A DNA stretch of 58,053 nt from Ruficoccus amylovorans. GTDB lineage: Bacteria > Verrucomicrobiota > Verrucomicrobiia > Opitutales > Cerasicoccaceae. The translations under genes and the position numbers were made by a program. Of the stretch, positions 1-58,053 are shown one piece after another (position 1 is the stretch's first letter; every line of letters begins with the position of its first letter). The notes beneath the pieces were generated by a model, which worked only from the letters and a program-made list of their open reading frames with translations, ran no database searches and had not been told where the DNA came from. Location: contig NZ_JACHVB010000042.1 of the NCBI RefSeq assembly GCF_014230085.1, forward strand, positions 1-58,053, given 5' to 3'.

Positions 1-165
1 AGACATTCTCCACAATCGGACTCCCCTACTAACACACAAGACTCCGCCCTCCTGTGTCGCCCGGCGTCAGCCATGCGGCCCTCCAACCAAACCGTGCCCC
101 CCCTCCCCCATCGGGGTGACACAGACTTGCGGCAGGCCCGGAACGCCGGAGCCGAAGAATGTGGG

Positions 166-1575
166 TCAGCCTCGCCCGAACCTCTCCCGGGCATGCTGAC
201 GCTGCCAGTAACCATTCTTCGGAAGCTCGATCCCCCTCGCAAGACAACGCTTGCGCACCGCGTTGTCGGAGACCCCCAACTCCGCCCCGAGTGCCCGCAG
301 AGGCTTCTCCCACACCAGCCGAGACAACACCTTGTCTGTGGGCCAGTCATCAAAGCCCTGACCGGCGGGCAGCTCGACCTCGACCCCCTCCAGAGACTCC
401 GGTGTCAGGGACCAGTAAGCCTCCACCTCCTGAGGGTCTTCAACCACATCCCGGTAATGGCTGTCGATCATCGCACGGGAGGTCCCGTTGTTGAAGGCCG
501 TGTGAGCCTCGTCCCGGTCACGCTCCAACTGGTAACTGATCGAAGTGTGGCGGATGATGTCCTGAACCCATACCTCGGCACCCGTAGCCTTTTTGAGAGA
601 CTTCATTTTGTAGGTGCTTCCCGCAGGTAAACCGTCAAAGGGATACTTGGATAACCAGTTTTTTAGGATATCAGGCAAGGGTACACGACGGTTCATCTTG
701 CGACGAAGCTTGCCCCCGGTAACAACGATGAACTCGTCCCTGATGTTGCTCGGCTTCAGATCTTCAATCTCACTCGGACGCAACCCGGCAAAGATTCCAA
801 TCGCCACCACCGGAGCCATGATTCCCTCCTGATAGAGCAAGGCTGCCCGTAGCAGCCTCCGGACCTCCTCAAACCTCAGGATCCTCACCGGCGAGGAGTC
901 CGCAGGCAGGGAGTCCAGGCGTGAACAAGGGTTCTCAAGACAGTGATGCCGCCGTACGCACCAGTTGAAAAAGGTGTTCAGACCCCGCCGATATGTCTTC
1001 TGGGTGTTGAGGTTCTTATACTTACTCAGCAACGACTCCAGTTCCCGAAGACCGATCCGGTGGACCAGAGTGTTCGGGTCAAGCCGTTGCAGAAGCTTCA
1101 GAGAGGACTCATAATGAGAGAGAGTCTTGGGACGGGCATGCTCCTTCCCCCCGAGAAAACGGGTAATGGCGGTCGTGACAGACACCTCCTCCAACTCGGG
1201 ACGGTAATGCTTGAGCAGATACTCCACCGCCTGATCCAGCGACAGGTGCATCCGGGCACTAACGGTTTCCTCCAGTTTGAGGTAATGGGAGACGATTTCG
1301 CCCAGAGCCCTTCCCTTGGTCAGGCCGCGGGCTACTTCGGCATCACTGAGTTCCTCCCGGCTCAGTGATGTTCGCTGAAGTTGATAGTCCGCCACCTGCC
1401 CACTGGCCTCATTTTCAATCTTGGCCCGATATTCGTAGGCGTCTGCCTTGATCTTAAACCGCTTACGCTCACGCCTACCATCGGGCCAGTACCCATCAAG
1501 CCGCCACAACTTGCGCCCCGATGCTGCTGTGATAAGCGTAACCCTGAAACGTTCATCTTTTTTGGGGCGAGCCAT
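166..1575 (-). CDS. Tyrosine recombinase (site-specific integrase) with C-terminal HTH-like tail
   Basis: 469-residue phage/island-type integrase that would catalyse excision and integration of the element at the left edge of the window. The catalytic core spans about residues 230-380: box I arginine in AGLRPSEIE (R266), box II in IIRHTSISY (R342-H343, with the usual first His of HxxR replaced by Asp), and the nucleophile in SHYRDV (Y374). Residues 160-225 form the core-binding SAM-like region. Residues 415-465 are an extra tail with a helix-turn-helix look (LGVSDNAVRKRC then NGYW). The ATG at 1575 gives the basic start MARPKK. The gene reads away from the tRNA-Arg 3' fragment about 100 bp to its right, the standard int/att arrangement. 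The family is clear; whether the protein is active is not known. Confidence 0.93.
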   Translation of the reverse strand: MARPKKDERFRVTLITAASGRKLWRLDGYWPDGRRERKRFKIKADAYEYRAKIENEASGQVADYQLQRTSLSREELSDAEVARGLTKGRALGEIVSHYLKLEETVSARMHLSLDQAVEYLLKHYRPELEEVSVTTAITRFLGGKEHARPKTLSHYESSLKLLQRLDPNTLVHRIGLRELESLLSKYKNLNTQKTYRRGLNTFFNWCVRRHHCLENPCSRLDSLPADSSPVRILRFEEVRRLLRAALLYQEGIMAPVVAIGIFAGLRPSEIEDLKPSNIRDEFIVVTGGKLRRKMNRRVPLPDILKNWLSKYPFDGLPAGSTYKMKSLKKATGAEVWVQDIIRHTSISYQLERDRDEAHTAFNNGTSRAMIDSHYRDVVEDPQEVEAYWSLTPESLEGVEVELPAGQGFDDWPTDKVLSRLVWEKPLRALGAELGVSDNAVRKRCLARGIELPKNGYWQRQHARERFGRG

Positions 1576-1673
1576 ACCCGAGTTTTAGGCATTATTTTAG
1601 GCAACAGTCAAACCATGAGCTACGTATAAATTCATTAAACATTTATAAACAATGAAATAAGAATAAAAATAAA

Positions 1674-1722
1674 CTGACTACGGATCAGGAGGTTAGGGGT
1701 TCGACTCCCTTCGGGTGTGCCA
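1674..1722 (+). other. Attachment-site remnant: 3' half of tRNA-Arg(ACG)
   Basis: The sequence folds as the 3' half of a tRNA. The anticodon stem is CTGA/TCAG around loop CTACGGA (anticodon ACG), followed by variable loop AGGTT, T-arm AGGGG-TTCGACT-CCCTT, the 3' acceptor strand CGGGTGT, discriminator G and an encoded CCA. Immediately upstream the DNA is AT-rich and carries no D-arm or 5' acceptor strand, so this is not a working tRNA gene. With an integrase next to it, this is best read as the att direct repeat left at the distal end of an element inserted in tRNA-Arg. The intact tRNA should lie left of the window. Confidence 0.85.
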
Positions 1723-2204
1723 TTTGAGAAATCCGCTTTTCCGTCAGCGGTTTACCTGTTTTCACAACAGCCCTGCTCGTGCGAGTAAGAATAAGCTAAG
1801 CATCAGTCACCTGGCGTCACAGAGAACTCTCGAACCGACCCTTAGCTTGCGGCATTACTTGAATACCACGGAAACAAGGAGTACTCGGCTCTCATTTGAC
1901 CGCCCAACTGCGGTCTGGCTGGAGTATTTGGAGATGCCCTCTACTAGCACTTTATAGCAAAATTCAGTATTTTCTCAAAAGTTTCTCATGACCACCCCAA
2001 GCACTCTCCCCGCAATGTTGCACGGGGCTTGGCAGCAAGCGTTTCGACCAGCTTAAACGCTGGACTCAGAAGAAAAGCACTGGGATTAACTGCTACAGTC
2101 CCTTAAAAAAACCTCTGTGGAAAAATACGCCCCGAAGCGTAGAGCCATCGGGACATCACTACGATTTTATCTTAAAATTCTCTAGCGCGATACCACACTG
2201 GCTC
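1723..2204. other. Intergenic region beyond the left att site
   Basis: I see no convincing gene here. Just after the tRNA fragment a CCGCT/AGCGG hairpin (1733-1750) followed by a short T-rich stretch may be the old tRNA-Arg terminator, which would fit backbone beginning at 1723. Short open frames in the rest show no recognisable protein signal and no ribosome binding site. Confidence 0.5.
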
Positions 2205-3029
2205 CTACTTCCCCAAGGCCGTGAGCGCGTCGGAAAGCGGCGGGATATCCGGGTGCCAGAGCTTTTCCCATTCCAGGCTGACAAACCCGTCGAAAGTATC
2301 ACGGTCAAGAACGGCCAGCAGTTCCGCCAGCGGGAATTCCCCCTCCCCCGGCAGGACGTAGCTGTAGGGGTGCCTCTTGCTGGGCACGGAGATGCTGTCC
2401 TTGACATGGATGTGCCGGGTCCACGGGCGAACAACCGGCCATAAAGCCACCGGGTCCAGACCCGCTTTTTTCCAGGTATGATGGGAGTCCCAGAGCAGGT
2501 GGACATGCGGATGGCCCCGGCTGAAAAGCCGTTCGATGCTCTCGGGCTCAAGCAGGCTGCTGTGGGTCTCGATCGAAAGGGAAAAGTCCCACCCCTCACG
2601 CGAACGCAGAGCCTCCCATTGATCGAGCCAGCGCCAAGCCCGCTCCAGGGCGGCGGGGCCGTCCATTTCCCCGTCAAACACCCGGAGCGAGCCAGCGCCG
2701 AAAAACGTCATCAGCGGGGCGAAATCCACTAATTCGCGGGACGCCTCCTCAAAGGGCATGGAAAGCTTGGCTGACGCATTAAAAGCCACCACGCGAACAT
2801 CATCCCCGCCTCCGAGCAAGGCCGCCGGAGACTGCCCCATCCAACCAGCCTCAGCGGCCAGAGCCGGAAGGTCGATCCGCCCGCACGCGGCGCGTAATTC
2901 CAGTTGACCGATTCCAAACTTGCGCGCGAGCGCGGCCATCTGGTCGAGTGACAGGTCCGGGCAGCCGAGACTGGAGAAGCACCAACGCAGGCCAGAGGAA
3001 ACCGGAGTCAAAGTTTTGTTCATGCTCAT
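2205..3029 (-). CDS. Sugar phosphate isomerase/epimerase (AP-endonuclease-2-like TIM barrel)
   Basis: About 274 residues, resembling the xylose-isomerase-like TIM-barrel family that interconverts sugars, inososes or hydroxypyruvate. Visible pieces are IETHSS (metal-ligand Glu strand), HVHLLWDSHHTWKK (the WDxxH metal site), RHIHVKDS (HxKD-type strand) and GFVSLEWEK (terminal Glu ligand strand). The preferred start is the ATG at 3029, which overlaps the TAA stop of the upstream prepilin gene (TAATG) and implies translational coupling; an ATG 18 bases further upstream would add six residues. It is the last gene of a four-gene minus-strand cluster. The substrate cannot be told from sequence. Confidence 0.82.
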   Translation of the reverse strand: MSMNKTLTPVSSGLRWCFSSLGCPDLSLDQMAALARKFGIGQLELRAACGRIDLPALAAEAGWMGQSPAALLGGGDDVRVVAFNASAKLSMPFEEASRELVDFAPLMTFFGAGSLRVFDGEMDGPAALERAWRWLDQWEALRSREGWDFSLSIETHSSLLEPESIERLFSRGHPHVHLLWDSHHTWKKAGLDPVALWPVVRPWTRHIHVKDSISVPSKRHPYSYVLPGEGEFPLAELLAVLDRDTFDGFVSLEWEKLWHPDIPPLSDALTALGK

Positions 3030-3781
3030 TAGTCCCGCCCGTTCCATTGTTCGGTCGTCACATCCTGAAACTCAGGAAAAGTAAGCTGCGAGACATGCCC
3101 GTCCACATAGAGCACGTTCGCGGTCTGGTCTGGCTGGCGGAAGTCCATATAAGTCGTCTCCTCTGGTCCCGAAACCGCCTGGTCCAGCCGCATGCGAGAA
3201 GTCAGCAAGACCGAGAGACTGCCGTTACTACCATTGTAGGCCTTGCCATCTACGACCAGTAAAGTCTTTCCCGGATGCACAATCGACATGGCCGAGCGCC
3301 GGTATTCCTTGTTCCAGGTGCCCTCCGGAGACTGCCCATAAAGCGTCTCGGTCGCAGTGTAGGTGCGAGCAATTTCATCCATGCTCAGCACACGATTGTT
3401 CTGTACGTAGTGGGCGTTGGGACAGACAAAGGCTTTGTTCTCGCGTCCGGTCAGGCTGCTGGTCTGCTGGGGCAGATACTCCCGCAGCAGCTTCGTCCAC
3501 ATCTGACTGCCGCTGACCGGCCGGTCAGGATAACGCTCGTTCCAGGTCTCGGGCGTGATACTGGCCTCCGGGTACATGCCGTTGTTTTCAGCGACATAAA
3601 GGCTCATGGCTGTGCCGATTGAGCGGAGGTTTTGCACGCCCTTCGAGGCATTGGCGCGGTAGCGCATGGTTCCGACCACGGGGATCAGGATCGCGCACAG
3701 GACAGCGACAACCGCGATAACGGTCAGCAGTTCGATCAGGGTAAATCCGGATGGGGGACGGGTATAATGGGGCAACTTCAT
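3029..3781 (-). CDS. Prepilin-type N-terminal cleavage/methylation protein (pseudopilin-like)
   Basis: 250 residues with a textbook type IV prepilin leader: short basic N-terminus, processing site SGFTLIELL (Gly-1, Phe+1, Glu+5), then a hydrophobic helix to about residue 35. The C-terminal part ends in ANVLYVDGHV, the DGHV signature of the large secreted pseudopilin-like family abundant in Verrucomicrobiota, Lentisphaerota and Planctomycetota. It would be cleaved by a prepilin peptidase and sit in the inner membrane with a periplasmic globular domain. Such proteins often lie beside carbohydrate-use genes, as here; their exact role is not known. The stop codon overlaps the next start. Confidence 0.88.
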   Translation of the reverse strand: MKLPHYTRPPSGFTLIELLTVIAVVAVLCAILIPVVGTMRYRANASKGVQNLRSIGTAMSLYVAENNGMYPEASITPETWNERYPDRPVSGSQMWTKLLREYLPQQTSSLTGRENKAFVCPNAHYVQNNRVLSMDEIARTYTATETLYGQSPEGTWNKEYRRSAMSIVHPGKTLLVVDGKAYNGSNGSLSVLLTSRMRLDQAVSGPEETTYMDFRQPDQTANVLYVDGHVSQLTFPEFQDVTTEQWNGRD

Positions 3782-3801
3782 AAGAGGATGGGGGTAAGTT
3801 G

Positions 3802-5283
3802 TTAAGGGATAGATTCGACAAAGGGCGAAGCCGGCAGTCCGGCATCATTGACAAGTTCCATGGCCGGAAATCCTTTCCAGGCGTAGCGGACGGAGACCGG
3901 AGCAGGCACCTCGCGGGAAGTCACGACGACCTGATCGCCCTCAATCCGGGCCTGCGCCGGGTGGAATATCTGGTCGGCCCCGGCCAGCTCAAAATCGGCC
4001 AGTTCGGGGCCGTTCCTGCCAAGCATGGTGGCGGAACCGGGCTCAAAGGTCACGATGGCCGCTCCGTCTTCAAGCGCCACCCCAACCGGCTCCGGCCCAT
4101 GCCAGGCGATATCGACGCCGTAAACTTGCGCGAGTGCCGTACGGGCCAGGCGCTCCCCGACCGGACGTTTGTTGCGCGGATGGATGTCAAATGCTTCACC
4201 GACATCCGCCGCCACAGCCAGACCGTTGTTGGGCTCACGCGCCACCTGTCGCTGGACTTCGCGGATGGCGGGGTAGTTCTCATTGACGGTCTTAATGTCA
4301 TCGGACGACTTCCCCTTCAACCCGGCCAATTGCACAATCAGGAAAGGCATGTCCGGCTCTTGCCAGCCTTTGCGCCAATCGGCAATCAAATCCCGCAGGA
4401 AGCGGTCGTAGTGCCAATACTTCCACGAGTCGGACTCGCCCTGGTACCAGATGACCCCCTTGACGGGAAAAGGAAACAGCGGGGCGATCATCCCGTTGTA
4501 ATAACCGGCGGGCTGGCGCTTCTCCGGCTCGCGGGGGCGGGCCGCAGCCGGATCGCTCTTGCGGGCCTGCTCGTACTCGGCCAGCACTTGCGGCCAGGCG
4601 GCCTTTTCCCTCTCGTAGCGCTTGAAATAAGCCTCCGAATCCGGGTTGCTCTCCAGCACTTCGCGGCTGGTCCAGTTGTTGGCCAGCGTGCCGCCTACCG
4701 TGGACATAATCAAGCCAATCGGCACATCCGTTCGGCGCTGAAGCATGTCACCGAAATAGTAACCGACCGCGCTGAAATTGGACACCGAATATTTATTGGC
4801 CGGCAGCCAACCGCTCCCCTGCACGGACGCCTGTGGCTCGTCGGAAGCAGCCCGCGAAACCACGAACAGGCGCAAGTCCGGGTTGTTGGCGGCGGCGATG
4901 GCTTTCTTTCCATCGGTGGCCCCGGAGAGCGCAAAGTACATGTTAGACTGCCCCGCACAGACCCAGACATCGCCGAACAGCAGATCGGAAACAATCACCA
5001 CCTGCTCGCCCGAGCGAACCGTCAACCGGTAAGGGCCCCCCGCCGCCATCGCGGGTAATTCCACCGACCAGCCACCGTCCTCGCCGACCGTGGCCTGACC
5101 CGTCGCTTCGCCCAGCTCGACCGCCACCTGTGCTCCCGGATCGCCCTGGCCCCACAGGTGGACAGGCCGCTCGCGCTGCAAGACGGCTCCGTCGCTGATG
5201 AGGGAGTTCACGCTCAGGCCCGCCCACGCGACAATCGCATTCAGGCAAAACAGGCCGGTCAGAATAGAGGTACGTAAGATCAT
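3802..5283 (-). CDS. Sialate O-acetylesterase-like SGNH/SASA esterase, secreted
   Basis: 493 residues from the ATG at 5283, which overlaps the preceding TGA (ATGA) and opens a clear signal peptide (MILRTSILTGLFCLNAIVAW). The nucleophile block GQSNM lies near residue 111, GVIWYQGESD is the second conserved block, and DIHPRNK near residue 364 supplies the Asp/His part of the triad. The family removes acetyl groups from sialic acids or acetylated polysaccharides in the periplasm or outside the cell. The neighbouring ManA-like isomerase, sugar isomerase and symporter suggest deacetylation of an imported glycan; the true substrate is unknown. An upstream in-frame ATG would give a 513-residue form without a clean signal peptide. 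Confidence 0.87.
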   Translation of the reverse strand: MILRTSILTGLFCLNAIVAWAGLSVNSLISDGAVLQRERPVHLWGQGDPGAQVAVELGEATGQATVGEDGGWSVELPAMAAGGPYRLTVRSGEQVVIVSDLLFGDVWVCAGQSNMYFALSGATDGKKAIAAANNPDLRLFVVSRAASDEPQASVQGSGWLPANKYSVSNFSAVGYYFGDMLQRRTDVPIGLIMSTVGGTLANNWTSREVLESNPDSEAYFKRYEREKAAWPQVLAEYEQARKSDPAAARPREPEKRQPAGYYNGMIAPLFPFPVKGVIWYQGESDSWKYWHYDRFLRDLIADWRKGWQEPDMPFLIVQLAGLKGKSSDDIKTVNENYPAIREVQRQVAREPNNGLAVAADVGEAFDIHPRNKRPVGERLARTALAQVYGVDIAWHGPEPVGVALEDGAAIVTFEPGSATMLGRNGPELADFELAGADQIFHPAQARIEGDQVVVTSREVPAPVSVRYAWKGFPAMELVNDAGLPASPFVESIP

Positions 5284-6407
5284 GATAACAAAGATTCGGT
5301 TTCGGGCGCGGACTGCGGCGGGTAACATTCGAGCAGTTCGCACTCGTCTTCGGTTTGGAGCGATAGCTGACCGATCCCGTGCGGAATGAGCACGCGGTCA
5401 TATTGCTTGAGCGTCGCTGTCCAGCCACCGGGGCCGCCCAGGCGGCATGCGCCCTTGAGCACAATGGCGATACAAAACGACTTAACCTCGCGGCGACACT
5501 CACCGTGCCAGGAGATTTTCCACACCTGAAAGCAATCCGTCTGCGCCTCCCCGATAAGGCGTTCCCGGCGACACCGGCCATCAGCAGCCATCATCTGAGG
5601 CTGGCAGACATTTCGCGCCCGCACCTCGTCCAGACTGCGCGGAGCCAAATCAAACACATCCAGTCCGAAGTCCAGCCCCCGCCCCATGAAACGGTCTTTC
5701 TCTGGCAGCACGTAGCCGCCGCGGGCGTACTCGAAACGCACCACCCAGTCCGAAGGCTCCAGAATTTCCACCAAGAGCACCCCGGCCCCGAGCGCGTGCG
5801 GCGTACCGCCGGGAACGATAACGACATCCCCCGGCTTCACGCTCAGCGGGTCGAAGCACGCCGTCAGGCCCGTGATGTCCTGCTCTTCGATCATGCGCTT
5901 GAGCGCCTCCCGTTCCGGTGGCCACTGGAAGCCGACGTAAACCTCGCCGGTTTCCTGCCCCGGCCGCAGCGCGAGCACATAGTAGGCCTCGAACTTGCCG
6001 TAAGGGGAATCCAGCCGTTCCCGAGAAAACGCCTTCGTCGGGTGGCACTGAAAGTGCAGGCGCTCGGCCGAATCGATAAATTTCACCAGAAACTCCGGTT
6101 GCGCACCGAAGCGCTCCACATGCCCGCGCCCGAAGAAATACTCCGGCTCCGCGCGGTAAAGCTCATCCAGCCGGTGATGCGTGCCGTCAAGCTCCACGCT
6201 GGAAATCCCCTCCCCGGCCCGCGCATGCTCACGGGGGTTGACAGCCTCCACCGCCGAGCCGATCCAGTCCTCCGGGTAGTGCCCATCCTCGCCACCCGGC
6301 TTGCCCTCGATGGCGTCGAGCAGGCTTCCGCCCAGGTACGAACGCCAAACCCGGTTGGCCGACAGGACCAGCGGACGATTGCAAAGATGGGGAATATTCA
6401 GCAACAT
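5280..6407 (-). CDS. manA: Class I mannose-6-phosphate isomerase-like protein
   Basis: 375 residues of the cupin-type phosphomannose isomerase family, which interconverts mannose-6-phosphate and fructose-6-phosphate with zinc. Key segments are FQCHPTKAF near residue 120 (Gln/His zinc ligands) and PGGTPHALGAG near residue 200 (His ligand), followed by a C-terminal cupin half. It is first in the minus-strand cluster, and its TGA overlaps the esterase ATG by four bases. Divergence from classical ManA leaves open isomerisation of another phosphorylated sugar. The start MLLNIPHL lies 62 bp from the divergent symporter start. Confidence 0.85.
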   Translation of the reverse strand: MLLNIPHLCNRPLVLSANRVWRSYLGGSLLDAIEGKPGGEDGHYPEDWIGSAVEAVNPREHARAGEGISSVELDGTHHRLDELYRAEPEYFFGRGHVERFGAQPEFLVKFIDSAERLHFQCHPTKAFSRERLDSPYGKFEAYYVLALRPGQETGEVYVGFQWPPEREALKRMIEEQDITGLTACFDPLSVKPGDVVIVPGGTPHALGAGVLLVEILEPSDWVVRFEYARGGYVLPEKDRFMGRGLDFGLDVFDLAPRSLDEVRARNVCQPQMMAADGRCRRERLIGEAQTDCFQVWKISWHGECRREVKSFCIAIVLKGACRLGGPGGWTATLKQYDRVLIPHGIGQLSLQTEDECELLECYPPQSAPETESLLS

Positions 6408-6430
6408 GGGATTAATGACTTGCCCTCTAT

Positions 6431-6444
6431 TTAATTTTTATTAA
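6431..6444. promoter_or_regulatory. AT-rich inverted repeat between divergent manA-like and symporter genes
   Basis: TTAAT-TTTT-ATTAA, a perfect 5-bp inverted repeat with a 4-bp spacer, sits in the only 62 bp separating the two divergent transcripts. Its position suits an operator or overlapping promoter elements. No regulator is identified and the short, AT-only arms make chance occurrence possible. Confidence 0.3.
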
Positions 6445-6469
6445 CCAATGGCGTCAAGTTTTAAAAATC

Positions 6470-8236
6470 GTGTCACCCTCATTTACTCCATACGACTTTT
6501 GCGTCCTGGGCTCCTACTTCGCTTTCATGCTGCTGGTGGGTTGGGTCTTCCGGAAAGCGATCACCAACACCAGTGACTATTTCAGGGGAGGCGGCAGCAT
6601 GCTCTGGTGGATGGCGGGCAGCTCCGCCTTTATGACGCAGTTCAGCGCGTGGACCTTTACCGGGGCGGCAGCCAAAGCCTACCAGGACGGAGCCATTGTG
6701 CTCGTCCTGTACTTTGCCAATGGCGCGGGTTTCCTCACCTCGTATTTCCTGACGGCAGCGCGCTTTCGCCAGACGCGGGTTATCACCGCAGTCGAGGCCA
6801 TCCGGCGGCGCTTTGGCAAAGCCAACGAGCAGGTCTTCACCTGGCTGCAAATCCCGATGGGCACGGTTTACGCCGGGATCTGGCTCAACGCACTCGGGCT
6901 GTTTTTCTCCGCCGTCTTCGGTTTCGATGTCAACGTCACCATCATCGTGACTGGCACGGTTGTGCTCTTTATCAGTCTCTTCGGCGGAGCCTGGGCCGTC
7001 TCCGCCAGCGATTTCATTCAAGTGATCGTGCTGATGCTCATCACCGTCGTAGCGGCGGTCTTCACGCTCGTCCGGCTGGGAGGCATCGGCGAGCTGATTA
7101 CACAATTCCCCGCCGACTCCCTGCTGGGCAACAACGTGACCACCCCCGCCATCATCTACCTGTGGATCGCGGCCATCGTCATCAAGCAGGTCGTGAACAC
7201 CAACAACCTGATGGACTCCTCGCGCTTCCTGTGCGCCCGCGACACCCGCGAAGCCCGCAAGGCCGCCATGCTCGCCGCCGTGCTCTTTTTTATCGGTCCA
7301 GTCATCTGGTTCATTCCGCCTATGGCCGCCGCCATCCTCGTGCCGGACCTCGGCGCGCAGTTCCCGAGCCTTTCCAAGCCCTCCGAAGTCGCCTATGTCG
7401 CCATCTGCCTGCAAGTACTCCCGGCAGGGATGATGGGACTGCTGGCCTCGGGCATGTTCGCCGCCACCATGTCCTCCATGGACAGCGGCCTGAACCGTAA
7501 TGCCGGGGTCTTTGTACGTAATTTTTATTTCACCGTCTGCCGCCCGCAGGCCGCCGAAAAGGAACTCATGCTGGCAGGCAAACTCGTCACCATCGTCCTT
7601 GGCGTGCTGGTCATCCTTATCGCGATGGGCTTGAACAAGCTCAGCAGCATGTCGCTCTTTGACATCATGCTCCAGTTCGGCACGCTGGTGGCGCTGCCGC
7701 TGATTGTCCCACTGGTGCTGGCCGTGTTTGTGCGGCGCTCGCCCGACTGGGCGGCGTGGTCGTCCATCGTGGCGGGCTTCACCAGCTCCGTCCTGATTAA
7801 GACTCTCGTCACCGCTGACAACGTCCAGTCCCTGCTCGGCCTGCCCCACGCCATCAGCCAGCGCGAAGCCGACGACCTCATCCTGATCGTCGGGGTCTTC
7901 GCCAATCTACTGGTGTGCTGCGGCTGGTTCTTCCTCGCCTGCCGCCTGGACCGCCGCCCCCGCCGTCAGGAGGAAGTCGACGCGTTTTTCCGCGACATAG
8001 AAACCCCGGTCAGCGAGGGCGACGCCGACATGGGTAAGGACGATCCCGGTGTGCAAACCCGGCTCATAAGCAAGGTCGCCGTGGGCTACGGCGCCTTCAT
8101 GCTGATCATGATCCTGATCCCCAACCCCCTCGGCGGACGTCTGGCCTTCGCCGGATGCGGAGCGGCCCTGCTCATCATCGCCGCCCTGCTCAAGCGCAGC
8201 GGACGCCGTATGCGCGACCGCATAAGACAGGATTGA
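6470..8236 (+). CDS. Sodium:solute symporter (SSS family)
   Basis: 588-residue polytopic inner-membrane protein with about 13-15 hydrophobic segments. It opens with the SSS-type first helix and the motif TSDYFRGGGSMLWWMAG, followed by AFMTQFSAWTFTGAA, and contains MDSGLNRNAG in the middle, all typical of sugar or organic-solute sodium symporters. A hydrophilic loop at about residues 495-535 precedes the last helices. Translation appears to start at GTG (6470). Its divergence from the isomerase/esterase cluster suggests it imports the sugar those enzymes process. Confidence 0.9.
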   Translation: MSPSFTPYDFCVLGSYFAFMLLVGWVFRKAITNTSDYFRGGGSMLWWMAGSSAFMTQFSAWTFTGAAAKAYQDGAIVLVLYFANGAGFLTSYFLTAARFRQTRVITAVEAIRRRFGKANEQVFTWLQIPMGTVYAGIWLNALGLFFSAVFGFDVNVTIIVTGTVVLFISLFGGAWAVSASDFIQVIVLMLITVVAAVFTLVRLGGIGELITQFPADSLLGNNVTTPAIIYLWIAAIVIKQVVNTNNLMDSSRFLCARDTREARKAAMLAAVLFFIGPVIWFIPPMAAAILVPDLGAQFPSLSKPSEVAYVAICLQVLPAGMMGLLASGMFAATMSSMDSGLNRNAGVFVRNFYFTVCRPQAAEKELMLAGKLVTIVLGVLVILIAMGLNKLSSMSLFDIMLQFGTLVALPLIVPLVLAVFVRRSPDWAAWSSIVAGFTSSVLIKTLVTADNVQSLLGLPHAISQREADDLILIVGVFANLLVCCGWFFLACRLDRRPRRQEEVDAFFRDIETPVSEGDADMGKDDPGVQTRLISKVAVGYGAFMLIMILIPNPLGGRLAFAGCGAALLIIAALLKRSGRRMRDRIRQD

Positions 8237-8257
8237 ACGCGTTGCGATAAAGAGGTG

Positions 8258-8285
8258 CGCCCCGACAACTAGCCACGTCGGGGCG
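8258..8285. terminator. Hairpin downstream of the symporter gene
   Basis: A 9-bp perfect stem, CGCCCCGAC/GTCGGGGCG, with a 10-base loop starts 22 bp after the symporter stop. There is no T-run on the plus-strand side, so it may be a processing or stabilising hairpin rather than a classical intrinsic terminator. Confidence 0.5.
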
Positions 8286-8561
8286 AATGATTACGGACCT
8301 GTACAGCCCACACCCACAGCAGGTCCAACCGAGCCGGGAACCTGCCCCGCATGTTCAATGCTGCGCACCCGCACGGTGAGCGGCTGTGCGTGAGTAGCGA
8401 TGTTCAAGAGCAACATCCCGCAGCGCTCGCTCCACCCACGGCGATTGGGGACATTCTCCGCTCTGTACAAAATGCTGGCATCCGAGAAGCATACAACCGG
8501 ATCGCATCCATCATTCGCGCAAAGAACCAAGCCCCCTCAGTTTCCGACTTCCTTCAACACA

Positions 8562-8592
8562 AAAAGGCCACCCCGCAGAAGGGTGGCCTTTT
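8562..8592 (-). terminator. Rho-independent terminator of the first PEP-CTERM gene
   Basis: A perfect 12-bp stem AAAAGGCCACCC/GGGTGGCCTTTT with a 7-base loop, giving T-runs on both strands. It starts about 29 bp after the minus-strand PEP-CTERM gene stop, and can also stop plus-strand read-through. Confidence 0.85.
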
Positions 8593-8620
8593 GGATTTAC
8601 GAAACCGGATAAAACGGACC

Positions 8621-9481
8621 TCAGGCGTTTTGCTCCATCGCGCGGCGAGCGCGTTTGCGCAGGACAAAGAGGAAAGCCAGCACGCCGGCCATACCCGCGT
8701 AGAAACTGGGCTCGGGAACCGCCGAGAGATTGGTCACGACCAGATTATCAAGGGTGTAGTCCAAACCGACCGAATTCCCGAAGGAAACGACACCTGTACG
8801 GCCCAGGTTATTATCCCCGGTCCCCAATGCATAGAGCCCATCCGAGCGAATCAACACACCGTCCAGGTAAACGGCGAAAGAATTTGCTGCCAGGGTGATC
8901 GTGCTGCCGCTCGGGTTCATGTAGTCGAGCGTCGAGGTGTCGCTGTCGTTGATGTAGATGTCCACCGCGTAGGCGCTGCCGACGACGAGCTTCTCCGCAG
9001 CGGAGCTGTTACCACTGGCCCCGCGCACGTAAAACGAGCCATCCCCGTACCAGCGAACCTCGTAGAGGATATTCCCATTGCTGTTGAGCGTGCTGCCAGT
9101 GCTGTCGCTGTACAGTCCGGTGCTGAATCGGTAATAAAAACTCGACTCCATGTCAGCCTCCCAAGCCAGATCATAGGAGATGTGGACCGCGCTTAACTGA
9201 TTGGCCGTGCTGCTGACGAAGTTGTTCTCGTAAGCAAGGGCGCTGCTGGCGTCGTTATCGTAGAGCTTGAGCCCGTTACCGACGCCACCACCGGCACCGT
9301 TAGCGGCACCTGTCACGACCTCGGCGTACAGGTCGGGGCTGTTGCTCGTCGGGCGGACCGCAGTGGCCGTCGGCTGCTCGCCCACGGTCTGCGAACTGAA
9401 GTTTTCGCTGAAGACAACCTGCCCATAAGTGAGAGAGGACAGGCTGAACGCTGTGAGAAGGCTGAGTTGGGTTATATTCAT
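8621..9481 (-). CDS. PEP-CTERM sorting domain protein, secreted
   Basis: 286 residues with an N-terminal signal peptide (MNITQLSLLTAFSLSSLTYG) and a C-terminal sorting signal: AVPEPS, a hydrophobic helix (about residues 262-276), then the basic tail RKRARRA. PEP-CTERM proteins are processed by an exosortase and displayed at the cell surface or matrix; no exosortase is encoded in this window. The middle is Ser/Asn/Gly/Tyr-rich and predicted beta-rich, like a concanavalin-type sandwich. It has its own terminator and opens the polysaccharide locus, suggesting a surface or glycan-binding role. The precise function is unknown. Confidence 0.88.
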   Translation of the reverse strand: MNITQLSLLTAFSLSSLTYGQVVFSENFSSQTVGEQPTATAVRPTSNSPDLYAEVVTGAANGAGGGVGNGLKLYDNDASSALAYENNFVSSTANQLSAVHISYDLAWEADMESSFYYRFSTGLYSDSTGSTLNSNGNILYEVRWYGDGSFYVRGASGNSSAAEKLVVGSAYAVDIYINDSDTSTLDYMNPSGSTITLAANSFAVYLDGVLIRSDGLYALGTGDNNLGRTGVVSFGNSVGLDYTLDNLVVTNLSAVPEPSFYAGMAGVLAFLFVLRKRARRAMEQNA

Positions 9482-9529
9482 GGCATTTACGCTGGATGGG
9501 GTTTTGAGTTGATATAAATGAACAAAAAT

Positions 9530-10210
9530 TCAGGACTCGGAAGTCAGGCGAAGATCGCCGACATAGATGTCGGTCGCTTCGGTTTTGGTATCCGTGGTGA
9601 TCATGAGCGAATCCGCCTTGCCGCCGCCGGGAACGCTCCCGCGGTAGATCAGGTTTCGCGTGCCGGCCTCATTGATATAGACCTGAATGCGCTCGCCGGC
9701 TTCGGTCGCCTCGAACTCGATCTCGAAATCCATCATGCCCGGAACAGTCGCCATGACCGGAAGCTTTTCACGCTGCCCGTGAGCCCCAACGTAGAGACTG
9801 CCGCTGCCCTCCACCGACTTGAACTCGACAACCGCGTTCTCCGACTTGGGCAGTTCGGAACTGCGCAGGTAGATACCAAGCGTACCGGTGGCATCGGGGA
9901 AGTAGAGCTTGAACGCGAGGCAGCCCTTGGACACCGCCGGGATGTCAGTCGTCATATAGACTTTTTCAACAGCGTCACGGTCGCTCAAGCGCACCCAGCT
10001 ACCGGAATCCACGCCGGGCGGGGTCGCCACTGTAATCGAGGTAGCCTCTCCCTTGGCCCGGACTTTCCAGGGTGAACCGGGCTCCGAACCCGGCGCAGTC
10101 GCCTCAAAGGAAGCCGCCGAAAGCAGGTTGCTTTCAGCCGCTCCCGCCGACAGGGAAAGACCCGCCAGCATCATGAACAAGCATCGAACGATATATTTCG
10201 GGGTTGACAT
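9530..10210 (-). CDS. Secreted protein of unknown function, probable beta-sandwich
   Basis: About 226 residues from the ATG at 10210, which gives a signal peptide (MSTPKYIVRCLFMMLAGLSL, cleavage near AGAAES). The mature part alternates strands typical of a jelly-roll or LamG-like fold (FKLYFPDATGTLGIYLRSS, FEIEFEATEAGERIQVYIN). It lies between the PEP-CTERM gene and a divergent dehydrogenase and shares an inverted repeat with that gene at their start codons. I do not recognise a named family; a carbohydrate-binding role is inferred from context only. Confidence 0.72.
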   Translation of the reverse strand: MSTPKYIVRCLFMMLAGLSLSAGAAESNLLSAASFEATAPGSEPGSPWKVRAKGEATSITVATPPGVDSGSWVRLSDRDAVEKVYMTTDIPAVSKGCLAFKLYFPDATGTLGIYLRSSELPKSENAVVEFKSVEGSGSLYVGAHGQREKLPVMATVPGMMDFEIEFEATEAGERIQVYINEAGTRNLIYRGSVPGGGKADSLMITTDTKTEATDIYVGDLRLTSES

Positions 10211-10257
10211 GATGGCTTTATAATAAATATTAAACAGGCATGTCAACCCGAAATTTG
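10193..10257. repeat. Inverted repeat containing both divergent start codons
   Basis: GGGTTGACAT at 10201-10210 and ATGTCAACCC at 10240-10249 form a perfect 10-bp inverted repeat that continues imperfectly for about 7 bp outward (one-base indel). Each arm contains the ATG of one divergent gene, so both proteins begin Met-Ser-Thr. The 29-bp centre is AT-rich (TAATAAATATTAAA). Confidence 0.8.
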
Positions 10258-11253
10258 CTCGTCGTATTAAGCGAATCCGAAAAGCAGGATTTCCTTCCCC
10301 TTCCCCTGTGGGAGCGTCTTTGCGGGCTTGCTCCCGACCTCACCTGGATGACACCACAAGAAGTGGAAGAGCGAGGCTGGGAATCCGTCTTCAGCTCGAT
10401 AAAACCTAAAATCCTTGTCACCGGATGGCGTACTCCTCCCCTCCCCGACGATGGCATTTTTGCCCGCGAGTCCGGGCTTGAATACCTCTGCCACCTGCCC
10501 GGTTCGGTCCGCAAACTTATCCCCGAAGTCTGGATCGCAAACGGCCTTGTCGTAAGCAACTGGGGCAACAGCATCAGCCACGTGGTGGCCGAGTGCGGGT
10601 TAATGTTAATTACCTCCGGGCTGCGTCGGGCCGGGTACTGGAACAACGCCATGCACCACAGCGATGCCTGGAAGGGGCCGGACCTGGACACCTGCTCGCT
10701 CTTTGGGCGGCGGGTGGGCATCCACGGACTTGGGGCTATCGCTCGTTCGCTGGTCCGACTGCTGGAGCCCTTTGGCCTCGAAATATCCGTTTATTCCCCG
10801 AGTGTCCCGCAGGAGGTCCTGGACGAGTATAGGGTCAAGCGGTGCGACAGCCTGGAAGAGCTTTTTTCCAAAAACAATGTCATCGTCGAACTGGCTCCGC
10901 TGACGCCCAAGAACACCGGGATCGTGACCGAGGAGCTACTTCGCATGATCCCCGACGACGGTCTGTTTGTAAACATCGGGCGCGGTGCCGTGGTGGACGA
11001 AGACGCACTGGCACGCGTGTGCGCCGAAGGCCGCCTGCACGCCGCGCTCGATGTTTATACCATCGAACCACTGCCGGCCGACTCCCCGCTGCGGCAACTC
11101 GACAATGTCACCCTCCTGCCCCATCTGGGCGGCCCAACCGTGGACCAGCGCCAGACCGCCGGGGCCTATGGGCTGGACAACATCGAACGCTACCTGCGCG
11201 GCGAAGAGCCCGAATCCGTCGTCACCCTGAGCACCTATGCCCGCGCCACTTGA
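10240..11253 (+). CDS. D-isomer-specific 2-hydroxyacid dehydrogenase
   Basis: 337-residue NAD(P)-dependent cytoplasmic dehydrogenase. The Rossmann motif GIHGLGAIAR lies near residue 160. The catalytic Arg is in NIGRGAVVDE (about 245), the Glu in YTIEPLP (about 275) and the His in LLPHLGGPT (about 293), so the triad is complete. The family reduces 2-keto acids or oxidises 2-hydroxyacids. Placed before a DUF2264 protein and a lyase, it may act on a keto-acid product of polysaccharide breakdown; that is inference. Its end overlaps the next gene by 17 bases, indicating an operon. Confidence 0.9.
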   Translation: MSTRNLLVVLSESEKQDFLPLPLWERLCGLAPDLTWMTPQEVEERGWESVFSSIKPKILVTGWRTPPLPDDGIFARESGLEYLCHLPGSVRKLIPEVWIANGLVVSNWGNSISHVVAECGLMLITSGLRRAGYWNNAMHHSDAWKGPDLDTCSLFGRRVGIHGLGAIARSLVRLLEPFGLEISVYSPSVPQEVLDEYRVKRCDSLEELFSKNNVIVELAPLTPKNTGIVTEELLRMIPDDGLFVNIGRGAVVDEDALARVCAEGRLHAALDVYTIEPLPADSPLRQLDNVTLLPHLGGPTVDQRQTAGAYGLDNIERYLRGEEPESVVTLSTYARAT

Positions 11254-13087
11254 GACCATTGCTCCGCGCCGAGAGAGCACCGGCTCCCTTTGGCTGAGCG
11301 AGCGGGCACTGCGCCTGCTCACTCCCGTCATGGCCTGCATCGAGCCGGAGCGGGCGCGCATCGCCCTGCACGGACGCGCCTCCGACCACGACGCACGGGC
11401 CGACCGCCTGGAGTCCGTCGCGCGCCCCTTTCACCTCTACGCACTGTTGGGACGGCACGCCCCGGAACAGCTTCCGGAGTCCTGGCATGCCAGTTTCTCC
11501 GCCTGCCTCGACCACGGAACGTGTCCTGAATCATCAACCTACTGGGGAGAGGCGACAAACTTCCACCAGTTGGTGGTCGAAATGGGACTACTCGTCCTGA
11601 GCCTGGAAATCTCGCGCGAGCATTTCTGGTCCACCCTGGAACCGGGGCTGCGCGAGCGCGTGCTTGACTGGCTGGAAAGTGCCCGGGGCGTCGCCATGCA
11701 CTGGAACAACCATTTATTCTTCGGGATTTTCATCCTCGAATTTCTCCGGCGCGAAGGCCGCGCCCACCACGAAGACACGGCTTTGATCGAGCAGCATTTT
11801 CGCGAACTGGAGTCCATGCACCGCGGCAGGGGCTGGTTCCGCGACGGACTGAACGACTCGTCGGATTTCTACAACGCCTACGCCTTCCACTACTACGGGC
11901 TGAGCTGGTGTTATTTTTTCGCGGACCGGGACGATGAACGCCGCAAGCGCTGGATGGACTGGGGACAAGCCTTTCTGACCAGCTACCCGACCCTCTTCGC
12001 CAGCAATGGCGCAGTCCCCGGCTTCGGACGCTCGCAGATTTACCGCTTCGCCTCGCTGGCCCCCTTTGGCCCGGCGCTCGCCTTGAACTGCTGCCCGCTG
12101 GACGCCTCCATCGTAAGACGCATTGTGCAAACCCACCTGGACTATTTCCTCGAAGCTGACGCCTTCACCGCCGAGGGCTGGCTGAACATCGGCTGGACCA
12201 CCCCGCTCCCGGCCATTGCCGAGAGCTACTCGTGCACGGCCAGTTGCTACTGGGCGGCGAAGGGATTTTCCCTGCTCCTGCTACCGCCGGAGCACAGCTT
12301 CTGGAGAGCCGAGCCTGCCGACACCCAAACCGCCTACCCGGATGCCACCCACCCCCTGCCCGGTGTCGGGCTGACCCTGCGGCGCTTCGGAGGCGACTCC
12401 GAGATCATCAACACCGGCACGGCGGTTTCGCTGATGAACCTGCGGTACTTCGCGGCTAAGTGGTCGAAGCTGGCCTACCGGGCCTCCTCCGGGACCGTGC
12501 TCCCCTGCCCCGCACATCCCTGGCCTGCCGACCTCGCGCTCATCGCCGAGGCGGAAGGGACGCGCTTTGGCCGTCACCTGACCTATGCCACGGAGTTCGG
12601 AGAGAACAGCGCCCGCTGTGTCTATGCGCTGGGCGAAAAAACACACCGGTTCGTGGCCCGGGTTGACACGCGCATCAGTTGGGAAGGCGCCTGGCTGCTC
12701 GTCGAGCATGAGATCGAAGCCAACGGTCCCTGCCGCTTGATTCAGGGCGGCTTTGCCCTCGGGTACGCCCCGGGCGAAGCACCCGAGCCGTTCCCGCTGG
12801 AACGCGGCTTGTCCGTGCGAACGCCCGACGGGCGTCATTCGCTCCTGCTGGACGTGGACGGTTTTGACACCTTCAGCCTCGACCATTGCGCCCCGGACGC
12901 CGGGCAGCTTCACACCCTTTACCCGTTGCATACCATTCCGCTCGCTTCCGCTCAGATGAGGGGGGAGAAATTGCACTTGTCCTGCCTGATTTACAGCGGT
13001 CCCGAACACGCTGTCGATCCCCCCGAGTCCCTGGCAGGGCAAACAAGAAGGCGGGATGCCTTCGCCTCCACCGCCCAAAATCCGTAG
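11237..13087 (+). CDS. DUF2264 family protein
   Basis: 616 residues matching my recollection of DUF2264: an alpha/alpha-barrel-like N-terminal half with MHWNNHLFFGIFILEF, WFRDG and YNAYAFHYYGL, the characteristic SYSCTASCYWAAKGF segment near residue 335, then a beta-sandwich C-terminal half. The architecture resembles hydrolases or lyases acting on unsaturated uronic-acid sugars, but the reaction is not established. No signal peptide is visible, so it should act in the cytoplasm on imported fragments. Start overlaps the dehydrogenase gene; a lyase gene follows 98 bp after its stop. Confidence 0.8.
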   Translation: MPAPLETIAPRRESTGSLWLSERALRLLTPVMACIEPERARIALHGRASDHDARADRLESVARPFHLYALLGRHAPEQLPESWHASFSACLDHGTCPESSTYWGEATNFHQLVVEMGLLVLSLEISREHFWSTLEPGLRERVLDWLESARGVAMHWNNHLFFGIFILEFLRREGRAHHEDTALIEQHFRELESMHRGRGWFRDGLNDSSDFYNAYAFHYYGLSWCYFFADRDDERRKRWMDWGQAFLTSYPTLFASNGAVPGFGRSQIYRFASLAPFGPALALNCCPLDASIVRRIVQTHLDYFLEADAFTAEGWLNIGWTTPLPAIAESYSCTASCYWAAKGFSLLLLPPEHSFWRAEPADTQTAYPDATHPLPGVGLTLRRFGGDSEIINTGTAVSLMNLRYFAAKWSKLAYRASSGTVLPCPAHPWPADLALIAEAEGTRFGRHLTYATEFGENSARCVYALGEKTHRFVARVDTRISWEGAWLLVEHEIEANGPCRLIQGGFALGYAPGEAPEPFPLERGLSVRTPDGRHSLLLDVDGFDTFSLDHCAPDAGQLHTLYPLHTIPLASAQMRGEKLHLSCLIYSGPEHAVDPPESLAGQTRRRDAFASTAQNP

Positions 13088-13185
13088 CCGGGTGTACCAG
13101 AGCGCAGTTTTCCGCTAACCGGGAATCACTAATAAATATGGCTACCCCTTTCGATTTAATCCAAAAACAGAACTTGCCCAAGCAG

Positions 13186-15294
13186 ATGATGAAAACCCAC
13201 CTCATTGCCACCCTGTTGCTCTGCTGCGCCCTGCATCCGCTCAGCGCCACGAACCAATGGATCCGCCCCGCGGACTTACCCGAAGTCCCGCCGGAGCCTC
13301 CCCGCACCTGGATCCTCAAAGACCAGCAGGAACGCTTCGCCAAGTACTGCCTTGAGGGCGAGGATGCCCGTTTCTTTGCCAACCTGAAGGCCGACTTTGA
13401 CCGGCAATACCTCCACGTGGCCTTTCCGGCTGAGCCGGAGTCCTTCGGCGATTCCAACCCAAGCACGCGCACTTCGGACAAAATCGACGCCTGGCGCGAA
13501 GCCCAGGACACCTGCAACCTCGCGGCCGGAGTCGCCAGTACCGCCGCCATCATCTGGCGCGCCACCGGCGAACAGGCTTACCTCGACAAAGCGCGGGAGT
13601 TCCTCCTCGGCGTGACCGAGTGGGACCTCGACGGGGCCACCAACATCCTCTATAATGACGAGACGAACTTCCGCCTCCTGCGCCTCCTGCCGGAAACCTA
13701 TGACCAGATCCGCGACGAACTCACCCCGGAGGAACGCACGCGCGTGCTGGATATGTTCCGCGCCCGTGGCAACCTGACCTTCCAGCACATGCTCGACAAC
13801 CGCACGGGCCTGGTCATCCGTAACTCCCTGCTTGTCGAGCCCTCCAGTCACCCGGTACGCTTCGTCCCCATGCTCGGGCTGATGGGGCTCGCCCTCTGGG
13901 ACGACCTGCCCGAGGCGCAAGACTGGTTCGCCTTTGCCTACCGCTTCTACCGTGAACAGTTCCCCCCGTGGGGCGGCGACGACGGCGGCTGGGCCGAAGG
14001 GCTGGCCTACTGGCGCGGAACCATCGAGCATGCGTCCTTTCAGGACGGGCTCTGGCTCATCGGAGCCCCAGAAGCCTACGCCAATCCCTTCTGGAAACGC
14101 ACCTTTTACTTCCCGGTCTATTTCCTGACCCCGTGGGCCTCCACCGCCTACGGTGATACCCCGCTGGCGGGCAAGATCGGCATGGAGCCCGGCATCCGCG
14201 ACATCATTGTCCACGCGGCCAAGATCTATCAGGACGGCTACCTGAGTGCCTATGCCGCGCTTTACGAAGACCGGCATCCATTCCCGGAAAACGACACCGA
14301 GTTCAAGCTCTGGCGCAAGTACCCGATCCCGGTCGAATACCTGCTGCGCGACTTCCTGGTCAGCGATCTGCCGCTGCCGCCCGCGCTCGACCTGGACAAG
14401 CTTCCCGGCTCAACCTATCTCAAGGATATCGGCTGGGTGGCGATGCACACTAACCTGGGCTCGCCGAAAAAGGACATTTTCCTCCAGTTCAAGTCCAGCC
14501 CGTACGGCTCCTACAGCCACAGCCACGCTGACCAGAACAGCATCATCGTCAGCGCCTACGGCGAGCCCTTTCTGATTAACTCCGGCTATCGCGAATACCA
14601 CCGCAGCCCCCACCATCAGGGCCACACCCGCCAGACGCTCTCCAAAAACAATCTCCTGATCAACGGCCAGGGCCAGCCGGCCCAGAATAAAATGGCCAAG
14701 GGGAAGATCACCGGCTACCAGGCGACCCCTGACTTCACCTGGGCGCGGGGCGACGCCACAGCGGCCTACAAGGCCAACCCGAAGCTTTCAAAAGTCCGCC
14801 TCGCCCAGCGCGAAGTCATTATGCTCCCCGACGGGTTGATCATTTCGCGCGATGAAGTACAGCTCGACGAGCCGGGCGTCGTCCAATGGCTCCTGCACAG
14901 TGTAAACGCGCCCGAAACCGATGCGTCCACCTCGACGGTCACACTTCACTCCGGCGACAAGGGTATGCGCGTCGCGCTGGCCTCGCTGGATTCGCCTCTG
15001 AGCTTCTCCGTCAGCGATACCTTCACCGTGCCGGTCGACCCCAAGTACCTGAACAAAGGCTACGTTCCACAGTACCACCTCACCGCGACGACCGAAACGC
15101 CCGCCGCCCGCCAAGTCATCTACGCGGTGATGACTCCGCTCGACGCGCCCGGCCACCCCGGAGCCACCATCCTCGACGCAGCCGATGACCACCTGAGCGT
15201 CGTCTGTGCCGACGGCGAGCGCTTCCGCCTCGTCTTCACGCAGGCCGGGCCGGAAAAACTAGCCATGGAGCCGACATCAGGAAAAACGAACTAG
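13186..15294 (+). CDS. Heparinase II/III-like polysaccharide lyase with DUF4962-type N-terminus
   Basis: About 702 residues. I chose the ATG at 13186 because it opens a signal peptide (MMKTHLIATLLLCCALHPL, then SATN); an upstream in-frame extension overlaps DUF2264 and looks non-coding. The N-terminal half is helical and toroid-like (about residues 50-400, with WGGDDGGWAEGLAYW). The C-terminal heparinase II/III sheet carries SYSHSHADQNSI near residue 442 and FLINSGYREY. Related proteins cleave uronate-containing polymers such as alginate, heparin or ulvan by beta-elimination. A periplasmic or extracellular location is expected; the substrate is unproven. Confidence 0.8.
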   Translation: MMKTHLIATLLLCCALHPLSATNQWIRPADLPEVPPEPPRTWILKDQQERFAKYCLEGEDARFFANLKADFDRQYLHVAFPAEPESFGDSNPSTRTSDKIDAWREAQDTCNLAAGVASTAAIIWRATGEQAYLDKAREFLLGVTEWDLDGATNILYNDETNFRLLRLLPETYDQIRDELTPEERTRVLDMFRARGNLTFQHMLDNRTGLVIRNSLLVEPSSHPVRFVPMLGLMGLALWDDLPEAQDWFAFAYRFYREQFPPWGGDDGGWAEGLAYWRGTIEHASFQDGLWLIGAPEAYANPFWKRTFYFPVYFLTPWASTAYGDTPLAGKIGMEPGIRDIIVHAAKIYQDGYLSAYAALYEDRHPFPENDTEFKLWRKYPIPVEYLLRDFLVSDLPLPPALDLDKLPGSTYLKDIGWVAMHTNLGSPKKDIFLQFKSSPYGSYSHSHADQNSIIVSAYGEPFLINSGYREYHRSPHHQGHTRQTLSKNNLLINGQGQPAQNKMAKGKITGYQATPDFTWARGDATAAYKANPKLSKVRLAQREVIMLPDGLIISRDEVQLDEPGVVQWLLHSVNAPETDASTSTVTLHSGDKGMRVALASLDSPLSFSVSDTFTVPVDPKYLNKGYVPQYHLTATTETPAARQVIYAVMTPLDAPGHPGATILDAADDHLSVVCADGERFRLVFTQAGPEKLAMEPTSGKTN

Positions 15295-15368
15295 GCCGCG
15301 TGAACAAAATGCGGCACGAGCAGCCGCAGGCGTTTTCATCGGCCGACCCCTTTCTATGGGTTCAACCT

Positions 15369-15398
15369 AACGTGGTAAACGGCCCAGTTTACCACGTT
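15369..15398. promoter_or_regulatory. Long perfect palindrome between lyase and regulator genes
   Basis: AACGTGGTAAAC and GTTTACCACGTT form a perfect 12-bp inverted repeat around a 6-base centre (GGCCCA). It lies about 75 bp after the lyase stop and about 115 bp before the regulator start. With no T-run it is a weaker terminator candidate than operator candidate, but a transcript hairpin is also possible. Confidence 0.55.
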
Positions 15399-15434
15399 GG
15401 GCTCCCCCTTCTCCCAAATACCTGGAAAATTTAT

Positions 15435-15472
15435 AGTGCTTAAACGGTTTTCTCTACCGTTTTTCCGGCACT
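15435..15472. promoter_or_regulatory. Nested inverted repeat upstream of the XylR/AraC-type regulator
   Basis: An inner repeat AAACGGT (15442-15448)/ACCGTTT (15456-15462) is nested within an outer repeat AGTGC/GCACT (15435-15439/15468-15472). It lies 40-75 bp before the regulator start, suitable for autoregulation. The inner half-sites share an AAAC-like core with the palindrome at 15369. Confidence 0.45.
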
Positions 15473-15511
15473 TAAGTTTGATCAAATGATTAAGAGTCCT
15501 TAATCAGAACC

Positions 15512-16660
15512 ATGCCAGGTTTGCCCACACCTCCGCGTATCGCGCTCCTCATCCGCGCCCATCTGAGCATCAAACGCGAGATACTGGAAAATATCGGACA
15601 GTGGGTGGCTCACACCCGTTCATGGGAATTGGAGTATCTGGACGACGCCATTGACGCCAGGCAATGGGCCGTATCGGAGAGCGTAAGCGGGATCATCGCC
15701 TGGCCGGACAGCGATGAAAATATCAGCTTTCTCAGCCGATGCGGTCGCCCGGTTGTCACGCTTGGCAGCCTCACAGGAACCCTGCGACCCCGAATCCGCT
15801 TTGACAATCAGGCGATCGGAGCGCTCGCTGCCGAGCACTTCCTCCAACGCGGCCTCAGGCATTTCGCGTTCTACGGCGAGCGCATGAATTACAGCTACTG
15901 CACCGAGCGGTTGAAAGGATTTTCCCAGCGACTCAAAGCGGAAGGATTCACTCCGGCTGTGTTCTCCATGCAGCACGATTCACAAAGTCTGAAAAACGTC
16001 CTCGACCAGGCTTCAGGTTGGTTAAGGGATTTACCCAAACCCATCGGCATACTGGCGGATCGTGATGCCTCGGGTACGCATCTGCTAGCGATGTGCCAGC
16101 ACGCCGGGATTCGCGTTCCGGACATGGTCGCCGTTTGCGGAGTAGGCGGTGATCGCATACTCTGTCGGCTGGGGACCCCCTCCCTCAGTTCCGTGCAACT
16201 GCCGGGTAAACAAATCGCGGAATGCGCCATTGATTTGATGAGCCGCATGCTCAATGGCGACAAGGTTGAGCCCACGACCACACTGGACGAATTCCGTATG
16301 ATCGAACGCGCTTCGACCAACATGTTTGCGGAGGATGATCCGGTTGTTCACAAAGCACTGAGCCACATTCGTGACCACTATCACGAGACGGCAACGACAG
16401 ATGCCATCGCCCGCGCCTGCGGGGTTTCCCGGCGCGTGCTTGAGCGTCGCTTCAAGAACGCCACCGCCCGAACGGTACAGAACGAAGTCCTACGCGTGCG
16501 GGTTATGCGGGCAAAAGATCTTTTACTCGATTCGGAGTATTCTGTGGCCCAAATCGCCGACCTTTGCGGCTTCACCGAACCCCAAAGACTCTCCGAAGCC
16601 TTCCGTCGCCACTTCGGGCGCAGTCCGAGTCAGATCCGAACGGGGAAACGGCCATCGTGA
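15512..16660 (+). CDS. AraC-family regulator with LacI-type sugar-binding domain (XylR-like)
   Basis: 382 residues. Residues 5-265 are a periplasmic-binding-protein/LacI-like ligand domain: GIIAWPDSD, RPVVTLGSLTG, FDNQAIGALAAEHFLQRG and AVCGVGGDRILCRLGTPSLSSV are typical LacI-family strands. Residues 280-380 hold two AraC helix-turn-helices (TTDAIARACGVSRRVLERRF; VAQIADLCGFTEPQRLSEAF then FGRSPSQIR). This is the E. coli XylR architecture, in which sugar binding switches an AraC activator. It sits between the lyase operon and the alginate-lyase gene and most likely controls the locus in response to a released sugar. Two inverted repeats upstream could be its sites. Confidence 0.9.
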   Translation: MPGLPTPPRIALLIRAHLSIKREILENIGQWVAHTRSWELEYLDDAIDARQWAVSESVSGIIAWPDSDENISFLSRCGRPVVTLGSLTGTLRPRIRFDNQAIGALAAEHFLQRGLRHFAFYGERMNYSYCTERLKGFSQRLKAEGFTPAVFSMQHDSQSLKNVLDQASGWLRDLPKPIGILADRDASGTHLLAMCQHAGIRVPDMVAVCGVGGDRILCRLGTPSLSSVQLPGKQIAECAIDLMSRMLNGDKVEPTTTLDEFRMIERASTNMFAEDDPVVHKALSHIRDHYHETATTDAIARACGVSRRVLERRFKNATARTVQNEVLRVRVMRAKDLLLDSEYSVAQIADLCGFTEPQRLSEAFRRHFGRSPSQIRTGKRPS

Positions 16661-16727
16661 CCCCGAGGACGGCCCGCTCTTCAGCCTGTTTGCGTGCTGA
16701 CCCTTCGGGGCGAGGGGTTGCCTCCCA

Positions 16728-17888
16728 CTACGGCAGCGGATCCGGCGGTGCCTGTGCTTCGACAGGTATCTCAGCATGCGTGAAGCTCAGGTAAGGGGCA
16801 CAGTGCTCCATATGGGTAGGACGCTCGGTTGCGAGCGAAGCAGCGGCATCCGGGTTGCTCCAGCGCCCGCTGAGGATTTCATAATAACCAACGTAGTTGA
16901 TCGCATGCAGCTGACTCAGGTCGCCCGTGTAATAAGGGAAACTTGCGGGATTACGCACCCATCCGGCCAAGGTGTCGAAAGCGGTCTGTAGCTTACGCCC
17001 ATCTTTCGAGGTATAGTCGAAAAGATCGACACCATTGATCCGGGCGATTTCAGCGGCGATCACGCTTGCCCCGATCGTGAAGTGAGAATACCAGATGCCA
17101 TGCTCCCCACGGCCCTGATTACGCCGCACCTCCTTGACGAGATGCCCCCGGTCATCCATCTGAATGGGGATCAACTCCATCCAACGGTGAGTGGCCTCAT
17201 CAAACAATTGCTGATCCCCATTATAGGCGGCGATGGCAAATCCCAGAACAAGCCCCCAATTGCCCCAGTTATTATCCCTGTGCCATACAGGCCAGGTGCG
17301 CAGTTGAGTTTTCACGAGATTCAAATAATGCTGGAATTGAATCTCATCCTCCGCACTCCAGGCATCGGATCCACGCAGCAAATCAGCCGCGAAAATCATT
17401 GCCGGGAAATGGTAGCTGAAGCTTAAGCTGGAATCGTCTCCGGCCTCCAGTTGCGTGACCATCGTCCAGGCTCGCACCAAGCGGGCTGCCGCCACCGCAT
17501 AGGCAGGGTCACCTGTCATGCGATAGGTCAGCGCCAAGGCGTATGCAATGTTGGCATCGTCGCGAAGCCCGTTCTTTGCCGCACGATGGCCCACCGTGTC
17601 CTGATAGAACCCCGGCACCTGCCAGTGCCCATCCACCGGCGTGTGGGGTTCGCGCTCCAGCGACGCATCGGCCAGCGATTTCATTTCCAAATAGGCGGAA
17701 TAATTGGGCTCCGTGTGCGACGCGACTCTGGTCTGCAACTGCCTAATACGATCTGCGCTGAGAAACACGCCCTGCCCGGCAGCGACGGCGCCGTAGGATG
17801 CCTGAGCTATGCCAGAGACCGAAGCCATCGTGAACAGCAACCATCCAGCGATCAGGGATGTCTTGAGAGGGTGATGTAAGAAAAACAT
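16728..17888 (-). CDS. Alginate lyase family protein (PL5-like), secreted
   Basis: About 386 residues from the ATG at 17888, which opens a signal peptide (hydrophobic TSLIAGWLLFTMASVSGI). The alpha/alpha-barrel carries VWHRDNNWGNWGL near residue 205 and RRNQGRGEHGIWYSHF, segments expected of the alginate lyase superfamily (PF05426), plus SFSYHFPAM and YALALTYRMTGDPAYA earlier. It would cleave mannuronate-rich or related polymers outside the cytoplasm. It converges on the regulator gene. The family is fairly secure; the polymer is inferred. Confidence 0.82.
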   Translation of the reverse strand: MFFLHHPLKTSLIAGWLLFTMASVSGIAQASYGAVAAGQGVFLSADRIRQLQTRVASHTEPNYSAYLEMKSLADASLEREPHTPVDGHWQVPGFYQDTVGHRAAKNGLRDDANIAYALALTYRMTGDPAYAVAAARLVRAWTMVTQLEAGDDSSLSFSYHFPAMIFAADLLRGSDAWSAEDEIQFQHYLNLVKTQLRTWPVWHRDNNWGNWGLVLGFAIAAYNGDQQLFDEATHRWMELIPIQMDDRGHLVKEVRRNQGRGEHGIWYSHFTIGASVIAAEIARINGVDLFDYTSKDGRKLQTAFDTLAGWVRNPASFPYYTGDLSQLHAINYVGYYEILSGRWSNPDAAASLATERPTHMEHCAPYLSFTHAEIPVEAQAPPDPLP

Positions 17889-18049
17889 AAATTCGCCATC
17901 TTGGGAGCTCCACCATAAAACACAACGTACCATGAACGGATATTCCGAGGTAATATCCGCCCCCCACCGTTGCCCTCATCCAGCGTCACTGGTGGGAAGG
18001 AAAGATAGAGCGCTGGCTTTAAAAGCCCAACTGGTACCAACCGCGCACC

Positions 18050-18877
18050 CTATCGGATGCGACGCAGGCAAGCTATTGAGAGAATGCCAAGGCCAATGAT
18101 AAGCGCATTGGTTTCAGGCTCGGGAATCACAGCCACCGACAAATCGCTCACACTAAAGCTACCTCCATCGCCCGCCTGTCCCAAAGGTGTACCCGCCGCA
18201 AAAAACTGAATAGCATCAAAAGAGAACACACCGTTTGTATCGTCCACCACATCGGTGAAGCTGTACGCTCCGATCGACCCGCTAATCGTAACGCCCGTCG
18301 CGGTTCGGGTGACGGACAGCTCTCCGGCGTAAGTCCCGTTATTAAGCGGGTTCGTCACGTTGTCATAGGTTAAAGTGCTGATCGTGGGATTGGCACTGCT
18401 CGCCATGACAATGTCGTTCGTCCCTTGTCGATCCCGGAGCGTCAGCGTCGGGTTTGTCCCGCCCGCAAGACTGGGTGCCCAAATGGAATACCCGGTCCAT
18501 CCCGAATTACCCGAAACCGAGTAGTTGTTGCCGGTGGTTTGGCTATCTCCCGTATTCATCAATCCGAAGCGGAAAGCATCGTTTGCATTTTTACCTGCGC
18601 CTTCTCTTTGATAATTGAAAGTGACGTTAAAAGTCATCTGAAGCGTTTCACCTTCGGCCAACGTCAGCGGCGTGGCCCCAGGTGCAAAATAGGTCGTCGC
18701 CGTCGAGTTGCTCTGAACATCGACTTGATAGGTAAACCCGGTGGCATCGCCATTCGTGATCGGTGTTCCGTCCTGCGCGCCGAACGCCCAATCGCCGGTA
18801 AGGGTTTGGGCGCTGAGCGAGACAGTCAAAGACGTCATGAATAAAGACAGGGCAGAAAGGATAATTCGCTTTTTCAT
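18050..18877 (-). CDS. PEP-CTERM sorting domain protein, secreted
   Basis: About 275 residues from the ATG at 18877 (MKKRIILSALSLFM), a good signal peptide; an upstream ATG would add six residues. The body is Thr/Asn/Gly-rich and beta-structured. The C-terminus has VIPEPETNALIIGLGILSI then CLRRIR: PEP motif, membrane helix and short basic tail for exosortase processing. It sits upstream of and parallel to the alginate-lyase-like gene, but 160 bp apart. Three repeated ACGTA-type half-sites lie just upstream. Its function is unknown; surface display is expected. Confidence 0.88.
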   Translation of the reverse strand: MKKRIILSALSLFMTSLTVSLSAQTLTGDWAFGAQDGTPITNGDATGFTYQVDVQSNSTATTYFAPGATPLTLAEGETLQMTFNVTFNYQREGAGKNANDAFRFGLMNTGDSQTTGNNYSVSGNSGWTGYSIWAPSLAGGTNPTLTLRDRQGTNDIVMASSANPTISTLTYDNVTNPLNNGTYAGELSVTRTATGVTISGSIGAYSFTDVVDDTNGVFSFDAIQFFAAGTPLGQAGDGGSFSVSDLSVAVIPEPETNALIIGLGILSIACLRRIR

Positions 18878-18916
18878 AGATCGAGAGTATAGCATGGCCG
18901 TGCCCTAAAAAACTAA

Positions 18917-18947
18917 CGTAAATACGTATTTAACTTACGTATTTACG
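18917..18947. promoter_or_regulatory. Repeated palindromic half-sites upstream of the second PEP-CTERM gene
   Basis: CGTAAATACG (18917-18926) and CGTATTTACG (18938-18947) form a perfect 10-bp inverted repeat, and TAAATACGTATTTA (18919-18932) is itself a perfect 14-bp palindrome. ACGTATTTA also recurs directly 13 bp apart (18924 and 18937). The cluster begins 40 bp upstream of the minus-strand start at 18877, an operator-like position. Confidence 0.6.
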
Positions 18948-19192
18948 CCAACTCCGTGACCGCATGAAGCTGTCAACCACCAGATATTTCGGGCTGAGTC
19001 AGGGTCGGTGAGACGGGACTTTTCCGAGGCAGGATTGAGGTTTTGAGACGAGGTGAATCAAGATTCATCGAGTCGAAAAACATCGAGTCCAGACCGGGAA
19101 GACCCATTTTAGGCCGCTTTGAGCGTTTACCTGAACAGGCCCTGGGTATGGAAATAGTGTAACCTAAACGTAATTTTTATGTCAGATATTTT
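18948..19192. other. Intergenic stretch without a recognisable gene
   Basis: About 245 bp, less GC-rich than neighbouring genes, ending in the AT-rich sequence before a small hypothetical gene. I see no convincing reading frame or strong hairpin. Confidence 0.4.
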
Positions 19193-19504
19193 TTAATAAA
19201 AAACACTTTTCATGGGCAGCGAGAGTTTTAGGGTGCCGTCAGGTGGACCTAAAACATAGGAAGCCGTGGGGCGTTGTTCACGGGAATTGAGCCCGATCAG
19301 CGGAGCCCCAGCAGGCAGGGAGGAAACTGCTTTCGGGTAATGGGTATGCGGGGAAAACGCTGAGGCATTCCCATTGGAGCGGCCTCTGTCATCCGGAAAA
19401 GACTTGTAGCCCAACGCGGCCAACAGGCAAATGGACAGCCACCACACTGCGCCCCAATGGCGGTGTGACGAACCAGAACCCTTTGTTTGAAATCGCGACT
19501 TCAA
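19193..19504 (-). CDS. Small hypothetical protein with one membrane segment
   Basis: A 103-residue frame beginning with TTG. Residues about 17-33 (WGAVWWLSICLLAALGY) form one plausible membrane helix or signal anchor; the rest is short and Pro/Ser-rich. I do not recognise a family. The TTG start and only a weak AGGA upstream leave its reality uncertain. It lies between the polysaccharide locus and the antiporter gene. Confidence 0.35.
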   Translation of the reverse strand: MKSRFQTKGSGSSHRHWGAVWWLSICLLAALGYKSFPDDRGRSNGNASAFSPHTHYPKAVSSLPAGAPLIGLNSREQRPTASYVLGPPDGTLKLSLPMKSVFY

Positions 19505-19592
19505 TGAAAAATCCTAGTGGCATTCAGCGAAAGCCTTTGGGCGTAGCAAGGCCAATATCGGCTATGCCCCTCGGTGCCGCAGGAGAGCATTC

Positions 19593-20546
19593 TCACGCCG
19601 GTTGCGGCCAGAGCATCCACAGGTACAGACCGTAAACAGCCAGCAACAGCAGACCTTCCAGGCGGATGAGTCGTCTGCCAGTGTAGAGAAGGGGCAGCAG
19701 CAATACCGTGAAGACGATGACCATGAGGGTATCGAGCGGCTGAATGCCGGTGGCGTGTATGGGGGCGACCAGACCGCTGATACCGAGAATCCCGAGGATA
19801 TTAAAGATGTTGGAGCCCACAACATTGCCGATGGCGATGTCCGGCTGCCTGCGCAGGGCGGCGATAACCGAGGTGGCCAGCTCCGGCATACTGGTTCCGG
19901 CGGCGATGATCGTCAGGCCGATGACCGCATCACTGACCCCGATCTGACGGGCGATGAGCACCGCATTGCGAACCAGCAGGTCGGAGCCGAAAATCAGCAG
20001 GCCCAGTCCGGCTACGATCAGGGCAAGATCGATGCCCCAGTGATGCCACGAGATTTTAGGCGCATCCAGCAGCAAATCGTTGTCCGTCTGTGGCGGCTCT
20101 TTGCGGGCCTGCCGCAGATTCAGCAGGATGTAAACGATGAGAGCCGCCACGAGCAGGGCGCTTTCCGGTCGGGTGACGGTTCCACCCAACAGGATCAAGG
20201 GAAGTGCCAGAGCGACACCGAGTGCGATGGGCGCATCGAATCGGATGACTTGCAGGTGAACCCGAATCGGGCAAATCAGGGCGGTCAAGCCCAGGATGAT
20301 CCCGATGTTGAAGGAATTCGAGCCCAGCACATTGCCCAGCGTGATGTCGCCCTGACCGTTCAGTGTTGCCTGGAGGCTCACTACCAGTTCGGGGGAGCTG
20401 GTCCCGAAGGCGACGACAGTCAGCCCGATGACAAGGGGGCTGACCCCGAAACGGGCGGCGAGTGTCGAACTTCCGCGCACGAGCCCTTCGGCCCCGATAA
20501 AAAGCAGCGCGAGCGATAGGCAAACCAATAGGACAGGGATGAGCAT
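19593..20546 (-). CDS. Calcium/sodium antiporter (CaCA family, YrbG-like)
   Basis: 317-residue inner-membrane exchanger made of two inverted repeats. The alpha-1 repeat carries VVAFGTSSPELVVSL near residue 48 and the alpha-2 repeat IIAAGTSMPELATSV near residue 212. Each is followed by the conserved GNVLGSNSFNIGIILG or GNVVGSNIFNILGILG. About ten hydrophobic segments are visible and the length is normal for the bacterial YrbG type. It would exchange Ca2+ or another cation for Na+ or H+. It is divergent from kdpB, with a structured 234-bp spacer between them. Confidence 0.92.
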   Translation of the reverse strand: MLIPVLLVCLSLALLFIGAEGLVRGSSTLAARFGVSPLVIGLTVVAFGTSSPELVVSLQATLNGQGDITLGNVLGSNSFNIGIILGLTALICPIRVHLQVIRFDAPIALGVALALPLILLGGTVTRPESALLVAALIVYILLNLRQARKEPPQTDNDLLLDAPKISWHHWGIDLALIVAGLGLLIFGSDLLVRNAVLIARQIGVSDAVIGLTIIAAGTSMPELATSVIAALRRQPDIAIGNVVGSNIFNILGILGISGLVAPIHATGIQPLDTLMVIVFTVLLLPLLYTGRRLIRLEGLLLLAVYGLYLWMLWPQPA

Positions 20547-20780
20547 GAGAACTCCGGTTGCTGAAAATCAGAACGCTTTTCGGGCATTTGCAGGGCGGTG
20601 ACAAGCGGCTTTAGTCCACGGCTTGCGGAAATGTCCGTTATTTGCGGCGATCCCACTGGTAAAGTGGGCAAGGCCTACGGAGCCACATTCAATTTTTTCA
20701 TGGGCATCTTAACAAAATCTTAATGGAAATGGCCCCGGTCTTAACTACCCGCTCGGGCGGCGGTGCGATAGACTGGGGGC
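20547..20780. other. Structured spacer between antiporter and kdpB with candidate response-regulator box
   Basis: The spacer contains several hairpins: CAAGC/GCTTG inside GACA/TGTC (about 20599-20633), CCCACT/AGTGGG around a GGTAA loop, and a following GGC/GCC hairpin. Nearer kdpB are direct repeats TCTTAAC (20707-20713) and TCTTAAT (20718-20724), 11 bp apart, the spacing used by OmpR/PhoB-family regulators such as KdpE. I compared the hairpins with known riboswitch consensuses from memory and found no convincing match. Confidence 0.45.
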
Positions 20781-22841
20781 ATGGCAAACAAAGTGTCACA
20801 ATCCCCGTGGTCCGGTGCGTTGCTGAGGGCGGCGTCGCTGGAGGGCTGGAAGAAGATGGACCCCCGGGTGCAGGTGCGCAACCCGGTCATGGCTGTGGTC
20901 TGGCTGGGAGCCGTGGTCCTGACCGTGCTGCTGCCTTTTCATTTCTCGGGTTTCAACCTGCAAATCGCGCTCTGGCTGTGGCTCACGCTGTGGTTCGCCA
21001 ACTTCGCCGAGGCCGTGGCCGAGGGCCGGGGCAAGGCCCAGGCCGCCTCGCTGCGCAAAGCCAAGACGACGCTCCAGGCCCGCCGCCTCAAAGAGGACGG
21101 CAGCGAGGAGGCCGTTTCGGCGGCCGACCTGGCCAAGGGCGATCGCTTCGTCTGCGAAGCCGGGGACCCGATCCCTGCTGATGGCGAAATCATCGAGGGC
21201 ATCGCCACGGTGGACGAGAGCGCCATCACCGGGGAGTCCGCGCCGGTCATCCGTGAAAGCGGCGGCGACCGCAGCGCGGTGACCGGCGGCACGCGGGTAC
21301 TCTCTGACCGGATTGTGGTGCGCGTCACGGTGGAGCAAGGGCAGAGCTTTCTGGACAAGATGATCGGCCTGATCGAGACGGCCAAGCGCCAGCGCACGCC
21401 GAACGAGGCCGCTCTGGGCATCCTGCTGGTCAGCCTGACGGTCATCTTCGTATTGGTCGTTTTCAGCCTTCCGTTGATGCTGAAATACCCGGCCTTCGAG
21501 GGCGTCCAGATCACATTGCCGATTCTGGTCGCCCTGCTGGTGTGCCTGATCCCGACCACGATCGGAGCACTCCTGAGCGCGATCGGTATCTCCGGCATGG
21601 ACCGGCTGGTGCGGCATAATGTGCTGGCCATGAGTGGCCGTGCTGTCGAGGCCGCGGGCGATGTCGATGTCCTGCTACTGGACAAGACCGGCACGATCAC
21701 CCTGGGCAACCGGCAGGCGACGGAGTTCGTCCCGGCCCCCAGTGTCGAACCGCAGGCAATGGCCGACGCCGCCCAACTGGCCTCCCTCGCAGACGAGACG
21801 CCGGAAGGCCGTTCGGTCATGGTGCTGGCCAAGAACAAATTCGGCCTGCGGGGTCGCGACCTGCATGCGCTCGATGCCACCCCGGTCAAGTTCACCGCCG
21901 AAACCCGCATGAGCGGACTGGACATTCATTCGAGGGGCGGCGTGCGCAAGCTGCGCAAGGGTGCGGTGGAGGCGATGGAACGATTCGCCCAGCGCAGCGG
22001 GATCACGCTCCCGGCGGAGGTCAAGGCCGCCGCCGAGCGTATCGCCCGCGACGGCGGCACCCCGCTGCTGGTGGCCGACGAAACGAAAGTCTATGGCGTC
22101 ATCCACCTCAAGGATGTGGTCAAGGGCGGCATCCGGGAGCGCTTCGAGCACTTGCGCCGCATGGGCATCCGCACGATCATGGTCACCGGCGACAATCCCG
22201 CCACCGCCGCCGCCATCGCGGCTGAGGCCGGGGTGGACGACTTTATCGCGGAGGCCAAACCGGAAGACAAGCTCGGGCGCATCCAGCAGGAACAAGGCAA
22301 GGGGCATCTGGTCGCCATGATGGGCGACGGCACCAACGACGCCCCCGCCCTGGCCCAGGCCGATGTCGGCGTGGCCATGAACAGCGGGACGCAGGCCGCG
22401 CGCGAGGCGGGCAACATGGTCGATCTGGACAGCAACCCGACCAAGCTCATCGAGGTGGTCGAGATCGGCAAGCAGCTCCTGATGACGCGCGGCTCGCTGA
22501 CCACCTTCAGCCTGACCAACGACATCGCCAAGTATTTCGCCATCCTCCCGGCGATCTTTATCGGGCTGTTCGCCTCCCACGGGGCGGAAGGCCCGCTGGC
22601 GGCGCTCAACATCATGGGCCTGCATTCGCCGCAGTCGGCGATCCTGAGCGCGGTTATTTTCAACGCGCTGGTCATCGTCGCCCTCATCCCGCTCGCGCTC
22701 AAGGGCGTGCCTTACAAGCCCATCGGCGCGGCAGAGGCCCTGCGGCGCAACCTGCTCGTGTACGGCCTGGGCGGGCTCATCGTGCCCTTCGCGGGCATCA
22801 AGCTGATCGACCTGATCGTGGCCGGACTCGGCCTGGCCTGA
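20781..22841 (+). CDS. kdpB: Potassium-transporting P-type ATPase, ATPase subunit KdpB
   Basis: 686 residues, the usual KdpB length. It hydrolyses ATP to drive high-affinity K+ uptake through KdpA. Visible motifs are AITGESAP (actuator TGES), [12 protein letters not shown] near residue 300 (phosphorylated Asp), and [26 protein letters not shown] split as the hinge and KdpB-specific tail. Early [14 protein letters not shown] matches the KdpB N-terminal helix. It is first in a kdpB-kdpA-kdpC operon, unlike the usual kdpFABC order. ATG at 20781 follows a GGGGG stretch. Confidence 0.97.
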
Positions 22842-22882
22842 ACTCCTGTCCGCAGACACTGAACCCGAACCATTTTCATACT

Positions 22883-24574
22883 ATGAGCGCGATACTCTTT
22901 ATGACCCTCGTCATCGGCGGGACGGCCCTGCTGGCCTGGCCGCTGGGACGCCACCTGAAATGGGCGATGGACCCGACTCCCTCGCTCGTCAGCACCCGCA
23001 GCAAGATCGACCGTCTGTTTCTGCTTGTCGGCGGGAAGGCGGTCGGCAAGCCGCAGGGCTGGAAACAGTACACGCTGTACCTGCTGGTCTTCAACGCGGT
23101 GATGTTCGGGCTGGCGTTCGCCCTTCTGGCCTGCCAGCAATCCCTGCCGCTCAACCCGGACGGCAAGGGTGCGCTGGATGCCAGCCTGGTTTTCAACACG
23201 GCGGTCTCGTTCACCACGAACACCAACCTGCAACACTACTCGGGCGAGGTCTCGCTCAGCTATTTCTCTCAGCTTTTCGCGCTGATGTGGCTTCAGTTCG
23301 TCTCGGCGGCCACCGGCATCGCGGCCCTGGCGGCGCTGGCACGCGGCCTGTCCGGGCGCAAGCATCTGGGTAATTTTCTCATGGATGTGCAGCGGGCCAC
23401 CTTTTTAGTTCTGCTGCCGCTGGCGGTAATTTTCGCCGTGCTCCTGGTACTCGGCGGTGTTCCCATGACGCTGGAAGGCTCGGCGGTGGCGACCACGCTG
23501 GAGGGCATCCAGCAGACTATCGCCCGGGGGCCGGTGGCCGCCTTTGTCGCGATCAAGCAACTCGGCACCAACGGCGGCGGCTTCTTCGGCCCGAACGCCA
23601 CCCACCCGCTGGAGAACCCGGGTCTTTTCACCGACGTGCTGTCGATGGTGATGATCATCCTCATCCCCATGGCCTGTGTGTGGATGTACGGACGGATCGT
23701 CGGAAGCCGCCGGCACGCCGCTGTCATTTTCGGGGTGATGCTCGCGCTCCTGCTGCTCAAGGCGGGCTCGGCAGTTTATTTCGAAACGGCGCCGACGCAA
23801 GCCTTAGCCGGGCTCCCGGTCGAGCAGACGGTTGGCAACCTGGAGGGCAAGGAACTGCGCCTGGGCGCGGCCACCGGGCCGCTCTGGGGCGTGCTGACGA
23901 CCTCGACCAGCAACGGCTCGGTCGGAGCCATGCAGAACAGTCTCAACCCCTTGACCGGGCTGTGCGCCCTCGTCGGCATGTGGCTCAATGCGACCTTTGG
24001 CGGCGTGGGCGTCGGCATGATCAACATGTTTGTCTTTATCGTTATCGCGGTCTTTGTCGCCGGGCTCATGGTCGGGCGTACGCCGGAGTACCTCGGACGA
24101 AAAATCGAGCCCCGCGAAATGAAGCTGGCGGCCATCGCCCTGATTTGCCACCCGCTCTTCATCCTCGTGGGCACGGCGCTGTTCGCCGCCACCGCCTGGG
24201 GCATCGACACGGTCAACAACGCCGGGCCGCGCGGGTTCACCGAGATTCTCTACGAGTTCTCGTCGGCGGCGGCCAACAACGGCTCGGGCTATGAAGGGCT
24301 GGGCGACGGCACCGCTCCCTGGAACATCGCCACCGGGCTGGTCATGCTGCTCGGGCGCTACCTCCCGATCATCCTTCCGCTGGCCATCGCCGGTTCGCTC
24401 GCGGCGAAAAAGCCGGTGGCCGAATCCGCGGGCACCCTGCGCACGGACGGGCTCACCTTCGGCATCATGATGCTCGCCACGATCATCTTCATCGGGGCGC
24501 TGACCTTCTTCCCGGTCGCGCTGCTGGGGCCCATCGCCGAGCATCTGGCCTATATGCATTACCCCCTGATTTGA
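22883..24574 (+). CDS. kdpA: Potassium-transporting ATPase, channel-like subunit KdpA
   Basis: 563-residue membrane protein of the superfamily of K+ transporters, providing the selectivity pore of the Kdp complex. Characteristic loops are TNTNLQHYSGEV, LGTNGGGFFGPNATHPLENP, TSTSNGSVGAMQNSLNPLTG and SSAAANNGSGYEGL, the four pore repeats. It starts 41 bp after kdpB, leaving no room for a kdpF between them. The start MSAILFMTLV is hydrophobic from the outset, as expected for this subunit. Confidence 0.97.
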   Translation: MSAILFMTLVIGGTALLAWPLGRHLKWAMDPTPSLVSTRSKIDRLFLLVGGKAVGKPQGWKQYTLYLLVFNAVMFGLAFALLACQQSLPLNPDGKGALDASLVFNTAVSFTTNTNLQHYSGEVSLSYFSQLFALMWLQFVSAATGIAALAALARGLSGRKHLGNFLMDVQRATFLVLLPLAVIFAVLLVLGGVPMTLEGSAVATTLEGIQQTIARGPVAAFVAIKQLGTNGGGFFGPNATHPLENPGLFTDVLSMVMIILIPMACVWMYGRIVGSRRHAAVIFGVMLALLLLKAGSAVYFETAPTQALAGLPVEQTVGNLEGKELRLGAATGPLWGVLTTSTSNGSVGAMQNSLNPLTGLCALVGMWLNATFGGVGVGMINMFVFIVIAVFVAGLMVGRTPEYLGRKIEPREMKLAAIALICHPLFILVGTALFAATAWGIDTVNNAGPRGFTEILYEFSSAAANNGSGYEGLGDGTAPWNIATGLVMLLGRYLPIILPLAIAGSLAAKKPVAESAGTLRTDGLTFGIMMLATIIFIGALTFFPVALLGPIAEHLAYMHYPLI

Positions 24575-24588
24575 AAGGAACACCAGCC

Positions 24589-25167
24589 ATGACACTCCTC
24601 ATCAGCTCCCTGCGCATCGTACTGGCCTCGCTCATCATCTGCGTGCTCGGTTACGCCGGGCTCATCCTGGCGATCGGGCAAGCCGTCACCCCCGCAACCG
24701 CCAACGGCAGCCTGATCACCGGGGCGGACGGGCACGTCGTCGGCAGCCGCCTGATCGCGCAGCCCTTCACACGGGCGGATTATTTCTGGCCGCGACCCTC
24801 GGCGGTTGATTACGACGGCGCTGGGGCGGGCGGCAGCAACCTCGCCCCCACCAACTCCGCTCTCGCCGAACGGGCGGCTCCCGTTCTCGTCGCACTCGGA
24901 GCCTCTCCGGAGCATCCCGCCCCCGCCGACCTCGTGACGGCTTCCGGGAGCGGGCTGGACCCTCACATCACCGAGGAAGCCGCGAAATACCAGCTCGCCC
25001 GCGTGGCGGCGGCGCGGCAGCTTGCCCCGGAGCAGGTGGAGGCGCTGATCGAGCGGCTGTCCTTCACACCGGGCGGCGTTCTGACCGGCACGCCCATCGT
25101 GAACGTGCTTGAGCTCAACCTCGCGCTCGATGCCCTGGGCGTAGAAAAACAGGAACCGGCCTCATGA
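24589..25167 (+). CDS. kdpC: Potassium-transporting ATPase, subunit KdpC
   Basis: About 192 residues from the ATG at 24589, preceded by GAAAGGAA as ribosome binding site; an upstream TTG is possible but lacks support. A single N-terminal membrane helix (LRIVLASLIICVLGYAG) is followed by the periplasmic domain with GSRLIAQPF, YFWPRPSAVDYD, ASGSGLDPHITEEAA and the C-terminal VNVLELNLALDAL, all KdpC hallmarks. KdpC assembles with KdpA and KdpB. Its stop overlaps the start of a truncated trkA/ktrA-like gene by four bases. Confidence 0.96.
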   Translation: MTLLISSLRIVLASLIICVLGYAGLILAIGQAVTPATANGSLITGADGHVVGSRLIAQPFTRADYFWPRPSAVDYDGAGAGGSNLAPTNSALAERAAPVLVALGASPEHPAPADLVTASGSGLDPHITEEAAKYQLARVAAARQLAPEQVEALIERLSFTPGGVLTGTPIVNVLELNLALDALGVEKQEPAS

Positions 25168-25280
25168 AGCCTCCCCGTGTCTGTGTGGTTGGTCTTGGCC
25201 GCTTTGGTGCGGCGCTCGCGTTGGAATTGGTTCGGCGCGGCTGCCGCGTCACCGCTGTCGATTGCCGCAAAAGCCAGACC
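25164..25280 (+). pseudogene. Truncated TrkA/KtrA-like potassium-uptake regulatory subunit
   Basis: The frame begins MKPPRVCVVGLGRFGAALAL and continues to VTAVD, the first Rossmann unit (GxGxxG) of TrkA/KtrA-type NAD-binding proteins that gate K+ channels. Homology then stops abruptly near 25275, where an oppositely oriented fragment of a metal-efflux gene begins. Only about 35 of more than 200 expected residues remain. The ATG overlaps the kdpC TGA, so it was once part of the kdp operon. The break looks like a deletion or rearrangement junction. Confidence 0.8.
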
Positions 25281-25455
25281 ATTTGGCCACCAGCAGGGAA
25301 CCGACAATGCCCATCAACGGGTCCATCCAGAGCCACCCGGCATACTTGGCGGCCAGTAGCGCAACGATGGCGGTGAGCGAGGTCAGGGCATCCGCGAGGA
25401 CATGCAGATAGGCCGAACGCAGGTTGTGATCGTGATGGTCATGGTGATGATGGTC
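25275..25455 (-). pseudogene. dmeF: Internal fragment of a DmeF-like cation diffusion facilitator
   Basis: Reading the minus strand from 25455 gives a His-rich segment (DHHHHDHHDHNLR) followed by SAYLHVLADALTSLTAIVAL and WMDPLMGIVGSLLVAKWS. These are the His-loop and membrane helices III-IV of DmeF-type CDF exporters for cobalt and nickel. About 60 residues survive; both ends of the gene are missing. It follows a dead DmeR-like regulator on the same strand, the normal dmeR-dmeF order. Confidence 0.78.
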
Positions 25456-25456
25456 T

Positions 25457-25699
25457 GAATTTCGCGGGCGGCATCACGGGCGGTTTCCGGCGTCTCCGGG
25501 AGACTGATCAGATGATGTTCAAGGTGCTCGGTCAGCAGTTCCTTAGTGAGGGCATTGAGAGCGCCGCGACAGGCCGCGACCGTCGGAGGATCGTGTAGCA
25601 ATCAGTTTCATCACCCAGCATTCACTCAATCGCTTCGGCTTGTCCTTTGATCCGGCGTATCCGCGCGATCACCTTAGGATTGTTCGGTAAGTGTGACAT
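25457..25699 (-). pseudogene. dmeR: Inactivated DmeR-like (CsoR/RcnR/FrmR family) metal-responsive repressor
   Basis: From the ATG at 25699 the frame reads MSHLPNNPKVIARIRRIKGQ, then AEAIE and a TGA at 25622-25624, then MLGDETDCYTILR. A one-base frame change then leads to TVAACRGALNALTKELLTEH in another frame. Together these are recognisable as the N-terminal helix, the Cys/His metal-site helix and the final helix of a CsoR/RcnR-family repressor. So there is one nonsense codon (CGA to TGA would explain it) and one small deletion. The C-terminus runs out of frame into the dmeF fragment. A palindrome lies just upstream. Confidence 0.75.
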
Positions 25700-25707
25700 G
25701 CCTGTTT

Positions 25708-25723
25708 CTATACTGGAGTATAG
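25708..25723. promoter_or_regulatory. Perfect palindrome upstream of the dmeR remnant
   Basis: CTATACT-GG-AGTATAG is a perfect 16-bp palindrome ending 9 bp before the dmeR ATG. CsoR/RcnR/FrmR-family operators are typically TACT/AGTA-type arms around a short G/C tract, which this resembles. It may be a surviving operator of the dead operon. Confidence 0.55.
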
Positions 25724-25837
25724 TATATAGACAATAAAATGCCCCTCTTTAAAGCAATTTACCGGCTCAAAGCATACGACTCTTCCTCATCCTCGAATTA
25801 ATCGAATGATCAATCACCACCAGTCTCTCTTGGCCGC

Positions 25838-27376
25838 TCACTCCGGAAAGGTGAAGACAAACTCACTGCCCTTGCCGAGCGCGCTCTTTACCCCTACCCG
25901 ACCTCCGTTTCGTTCGGTAAAATCTTTAACCAAAAGCAGTCCGAGGCCGGTGCCGTTTTCACTGCGCGTTCCCAGCGTGGAGCTATTCCCGCGAATGAGA
26001 AAGAGCTTGCTTCGAGTCTCTTCACTCATGCCGACTCCGGTATCTTTAATCGAGAGGGTGATGGTCTTGTCGTTTTTCCAAGCTGAAACAACGACGTTGC
26101 CACCGTCTTCGGTGAACTTGAGCGAGTTGCTGATGACATTATTCAAGATAACAATAAAAGTGGCACGATCAACCTGAAGCGTCATCCCGGCCGGGACCTG
26201 GTTGATCAGGGTGATGTTTTTGACTTTTGCCGCGGCGGCATGAGAGGAGATGGCACCTTCCACCGCTTCAATCAACTCTACGGATTCCTTTTGAATCTTG
26301 ATCTTATCACTTTGCGAGCGGGCCCAATGCAGCAGGTTTTCCAGCAGTTCGAAGGTGATTCTCGAAGATCGGTCGATCTCCTTAATAAACTGTAGACGCT
26401 CCTCATCGTCAAACTTGTCGTAGTCCTCGGAGAGGATGTAAGAATAGCCCAGAATGGCGTTGAAAGGGTTCCTCAAGTCATGGGCGATAATGGAGAAAAA
26501 AGTATCCTTGGTCTTGTTCGATTCCAGCAGCTCTTTGTTCACATTGTCGATCGAATCAATCTTCTGCTTCAGTTCGCGGGCCATCTGGTTGAACGACCCG
26601 GCCAGCATTTGTAGCTCCCCTTTCGTGTCGAGCTCAACCGTCGTTTCGAGATTTCCGCGACCGATTTCGTCCGCACTCTCTACCAGCTTCATCAATGGTT
26701 TTGAGATCGAACGGGAGATCAGCAGTCCAATTCCCAATGAGAGAAAAATGCTCAAAACCGATAGATAAACCCCCAACCGGATCGCCGTCTTCACCCGGTC
26801 GTTCAACTGCTCGATTGCCCATTGTATCTCTGCTTCCGACCCGGATGTCAATTCAGCCGCTATCGCTTGCATATCGCGAGCCAACGGTTCCAAAACTTCC
26901 TCGAACTGCTCATCTGCCTCCTTGGACTTCTGCGCGCCTTGCAAGGTGAGTAATGTGTCCAGTGACTGAAAGAAATCCGGCACGCGTGCGAGCAAAGCAT
27001 TCAGCCTCTCCAGCTCTTCCAACTGCTCTTCATCCTCCCCCTCGCGCTCGAAGCCCAGATAAGTCGCCACTCTCAACTCTTCCAACGAGGCTTTCAACTT
27101 TGGGATCAAACTTTGAATGTCTTTCCTGGCCAGCTCAATCTCGTCCGGTCTCTCGGCAACTTCGGCCTCCAATAAAATCTCCCGTACATTCGATTTGATC
27201 CGTTGCAGCAAATACGAAACGCGATAAGATTCCATCATCTCCTTACGCTTCGAGAGTTCCAGATCGTCAACCTGGCGAATGATTCGAATATTTTCCCGTA
27301 AGGAATTAAAATCCACCGCCATCATGATGGCGGTGACCAGAATAAATCCGAGTATGATCCTCTTCCAAATCTTCAT
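25838..27376 (-). CDS. Membrane sensor histidine kinase with HAMP domain
   Basis: 512 residues. Helix 1 is at about residues 6-22, followed by a helical, acidic periplasmic sensor of about 175 residues (rich in Glu and Leu, coiled-coil-like), helix 2 at 198-221 and HAMP to about 275. HisKA follows with IIAHDLRNPFNAILGYS (phospho-acceptor H299), then an HATPase domain with LNNVISNSLKF (N box), IKDTGVGMS (G1) and NGTGLGLLLVKDF (G2). All kinase boxes are intact. No response regulator lies next to it, so it is an orphan kinase. It is not KdpD: the KdpD and Usp domains are absent. Confidence 0.92.
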   Translation of the reverse strand: MKIWKRIILGFILVTAIMMAVDFNSLRENIRIIRQVDDLELSKRKEMMESYRVSYLLQRIKSNVREILLEAEVAERPDEIELARKDIQSLIPKLKASLEELRVATYLGFEREGEDEEQLEELERLNALLARVPDFFQSLDTLLTLQGAQKSKEADEQFEEVLEPLARDMQAIAAELTSGSEAEIQWAIEQLNDRVKTAIRLGVYLSVLSIFLSLGIGLLISRSISKPLMKLVESADEIGRGNLETTVELDTKGELQMLAGSFNQMARELKQKIDSIDNVNKELLESNKTKDTFFSIIAHDLRNPFNAILGYSYILSEDYDKFDDEERLQFIKEIDRSSRITFELLENLLHWARSQSDKIKIQKESVELIEAVEGAISSHAAAAKVKNITLINQVPAGMTLQVDRATFIVILNNVISNSLKFTEDGGNVVVSAWKNDKTITLSIKDTGVGMSEETRSKLFLIRGNSSTLGTRSENGTGLGLLLVKDFTERNGGRVGVKSALGKGSEFVFTFPE

Positions 27377-27713
27377 GTCTCAATATTTACCGATACCCCG
27401 TTCATCAAGGACGCTCAAGTGGGCAGTTAGAGTGGGCACGACTATGATCAACGACTCCAATGGGTTGTAAGCGTCTTACCGGGCAAATGTCGAGTTCTAT
27501 GGGACAAATAGGATTCAGCCAAGCCCCTCCTTATTTTCGAAATCGGGCCACCCGCAGCTTTGCCTGTTGGCCATAGGAAGCAAACGGTATCGCCAAGATG
27601 TACAAGACGGCGATTAGGCCAAGGAGTGTATGCGGCCAGGTTAGCCTTTATACATTTATGACAATGCCAATAGCGCTTTTTTCGTTACTACCAAGTTTAT
27701 AACCGCCCCAATA
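27377..27713. other. Intergenic region with a possible gene-end remnant
   Basis: About 340 bp. On the minus strand a frame near 27540-27640 reads HTLLGLIAVLYILAIPFAS and ends at a stop. It looks like the last membrane helix of a lost protein, but it has no start codon and I cannot name the family. Nothing else is evident. Confidence 0.35.
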
Positions 27714-28205
27714 TTACGCGCTGCCGTTCACCGCTTGCTCCAGGGCGGCGATGTCGATCTTGACCATGGTCATCATCGCTTCCATGGCACGTTTGGCTCG
27801 GACCGGGTCGGGATCGGTGATCAATTCGAGCAGGCGCTTGGGGACGATTTGCCAGCATAGGCCCCAGCGGTCCTTCAGCCAACTGCACGCGATTTCCTCT
27901 CCCCCCTCACTGAGTGCCGCCCACAGCCGATCGACTTCCTTCTGGTCATCGCAATGGATTTGAAAAGACACCGCCTCGTTGAACTTGTGGTGCGGACCGG
28001 CGTTGAGGCCGACGTACCGCTTGCCGGCCAGGGTGAAGTCAACGGTCAGAACACCCCCGGCCGGTACGCTTTCGGTATCAACCGGCGAACGTAAAACGCG
28101 CTCGATCCGGGAATCGGGCAGCAACGAGACATAGAATGTGGCAGCCTCTTCAGCCTGCCCGTCGAACCACAAGCACGGGGTGATTTTATCCTTCATGACT
28201 TGCAT
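27714..28205 (-). CDS. VOC-superfamily protein of the PhnB/3-demethylubiquinone-methyltransferase-like group
   Basis: 163 residues. KITPCLWFDGQAEEAATFY is the typical opening of PhnB-like glyoxalase-fold proteins; AGPHHKFNEAVSFQIHCDD, WGLCWQIVPKRLLELI and the C-terminal AMMTMVKIDIAALEQA complete the family pattern. The biochemical function of this group is largely unknown despite the methyltransferase label. A second ATG three codons in (MKDKITPC) is an equally good start. A decayed copy of its C-terminal two thirds lies at 50580-50863. Confidence 0.88.
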   Translation of the reverse strand: MQVMKDKITPCLWFDGQAEEAATFYVSLLPDSRIERVLRSPVDTESVPAGGVLTVDFTLAGKRYVGLNAGPHHKFNEAVSFQIHCDDQKEVDRLWAALSEGGEEIACSWLKDRWGLCWQIVPKRLLELITDPDPVRAKRAMEAMMTMVKIDIAALEQAVNGSA

Positions 28206-28450
28206 TGTTATGACGGTTTACCGGATTTGCAAAAGGTGAGAGGCACTTTCGGCACCTTTCCGGGCAAACAACAGCCGGTCAAAGGGTATTCTGGGTGAAT
28301 TTCCGGGCCGATCTGGGGTCCCTATGTAAAAAGACGGAAAATCATTGGAAAACGGTAGGCACGGGTGGCGTCATTCACATACTCTATGAGACCGGCGTAA
28401 TCCTTCGACAGGCCCCCGGACGAACCTCTCACACGTAACCCTCCCTAATC

Positions 28451-28885
28451 ATGAAAGATCTCAAAATCCAGCCTTACCTCATCTTCAACGGCCAGTGCGA
28501 GGCCGCCATCGACTTCTACCGGCAGGCGCTCGACGCCGAGGTGGAGATGATGATGCGATTCAAGGAATGCCCCGATCCGTTACCGGATATGAACATGGAC
28601 GAAATCGGCGAGCGCATCATGCACGCGTCCTTGCGTGTGCATGGCAATGTTCTCATGCTCTCTGACGGCTGCGGCGAAAGCGGAAAATTCGAAGGTATCT
28701 CGCTCTCGATCAACCTAAAGGACACGGAAATGGCCAAGCAGCTATTCGATAATCTGGCCGCCGACGGCAAGGTAAACATGCCGTTGAGCAAGACCTTCTG
28801 GTCGCCGTTATTCGGGATGGTCGAGGACCGCTTCGGCGTTTCCTGGATGGTCAATATCGAGGCCGAGCAGAATGCCGGTGCTTAA
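28451..28885 (+). CDS. VOC family protein (PhnB/YjdN-like)
   Basis: 144 residues with the glyoxalase/bleomycin-resistance fold: IQPYLIFNGQCEAAIDFYRQ at the start, VHGNVLMLSDGCGE in the middle and WSPLFGMVEDRFGVSWMVNI at the end. The repeated beta-alpha-beta pattern suggests a homodimeric cytoplasmic enzyme or binding protein, but the substrate is unknown. It is followed after 20 bp by an SRPBCC gene on the same strand, a pairing common for these families and suggestive of a two-gene operon. Confidence 0.9.
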   Translation: MKDLKIQPYLIFNGQCEAAIDFYRQALDAEVEMMMRFKECPDPLPDMNMDEIGERIMHASLRVHGNVLMLSDGCGESGKFEGISLSINLKDTEMAKQLFDNLAADGKVNMPLSKTFWSPLFGMVEDRFGVSWMVNIEAEQNAGA

Positions 28886-28905
28886 CCTCAAAACAGATAT
28901 CATCG

Positions 28906-29364
28906 ATGAGCACTTCAGACATCCACCGCGTCGAACTGCACCGCGTGCTGCGCGCTCCGGCGGAGCGCGTTTACCGCGCCTTTCTCGAACCGTCCGCCCT
29001 CGTCAAATGGCTGCCGCCGAATGGCTTTACCGCCACCGTCCACGAATCGGACGCGCGGGTCGGCGGAACGTTCAAGATGTCCTTCACGAACTTCACCACC
29101 GGCGAGAGCCACAGCTTCGGGGGCAAGTATCTCGAACTGGTTCCCCATGAACTGATCCGTTATACGGACGAGTTTGACGATCCTGCCCTGCCGGGCGTAA
29201 TGGAGTGCGAAATTCGCCTGAAATCCGTCTCATGCGGCACCGAACTGCGCGCCGTCCAGGACGGCATCCCTCCTCAAATACCGGTCGAAGCCTGCTACCT
29301 GGGCTGGCAGGAATCGCTCGTCCTGCTGGCGAAACTGGTCGAAGCGGAGATTGGCGAACCCTGA
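28906..29364 (+). CDS. SRPBCC/AHSA1-family protein
   Basis: 152 residues of the START/Bet v1-like helix-grip fold: VELHRVLRAPAERVYRAFLE at the start, WLPPNGFTATVHESDARVGG in the middle and CYLGWQESLVLLAKLVEAE at the end, as in the AHSA1-like (PF08327) group. These proteins bind hydrophobic ligands, and several are stress-related; no specific function can be assigned. It is probably co-transcribed with the VOC gene upstream. Confidence 0.88.
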   Translation: MSTSDIHRVELHRVLRAPAERVYRAFLEPSALVKWLPPNGFTATVHESDARVGGTFKMSFTNFTTGESHSFGGKYLELVPHELIRYTDEFDDPALPGVMECEIRLKSVSCGTELRAVQDGIPPQIPVEACYLGWQESLVLLAKLVEAEIGEP

Positions 29365-29416
29365 TCCACGAGCGGTGGGGGCCGATTGGCGCAAGAGCCT
29401 GGAGCTCCCGCGCCTG

Positions 29417-29843
29417 TCAACTCCAGCTTTTGCCTAGGAAACGGTACATGGTCTGGCCGTGGCGTTCTTCGTCTGCGGCCTGTTCCTCCATCTGTAGCTT
29501 GAGGGACATGAGCCCTTCGCCACCCGCCATCTGGGCAAGCTTGCGATAGTTGCCGCCGTCGATTCTCCCTTCGTCGGCGTCGTGCTTCAACATTTCTTGC
29601 ACCGATCCTTCGGGCGGCGTCAGGTCCGGCTCCAGTTGCGGTTTTCCACCGAGCGTTACAATCTGATCGGCGAGGTATTGGGTGTGCCGGAGTTCATTGG
29701 TGACCTCCTCGTGGTACATTTCCCGGACGCGTTCGTGCGCTTCTCCGCGAACCAAAGCCGCTTAGGGTCATATAGCGAAGAAAGGTCGTCATTTCGCGGT
29801 TCAACTGAGCGTTGAGTTTTTCCAATAGCGCTTCGTTACTCAT
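29417..29843 (-). pseudogene. Ferritin-like (bacterioferritin-type) protein split by a one-base frameshift
   Basis: From the ATG at 29843 the first frame reads MSNEALLEKLNAQLNREMTT then FLRYMTLSG. The next frame, joined by removing one T from GGCTTTGG (minus strand, about 29753-29758), reads LVRGEAHERVREMYHEEV and runs to KSWS at 29417. Together they make a four-helix protein of about 141 residues with the ExxH-type iron ligands (NELRHTQ, DEERHGQ) of ferritin-like domains. Both halves are otherwise well preserved, so the lesion is recent or a sequencing error. An intact product would store iron or protect against oxidative stress. Confidence 0.8.
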
Positions 29844-29971
29844 GTGCATTGAGGGTTGTTATTAAGTTCTGAGTCAGAAGTGTCTGCATGCAAAGTAATG
29901 TGCCGGTTGTGAGCGGTTGACTGATGTTTTCGAGGACTGGGTTTTATTCGCACAGATGCTCAGGCGGCCCG

Positions 29972-30111
29972 GGGCCAGATGGTCTCGATTTCATGACGCG
30001 CTGGCCGACCTGGAGCAGAATATGCACCAGCACGTCCACACGGAAAACAACGTCCTCTTCCCCAAAGCCCTCCGGCGCGAAGCCGAACTGACCAGCAGCA
30101 CACTGGCATAA
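29972..30111 (+). pseudogene. C-terminal remnant of a RIC/YtfE/ScdA iron-sulphur repair protein
   Basis: The frame reads RFHDALADLEQNMHQHVHTE then NNVLFPKALRREAEL, matching the last hemerythrin-like helix of RIC proteins (HxHxEN then LFPxA), which repair iron-sulphur clusters after nitrosative stress. No matching N-terminal part is seen upstream, so most of the gene is gone. Its position next to nitrate genes and a broken ferritin-like gene suggests a decayed stress locus. Confidence 0.65.
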
Positions 30112-30171
30112 ACGTCGCGCCGTCCTCATGCTTGAGCGCGTGGGGGCGGCGCCTTGCAGTGGGCGTCGCGA

Positions 30172-31095
30172 CTATCCGGGCTGACCCGCCAGCACGGAGC
30201 CTTCGAGAGCCTCCAGGCAGAGCCCGACAAAAGTTTCCTCGAACAACGTGAGCTGGTGCTGACGCGCCCAGTAGATTTTCCAAAGCCGCTCGATCGTATG
30301 CCCGTTCACAGGGCGCATGACCAGCGAGCCCTCGTCGAGTTCCTTTTGCACCGCCCACCGGGCCATGAAGGCGACCCCCTGCCCGATTTTGACCATTTCC
30401 TTGACCGCATCTATGCTGCCGACTTCGAGTATCTCGGCCGCACGAACGCCCTGACTGCGTAGCGCATCAAGTACCACCTTGTCAGTACGGCTTTCGTTCC
30501 CATACAGGTGGAGGGTCTCTCCCTCCAGATCGATGATCTTCAGTTGGCGCCGGGCCGCCAGCGGGTGAAAGACCGGCAGCACGATTTCCAGCCGGTCAGT
30601 GAACCAATCGCAGGCCGCCACCTCGACGGGTTCGCGCTCCAGCGCCACCGACAGGACCAGATCGACTTCCCCGCCGCGGAGGCGCTCCAGGTTCAGCGCC
30701 TCCCGGTCCGAGCGCACCAGGATCGAACAGCCCGGAAAGCTCTGCTTGAACTCCCGGAGCACCTCCGGCAGCAGCAGGTGGCAGCAGGCGGGGCTTGCCC
30801 CCACGCGCAGGCGTCCACGCCCCCACCCGTCCACGTCCGACAAGCGAGAACGGATGCCCTCCATCCGCGCCAGGATCTCTGCGGCTTCGCGGATGAGGTA
30901 CTCTCCCACGGGCGTGGGCTTGATGTAGCGCCCGCTGCGCTCGAACAGCGTCTGCCCGGTCTCCTTCTCCAGAGCTTTCACCGAATGGCTGACTGCGGAC
31001 TGTGTCAGGTGCAGTTCCTTGGCCGCCTCGGTAAAGCTGCGCGTGCGGGCTAGGGTCACGAGGGTCAAAAGCTGGCGACTGTCAAAAGGATTCAT
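30172..31095 (-). CDS. LysR-family transcriptional regulator, divergent from nitrate genes
   Basis: 307 residues. The N-terminal winged helix-turn-helix is classical (SFTEAAKELHLTQSAVSHSV, then KALEKETGQTLFER), followed by a linker helix and a type 2 periplasmic-binding-like effector domain (residues about 90-300, with LRVGASPACCHLLLPEVLREF and KEMVKIGQGVAFMARWAV). It is divergent from the NasS-like gene with only 32 bp between starts, the usual place for a LysR controller. It probably regulates the nitrate cluster; the effector is unknown. An ATGAAT-CAT-ATTCAT palindrome upstream of nrtA is a possible target. Confidence 0.92.
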   Translation of the reverse strand: MNPFDSRQLLTLVTLARTRSFTEAAKELHLTQSAVSHSVKALEKETGQTLFERSGRYIKPTPVGEYLIREAAEILARMEGIRSRLSDVDGWGRGRLRVGASPACCHLLLPEVLREFKQSFPGCSILVRSDREALNLERLRGGEVDLVLSVALEREPVEVAACDWFTDRLEIVLPVFHPLAARRQLKIIDLEGETLHLYGNESRTDKVVLDALRSQGVRAAEILEVGSIDAVKEMVKIGQGVAFMARWAVQKELDEGSLVMRPVNGHTIERLWKIYWARQHQLTLFEETFVGLCLEALEGSVLAGQPG

Positions 31096-31107
31096 GGGGC
31101 GAGGACT

Positions 31108-31124
31108 CTGGCACGCAATCCGCT
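31108..31124 (+). promoter_or_regulatory. Weak sigma-54-type promoter match before the NasS-like gene
   Basis: CTGGCACGCAATCCGCT keeps TGGCACG and the GC at the correct 10-bp distance, but the second element is CCGC rather than TTGC. If used, transcription would start near 31135, inside the annotated frame, requiring the GTG at 31155 as start. Confidence 0.3.
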
Positions 31125-31127
31125 AGC

Positions 31128-32159
31128 ATGTCCTGTTCCAATCCCCGCGCTCCCGTGGCCCAAAGAATTTCCGACATCCTGCGCATCGGCATCATCCGGC
31201 TCTGCGACGTCGCCCCCTATCTCATGGCGGCGGAGCTTGACCTGTACCGTCAGGCCGGGCTACGAGTGGAGCTGGCCTTCGAGCTGGGCTGGGCCTCCAT
31301 TAAGCACAAGATTGCTTATGGCGAGCTCGACGCCGCTCAAGCACTGGCTCCCCTGCCGCTGAGCATCGCGGCCGGGTTCGGAGTCGCCCCCACGCCCTGC
31401 CGGGCACTGACCGTAACCAGCCGACTGGGTAACGCCCTAACGCTCTCACGCGGCATTCAGGAGCGCGGCGTGCGCACCGCCGAGGACTTCCGACGCGACG
31501 CCCGCTCCCCCACCCGCACTCGCCACTACACGCTCGGTATCGTATCGCTCGATTCGTCCCACCACTTTCTCCTGCGCCAATGGCTGCGGCAAACCGGCCT
31601 CGATCCCGATCACGATGTAAAAATCGTCGTCGTCCCGCCCGGCCAGGCCCTGCGCAACCTGCGCGCACAGACCCTCGACGGCTACTGCGTAGGCGAGCCC
31701 TGGAACAGCCTCGCCGTGCGCGAGGGGCTGGGCTGGTGCCCGGCGCTTAGCCACGACCTCGTCCCCGGCCACCCGGAAAAAGTCCTGCTCGCCTGTGAAA
31801 GCCAGCTCGCCGCCCGCCCCGAGCAATTCGCAGCGCTCACCCAAGTGTTGACCCAGGCCTGCATGTTCTGCGCAAATCCGGAAAATATTCCCCAGATCGC
31901 CCGCACCCTGCGCCGCAAGAGCATCCTCGGTCCGGCCGCAACGGGCGTGGAAAAAACGCTCCGGGGAGAATTCGACCGAGGCAACGGTCAAGGCCTTCAG
32001 ATGGAGCCGGTCATCGATTTCGGATGCGAGGGACGTTTCACACCGGATGCCAGCGACCTCGACTGGATACAACGGGGTGCCACTGATGCAGGCTGGCTCG
32101 CCCTCGGCGAACATGAACTGAAAAGCCTGGCGGAACGCGTTTACGCCCCACTCGGCTAA
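31128..32159 (+). CDS. NrtA/NasS-like cytoplasmic nitrate-binding sensor
   Basis: 343 residues homologous to NrtA/CmpA substrate-binding proteins: LRIGIIRLCDVAPYLMAAEL, KIAYGELDAAQALAPLPLS and [20 protein letters not shown] align with the ligand domain of the downstream NrtA. It has no signal peptide or lipobox, as in NasS, the cytoplasmic nitrate/nitrite sensor. NasS normally works by sequestering NasT, an ANTAR antiterminator, but no NasT is encoded in this window. A direct transport role is unlikely without a signal sequence. ATG at 31128 has no obvious ribosome binding site; GTG at 31155 is an alternative. Confidence 0.82.
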   Translation: MSCSNPRAPVAQRISDILRIGIIRLCDVAPYLMAAELDLYRQAGLRVELAFELGWASIKHKIAYGELDAAQALAPLPLSIAAGFGVAPTPCRALTVTSRLGNALTLSRGIQERGVRTAEDFRRDARSPTRTRHYTLGIVSLDSSHHFLLRQWLRQTGLDPDHDVKIVVVPPGQALRNLRAQTLDGYCVGEPWNSLAVREGLGWCPALSHDLVPGHPEKVLLACESQLAARPEQFAALTQVLTQACMFCANPENIPQIARTLRRKSILGPAATGVEKTLRGEFDRGNGQGLQMEPVIDFGCEGRFTPDASDLDWIQRGATDAGWLALGEHELKSLAERVYAPLG

Positions 32160-32308
32160 CCGAGCAGTCGTCGCCCTCAGGCGGCCACATCGCTGCCTAT
32201 TTTCTATACACGGTACGCGGCCCTGATCCATGAGGCGCATTCATGCTGCGGATAAGGCACTTCTGCGCCCACACCGAGAGCGCTTACTTCTCGGGTCACA
32301 CCCCATGC

Positions 32309-32323
32309 ATGAATCATATTCAT
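32309..32323. promoter_or_regulatory. Palindrome upstream of nrtA, candidate regulator site
   Basis: ATGAAT-CAT-ATTCAT is a perfect 6-bp inverted repeat with a 3-base centre, fitting the T-N11-A form of LysR boxes. It lies about 65 bp upstream of the sigma-54-type promoter and 130 bp before the nrtA start. The divergent LysR protein is the obvious candidate binder. Confidence 0.5.
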
Positions 32324-32371
32324 ACACTTCATTAAAACAATGACGCGCACAAATATGATCATTAGCGGCGA

Positions 32372-32388
32372 TTGGCATGCCTATTGCA
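32372..32388 (+). promoter_or_regulatory. Sigma-54 (RpoN) promoter candidate for the nitrate operon
   Basis: TTGGCATGCCTATTGCA matches the -24/-12 consensus (YTGGCACGRNNNTTGCW) at every conserved position except C to T after TGGCA and the purine; GG and GC are 10 bp apart as required. Predicted transcription starts near 32400, about 40 bp before the nrtA ATG. Nitrogen-controlled sigma-54 expression is typical of nitrate assimilation genes. Confidence 0.72.
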
Positions 32389-32438
32389 AAAACTTCTGGC
32401 GCAACACCACACCGACACATCCACCTGCTACACGGCTC

Positions 32439-33806
32439 ATGAAAATCACACGTCAAATACTCGCGCATGCGCTGCTGGCCCTCGCGCCGCTGGCCGTCAC
32501 CGCCGCCACTCTTAATCTGGAAAAGGATCAGCTCAAGTTTGGCTTCATCAAGCTGACCGACTGCGCCCCGCTGGCCATCGCCAAGGAGAAAGGCTTCTTC
32601 GAGGACGAAGGGCTCCAGGTCGAGGTCATCGCCCAGCCCAACTGGAAAACGCTGCTGGACAACGTCATCAATGGCAACCTCGACGGTGCGCATATGCTCT
32701 CCGGGCAGCCGCTCGCCGCCACCATCGGCGTCGGGACACAGGCCGACATCGTCACCGCCTACACCCTCGACCTCAACGGCAACGCCATCACCGTCTCCAA
32801 CGCGATCTGGGCGGAGATGCAGGCCAATGACTTCGACCTCGACAGCCCGCGCCCTGAGCACCCCATCAGCGCCGACGCCCTGCGCCCCATCGTCAGGGAA
32901 AAGCTCGACGAAGGGCAGAAGCTGCAAATGGGTATGGTCTTCCCTGTATCCACGCACAACTACGAGCTGCGTTACTGGCTCGCCGCCGCGGACATCAACC
33001 CGGGCTTTTACACCCCCACCGACAAGGGTGGCCGCACCGACGCCGAGGTCGAGCTCTCCGTCATCCCTCCCCCCATGATGCCGACCGTCCTCGAGGCCGG
33101 AAACATTCAGGGCTACTGCGTGGGCGAGCCCTGGAACCAGCAGGCCGTCGCCAAGGGCATCGGCGTGCCCGTCGTCACCAACTACGAGATTTGGAAGAAT
33201 AATCCCGAAAAGGTCTTCGGCGTCACCCGCGAGTGGGCCAGCACAAACCCCAATACCCACATAGCCGTGGTCAAAGCGCTCATCCGCGCGGGCAAATGGC
33301 TCGACGAGACCGACAGCGCTGGCAACTACGTCAACCGTGACGAGGCCGCCCGCATCCTCTCCAAGCCCAACTACGTCGGCGCGGATTACAACGTGATCAA
33401 AAACTCCATGACGGGCACCTTCACCTTTCAAAAAAGTGACCGTCGGAGCATGCCCGATTTCAACGTCTTCTTCAAATTCCACAGCAGCTATCCCTGGTAC
33501 AGTGACGGAGTCTGGTTCCTGACGCAGATGCGCCGCTGGGGCCAGATCGGTGAGGCCAAGCCCGCCTCCTGGTACACCGAGACCGTGAAGAAAGTTTACC
33601 TGCCCGAGGTGTACCTCGCCGCTGCCCGCCAGCTCCTCGACGAGGGCGAGATCGAAGAGGCCGACATCCCCTGGGACACCGACGGCTACCGGCCCGCCAC
33701 CAGCGACTTCATCGACGGCAAAACCTACGACGGCCGCGACCCCATCGGCTACCTCAACTCCTTCACCATCGGACTGAAAGACCCCGTCGGCCTCGCCCGC
33801 AATTAA
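32439..33806 (+). CDS. nrtA: Nitrate ABC transporter substrate-binding protein
   Basis: About 455 residues from the ATG at 32439, which opens a signal peptide ([24 protein letters not shown]); the frame extends upstream only into promoter DNA. Ligand-domain segments are [58 protein letters not shown] and [20 protein letters not shown], characteristic of NrtA/CmpA. It binds nitrate (or bicarbonate or cyanate in relatives) in the periplasm and hands it to the permease encoded next. Clustering with nitrate and nitrite reductases makes nitrate the likely ligand. Confidence 0.92.
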
Positions 33807-33832
33807 TCGCCGCCACCACCGTTTTCCGCATC

Positions 33833-35395
<1,563 letters not shown>

Positions 35396-35416
35396 CTCAT
35401 AAAACATTTCCGCCTC

Positions 35417-36262
35417 ATGGCTTACCTGAACATGGACAACGTCAGCCTCGGCTTCGGCCCCGAAGGCAACCGCACCGAAGTGCTGCGCGACGTTTCGCTC
35501 GCAGTCGAGGAAAACGAATTCATCGCCGTGGTCGGCTTTTCCGGCAGCGGAAAAAGCTCGCTCGTCGGGCTGCTCGCGGGGCTGCTCAAACCCGACCGCG
35601 GGCAGATCACGCTCGCCGGAAAGGCCGTCACCCGCCCCGGTCCACACCTGGGCATCGTCTTCCAGAACTACTCGCTGCTGCCCTGGATGAGTGTTTACGG
35701 CAACATCGAGCTCGCCGCCCGCCAGGCGTTCCCGCATCACAGCGCAGCCGAACGCCGAGCCCACGTCGAGCGCTACATTGAGATGGTCAGCCTCACCCCC
35801 GCCGCCCATAAAAAGCCCCGCGAACTCTCCGGCGGCATGCGCCAGCGCGTCTCCCTCGCCCGCACCCTGTGCATGCAGCCGCAGGTGCTGCTCATGGACG
35901 AGCCCCTGAGCGCGCTCGACGCCCTCACCCGCGCCAAGCTCCAGGACGAGCTGATCCGCATCTGGGAGGAGGACAAGCGCACCGTCGTGCTCATCACCAA
36001 CGACGTGGACGAGGCCGTCCTCCTGGCCGACCGCATCCTCCCCCTCACACTTGGCCCCGGCGCCACACTCGGGCGGGAATTCCCCGTCACCCTGCCGCGC
36101 CCCCGCAACCGCGCCACTCTCAACACCGATCCGCGCTTCAAGGCCCTCCGCAACGAGATCATCCACTTCATGACTGCGATGAACAAGGAAGCCCGCCAGC
36201 AGCGCATGGACCGCTCGCTGAGCATGCCCGACATCCAGCCCATCGACTTCACCGCCGCCTGA
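35417..36262 (+). CDS. nrtC: Nitrate ABC transporter ATP-binding protein
   Basis: 281-residue ATPase: Walker [10 protein letters not shown] near residue 43, Q-loop [10 protein letters not shown], signature [13 protein letters not shown], Walker [13 protein letters not shown] and the switch region [14 protein letters not shown], in which the usual switch His appears as Asn (TND in place of THD). It lacks the NrtA-like C-terminal domain found in cyanobacterial NrtC; the C-terminal 50 residues are a short basic/helical extension. With the next gene it would form a heterodimeric motor for NrtB. The changed switch residue suggests this may be the less active half of the pair. Confidence 0.9.
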
Positions 36263-36269
36263 CACCGCC

Positions 36270-37142
36270 ATGATCGACGACCGCTACATAGAAATTTATA
36301 ATCTGGTCAAAGCTTACCCAAACCCGTTCGGCGAGAGCGTCGCCGTCGTGGATGGCTTTAACCTCACGGTGAAAAAGGGCGAGATCATCGGCGTCATCGG
36401 CCACTCCGGCTGCGGCAAGTCCACCGTGCTGACCATGCTCGCCGGGCTCAACGACATCACCGACGGCGGCATCATTGTGGCTGGTCGCGAGATCAGCGGC
36501 CCCGGACCGGACCGCGCCGTCGTCTTTCAATCGCCCTGCTTGCTGCCGTGGATGAGCGCGTACGGCAACGTCATGCTCGGCGTCAAACAGTGCTACCCGC
36601 ACGCCTCGCGCGCGCAGCGGCGCATCATCGTCGAGTACGCGCTCAACGTCGTGGGCCTGGCCGACTCCATGCACAAGTACCCGCGCGAACTCTCCGGCGG
36701 CATGCAGCAGCGCGTCGGCATTGCCCGTGCCATCGCCCTCAAGCCCAAAGTCCTCCTGCTGGACGAGCCCTTCGGCCGCCTCGACTCGCTCACCCGCATG
36801 GAGCTTCAGGACGTGATCCTCGGCATCCTCGACCGTGAAAAAATCACCACCCTGCTCATCACCCACGATCCCGACGAGGCCATCTACATGTGCGACCGTA
36901 TCTGCATGATGACAAATGGCCCCCACGCCCGTGTCGGTCAGGTCCTTCCCATCGGCTTCGAGCGCCCGCGCGACCGCGACGCGCTGATGGAGACCGACCA
37001 GTTCTACCAGTACCGCCAGCGGCTGCTTCAGTTCCTCGACGACTGCGAGGCTGAAAAAGAAGGCCGCGGCGCCCTCCGCTTCGACCCGCCCGAAACCGTC
37101 GCAAACCCGCTCCCGCCCGCCGCCGGCCTCTCTGAAGCCTAA
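36270..37142 (+). CDS. nrtD: Nitrate ABC transporter ATP-binding protein
   Basis: 290-residue ATPase with Walker [11 protein letters not shown]-loop [10 protein letters not shown], signature [13 protein letters not shown], Walker [13 protein letters not shown] and an intact switch His in [15 protein letters not shown], unlike its upstream partner. It closely resembles NrtD/SsuB-type nitrate and sulfonate ATPases. It starts 8 bp after the first ATPase gene, consistent with equal production of the two halves. The last 45 residues are a Pro/Ala-rich tail without a known domain. Confidence 0.92.
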
Positions 37143-37167
37143 AGCGTTTCCGCCCGTTTCATCCATC

Positions 37168-38757
37168 ATGTCGATTTCTGCCACAGCTACCGTTGAACTG
37201 ACACCGGTCGAGCGCCTGCTGCGTGAGCAGGGGCGCCTGGAGACCCCGGTGGCCGAGTTTGCCCGCGCCTACGAGCGCGGCCAGCAGGAATCCTTTCGCC
37301 AACTCATCCCGCTCGACAACCCCGGCGCGGGCGAGCAGTTCGCCTTCGAGGTGGACCTCGACCGCTGCACCGGCTGCAAGGCCTGCGTGGCCGCCTGCCA
37401 TAATCTCAACGGCCTGGACGCGGAGGAAACCTGGCGCGATGTCGGGCTGCTGCACGGGCAGAGCATGGAGCGTCCCTACCTGCAAACCGTCACTACCGCC
37501 TGCCACCACTGCGCCGACCCCGGCTGCCTCAATGGCTGCCCCGTCAATGCCTACGAAAAAGACGCCCTCACCGGCATCGTCCTGCACCTGGACGACCAGT
37601 GTATCGGCTGCCAATACTGCGTGCTAAAGTGCCCCTACGATGTGCCCAAGTACAACGAGCGCCTCGGCATCGTGCGCAAATGCGATATGTGCTACCAGCG
37701 TCTCAGTCAGGGTGAGCCCCCTGCCTGCGTGCAAGCCTGCCCGACCGAGGCGATCCGCATCGTCACCGTGGAAGAGGCCGCCATCCGCGCAAACGCGGCG
37801 GCTGAGCGACCGGCCTTTTTACCGGGTTCCCCTCACCAGCGACTGACCGCACCTGCCACCCGCTATGTATCCGCCCGGCCAATACCCGCCGATGCGCAGG
37901 CCGCCGACGCCCAGGCCCTGCGCCCGCAGGAAACGCACTGGCCGCTGGTCTTCATGCTCGCCCTGACGCAAGTCTCGGTCGGCTTCGTGGCCGCGTCTCT
38001 TTTTGCCGACAGCGTACGGCTTTTCCTCCTTCTGGCCGCCAGCATGAGCGGCATGGCCGGGCTCGGAGCCAGCGTCCTGCACTTGGGAAAGCCGCTCAAA
38101 GCCTGGCGCGCCTTCGTCGGGCTCGGGCACTCCTGGCTCAGTCGAGAGATTGTCGTCTTTGGCCTCTACGCCCCGGCCCTGCTCACGCTGACGGCGCTGA
38201 CGCTGGCCCCGACATTGATCCCCACGGCAGCGGACTGGCCGCTATTCTCCGCCGGCTGGCTCACGCGGACGCTCGCGTTAACGACTCTCGGTTTCGGCCT
38301 GGCCGGTGTTTTCACCTCTGTCATGATTTACCATGACACGGGCCGCCCGTTCTGGCGCTTTGACCGCACGGCGGTTCGTTTCGCCGGAACTGTGCTACTG
38401 ACCTTCATAGCAGCGGGAGTGGTTGTTCGCCCCAGTGCGGGGTTGGCCCTCTGCCTGACGCTGGTGTGGCTGGCCAAGGCGCTGCCGGAAGCCGCCGCGC
38501 TCGGAGCCGCCCGCTCAAAGGCTTTCACGCCCGCCCGGCATTCCGCGTGCATCCAGTTGTTCCGCGCCCGCACGCGCCTGATGCTCCGCTGGAGCCTGTC
38601 CCTTGCTGGCCTGCTTCTCGTGCTGGCCGGGAGTCATGCCCCCGCGAGCATCAGCTGGATGGGAGTGGCGCTGCTCATTGGCGGCGAGATCGCCGAACGC
38701 AGTCTGTTTTTCCGGGCGGTGGCCGCACCCAAAATGCCGGGAGGGATCGCCCGATGA
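37168..38757 (+). CDS. Fused 4x[4Fe-4S] electron-transfer and DmsC-like membrane-anchor protein for nitrate reductase
   Basis: 529 residues. The N-terminal part (about residues 60-210) has four ferredoxin-type cysteine groups ([57 protein letters not shown]), as in DmsB. From about 255 to 525 it is an eight-helix DmsC-like quinol-oxidising anchor ([11 protein letters not shown]-like start, [19 protein letters not shown]). It would pass electrons from the membrane quinol pool to the nitrate reductase encoded next, whose ATG overlaps its TGA. This would make an assimilatory-type reductase quinol-linked rather than ferredoxin- or NADH-linked; that is inference. Confidence 0.85.
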
Positions 38758-40979
38758 AGCCGCGCTTCTCCCCGCGCCCGCAGGCCAGCACGCCGCTTCG
38801 ACAGTGGAGCGGCCCGCTTACGCACGAGCTGGTCCAGCGTCCGGCGGAGTTCGGCCTGGGGCAACTGCCGCACGGCCTCCAGCCGGACGCCGTGACGGAG
38901 AGCATCTGCGGCTACTGCGCGACCGGCTGCTCCCTCCGGGTCCACCTGCGCGCGGGCGAGGCTGTCAATCTCTCGGCGGACACAAACTACCCGGTCAACC
39001 TCGGCATGGCCTGCCCCAAAGGCTGGGAAGCTCTCGCCCCACTCCGCGCCGCTGACCGCGCCACGACTCCTCTCCTGCGCGGCCCCGACGGCGAACTCCA
39101 CTCCGTCAGTTGGGACGAGGCGCTCCGCACGATGGTTGAGCGTTTCCGCGGCATCACCGAGCGTGACAGCGCGGAGGCGTTGGCCTGGCTCAGCACCGGC
39201 CAGATCCCCTGCGAGGAGATGGCTTTCCTGGGCGCGTTGGCGAAATTCGGGATGGGCATGGTTCACGGAGACGGCAACACCCGCCAGTGTATGGCGACCG
39301 CCGCCACCGCCTACAAACAGGCCTTCGGCTTTGACGCGCCGCCCTACACCTACGCCGACTTCGAAGAGTCCGACGTGCTCGTTCTCGTCGGCTCTAACCT
39401 CTGCATCGCGCACCCGATCCTCTGGCAGCGCATCATGCGTAACCGCCGCCAGCCCGAGATCATCGTGCTCGATCCGCGCTGCACCGAGACCGCTATGGCC
39501 GCCACCCGGCACCTGCCTCTGCGTCCGAAGTCCGATCTCGCCCTCCTCTACGGGGTCGCCCGCCTGCTGATCGAAAACGGCTGGCTCGACACCGGTTTCA
39601 TCGAAAAGCACACCAACGGTTTTGAGGATTTTAAAGCCTTCCTGCTCGCTGGCCCCTACGCGTTATCCGAAGTCAACGCCGCCTCCGGGCTGGACGAAGC
39701 GTCTATCCTTTCACTCGCCCGCTCCATCGGCAGCGGCAAGCGCGTCTCGCTGTGGTGGACGATGGGCGTCAACCAGAGCTATGAGGGCACACGCACCGCG
39801 CAGGCACTGATCAACCTCGCCCTGATGACAGGTAACATCGGCAAACCCGGCACGGGGCCGAACTCCATCACCGGCCAGTGCAATGCGATGGGCTCACGCC
39901 TGTTCAGCAACTCGACCAACCTGCTCGGCGGGCACCGCTTCGACCGGGAGGAGGACCGCGCAAAAATCTCCGCACTACTAGGTATCCCCGAAAGCTCAAT
40001 CCCAACACGGGACAGCTGGGCCTACGACCGTATTCTGGAGGGCGCCGAGCGGGGCGAGATCAAGGGTCTCTGGATCGTGGCCACCAACACCGCCCACTCC
40101 TGGTGCGACCAGCAGCGGCTGCGCCGCGTGCGCGAGGGGCTCGACTTCCTCGTCGTGCAGGACATGTACGCCGACACCGAGACCGCCCGCCTGGCCGACC
40201 TCGTCCTGCCCGCCGCCGGCTGGGGTGAAAAAGACGGTACCTTTATCAACAGCGAGCGCCGCATCGGGCGCATCCGCAAGGTCAGCCGTGCCCCCGGTCA
40301 GGCGCTGGCAGACTTCCACATCTTTCAACTGGTTGCCCACTACTGGGGCTGCGGCGAACCCTTCTCCAACTGGGACAGCCCCGAAACGGTCTTCCGGATG
40401 CTCACCGCCGTCAGCCGCGGGCAACCCTGCGACATCAGCGGGATCAGCGGCTACGCCATGATCGAATCCAACGGCGGCATCCAGTGGCCGTTGCGCGAAA
40501 GCGAAACAGGCTTCTCCACGGAGCGCCGACTTTTCGCAGACGGGAAGTTCTTCCACCCCGACGGGCGGGCGCGCTTTCTCTTCGATGCGCCCCAGGCCAT
40601 GCCCGAACCACCGGACGGGGATTACCCCTTCATCCTCCTGACCGGGCGCGGCACCTCCTCACAGTGGCACACGCAGACCCGTACCTCGAAGTCTCCCGTC
40701 TTGCGCAAGCTGTATCCAGAAAATCCGTACATCGAAGTCCACCCCAGCGACGCCGATCGGCTCGGTCTGCGGGCGGGCGAGAGCGTCATAGTCGAGTCCC
40801 GGCGCGGTCAGATGTCAGCAGCCGTCCATGTCACCACCACAGTTCCCGGCGGTAGCGTCTTCGTCCCCATGCACTATCCGGCGGTCAACCGCCTCACGCT
40901 CTCCTCTTTCGACCCGCACTCGCGCCAGCCCTCGTACAAGGCCTGCGCGGTCCACCTCTCACGCATCCGTAACGCCTGA
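38754..40979 (+). CDS. nasA: Assimilatory-type nitrate reductase, molybdopterin catalytic subunit
   Basis: About 741 residues from the ATG at 38754 (overlapping the previous stop); upstream in-frame sequence is shadow coding. A [4Fe-4S] motif near residue 51, [14 protein letters not shown] with a later MACPKGW Cys, leads into the bis-MGD fold: [54 protein letters not shown] and the C-terminal [17 protein letters not shown] domain. The length matches NasA/NarB without an extra [2Fe-2S] or flavin tail, so electrons must come from a separate protein. No Tat signal is visible, so it is cytoplasmic. It reduces nitrate to nitrite. Confidence 0.92.
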
Positions 40980-40983
40980 GACT

Positions 40984-42753
40984 ATGAATACTTCCAACGA
41001 GTTCTCTCCCGATCAGAAGCAATACCTGCTGGGCTTTTTCGCCGGCGTCTCCCAGCGCCTGACACCCTTTGTCGGCCAGACCGCTTCGGGCCTGATCACG
41101 GGCGATCCGTCCGCCGCCGTCACTGGCAATCAGGCCGCCACGCACGTGCACGGTGTCGCGATCGAGGACCTGTGCAAAGAGGAACGTATCAAGTCCGAGC
41201 AGCACGGACTGGACATCTGGGAAAAGATGCTCGACAACGCCGCGCGCGATAAATTCCCCGAGGGCGGCGACGTTTTCCGCTATAAATTTCACGGGTTGTT
41301 TTATGTCAGCCCCGCGCAGGAGTCGCTCATGCTGCGCTGCCGCATCCCCGGCTGCATCCTGCGCGATCACCAGCTTGAGGGCCTGGCCGAAATCGCCGAG
41401 GACTGGGGCGGCGGCTATGCCCACGTCACCACCCGCGGCAACATCCAGATCCGCGAGATCATGCCCCGGGACAGCGTGGACGTACTGGTGAAACTGCGCG
41501 AGCTCGGCCTCACCGCGCAAGGCTCCGGCGCGGATAATGTGCGCAACATCACCGCCTCCCCCACCAGCGGATTCGACCCGGACGAGGTTTTTGACGTGCT
41601 ACCGCTGGCGCGCGCCATGCACCACTACATCCTCAATAATCGCGACCTCTACGATCTGCCCCGCAAATTCAACATCGCCTTCGACAACGGCGGCTCGGTC
41701 AGCGTATGCGCCGACACCAATGACATCGGGTTCTACGCGGTCCGCGTGGGTGAGAGGCACCCCGAGGCCGAACCGGGCGTGTACTTCCGCGCACAGTTGT
41801 GCGGCATCACCGGACACAAGCAGTTCGCACAGGACTGCGGGCTTCTGCTCAAGCCCGCAGAGTGTGTCGCCGTGGCCGCCGCCATGCTGCGCGTTTTCAT
41901 CGAGAACGGCGATCGCACCAACCGCAAGAAGGCTCGCCTGAAGTACCTAGTCGATGACTGGGGGACGGAAAAATTTCTGGAGGAAACGGACAGGAAGCTC
42001 GCCTTTCCCCTGCGCCGTCTGGACCTTGAAAAATGCGATCCACGCCGCCCCGTCCGACGCCACGGCTATATCGGCGTGTATCCGCAAAAGCATGACGGCC
42101 TGAACTACGTCGGCGTCACCGTCCCCGTCGGCCACATGACCGCCGGCCAAATGAAGGGGCTGGCCCGGCTGGCCCGCCGGCACGGACGCGGAGAGGTCCG
42201 CCTGACCGTGTGGCAGAACCTGATCATCCCCCACGTACCGGACGAACAGCTCGAACACCTCAAGCAGGGGCTGCGCGAGTTGGGCTTTGACTACACCCAC
42301 GACCCCATAGCCAACGGACTGGTCGCCTGCACCGGAAACGCGGGCTGCAAGTATGCCGCCACCGCGACCAAGGCGCAGGCCATCGCGCTGGGCGAGTACC
42401 TCCGCGAGCGCGTACAACTCGACCAGCCGATCAACATCCACCTCACCGGATGCCCCCACTCCTGCGCGCAGCACTACATCGGCGATATCGGCCTGCTCGG
42501 CACCAAAGTCAAGGTCGGCGAAGAAACCGTCGAGGGCTATCACATCGTGCTCGGTGGCGGCGTGGACAACGAGCAGGGCATCGCCCGCGAGGTCTTCCCC
42601 AGCGTTCCCTTCACCGATGTCCCGACTCTTCTGGAGCGCATCCTGAGCACTTACCTGAAACAGCGGCAGCCCGCGGAAAGCTTTATCGCCTTCACACGCC
42701 GCCACTCCACCGACGAACTCAAAACACTCTTCAGCGATCATGTCCACCACTGA
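40984..42753 (+). CDS. nirA: Nitrite reductase, siroheme/[4Fe-4S] (NirA type)
   Basis: About 589 residues from the ATG at 40984, five bases after nasA. It contains two ferrodoxin-like/siroheme-binding repeats ([27 protein letters not shown]) and the cofactor cysteines in [10 protein letters not shown] near residue 448 and [10 protein letters not shown] near 488, the C-x5-C-x-n-C-x3-C pattern of NirA and sulfite reductase hemoproteins. The family performs six-electron reduction, usually with ferredoxin. Context favours nitrite to ammonium. The next gene, a CysJ-like flavoprotein overlapping by 14 bases, may supply the electrons instead. Confidence 0.92.
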
Positions 42754-44512
42754 ATCCACCCTCACCGTTCCCTGCGTTCCCGGGAACGCGCCCTTCACCT
42801 CCGAGCAGCGCTCATGGCTCAATGGCATGCTGGCCGGCATCTTCTCTCAGGCACCCGCTTCGCAGGCGCCTCAGCAGAGCGGCCCCGCACTGCCCATCCT
42901 CTACGGCTCACAGACCGGTAACGCCGAGTCCCTCGCCCGGCAGGCCGCCAAGGCGGCCAAGGCTGGCGGCTTCACCCCCGAGGTGATCGACATGGAGAGC
43001 TATCCGCACGAGCAGTTGGCAACGGCCACCCAGCTCGTCATCATCACCTCCACCTACGGCGAGGGCGAGCCGCCCGACAACGCCAAACCGCTCCACGATT
43101 TCCTTCATGGCGCCCAGGCCCCGCGCCTGGACAAGCTCCGCTACACCGTGCTCGGTCTGGGCGACTCCAACTACCCGGACTTCAACCGCTGCGCGAAGGA
43201 GTTTGACCAGCGCTTGAGCGAGCTGGGTGCGCAGCGGCTGTGCGAGAGCGTTTACTGCGACGTGGATTTCGAGGACGCCTACGCACAGTGGTTCGACGCT
43301 GTGCTGAAAGCGGCCGATAAATCCCCAGCGGGCGGCGCCAACGAAGTCACCTCGACCGTGACAGAGTTGGAATCTCCCCAACCGCAGGAAACTGGCCATA
43401 GCCGTAAGAATCCCTTCCCTGCACCGATCCTGGAAAACCTCAACTTGAACCGTGAGGGTTCACTCAAGGAAACCCGCCATCTGGCCTTTTCGCTGGAGGG
43501 CTCCGGGCTGACCTACGAGGCGGGCGACGCCCTCGGCGTTTTCCCACGCAACTGTCCGGAGCTGGTCGCGGAGATCCTGCGCATCACGGGCTTTGACGGC
43601 GACGAAAGTGTTCCCAACCCCGAAGGCGGCGACATCCCTCTGCATCTGGCGCTGAGCGAGCACTACGACATCACCGGGCTGAGCAAACTCTTCCTGGCCC
43701 ACTACGCGCCACTGGCCGATCACCCGGAGCTGAACGAACTCCTGGCCGACGGCAATGATCGCCTCGATGCCTTTTTACACGGTCGCCAGATCATCGACCC
43801 GCTGGTTCAGTTCCCGGCGCGCTTCGGCTCCGCCCGCGACTTTGTCGGCACGCTCAAAAAGCTCAGCCCGCGGCTGTACTCGATCTCGTCCAGCCCCAAG
43901 GCCCACCCGGGCGAAGTCCACCTCACGGTCGGCGCGGTGCGCTACGAGGCGCACGGACGCGCACGCAAGGGCGTCTGCTCGACCTTCCTGGCGGGACTTA
44001 CGCCCGGCGACACGGTCTCGGTCTTCGTCCAGCCCAACCGCCACTTCAAACCGCCCGCCCAGGCCGAGCGCCCAATGATCATGGTCGGCCCCGGCACCGG
44101 CATTGCGCCCTTCCGCGCCTTTTTGCAGGAGCGCCAGGCCAGCGCCGCACGCGGAAGAAACTGGCTGTTCTTCGGCGACCAGCGGCGCGGGTGCGATTTC
44201 CTCTATGAGGATCAGCTCACGCAGATGCAAAGCGGCGGCTACCTGCACCGGCTCGACACCGCCTTCTCCCGTGACGGCACGGACAAGGTTTATGTCCAGC
44301 ACCGCATGGTTGAGCAGGGGCGGGAGCTGTTCGCCTGGCTGGAGGAAGGAGCGCATTTCTATGTCTGCGGAGACGCCTCCCGCATGGCCAAGGATGTGGA
44401 TGCAGCCCTGCACGCCGTCATCAGCGAGCACAGCGGACTCGGCGAGGACCACGCCCGCCACTACGTCGATATCCTCAGGAAAGAAAAGCGCTACGTCCGC
44501 GACGTTTACTGA
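42740..44512 (+). CDS. CysJ-like diflavin reductase (FMN/FAD/NADPH)
   Basis: 590 residues. Domains in order: flavodoxin at about 50-195 ([43 protein letters not shown]), connecting/FAD domain from about 225 (RLYSISSSP), and NADP-binding domain ([13 protein letters not shown] near 448, ending in YVRDVY with the C-terminal aromatic residue expected of NADPH reductases). This is the sulfite-reductase alpha-subunit architecture. Encoded directly after NirA it probably feeds NADPH electrons to nitrite reductase, a plausible replacement for ferredoxin. Sulfite reduction cannot be excluded, but no other sulphur gene is nearby. Confidence 0.88.
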
Positions 44513-44537
44513 GACTTGTCATGATTTTTAACTACAG

Positions 44538-44568
44538 TCCTGCCTCCGCCCCACTAGCGGCGGCAGGA
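44538..44568 (+). other. Strong hairpin between the diflavin reductase and porin genes
   Basis: TCCTGCC (44538-44544) pairs with GGCAGGA (44562-44568), with further GC pairing inside and one bulged base. No T-run follows, so it may be an RNA processing or stability element that separates expression of the reductase genes from the porin. Confidence 0.45.
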
Positions 44569-44594
44569 GTCCGTACCATCAACCTCACCGCACC

Positions 44595-45932
44595 ATGCTC
44601 ATGAGAATACTGCTACTCTCCGCACTACTGCTAACCGCCGCCGCCAGCGCACGCGCGGACGGCCTCATCGACACGGGTTCGGCGCCCGCCCGCTGGGAGG
44701 ACGCCGAACCCAACACCGAACTCGGGCGCAAGGTCTTGGGCGTCCTGGGCGAAGAGGCGCTGCATGGGCGCCTGATCTTCAACCAACGCCTGCGCTACGA
44801 ATACGCGGAGCAGCAGGGGCTGGAGGCTAGCAATGCCTTTACCCTGCGCACGCGCGTCGGCTACGAGACGCCGAAGTTTTACGGCCTGTATATGCTGGCC
44901 GAGTTTGAAAACAACTGGTCTATCAACGGGGACGATTACCGCCCCTATCCCGTCCCGCAGGGGCCACCCACCCAGACGGTTATCCCCGATCCGCGCAACA
45001 ACGAGATCAACCAGCTCTTCCTCGGCTTCAGCGGCTTCAACAATGGCTTCAAGGGCGGGCGGCAGGTCATCAACCTCGACAACCAGCGTTTCGTCGGCGC
45101 GGTGGACTGGCGCCAGAACGACCAGACCTACGACGCCGTTCGCTGGACGAGCGAGATGCTTCAGGACACTTGGGTATCCTACGCGTGGAACTGGCGCGTC
45201 AACCGCATCTTCGGGGTGTATCCACCGGCTGGATACGCGAACCTGGAGCGTTTCGAAAGCAACAATCATTTCTTCAACGTCCACTACGAGGGCCTCCCGG
45301 TCGGCACGCTCGGAGCGTATTTCTACTACCTCGACCTCGAGCAGGCCGCTGCCGTCTCAGGCTCGACCGCGGGCCTGTTCTATGAGGCCACCATCAAGCT
45401 CGACGACAACTGGAGCCTGCCCGTGCGGCTGGAGTACGCCTTTCAGACGGACAACTCTGGCTCACGAACCGCGACAGTGCAGGACTTCTGGTTCAATTAC
45501 GGACATGTCTCCGTCGCCGGTAAATACAAAGGTCTGGAACTGGGTATCTCCTACGAATATCTCGGCGGCAACAGTCAGCGCGCCTTCCAGACCCCGCTGG
45601 CCACCCTGCACAAGTTCAACGGGCAGGCCGACGTATTCCTGACCACACCCACCACCAGCGTAGGCGGCGGACTCCAGGACTACCGCGTCTTTGTCAACGC
45701 CCCGCTGCCGTGGAAGATCCAGGGCTTCGGAAGCTTCCACTACTTCACCGCCGCCGACACGTCCACCACCTGGGGGCACGAGGTGGACGTGGGTATCAAA
45801 CGCAAGTTCACCGAGAACCTGACCGGGCTGGTCAAGTTCGCCCAGTACTGGGGCAGCGGCTCCAGCGCCAATGTCGGCGCGCTGGCCAGCAATGTCACCA
45901 AGGTCTGGGTGCAGGTCGATTTCAGCCTCTAG
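44595..45932 (+). CDS. Outer-membrane porin, alginate-export/OprD-like beta barrel
   Basis: 445 residues with a signal peptide (MLMRILLLSALLLTAAASAR). The mature part alternates aromatic strands typical of 16-18-stranded porins (RLIFNQRLRYEY, FTLRTRVGYETPKFYGLYML, FEFENN-like turns, KVWVQVDFSL ending in an aromatic/hydrophobic residue). It resembles the alginate-export (AlgE) or OprD group. In a nitrate operon it is likely an outer-membrane entry route for nitrate or nitrite; that is inference from position. Signal peptide and C-terminal signature are clear; the ligand is not. Confidence 0.82.
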   Translation: MLMRILLLSALLLTAAASARADGLIDTGSAPARWEDAEPNTELGRKVLGVLGEEALHGRLIFNQRLRYEYAEQQGLEASNAFTLRTRVGYETPKFYGLYMLAEFENNWSINGDDYRPYPVPQGPPTQTVIPDPRNNEINQLFLGFSGFNNGFKGGRQVINLDNQRFVGAVDWRQNDQTYDAVRWTSEMLQDTWVSYAWNWRVNRIFGVYPPAGYANLERFESNNHFFNVHYEGLPVGTLGAYFYYLDLEQAAAVSGSTAGLFYEATIKLDDNWSLPVRLEYAFQTDNSGSRTATVQDFWFNYGHVSVAGKYKGLELGISYEYLGGNSQRAFQTPLATLHKFNGQADVFLTTPTTSVGGGLQDYRVFVNAPLPWKIQGFGSFHYFTAADTSTTWGHEVDVGIKRKFTENLTGLVKFAQYWGSGSSANVGALASNVTKVWVQVDFSL

Positions 45933-45943
45933 GAGGACCACCG

Positions 45944-46465
45944 ATGCCGCACGCGCCCACCATCGAGATTCTCGCCCTGTGGCTTTCGCCCGGACACGAC
46001 TTCAAGGGCCGCCACGGGCGCGGACGGCTCGACCACGGCATGCAACCCGTTCCAGCAGTGGAGTGCCACGCCGGCCTCGGGCTGAAGGGCGACCGCTACT
46101 ACGGCCACGCCGAGAACTTCAAAGGGCAGGTCACGTTCTTCGACGCCGCCGTGGCCGAGGCGCTCGGGCAGGAGTTGAACATCTCGGTCGACCCCGCTCA
46201 TCTGCGGCGCAACATCCTCGTTCGCGGGCTGGACCTGAACGGCCTTATCGGGCGTCGCTTCCGGCTGGGGGGCGGCGAATTCTCCGGCTCCGAAGAGTGC
46301 CGCCCCTGCTATTGGATGGACGAGGCCGTCGCCCCCGGCGCCTTCGAGTGGCTGAAAGGCCGGGGCGGCCTGCGCTGTCGTATTCACAAATCAACTACAC
46401 TTAACACAGGCCTTCAATCCTTTTTCGACCTTGGAGAGGACGAGGCTCTTCAACACCATGCCTGA
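45944..46465 (+). CDS. MOSC-domain protein
   Basis: 173 residues from the ATG at 45944, preceded by AGGAGG directly after the porin stop. MOSC features are GLKGDRYYGH, VTFFDAAVAEALGQELNI, LRRNILVRGLDLNGLIGRRF and the conserved Cys region GSEECRPCYWMDEA. MOSC domains bind molybdenum cofactor or carry sulphur, as in Moco sulfurase and YiiM/YuaD proteins. Position at the start of the cofactor genes suggests a role in Moco handling for NasA. The stop overlaps the moeA start. Confidence 0.85.
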   Translation: MPHAPTIEILALWLSPGHDFKGRHGRGRLDHGMQPVPAVECHAGLGLKGDRYYGHAENFKGQVTFFDAAVAEALGQELNISVDPAHLRRNILVRGLDLNGLIGRRFRLGGGEFSGSEECRPCYWMDEAVAPGAFEWLKGRGGLRCRIHKSTTLNTGLQSFFDLGEDEALQHHA

Positions 46466-47648
46466 ACTTATCAGAGTCTGTGAAGCGGACCGGCGGCTGG
46501 CGGAATGCCAGCGGCTCGCGCCCACAGTGAGCTGCCCGCTCGCCAGCGCAGTTGGCCGCGTCCTGCGCCAGTCGGTGATAGCCGACCGGGATTTGCCGCC
46601 GTTCGACCGTGTCATGATGGATGGATACGCCATCAACACGGGCCGAACCGCACCCGGTGCGATACTACCCGTGGCGGGCCGCAGCGATGCGGGTGCCCCG
46701 CAGGCGACACTGCCCCCCGCCCCAGTCGCTTGGGAAGTCATGACCGGCGCGCCTCTGCCTGAACATGCCGACGCGGTCGTCCCCTACGAAGCAATCGCAC
46801 CGGGGCAGCACGCAGGCAGCATTCATTTACCAGCCGATGGCCAGCCCGTATCCGGCGCATTCATCCACCGCCGGGGCTCGGACTATGCGGCGGGGGCGAC
46901 GCTCCTTTCTTCCGGAACTTTGCTGGGTCCGGCGGAGATTGGCATCGCCGCCTCCTGTGGTCTGTCGGAGCTACTCGTCAGCGAACATCCACGCCTGGCG
47001 GTCTTCGCCACCGGCGACGAACTGGTTGATGTGTACGTCCAGCCAGCCTCCCACCAGATACGTCAGTCCAACGCCTATGCACTAGAGGCCGCACTCACAT
47101 TGTCCGGCTACCCGGTAAGCGAAAGTGCTCGCCTGGCCGACGAGACCGCGTCCGAAGACCGTATCCGTGAGGCGGTGGATAAACACGATGTCGTAATCAT
47201 CGCAGGTGCGGCTTCGCGAGGGCGGCGGGACTGGGCCGCACCGCTGCTGGACTCGCTGGCCACACGGGTCTTTCACGGCATCAGGCAGCACCCGGGGAAG
47301 CCGCTGGGCTTGTGGTGTCGCCCCGAGGGGAAGCTCATTTTCCTTCTACCGGGCAATCCCGTCGCCGCCCTGACCGGGATGATCCGGTTTGTCCTCCCGG
47401 CCCTGAGTGAGCGCGAGGGCCGCCCGCTCAGGCATGCTTATTGCTCATTACGGGAGCCACCGGCACCGACGGACTTCACGCGCTACCTGCCGGTACGGCT
47501 GTCCGTGCTCGGCCCGGCGACAGCGGTTGCCCCGCGTAACTCCGGCGACTACGCCCGGCTCGCCGGGACGGACGGATTTATCGAAATCCCGTCACACCAG
47601 AGCCCCCTTCCCTCCACTTCCCACTTTCGTTTTTACGCATGGAAATAG
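46458..47648 (+). CDS. moeA: Molybdopterin molybdenumtransferase MoeA
   Basis: About 396 residues from the ATG at 46458; a TTG 27 bases upstream is a weaker start. MoeA inserts molybdate into adenylylated molybdopterin. Signatures are DRDLPPFDRVMMDGYAI, VFATGDELVD, HPGKPLGLW and FLLPGNPVAALTG. Unusually, the central GGxSxGxxD motif appears as GAASRGRRD, keeping Ser, Gly and Asp but losing the second Gly. Slightly short for the family. It overlaps the MOSC gene by 8 bases and moaC by 10, a compact operon. Confidence 0.9.
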   Translation: MPELIRVCEADRRLAECQRLAPTVSCPLASAVGRVLRQSVIADRDLPPFDRVMMDGYAINTGRTAPGAILPVAGRSDAGAPQATLPPAPVAWEVMTGAPLPEHADAVVPYEAIAPGQHAGSIHLPADGQPVSGAFIHRRGSDYAAGATLLSSGTLLGPAEIGIAASCGLSELLVSEHPRLAVFATGDELVDVYVQPASHQIRQSNAYALEAALTLSGYPVSESARLADETASEDRIREAVDKHDVVIIAGAASRGRRDWAAPLLDSLATRVFHGIRQHPGKPLGLWCRPEGKLIFLLPGNPVAALTGMIRFVLPALSEREGRPLRHAYCSLREPPAPTDFTRYLPVRLSVLGPATAVAPRNSGDYARLAGTDGFIEIPSHQSPLPSTSHFRFYAWK

Positions 47649-48121
47649 CAAACACCACTCTCACCCATCTCGACGAGCACGCCCAGCCGGGACTGGTCGA
47701 TGTCTCCGCCAAACAGCCCACCGTACGCCAGGCCGAGGCCGAGGCCTTTGTGCGGTTCGAGCCCGACGCCTGGACAACGCTGGCTCAGGCGGGATTCGCC
47801 ACGAGCAAGGGCCCGATCAGTGAAGTTGCCCGTGTGGCCGGAACGATGGCCGTCAAGCAGACCGCCCAGTGGATCCCCTTCTGCCACCCCCTTCCGATCG
47901 ACGGGTGCGAGTTCGACCTCACACCGGAAGCCGACGGTATGCGCATCCGCTGCCGGGTATCTACTACCGCACGCACCGGTGTCGAGATGGAGGCGCTGAC
48001 CGGCGCGAGCACCGCCGCCCTCACGCTCTACGACATGACGAAAAGCCTAGGCCACGGCACAGAGATTCTCCATATCCGCCTTCTATCGAAGTCTGGCGGC
48101 AAGTCCGATTTTACCGCATGA
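47639..48121 (+). CDS. moaC: Cyclic pyranopterin monophosphate synthase MoaC
   Basis: 160 residues with the expected MoaC run: LVDVSAKQPTVRQAEAEAFV, GTMAVKQTAQWIPFCHPLPI (substrate pocket), TGVEMEALTGASTAALTLYD, and the C-terminal LLSKSGGKSDF. It completes ring rearrangement begun by MoaA, converting the 3',8-cyclo-GTP intermediate to cyclic pyranopterin monophosphate. The length and motifs are normal. Start overlaps moeA and stop overlaps mobA (ATGA). Confidence 0.97.
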   Translation: MEIANTTLTHLDEHAQPGLVDVSAKQPTVRQAEAEAFVRFEPDAWTTLAQAGFATSKGPISEVARVAGTMAVKQTAQWIPFCHPLPIDGCEFDLTPEADGMRIRCRVSTTARTGVEMEALTGASTAALTLYDMTKSLGHGTEILHIRLLSKSGGKSDFTA

Positions 48122-48777
48122 GCATACCTACTCATCATACCCGTCCGCTACGGGGCCTCGTGCTGGCCGGCGGCCACAGCAGACGTATGGGCCGCGACAA
48201 GGCCTCCCTGTGCTACCACGCGCCCGGCCTGCCGCAGTGGCGATACACTTCGCAACTGCTGAGTGAAACCGGACTGCCCGTCTGCCTCTCGGTCCGCCCC
48301 GGACAGGCGCTACCGGGCTGGAGTCCGAACGACCCGCCGGTGCTGCCGGATCAGACGAACGACGCCGGTCCGCTGGCGGGGCTGCTCGCGGCGCTGGAAG
48401 CTTTTCCTGGCGAGGCGATCTTCGCCGTTGCCTGCGACCTTCCGCTACTGGATACCGACACATTGCGAACGTTGATCGCCGCCCGGCAAGCCAATGCATT
48501 GGCCATCGCCTATCACAGCACCCACGATGGTCTGCCCGAACCGCTCTGCACCATTTACGAGCCGGACATCGCACCCATCCTCCGGGATGCTCTCCACAGT
48601 GGCTTCCGGTGCCCACGCAAAATTCTTATCCAGCACGCAGAGGTCGTTCGGCTGATCAAGCTGCCCAAACCCGATGCACTAGACAACGCGAATACGCCCG
48701 AGGATTTTTTCCGGCTGAAGCAAAGCCTGCAAAACGCGTTACCGCTCTCAACACGTCCCCTCACAACCCACGGTTAG
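48118..48777 (+). CDS. mobA: Molybdenum cofactor guanylyltransferase MobA
   Basis: About 219 residues from the ATG at 48118, four bases before the moaC stop ends. The nucleotide-binding loop LVLAGGHSRRMGRDKASL opens the Rossmann-like nucleotidyltransferase fold; DQTNDAGPLAGLLAALEA and VACDLPLLDTDTL follow, as in MobA. It attaches GMP to Mo-molybdopterin, giving the bis-MGD form needed by NasA. The C-terminal 40 residues (NTPEDFFRLKQSL) are normal for the family. Confidence 0.93.
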   Translation: MSIPTHHTRPLRGLVLAGGHSRRMGRDKASLCYHAPGLPQWRYTSQLLSETGLPVCLSVRPGQALPGWSPNDPPVLPDQTNDAGPLAGLLAALEAFPGEAIFAVACDLPLLDTDTLRTLIAARQANALAIAYHSTHDGLPEPLCTIYEPDIAPILRDALHSGFRCPRKILIQHAEVVRLIKLPKPDALDNANTPEDFFRLKQSLQNALPLSTRPLTTHG

Positions 48778-48781
48778 CCAC

Positions 48782-49027
48782 ATGATGAAGCAAATCAAAA
48801 TCCTGTACTTTGGACAGCTCCGGCAGGCGCGGGGCCTGGCGGAGGAAACCGTCAACACCCCCGCCGAAACACTGGCCGAGCTTTTCACCCTACAAAGCGC
48901 ATCCCACGGGCTCACCCTCGCCTCGCGTCATCTCAAGATGGCCCGCAATGATGAGTTCTGCCCGCCCGCGGAAGCCCTCTGTGATGGGGACACGGTCGCC
49001 TTCCTGCCACCTGTCTGTGGCGGTTAA
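48782..49027 (+). CDS. moaD: Molybdopterin synthase sulfur-carrier subunit MoaD
   Basis: 81 residues with the ubiquitin-like MoaD fold (IKILYFGQLRQARGLAEETV at the start) and the obligatory C-terminal di-glycine: LPPVCGG. The terminal Gly is thiocarboxylated and donates sulphur to the pterin while held by MoaE, encoded next. The gene starts 4 bp after mobA. The length is typical. Confidence 0.93.
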   Translation: MMKQIKILYFGQLRQARGLAEETVNTPAETLAELFTLQSASHGLTLASRHLKMARNDEFCPPAEALCDGDTVAFLPPVCGG

Positions 49028-49046
49028 AATCAAAAACATCGCACCG

Positions 49047-49478
49047 ATGGATTTCATCCTCAGCGCCGTACCCATAGATGTCTACGCCCTGCGTCATCGT
49101 ATGATGGCACCGGAAGCGGGCGGCTTTTGCAGCTTCGAGGGATGGGTGCGTAATCACCATCAGGGCCGCAGCGTAAACGCCCTGGCCTACGAGGCGTACG
49201 CGCCCCTCGCGCTCAAGGAAGGGCGGCGAATCCTTCGCGAGGCACAGCGCCGATTTGCCATCACGTCGGCCTGCGCCGAGCATCGCATCGGGCACCTAAT
49301 CCCGGGAGAGCTCGCCGTCTGGGTGGGCGTCAGCGCCGCGCATCGGGATGCCGCCTTTGACGCATGCCGCTTCATTATCGATGCCATCAAGGACACGGTC
49401 CCCATCTGGAAGCATGAGTTTTACAGCGACGGCACCCAGACCTGGGTTGATCCGACGCAGACGCCCAGTGCCACCTGA
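49047..49478 (+). CDS. moaE: Molybdopterin synthase catalytic subunit MoaE
   Basis: About 143 residues from the ATG at 49047; a GTG ten codons earlier is also possible. Conserved parts are GGFCSFEGWVRNHHQGR (opening), LAYEAYAPLALKEG, CAEHRIGHLIPGELAVWVGV, SAAHRDAAFDACRFIIDAIK and DTVPIWKHEFYSDG, which holds the catalytic lysines. It converts cyclic pyranopterin to molybdopterin with MoaD as sulphur donor. All key residues are visible. Confidence 0.95.
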   Translation: MDFILSAVPIDVYALRHRMMAPEAGGFCSFEGWVRNHHQGRSVNALAYEAYAPLALKEGRRILREAQRRFAITSACAEHRIGHLIPGELAVWVGVSAAHRDAAFDACRFIIDAIKDTVPIWKHEFYSDGTQTWVDPTQTPSAT

Positions 49479-49495
49479 ACTCTCACCGCCTCATT

Positions 49496-50545
49496 ATGCC
49501 GACAGCCACCCTCGCAGCTCCTTCCACGCCCGCTCATCACGCCTTGGCCGACCAGAGAGGAAGGCTGCTGCGCGACCTACGTCTGTCGGTCATCGACCGG
49601 TGCAACCTGCGCTGCCAGTATTGCCTGCCCGCTCGGCTCCACGGCGACGATTTTCCCTTCCTACCCGCCGCCCGGCTGCTGAGTTTCGAACAGATAGAGG
49701 CACTCGTCAGCGCCTTTATCGACTTGGGCGTCGAAAAAATCCGCCTCACCGGCGGCGAGCCGCTCCTGCGTCCGCGTCTACCCGAGCTAGTCGCTCGGCT
49801 GCGCGCACTCGGCCCACACCTGAACCTCGCCCTGACCACGAACGGCCTGCGCCTGAACACCGCCTGTAATGAGCTGGCCGACGCCGGACTCAACCGCGTC
49901 AATGTCAGCCTCGACGGGCTCTCACCCACTGTGGCCGAACGCATGGCGGGCCGCCCGCTCCCCGTTGAACAAGTCTGGCACGCGATCCTCCAAGCGCGCT
50001 CGGCGGGACTGCAGGTCAAGGTCAACACAGTCGTTCGACGCGGGGTCAACGAGTCGGAAATCCTCCCGCTGGCCCGGCGTTGCCGCGAGCACGCCATCCC
50101 TCTGCGATTTATCGAATACATGGACGTTGGTACGACGAATAACTGGAGCGAAGGTGATGTCGTCACCGGCGCAGAAATCCGGCAGCGTCTCGCTTCCCTG
50201 CCCCCGCTGGTGCCAGTACCGCCCCAACCCGGCGATGTCGCCCGCCGCTACCGCTACGCAGACGGTAGCGGCGAAATCGGCTTGATCAACTCCATCAGCG
50301 AACCTTTCTGCGGCGGGTGCACCCGCGCCCGCGTGTCCGCCGAGGGCAGGCTCTACGCCTGCCTCTTTGCTTCCGAAGGCGTCGATCTCAAGCCTTGGTT
50401 AAGCACTGCTGAAAGCTCGGCGGGTTCGCTGACGGCGAGAATCACCAGCGCTTGGCGTCAGCGCTACGACCGCTACTCCGAACTTCGCAAAAAACAGCCT
50501 CTCACTAATCGCAAACGCAGCGAGATGTGGCAACTAGGGGGATAG
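49496..50545 (+). CDS. moaA: GTP 3',8-cyclase MoaA (radical SAM)
   Basis: 349 residues. The radical SAM motif is CNLRCQYC near residues 36-43, followed by KIRLTGGEPLLRP and NLALTTNGLRL. A second cluster site near residues 272-290 is FCGGCTRARVSAEGRLYACL. The C-terminus ends in Gly-Gly (WQLGG), the conserved GG tail needed for activity. MoaA starts cofactor synthesis from GTP. It is the last gene of the nitrate/Moco block; the order moeA-moaC-mobA-moaD-moaE-moaA supplies the whole path except a separate MogA. Confidence 0.96.
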   Translation: MPTATLAAPSTPAHHALADQRGRLLRDLRLSVIDRCNLRCQYCLPARLHGDDFPFLPAARLLSFEQIEALVSAFIDLGVEKIRLTGGEPLLRPRLPELVARLRALGPHLNLALTTNGLRLNTACNELADAGLNRVNVSLDGLSPTVAERMAGRPLPVEQVWHAILQARSAGLQVKVNTVVRRGVNESEILPLARRCREHAIPLRFIEYMDVGTTNNWSEGDVVTGAEIRQRLASLPPLVPVPPQPGDVARRYRYADGSGEIGLINSISEPFCGGCTRARVSAEGRLYACLFASEGVDLKPWLSTAESSAGSLTARITSAWRQRYDRYSELRKKQPLTNRKRSEMWQLGG

Positions 50546-50579
50546 GCATGATATGATTTTTGAAGCTCCTAAATCTACG

Positions 50580-50863
50580 AACAATGATGCGGTATCTTTT
50601 CAAATCTATTGCGATGACCTAGAGGAAGTCGATCGTCTGTGGGCAGCCCTCAGTGAGTGGGGGAAATCGCTTGTAGTTGGCAGAAGAACCGCTGGGGGCT
50701 AGGCTGGCAGATTGTCCCAAGCGCCTGCTCAAATTGATCACCGACCCCACCCCAGACCGAGCCAAACGTCTCATGGATGCGATGATGACGATGATTAAGC
50801 TCGATATCCCTGCCCTGGAGCAGGCTGTGAACGGCAGCGCGTAATTATTCGGGCGGTTATAGT
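50580..50863 (+). pseudogene. Decayed partial copy of the VOC/PhnB-like gene at 27714-28205
   Basis: The piece reads DAVSFQIYCDD then EVDRLWAALSE, shifts frame repeatedly, passes stop codons, and recovers LITDP, RAKRLMDAMMTMIKLDI and ALEQAVNGSA at the end (stop at 50842-50844). These match the C-terminal two thirds of the intact gene about 23 kb away. Similarity also runs past the stop (GCGTAAT... GGGCGGTTATA in both), so it is a duplicated DNA segment rather than convergent protein similarity. It cannot encode a full product. It lies between moaA and the right att site. Confidence 0.8.
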
Positions 50864-50934
50864 ACTCAATCAATCGCTGCTGCTTGTGAGAGCTGAGCCT
50901 GCTTTTTCGTTCACACATTGCTGATAAACCAAGA

Positions 50935-51336
50935 ATGTTTTACGATCTTAGCTAGGTCAGCCCCAACGAAAAAGTAGAAGCCAAACTGAAAGAGGTCCGT
51001 GCCGATCAATCCCGTCCCGCCCATTGCATCTCATCCCATCCGCACTCGCAGGCAGAAGACCTGCTGCTGATCGATGAAAACGGCGAATGCTGGCAGATGC
51101 CTTGGTCGTGCCTCAAGTATAGTTCGCTCAATAAGCGCGGAGAGCATTTTCACCTCTCCTTTGAGACCCATGAGGTCTGGCTCTACGGCAAATACCTGGC
51201 GGAACTGTCTGAACCGCTGGCCAAGCGCCAAATCGCCTCCATCCAAGCCTTCGGCAGTGATAACGAACACCGGACCCGTTCGGACCAGCCCTTTATCGAA
51301 CGGATCACTGTCTCCGAGAAAGGAAAGCTCGAATAA
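50935..51336 (+). pseudogene. Nonsense-interrupted gene of unknown function
   Basis: From the ATG at 50935 the frame reads MFYDLS, then TAG (50953-50955), then an uninterrupted frame of 126 codons: VSPNEKVEAKLKEVRADQSR, later LLLIDENGECWQMPWSCLKY, HFHLSFETHEVWLYGKYLAE and ITVSEKGKLE. The protein-like composition throughout suggests one ancestral gene of about 133 codons with an early stop. An internal ATG at 51097 could still give 79 residues. I do not recognise the family. It lies just outside the right att site. Confidence 0.5.
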
Positions 51337-51378
51337 GCGCGGTATGACCATCTCCAAAAACAAAACCGCCAAACAAAA

Positions 51379-51406
51379 ATCCCGCAAGTCGCTGGATTTA
51401 CGGGAT
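51379..51406 (-). terminator. Terminator of the original tRNA-Phe gene
   Basis: On the minus strand, six bases after the encoded CCA of the tRNA-Phe fragment, ATCCCG and CGGGAT form a perfect 6-bp stem with a 16-base loop, followed by TTTTTG. It is a good intrinsic terminator and shows that sequence left of the fragment is the tRNA's native downstream DNA. Confidence 0.75.
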
Positions 51407-51412
51407 CTAAAG

Positions 51413-51465
51413 TGGTGGCCAGAACGTGAATCGAACACGTGACACAAGGATTTTCAGTCCTCTGC
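51413..51465 (-). other. Attachment-site remnant: 3' half of tRNA-Phe(GAA)
   Basis: Read on the minus strand: anticodon stem GAGGA/TCCTT around CTGAAAA (anticodon GAA), variable loop GTGTC, T-arm ACGTG-TTCGATT-CACGT, acceptor strand TCTGGCC, discriminator A and encoded CCA. To its right the DNA turns AT-rich and has no D-arm or 5' acceptor strand, so it is not a functional tRNA. The adjacent rightward integrase makes this an att direct repeat of an element inserted into tRNA-Phe. The intact tRNA should lie beyond the right edge. Confidence 0.88.
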
Positions 51466-51642
51466 TTTTATGTTTTTAATTGTGGTCAAGTTTGGCTTTT
51501 AAGCATTTACTATTAAATGGTTATAAGTATTTTATGGATTTACAAAAACCAACATTGACCACACTTAAAATCCATTGAAAAGCCAAAAAATGGCACAGTT
51601 ATGGCACAGTGATTAACCCAAGGACTTCACGAAAGGCTGAAA

Positions 51643-52935
51643 ATGGCTCTCTCTAAAACTCATCAGGATTACTGGATGCACCGCATTCAAAAAAGAACCT
51701 ATGAACGGCAGGACGGCAGCACCGAGACCATCAACGAATGGCAGGTGCGAGTCAGCCATAACTGTCGCCGAGAGTGGTTCTCCCTGGGCTCGAATAACAA
51801 AATCTTCGCCGCTAAGCGGGCCGCTGCCATTTACCAGAGCCTCAAGATCAACGGCTGGGACGAAACCATTCGCCAGTTCAAAGGAGAAAAGTACGAGAAG
51901 GTTAAGGTCATCTCCCTTGGGGAATACCTAAAGGCCGTCGAGAACCGTGCCAACCTCAACCCCAAAACCTTTACCACCTATTGCCGGAAGCTGCGCACCC
52001 TCGTGGCAGATATCAAAGGCATCCCCCAAACCAAGGAGCGGTACGACCACTTCCACAAGCACCACCTCAAATGGCGTGAAGCGGTCGATAAGACCCCGCT
52101 GGGCTACCTGGCCGCCGACCGCATCCGCAAGTGGCAGAAATCGGAAATCGCCAAGGCCCAGCATGACCCGGTCAAGATTCGCAAAGCGGAGCACACCGCG
52201 AATTCGATTGTCCGCAACGCACGCTCGCTGTTCAGCCCCAAGATCACCGGGCTGCTCAAGGAAATGGAGCTCCCCAATCCCCTGCCCTTTGCCGATGTCG
52301 AGATGCTGAAGTCGTCGTCCATGCGCTACCGTAGTCAAATCGATGTCGGCGAACTGGTCACCGCCGCCGAAACAGAGCTTCCCCCAAAATACCCCGAGCA
52401 ATACAAGATATTCCTCCTGAGCCTCTTCGCCGGGCTCCGCCGCAACGAAATCGACAAACTGCTCTGGGAGTCAGTGGATGCGGTCCGGGGAGAAATCGTC
52501 ATCGCTCCGCATACGTTCTTTTCCGTCAAAACCGAGACCTCCATCGGGGCCGTCCCCGTCGATCCGGGCCTCTTGAAGATTCTGGAGACATTCAAGGAGA
52601 AGGCCACCGGCTCCTTTGTCATCGAGTCCAAAGTCCCCCCGAAAATGGACAAGGACTACGCCCACTACCGGGCGAATGCGCACTTCCGCAAGCTAAGCGC
52701 CTGGCTCCGGTCCAAAGGCATCACCGCCCAATCCCCCATTCACACTCTCCGCAAAGAATACGGACGCCTCCTGACGGAAAAATTCGGCATCTACGCCGCC
52801 AGCAAGGCCCTCCGCCACGCCGGCATCCAGATCACTGCCGCCCACTACGCCGACGACACCCGCCGAAACATCATCTCCATCAACGATGTCCACGCCACTC
52901 CCGCCCCCTCTCCGCAAATGAACGACTCAGCCTGA
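51643..52935 (+). CDS. Tyrosine recombinase (site-specific integrase) of the right-hand element
   Basis: 430 residues. The core-binding region is about 90-210; the catalytic domain (about 230-405) has box I FAGLRRNEID (R266), box II IHTLRKEYG (H367, R370), ALRHAGI (H392) and the nucleophile AAHYADD (Y402), so every catalytic residue is present. The N-terminal 60 residues resemble an arm-site-binding sheet (YERQDGS...WQVRVS). It starts about 180 bp from the tRNA-Phe fragment and reads into the element. It is unrelated in detail to the left integrase, so the two elements are distinct. Confidence 0.94.
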   Translation: MALSKTHQDYWMHRIQKRTYERQDGSTETINEWQVRVSHNCRREWFSLGSNNKIFAAKRAAAIYQSLKINGWDETIRQFKGEKYEKVKVISLGEYLKAVENRANLNPKTFTTYCRKLRTLVADIKGIPQTKERYDHFHKHHLKWREAVDKTPLGYLAADRIRKWQKSEIAKAQHDPVKIRKAEHTANSIVRNARSLFSPKITGLLKEMELPNPLPFADVEMLKSSSMRYRSQIDVGELVTAAETELPPKYPEQYKIFLLSLFAGLRRNEIDKLLWESVDAVRGEIVIAPHTFFSVKTETSIGAVPVDPGLLKILETFKEKATGSFVIESKVPPKMDKDYAHYRANAHFRKLSAWLRSKGITAQSPIHTLRKEYGRLLTEKFGIYAASKALRHAGIQITAAHYADDTRRNIISINDVHATPAPSPQMNDSA

Positions 52936-52976
52936 GTGCGGTTGACGGGGCAAGGTGCAGGTGACAGGATAAACCG

Positions 52977-53981
52977 GTGCCATTTTCCCGCATAGAGTAC
53001 GTCCACGGTGGGGTACACCTCCCCCGTCTGGGTCTGTGGCTCGACCCCTCCCGTCCCAAAGCGGGAGCGGTCTTTGTCAGCCACGCTCACAGCGACCATA
53101 CCGCCGCCCACCGTTCCGTCATTCTCAGTGCCCCGACCGCGCACCTCATGCGCCTGCGTCTCGGGGGCGATCGCACAGAGCACTGTCTGAGCTTCGGGAA
53201 GGCAACCGAGTTTCACGCCGGAGAGATACCGTTCCGTCTCACCTTGCTCCCTGCCGGGCACATCCTCGGCAGCAGCATGGCCTATATCGAGGCCGGGGGC
53301 CAGAGCCTGCTCTATACGGGCGACTTCAAGCTGCGCTCCGGGCTCTCGTGCGAGCCCTGCCAGCTACGCCCGGCAGATATCCTCATCATGGAGACGACCT
53401 TTGGCCGTCCGCACTACCGACTTCCAGACCCGACGCAAACCTGGCAAGCATTGGCCGACTTTTGCCACGAAACGCTGGCGGCGGGGGCCACCCCCGTCCT
53501 GATGGCCTACTCTCTGGGCAAGACGCAGGAAGTGCTCGCCGGGCTTAAAACGACCGGGTTGACCTTTGCCCTGCACGAGCAGGCCCACCTCATGACACAG
53601 GCCTACGAGGCCCACGGTGTGAGCTTCCCCGCCTATGCGTGCTTTGACGGCAGTGAGTTGGACGGAAAGGTTCTTATCTGGCCCCCGGCCGCGTTGCGCT
53701 CAAAGCTCCTGAAGGGCTTGCCCCGCCTGCGCACGGCAGCCATCACCGGCTGGGCTATGGACGCGTCCTGCCGGTTCCGCATGAAAGCCGATACCGCCTT
53801 TGCCCTCAGCGATCACGCCGACTATCCAGAGTTGCTGGAAGCCGTCAAGCAGGTCAACCCAAGCCAAGTCTGGACCCTCCACGGCAGCGCCGCCGACTTC
53901 GCCGACAGCCTCCGCCAACACGGCTACCAAGCCGCCCCCCTCAGCCAGCCCGACCAGCTCTCCCTCATTCTCGGCTGCTAG
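52977..53981 (+). CDS. Ligase-associated DNA exonuclease (MBL-fold, Artemis/CPSF-like)
   Basis: 334 residues beginning with GTG. Metallo-beta-lactamase motifs are VSHAHSDHTA (HxHxDH), LLPAGHILGS (His), LLYTGDFKL (Asp) and LSDHADYPEL with LHGS near the end, the beta-CASP-like arrangement of the bacterial ligase-associated exonuclease family (about 335 residues). These normally work in DNA end processing with a co-encoded ATP-dependent ligase and an Lhr-type helicase. Here neither partner is present in the window and the gene follows an integrase by 41 bp. It may be cargo of the right-hand element or part of a set that continues elsewhere. Confidence 0.87.
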   Translation: MPFSRIEYVHGGVHLPRLGLWLDPSRPKAGAVFVSHAHSDHTAAHRSVILSAPTAHLMRLRLGGDRTEHCLSFGKATEFHAGEIPFRLTLLPAGHILGSSMAYIEAGGQSLLYTGDFKLRSGLSCEPCQLRPADILIMETTFGRPHYRLPDPTQTWQALADFCHETLAAGATPVLMAYSLGKTQEVLAGLKTTGLTFALHEQAHLMTQAYEAHGVSFPAYACFDGSELDGKVLIWPPAALRSKLLKGLPRLRTAAITGWAMDASCRFRMKADTAFALSDHADYPELLEAVKQVNPSQVWTLHGSAADFADSLRQHGYQAAPLSQPDQLSLILGC

Positions 53982-54061
53982 TCGGAATGCTCGCAACACT
54001 GACGGCCCCACCGTCCCCGGCATTGTTCTATCCAACGAAGCGAAATAGCGTACTTATTCTG

Positions 54062-56962
54062 TTAAAGGAGGTTGCAGCTTGAGGCGGAAAAAAACTGCCG
54101 GTTGTCATCCCACGGGATGCCCCAGATTTCATTCTCCTCTTTTCTGAGTAAAACCATGCCGGTATCATCCCAGTCCTCCAGATTGAAACTGCGCTGAACC
54201 TGCCAGCTCAGGCCGGGGGTATTGTTGTCAGGGTTGACGGCGACAGTTGCGTAATCGACCCCGGCGATGCTCACTCGGCCCTTGTCGCTCGACGCTGTGG
54301 GAGCTGACAACCGAGCCTTTTTGCCGTTCTCGTAGTCGAGGATGTCTGCTTGTCCGTTGTTATCTGCATCTGCCCAGAGCGCGGCATCGTGGTCTGTCGG
54401 CAAGTAGCCATACTTTTGCATGTACCAGTCCTCAAACGCATTAAAGGTGAAAACAGAGACGTCATTATCGGTCGTCACATAGAGAGTGCCGCCGAAATAT
54501 GCTAGTCCGTCTGAGCCATAATACGATTGAGGCTCGGCATCCTCTCTGAGTAAAATAGATGCCAGCGTCCAATCGCCATCGCTGTCATGTCGATAGGCAG
54601 AGACACTCCCCGCATAGCGGTTGGCCAACGTGCTGTATCTGTACGTTGTGAACATCCAGCCATCTTGGGCGATCAAAGGTTGGCCACCACCGTACAGTTG
54701 CTGGCGCAACACAGGAAGGCCCACAGGCGGGATGTCGTAGATATACATGCGCCCATGTGCATTCCAGTACGGATTAGAAACGATAAGTTGTCCGTCTGAA
54801 TAGGCCACATACTTGCCGAAGGCAGAAGTCGGATAGGACGTGTAAGGGTCAGGAGGGAGCAAACCACCATCAAGATTCCATACACCTTCATCTGATAGCT
54901 CGTAAATGTACACAGCTCCGTCATTAATTGCAGTTCCATCCCCGTTTTCCTGCATAGGAGCACCCACTGCCAGCTTGTTCCCGTAGAATGCCAGCGTGGA
55001 GCCGAGGTTGTCAAAACCACCGACAGAGGTGATACTCTGCTGGAGTGTCCAGCCCTCGCCATCCCCATAGGCGTACAGTTCGAGCGCATCACGCCAGGCC
55101 GACATCTCCGTCACGTAGTGGCGATAGATGACCGCCAGCCAGTTATCGTGGATCGCAATTGGGATATTGCCACTTCCCAGGTAGTAGTACCCCTCGCTGG
55201 AGATTAAAGTCTGTACCAGCGCCCAGGAGCCGTCCTCCTGACGCTCGTACACAGCCATAAAGGGCAAGCCCTGTGGGCTGTTTCGATCATTGTGCCCAAC
55301 GCCAAGAAACAGCCGGTCCCCGTCGCAGTAACCACGCCCACCAAACTGACAGCCAGCAGGCAGGTTGTCCTCCGTAAAGCTTGTCACCAGTTCCAATGAA
55401 CTGTCCTCAAGCACCCGATACTCGTAGATGCTAAGCTCACGGATACTGTCCCCCGGAGCGTAGGGGATTACAATCAAGTTTCCAGTCTCGCTGAAGAAGT
55501 GGTTCTCGGAGGTGAAATCCGTTCCTGCCAAGACTGGGATGAGATCAAGCTCTTTCTCAGGCTGACGGATAACGCCTGGAGCGTAGGGAGACTCGATCGC
55601 CAGGGGGACGGTCTCGCTGCTGGAAAGGACTCCATCATTCGCGCTAATCTGTATCTCATGGACGCCACGATCCTTATAATAGGGCGACGAGGCTCGAAGA
55701 TCCCCCTGCCCATCGGCATCGCAAGTAAACGAAAAGTACGCGGGCATCCCCTCCGCACGAAGGACACAGGTGTCCCCATCAGGGTCGCTCACCGTCACAT
55801 ACGTGTAAAAATACTCTCCGACGGTTGCGCTCATGGGAGGGGCTCGAAAGGGGGAAGTGTTAATGATCGGAGCTTCATTAATGTCCGTCTGCTCCAGGCT
55901 GACACTGCCGAGTTCGAAGCCAAGCTCGATGCTCTCTGAAAGCTCATTCACAATCTGCCAGGAGATGGTCGATCCAGCCTCGACGAAAAGCTGAAAACGA
56001 CCTGGCTCGTAAAGTGTATTGGGGTCGAAGCTCAGGTACTCTTCCCCGTTTACAAGCAGAGCCATCGTGGTGGCAGGGGCCTCTGGGGTACTCGGAGCGT
56101 CCAGTGCCTGCGGATGTTCCAGCGACCACCAGAACTCCAGATGCCCGCTTTCGGATACTGTGGCAGTCAGCGTGGTAGAGCTTTCTGGCGAAAGCGTGGG
56201 GATCGCCATGCTGCGTCCATCGGGGAATTGCCACTGGTCGTCGTGATAACTCCAGTCGAATGAATTATCCAGAGACCACTCGAGGGCGTTATCATCGCCC
56301 AGATAATGACTGAGGGCCGCTGGGGTGGCCTCTCCCGCTACGATCTGAAGCCCACTGATAAAGGCATCGTCGTTTCGAACATTTAGGAATATTTGTACGG
56401 TGTCAGCATGGCTGACCTCCACCTTGATACGGGCGTATGATTCGCCCTCGACATATTGCTCCGACCAAACGCCGCTGATCGATTTGGGTTGAGGGGCGCT
56501 ATTGCTTGTAGCGATAGCAACTTCACTTGCCTTCGGGTAGTCCTGCCGACCAACCATGTAAACATAAAAGGTGTAGGTGCCCTCTGGGAGCCCGGCGACA
56601 GCAAGGGTCATTGTTGAGGTACCCGTGCACAGGTAGTCTCCGAGCAGCGGCTGATCTTCCTTGGAAAAGGGTTGTGCGCCGGGATTGACATCCGAGACGG
56701 CCTTCGAGAATGAAAAAGAGACATTAACCGTGTCGGCGGTAACTGCTCCGCTATTGTCTGCGAGGCTTTCGACGGACTCGCCCGCACGCAGTGATGAGTA
56801 TCTATTCCAATAACCACTGAGTGGTGCAGCAGCAGCATAGGCAGGCTGCGGGGTTTGTCTTGACGTGCCAAAATCGATGTTAATGGACCACGGATCGCTA
56901 GCAGCGTAGCTACTAAGGGCATAGGCTAACAATAACAGCAAAAGGGATAATAAGCGTTTCAT
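54062..56962 (-). CDS. Large secreted multi-domain protein with beta-propeller-like repeats
   Basis: About 966 residues from the ATG at 56962, which opens a strong signal peptide (MKRLLSLLLLLLAYALSSYA). Regions in order: an N-terminal beta-sandwich (about 25-220, LAVAGLPEGTYTFYVYMVG), a second sandwich (to about 360), a cadherin/He_PIG-like Ig module (PIINTSPF to VPLAIES), then about 400 residues of FG-GAP/integrin-like blades (GNKLAVGAPMQENGDG; DGQLIVSNPYW). A dockerin-like Asp/Asn segment (ADADNNGQADILDYENG) and a terminal sandwich ending the protein follow. Likely surface or secreted, possibly adhesive or sugar-binding; no catalytic motif is seen. An IS element lies 86 bp upstream of the start. 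Confidence 0.8.
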   Translation of the reverse strand: MKRLLSLLLLLLAYALSSYAASDPWSINIDFGTSRQTPQPAYAAAAPLSGYWNRYSSLRAGESVESLADNSGAVTADTVNVSFSFSKAVSDVNPGAQPFSKEDQPLLGDYLCTGTSTMTLAVAGLPEGTYTFYVYMVGRQDYPKASEVAIATSNSAPQPKSISGVWSEQYVEGESYARIKVEVSHADTVQIFLNVRNDDAFISGLQIVAGEATPAALSHYLGDDNALEWSLDNSFDWSYHDDQWQFPDGRSMAIPTLSPESSTTLTATVSESGHLEFWWSLEHPQALDAPSTPEAPATTMALLVNGEEYLSFDPNTLYEPGRFQLFVEAGSTISWQIVNELSESIELGFELGSVSLEQTDINEAPIINTSPFRAPPMSATVGEYFYTYVTVSDPDGDTCVLRAEGMPAYFSFTCDADGQGDLRASSPYYKDRGVHEIQISANDGVLSSSETVPLAIESPYAPGVIRQPEKELDLIPVLAGTDFTSENHFFSETGNLIVIPYAPGDSIRELSIYEYRVLEDSSLELVTSFTEDNLPAGCQFGGRGYCDGDRLFLGVGHNDRNSPQGLPFMAVYERQEDGSWALVQTLISSEGYYYLGSGNIPIAIHDNWLAVIYRHYVTEMSAWRDALELYAYGDGEGWTLQQSITSVGGFDNLGSTLAFYGNKLAVGAPMQENGDGTAINDGAVYIYELSDEGVWNLDGGLLPPDPYTSYPTSAFGKYVAYSDGQLIVSNPYWNAHGRMYIYDIPPVGLPVLRQQLYGGGQPLIAQDGWMFTTYRYSTLANRYAGSVSAYRHDSDGDWTLASILLREDAEPQSYYGSDGLAYFGGTLYVTTDNDVSVFTFNAFEDWYMQKYGYLPTDHDAALWADADNNGQADILDYENGKKARLSAPTASSDKGRVSIAGVDYATVAVNPDNNTPGLSWQVQRSFNLEDWDDTGMVLLRKEENEIWGIPWDDNRQFFSASSCNLL

Positions 56963-57048
56963 GGAGATGGTGGGCCAACAAATAGGACTGTACTTCCGAG
57001 AAATCAAGGCAGAACCTTGCATGGGCACATGCGCTCCAATTCTCATTA

Positions 57049-58048
57049 GAGCGTTTCAAATAAAACTGTATCCGCAATGGGTAAACCAGCCCCGGACATC
57101 GTTGGTGGATACGTCCGCCAATGCGTTAGCGATGGCGTCGAGTAAATGGGGATAGTTTCGTGCCTGGATCTTTCGCAGGATTGCCTTGAGCTTACTCCAC
57201 ATCATTTCGATGGGATTGAGGTCCGGGGAGTAAGCCGGCAGGAAGCGGACTTGGGCCTTGGCCTGCCGGATCAGATTGAGGGTGTCCTCGTTTTTATGGG
57301 CGCGCAAGTTGTCCATGATGACGATGTCTCCGGGACGCAGGGAGGGGACGAGGATCTGGAGCACATAGGCTTGAAAGACCTCGGTGTTAGCCGCGCCCTC
57401 AACACTCATGCAGGCGGTGGTGCCGTCCAGGCGCCCGAGGAGATCATCGTGGTGGTGTGCCAGTGTCCATGCGGAGCATGGCAGAGCAGACGTTGGCGCC
57501 CGAGGGGCGCGACCCCGTAACCGGGTCAGGTTGGTCTTGGCCGCCGACTCGTCGATGAACACGAGCCGCGCCGGGTCGAGGCCGCCTTGGCTGCGCTTCC
57601 AGCGGCGGCGGGCTTGCGCGATATCGGGGCGGTTTTGCTCGGAGGCATGGAGCGTCTTTTTTTATATGTCAGCCCCAGCTTGTCCAGAGCCCAATGGATC
57701 GCTCCGACCGTATAGCCTAAGTCCAGACGCTCCTTGATTTCGGCCAAGGTCAAGTCCGGATGCTGCCCCACCAATGCCTTCAGTTCCGGCCCATGATCAG
57801 GCAATAAGCGTGCCTTGCGGCCCGAAAACCGATGCCGGGCTTCGATCAGGCCAGTCCGGCGCCGTTGCTGGATCAGCTTCTTCACCATCCCCAACGACAC
57901 CCGGAAACGCTGAGCCACCTCGGCCTGCGTGCACTTGCCTTCATCGTAGCTCTCCACGAGCCGCCGTCTCAAATCCAACGATAGCGTTTTCATCACTACC
58001 CACTACCAGATCCCAGAGAAAATAGCTACAGTTTTATTTGAAACGCTC
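57049..58048. mobile_element. Complete IS630-family insertion sequence (1000 bp)
   Basis: The ends are perfect inverted repeats of 22 bp beginning GAGCGTTTCAAATAAAACTG (left 57049-57070, right 58027-58048 as reverse complement), each flanked outside by TA (57047-57048 and 58049-58050). TA target duplication is the hallmark of IS630/Tc1-mariner-type elements. It contains one transposase in two overlapping frames on the minus strand. Being complete with matched ends suggests recent insertion. Confidence 0.93.
57056..57996 (-). CDS. IS630-family transposase made by -1 frameshifting
   Basis: Frame 1 (57996 to 57526, 156 residues) begins MMKTLSLDLRRRLVESYDEG and supplies the helix-turn-helix DNA-binding half. 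Frame 2 (to 57056) supplies the DDE nuclease: VFIDESAAKTN (first Asp), DIVIMDNLRAHK (second Asp) and AYSPDLNPIEMMWSKLK (Glu). The switch occurs at a run of seven A (minus strand, 57657-57663, AAAAAAAG), a classic -1 slippery site; after slipping, the frame reads KTLHASEQNRPDIAQARRRW, which is the family consensus. The stop lies inside the left terminal repeat. The DDE triad is intact, so an active transposase is plausible. Confidence 0.9.
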
Positions 58049-58053
58049 TAAAT

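Follow-up and report, generated by a model that had tools for sequence, protein, structure and literature searches.

The closest described systems are integrative islands and integrases that use tRNA genes. In the part of the Islander account cited here (PMC4383910), island ends are marked by a restored tRNA gene and a displaced fragment, and anticodon-centred crossovers are common. A family of archaeal tyrosine integrases is described, in the part of the report drawn on here (PMC8371274), as having diversified over many tRNA targets and as suicidal, the gene being broken on integration. Closer in kinship, a conjugative-type element shared by two congeners (G001 and G003) and a related element in another genus (G007) have the same tRNA target, the same end layout and a related integrase (34-44% identity by segment) as the locus described below; the G001 element spans 54.4 kb and that of G007 68.7 kb, their arm repeat is a different one, and a scan of G001 alone showed conjugation genes as well as an AcrB-family pump.

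Our locus lies at the right edge of a 58,053-base stretch, here called the window, which is the whole of contig C42 in an assembly of 64 contigs and 97.8% completeness. It shares with the Islander islands a tyrosine integrase, a restored tRNA and displaced 3' fragment at the ends, and a crossover around the anticodon loop, but its ends lie on two contigs and its integrase gene adjoins the displaced fragment. Like the archaeal enzymes, its integrase belongs to one family spread over many tRNA targets, whereas the window's integrase gene stays intact; and unlike the G001 type, its element encodes a relaxase but no type IV secretion gene among the ORFs scanned. In our reading, which we hold at a probability of about 0.92, an integrative element has recombined into the chromosomal tRNA-Phe(GAA) gene, and the right edge is its integrase-proximal (attR) end. 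The features concerned are the following.

51373 to 51408, minus strand: tRNA-Phe intrinsic terminator hairpin on the host side (RNA fold), homologous to the G002 tRNA-Phe flank
51413 to 51466, minus strand: orphan 3' part of tRNA-Phe(GAA), tRNA nucleotides 23-76 including CCA, on the attR core side
51467 to 51584, no strand: AT-rich P arm between core and arm repeat, 27.6% GC over 51469-51584
51585 to 51614, plus strand: putative 30-bp arm-type repeat holding a period-11 tandem repeat, with an exact copy at C34:197271-197300
51643 to 52935, plus strand: intact tyrosine integrase of 430 aa (PF00589, catalytic-type residues)
52977 to 53981, plus strand: MBL-fold exonuclease-like gene (nearest NCBIfam model TIGR04122, at 225.8 bits below its cut-off of 325), either cargo or a displaced neighbour gene
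54062 to 57046, minus strand: large ORF matching FG-GAP at the Pfam cut-off, probably cargo
57046 to 58053, minus strand: IS630-family insertion sequence at the contig break, identical to an IS at the C34 end

The split tRNA-Phe gene and its partner end

Comparison with the intact gene called by ARAGORN identified window 51413-51466 as nucleotides 23-76 of tRNA-Phe(GAA) on the minus strand, CCA included, with 54 of 54 tRNA bases kept and the break in the 5' part of the gene. No complete tRNA gene was called in the window, and an Rfam scan of the window, L006, L010 and L063 returned two intact tRNAs and nothing else. The adjoining terminator is a strong hairpin followed by T5 (z -4.3; 0 of 200 shuffles equally good); a simple terminator consensus scan missed the hairpins, which were recovered by folding. 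Judged by alignment, this terminator is of the native type, because the alignment between the window and the tRNA-Phe 3' flank of the congener G002 starts in the tRNA, spans the terminator and runs on for about 21 nt. The "native" G002 flank could itself once have been carried by an element; it continues into sequence resembling the arm region of the G001 type. An earlier note, made from the window's letters, had described a minus-strand orphan 3' half of tRNA-Phe(GAA) with its native terminator on the left, and the identity to nucleotides 23-76 and the G002 alignment bear out both points. The foreign AT-rich DNA it described is present at 51469-51584, but the description was overstated, since only about 116 bp have this composition.

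Rightward of the orphan half come 118 bp of mostly AT-rich DNA, the 30-bp repeat and the integrase gene, in that order; overall, GC content is 56.2% in the window part of the element and 61.4% in the window's middle. The integrase, which the note had correctly called intact, matches PF00589 above cut-off, and R266/R267, K296, H367, R370, H392 and Y402 are invariant in an alignment of 16 sequences (the window integrase and 15 relatives, a subset of the loci in the family scan below). This set of R, K, H-x-x-R, H and Y we take to be the expected catalytic residues. Close matches were absent both from plasmid records (one record, 30%) and from phage records (five records, 25-28%), and the nearest solved structures, Int protein 6en0 and its relatives, match the catalytic part only (best E 5e-8).

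The intact tRNA-Phe(GAA) lies at C34:197131-197206 (L006 9132-9207; ARAGORN). A genome search with window 51300-51800 returned a common repeat of 92 bp at 96% identity (C42:51375-51466 against C34:197153-197244), whose C34 copy is the 3' part and terminator of the intact gene and whose 54-nt tRNA part is the 53-base repeat of the earlier note. The only further match to the tRNA-Phe stretch (E <= 0.001; 79%) lies at a tRNA-Thr, and the genome count of tRNA-Phe pieces is one intact and one orphan. A second C34 match, exact over 30 bp (C34:197271-197300), lies just beyond the terminator. Read in the tRNA sense, one copy of this repeat precedes the core on the integrase side and the other follows it on the C34 side, in the same orientation; because that is the arrangement expected of attP, the integrase most likely uses the repeat as its arm-type binding site. 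The tandem motif at the core of the repeat occurs at three sites in 4.5 Mb with up to two mismatches (reversed control, 0), the third being beside tRNA-Thr(TGT) on contig C12.

C34 and the window end in one IS630, identical over 859 bp and entered by C34 from the other side, with compatible orientations. The IS has its left flank on three contig ends (C42, C63 and C4) and its right flank on three (C34, C25 and C22), with the same first bases past the IS in C34, C25 and C22; these counts come from scoring 40 of 77 first-look candidates, and further IS ends may exist. With at least three possible right-hand partners, the IS alone leaves C34 as one choice among at least three. The orphan half and integrase could accordingly belong to a different tRNA-Phe element from the one ending on C34, in a tandem array or beside a partly lost element, and tandem tRNA islands are known (Islander, in the part cited; PMC4383910). 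We nevertheless consider this improbable: the genome holds a single orphan tRNA-Phe half and only one close integrase of the family, the second-best match within the genome being only 26% identical, and the exact 30-bp repeat stands on both contigs. Together with the split tRNA, these observations favour C34 as the partner of C42, and we infer direct contiguity between two contigs that are unjoined in the assembly. The intact tRNA-Phe with a matching repeat that the earlier note expected to the right is thus present on C34, the far end lying in the same IS630; neither of the findings that it held would tell against it, an intact tRNA-Phe at the left or a missing repeat at the right, was made. 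Within the IS itself, the transposase at 57046-58053 is encoded in two overlapping frames, as if read through by frameshifting, and elsewhere (G000 C4:16058-16116 and 54814-55766) an IS630 copy is split by about 38.7 kb with a 4-base overlap, as if by insertion.

Under integration into tRNA-Phe, the circular attP would carry its own copy of the tRNA 3' part and terminator, and the integrase (51643-52935) would cross attP with the chromosomal tRNA-Phe gene at the anticodon arm. The element's 3' part would then complete the tRNA at the other end, now on C34, while the host's own 3' part would be displaced to the far side of the element, as the orphan half in the window; the host DNA left of that half would be the former downstream neighbour of tRNA-Phe.

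The site in relatives and the host side

The same arrangement recurs in related genomes. An RluA-like gene lies upstream of the C34 tRNA-Phe and also upstream of tRNA-Phe in all three congeners (G001, G002 and G003). A single contig of G001 holds, in this order, an orphan half (3277559-3277620), an integrase related to that of the window (3277820-3279115; segments 34% and 44% identical) and, beginning 54.4 kb away, an intact tRNA-Phe (3331965-3332040). Ten ORFs scanned in this element gave TrwC, TrwB/TraG coupling-protein, TraG P-loop and TrbI families and an AcrB-family pump; because of the TrwC, TrwB/TraG, TraG P-loop and TrbI matches, the element is most likely conjugative. G003 has matching ends on two contigs, 98.9% identical to those of G001 over 7.1 kb and 99.9% over 19.3 kb (ends compared), and the partial RluA proteins of the two genomes differ by about 18%; that two species of one genus carry so nearly identical an element, probably conjugative, at the same tRNA-Phe indicates recent transfer. 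Near its integrase this element (L063, L065 and L096-L098) encodes a TIR-domain protein and the AcrB-family pump. In G007, orphan and intact tRNA-Phe are 68.7 kb apart, and the integrase end is closely related (95.8% identity over 7.0 kb). Among nine relatives searched, a second tRNA-Phe piece was found only in G001, G003 and G007; G002 gave one match, and the second match in G004 is short (39 bases).

These relatives also bear on the exchange itself. The orphan halves of G001 and G003 differ in their T arms, while the intact genes of both carry one identical T arm; this is a direct sign that the 3' part was swapped, and it places the crossover on the 5' side of the T arm. In the window's genome the orphan and intact copies are identical over the 54 tRNA bases, so such a swap leaves no visible trace.

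Two further readings of the junction can be set against this layout. Partial tRNA genes are known in prokaryotes (in the part of PMC9897764 cited here), and the tRNA half might be a simple degenerate or duplicated tRNA that never took part in integration; yet 54 of 54 tRNA bases and the terminator are kept, the break lies in the 5' part, the piece adjoins an integrase in a layout seen at 18 of 22 related loci, and the single-contig layout of G001 speaks strongly against this reading, which we regard as very improbable. Just as slender is the chance that the junction arose from a contig chimaera or misbinning, as an assembly of 64 contigs at 97.8% completeness might suggest: assemblies of other species show junctions of this type, and a congener has a matching host-side flank.

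On the host side of the integrated element, G005, from another genus of the family, has a single, apparently unoccupied tRNA-Phe match. From about 0.4 kb downstream of it lie relatives of the window's nitrite reductase/flavoprotein/porin genes (40.8-45.9 kb), at 56-75% identity and with order and orientation kept. Between the porin gene and tRNA-Phe of G005 (L108 about 5237-5500) a frame resembles, with a weak tblastn match, the start of the window gene at about 46 kb, which would fit the loss of part of a moa region beside tRNA-Phe in G005. Of 10 genomes searched for MoaA, 8 gave a match, the G003 copy being only 55% identical, and G001 and G002 gave none; with two of the three congeners lacking a match, the window's middle does not count as universal core. 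Downstream gene content differs between G001 and G003, and neither matches the window there. G003 had offered a candidate native downstream neighbour, an exonuclease-like gene followed by O-acetylhomoserine sulfhydrylase, which we rejected: the sulfhydrylase occurs in G000, G001 and G002 without its G003 neighbours.

The earlier note had also cast the window as backbone between two independent elements with different integrases and different tRNA targets. The term backbone agrees with the window-like genes beside tRNA-Phe in G005, but sits less well with MoaA, not found in two of three congeners. The two integrases do differ, with a non-significant BLASTP match (31% over 68 aa, E 0.043), and both match the broad integrase family phrog_1; the targets differ as well, the left-edge orphan half being tRNA-Arg(ACG) and not Phe. 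At that left edge (window 1-1728), an integrase occupies 166-1575 on the minus strand and the orphan tRNA-Arg(ACG) half about 1674-1728. Contig C35 carries an intact tRNA-Arg(ACG) near 63465 and a further matching piece at C35:2366, close to another integrase; because of these, more than one element may use tRNA-Arg(ACG).

Content and class of the element

The element most likely consists of C34:197207-210965, the IS630 and window 57045-51467, about 20 kb if joined directly. Its C34 part encodes an HTH/P63C protein, a NikA/MobC-like protein, a relaxase (PF03432), a large serine recombinase with Resolvase and Recombinase domains (L010 1333-3000; C34:201732-203399) and an ArdC-type anti-restriction protein; this part may be composite, and a nested element may be marked by the serine recombinase. 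Immediately before the ardC-like gene, about 220 bp (L010 about 9107-9326; C34:209506-209725) are 72% identical to a stretch of the G001 and G003 element. Type IV secretion families were absent from the 10 C34-part ORFs scanned. Because it has a NikA/MobC-like protein and a relaxase, the element is probably mobilizable rather than self-transmissible.

Measured against integrative and mobilizable elements, the PF03432 relaxase and the NikA-like protein are both on C34, and the 10 C34-part ORFs hold no type IV secretion gene, assuming that the two contigs are contiguous. Measured against Islander islands, a tyrosine integrase (PF00589, with the expected catalytic residues) lies inside the island, and an intact tRNA is accompanied by a 3' fragment of the same tRNA; as to a common orientation on one replicon at 2-200 kb, two contigs with orientations compatible via IS630 are found here, and a single-contig span of 54.4 kb in G001. 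A PHROGs scan of 10 proteins (nine from the element and the left-edge integrase) gave integrase, regulator, anti-restriction and unknown-function families, with no structural phage genes among the nine element proteins, and PADLOC gave one weak match for nine proteins. The exonuclease-like gene lies inside the element here and just outside the orphan half in G003 (L098 8649-9653, 72% identity), while in G001 (L117) only its first 91 residues were matched, far from tRNA-Phe; its differing position in the window and in G003 is a point against the integration reading.

An integrase family with changing tRNA targets

We scanned genome contigs for the integrase family with a five-integrase alignment and one peptide pattern, confirming 22 of 80 candidate stretches, a sample rather than a census in which at least L140, L147 and L154 are genomes used in building the query. 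All 22 loci come from Verrucomicrobiota lineages (phylum taken from the record for 20, from titles for L157 and L158). An orphan tRNA 3' half lies upstream of the integrase gene in 18 of the 22, with its T loop 173-276 bp before the match start, and ARAGORN called no complete tRNA at these 18. The four others are L141 (190 bp of upstream sequence present), L157 (2 bp), L149, and L158, in which the match begins inside the protein. The five-pair T-arm motif occurred in 3 of 975 control stretches of 200 bp, a rate to be read against the 700 bp searched upstream of each integrase.

Nine tRNA targets were read by eye: Phe, Thr(CGT), Arg(ACG), Arg(TCG), Lys, CAT (Met or CAT-type Ile), Leu, Asn and Tyr. 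A tree of 22 integrases, 20 of them with a target and 5 of its 19 inner branches well supported, requires 10 changes of target, 8 of which nine kinds would demand on any tree; near relatives keep their target.

A period-11 tandem repeat (at least 8 bases, at most 160 bp upstream of the match start) was found at 16 of 24 loci, compared with 7 of 1205 distant stretches, and seven other periods gave 0-2 of the 24; these loci comprise 21 of the 22 contig loci (the truncated L157 excluded), the window, G022 and G007, several of them close and hence non-independent relatives. A stricter test (9 bases, periods 10-12) was passed by 12 of 24 loci, by 0.3% of simulated sequences and by 0.7% of distant stretches. 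Viral contigs yielded eight further integrase relatives. Three have an orphan half read as tRNA-Lys and are near-identical to one another, one (L169) has a complete tRNA-Lys, and four have no tRNA piece, including L165 with only 180 bp upstream. Because only one of the eight carries the period-11 repeat, the repeat is weakened as a rule of the family.

The tRNA-Thr site on C12 offers a possible view of a target change. There an intact tRNA-Thr(TGT) is followed by a terminator and arm sequence of the type seen at the tRNA-Phe element (L007 3119-3290), and from the T arm through the arm repeat the site is 82% identical to the C34 side, while the tRNAs themselves differ. A genome search found neither an orphan tRNA-Thr half to complete this site nor a second close integrase; the site may be what is left of a sister element that had another target, or the window integrase may once have used it. 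Tentatively, and at slightly less than even odds, we propose an integrase family, confined among named genomes to Verrucomicrobiota, whose recurrent end layout (orphan 3' half, about 100 bp or more, period-11 arm repeat, integrase gene) is kept through many changes of tRNA target; the arms shared by the tRNA-Phe and tRNA-Thr(TGT) sites would be a snapshot of such a switch, with the core swapped and the arms kept. A literature search by titles and opening abstracts, with partial coverage, found no paper describing this family.

A tRNA-integrated island is of a known and ordinary kind, and the family's layout and target changes are a modest addition to it. For the window, the result marks where mobile DNA begins; it also predicts the att sites of an element that is probably mobilizable, in a phylum about which little is known. 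The survey brings together related integrases with different tRNA targets and their neighbouring repeats, a set that could be used to test how such targets change.
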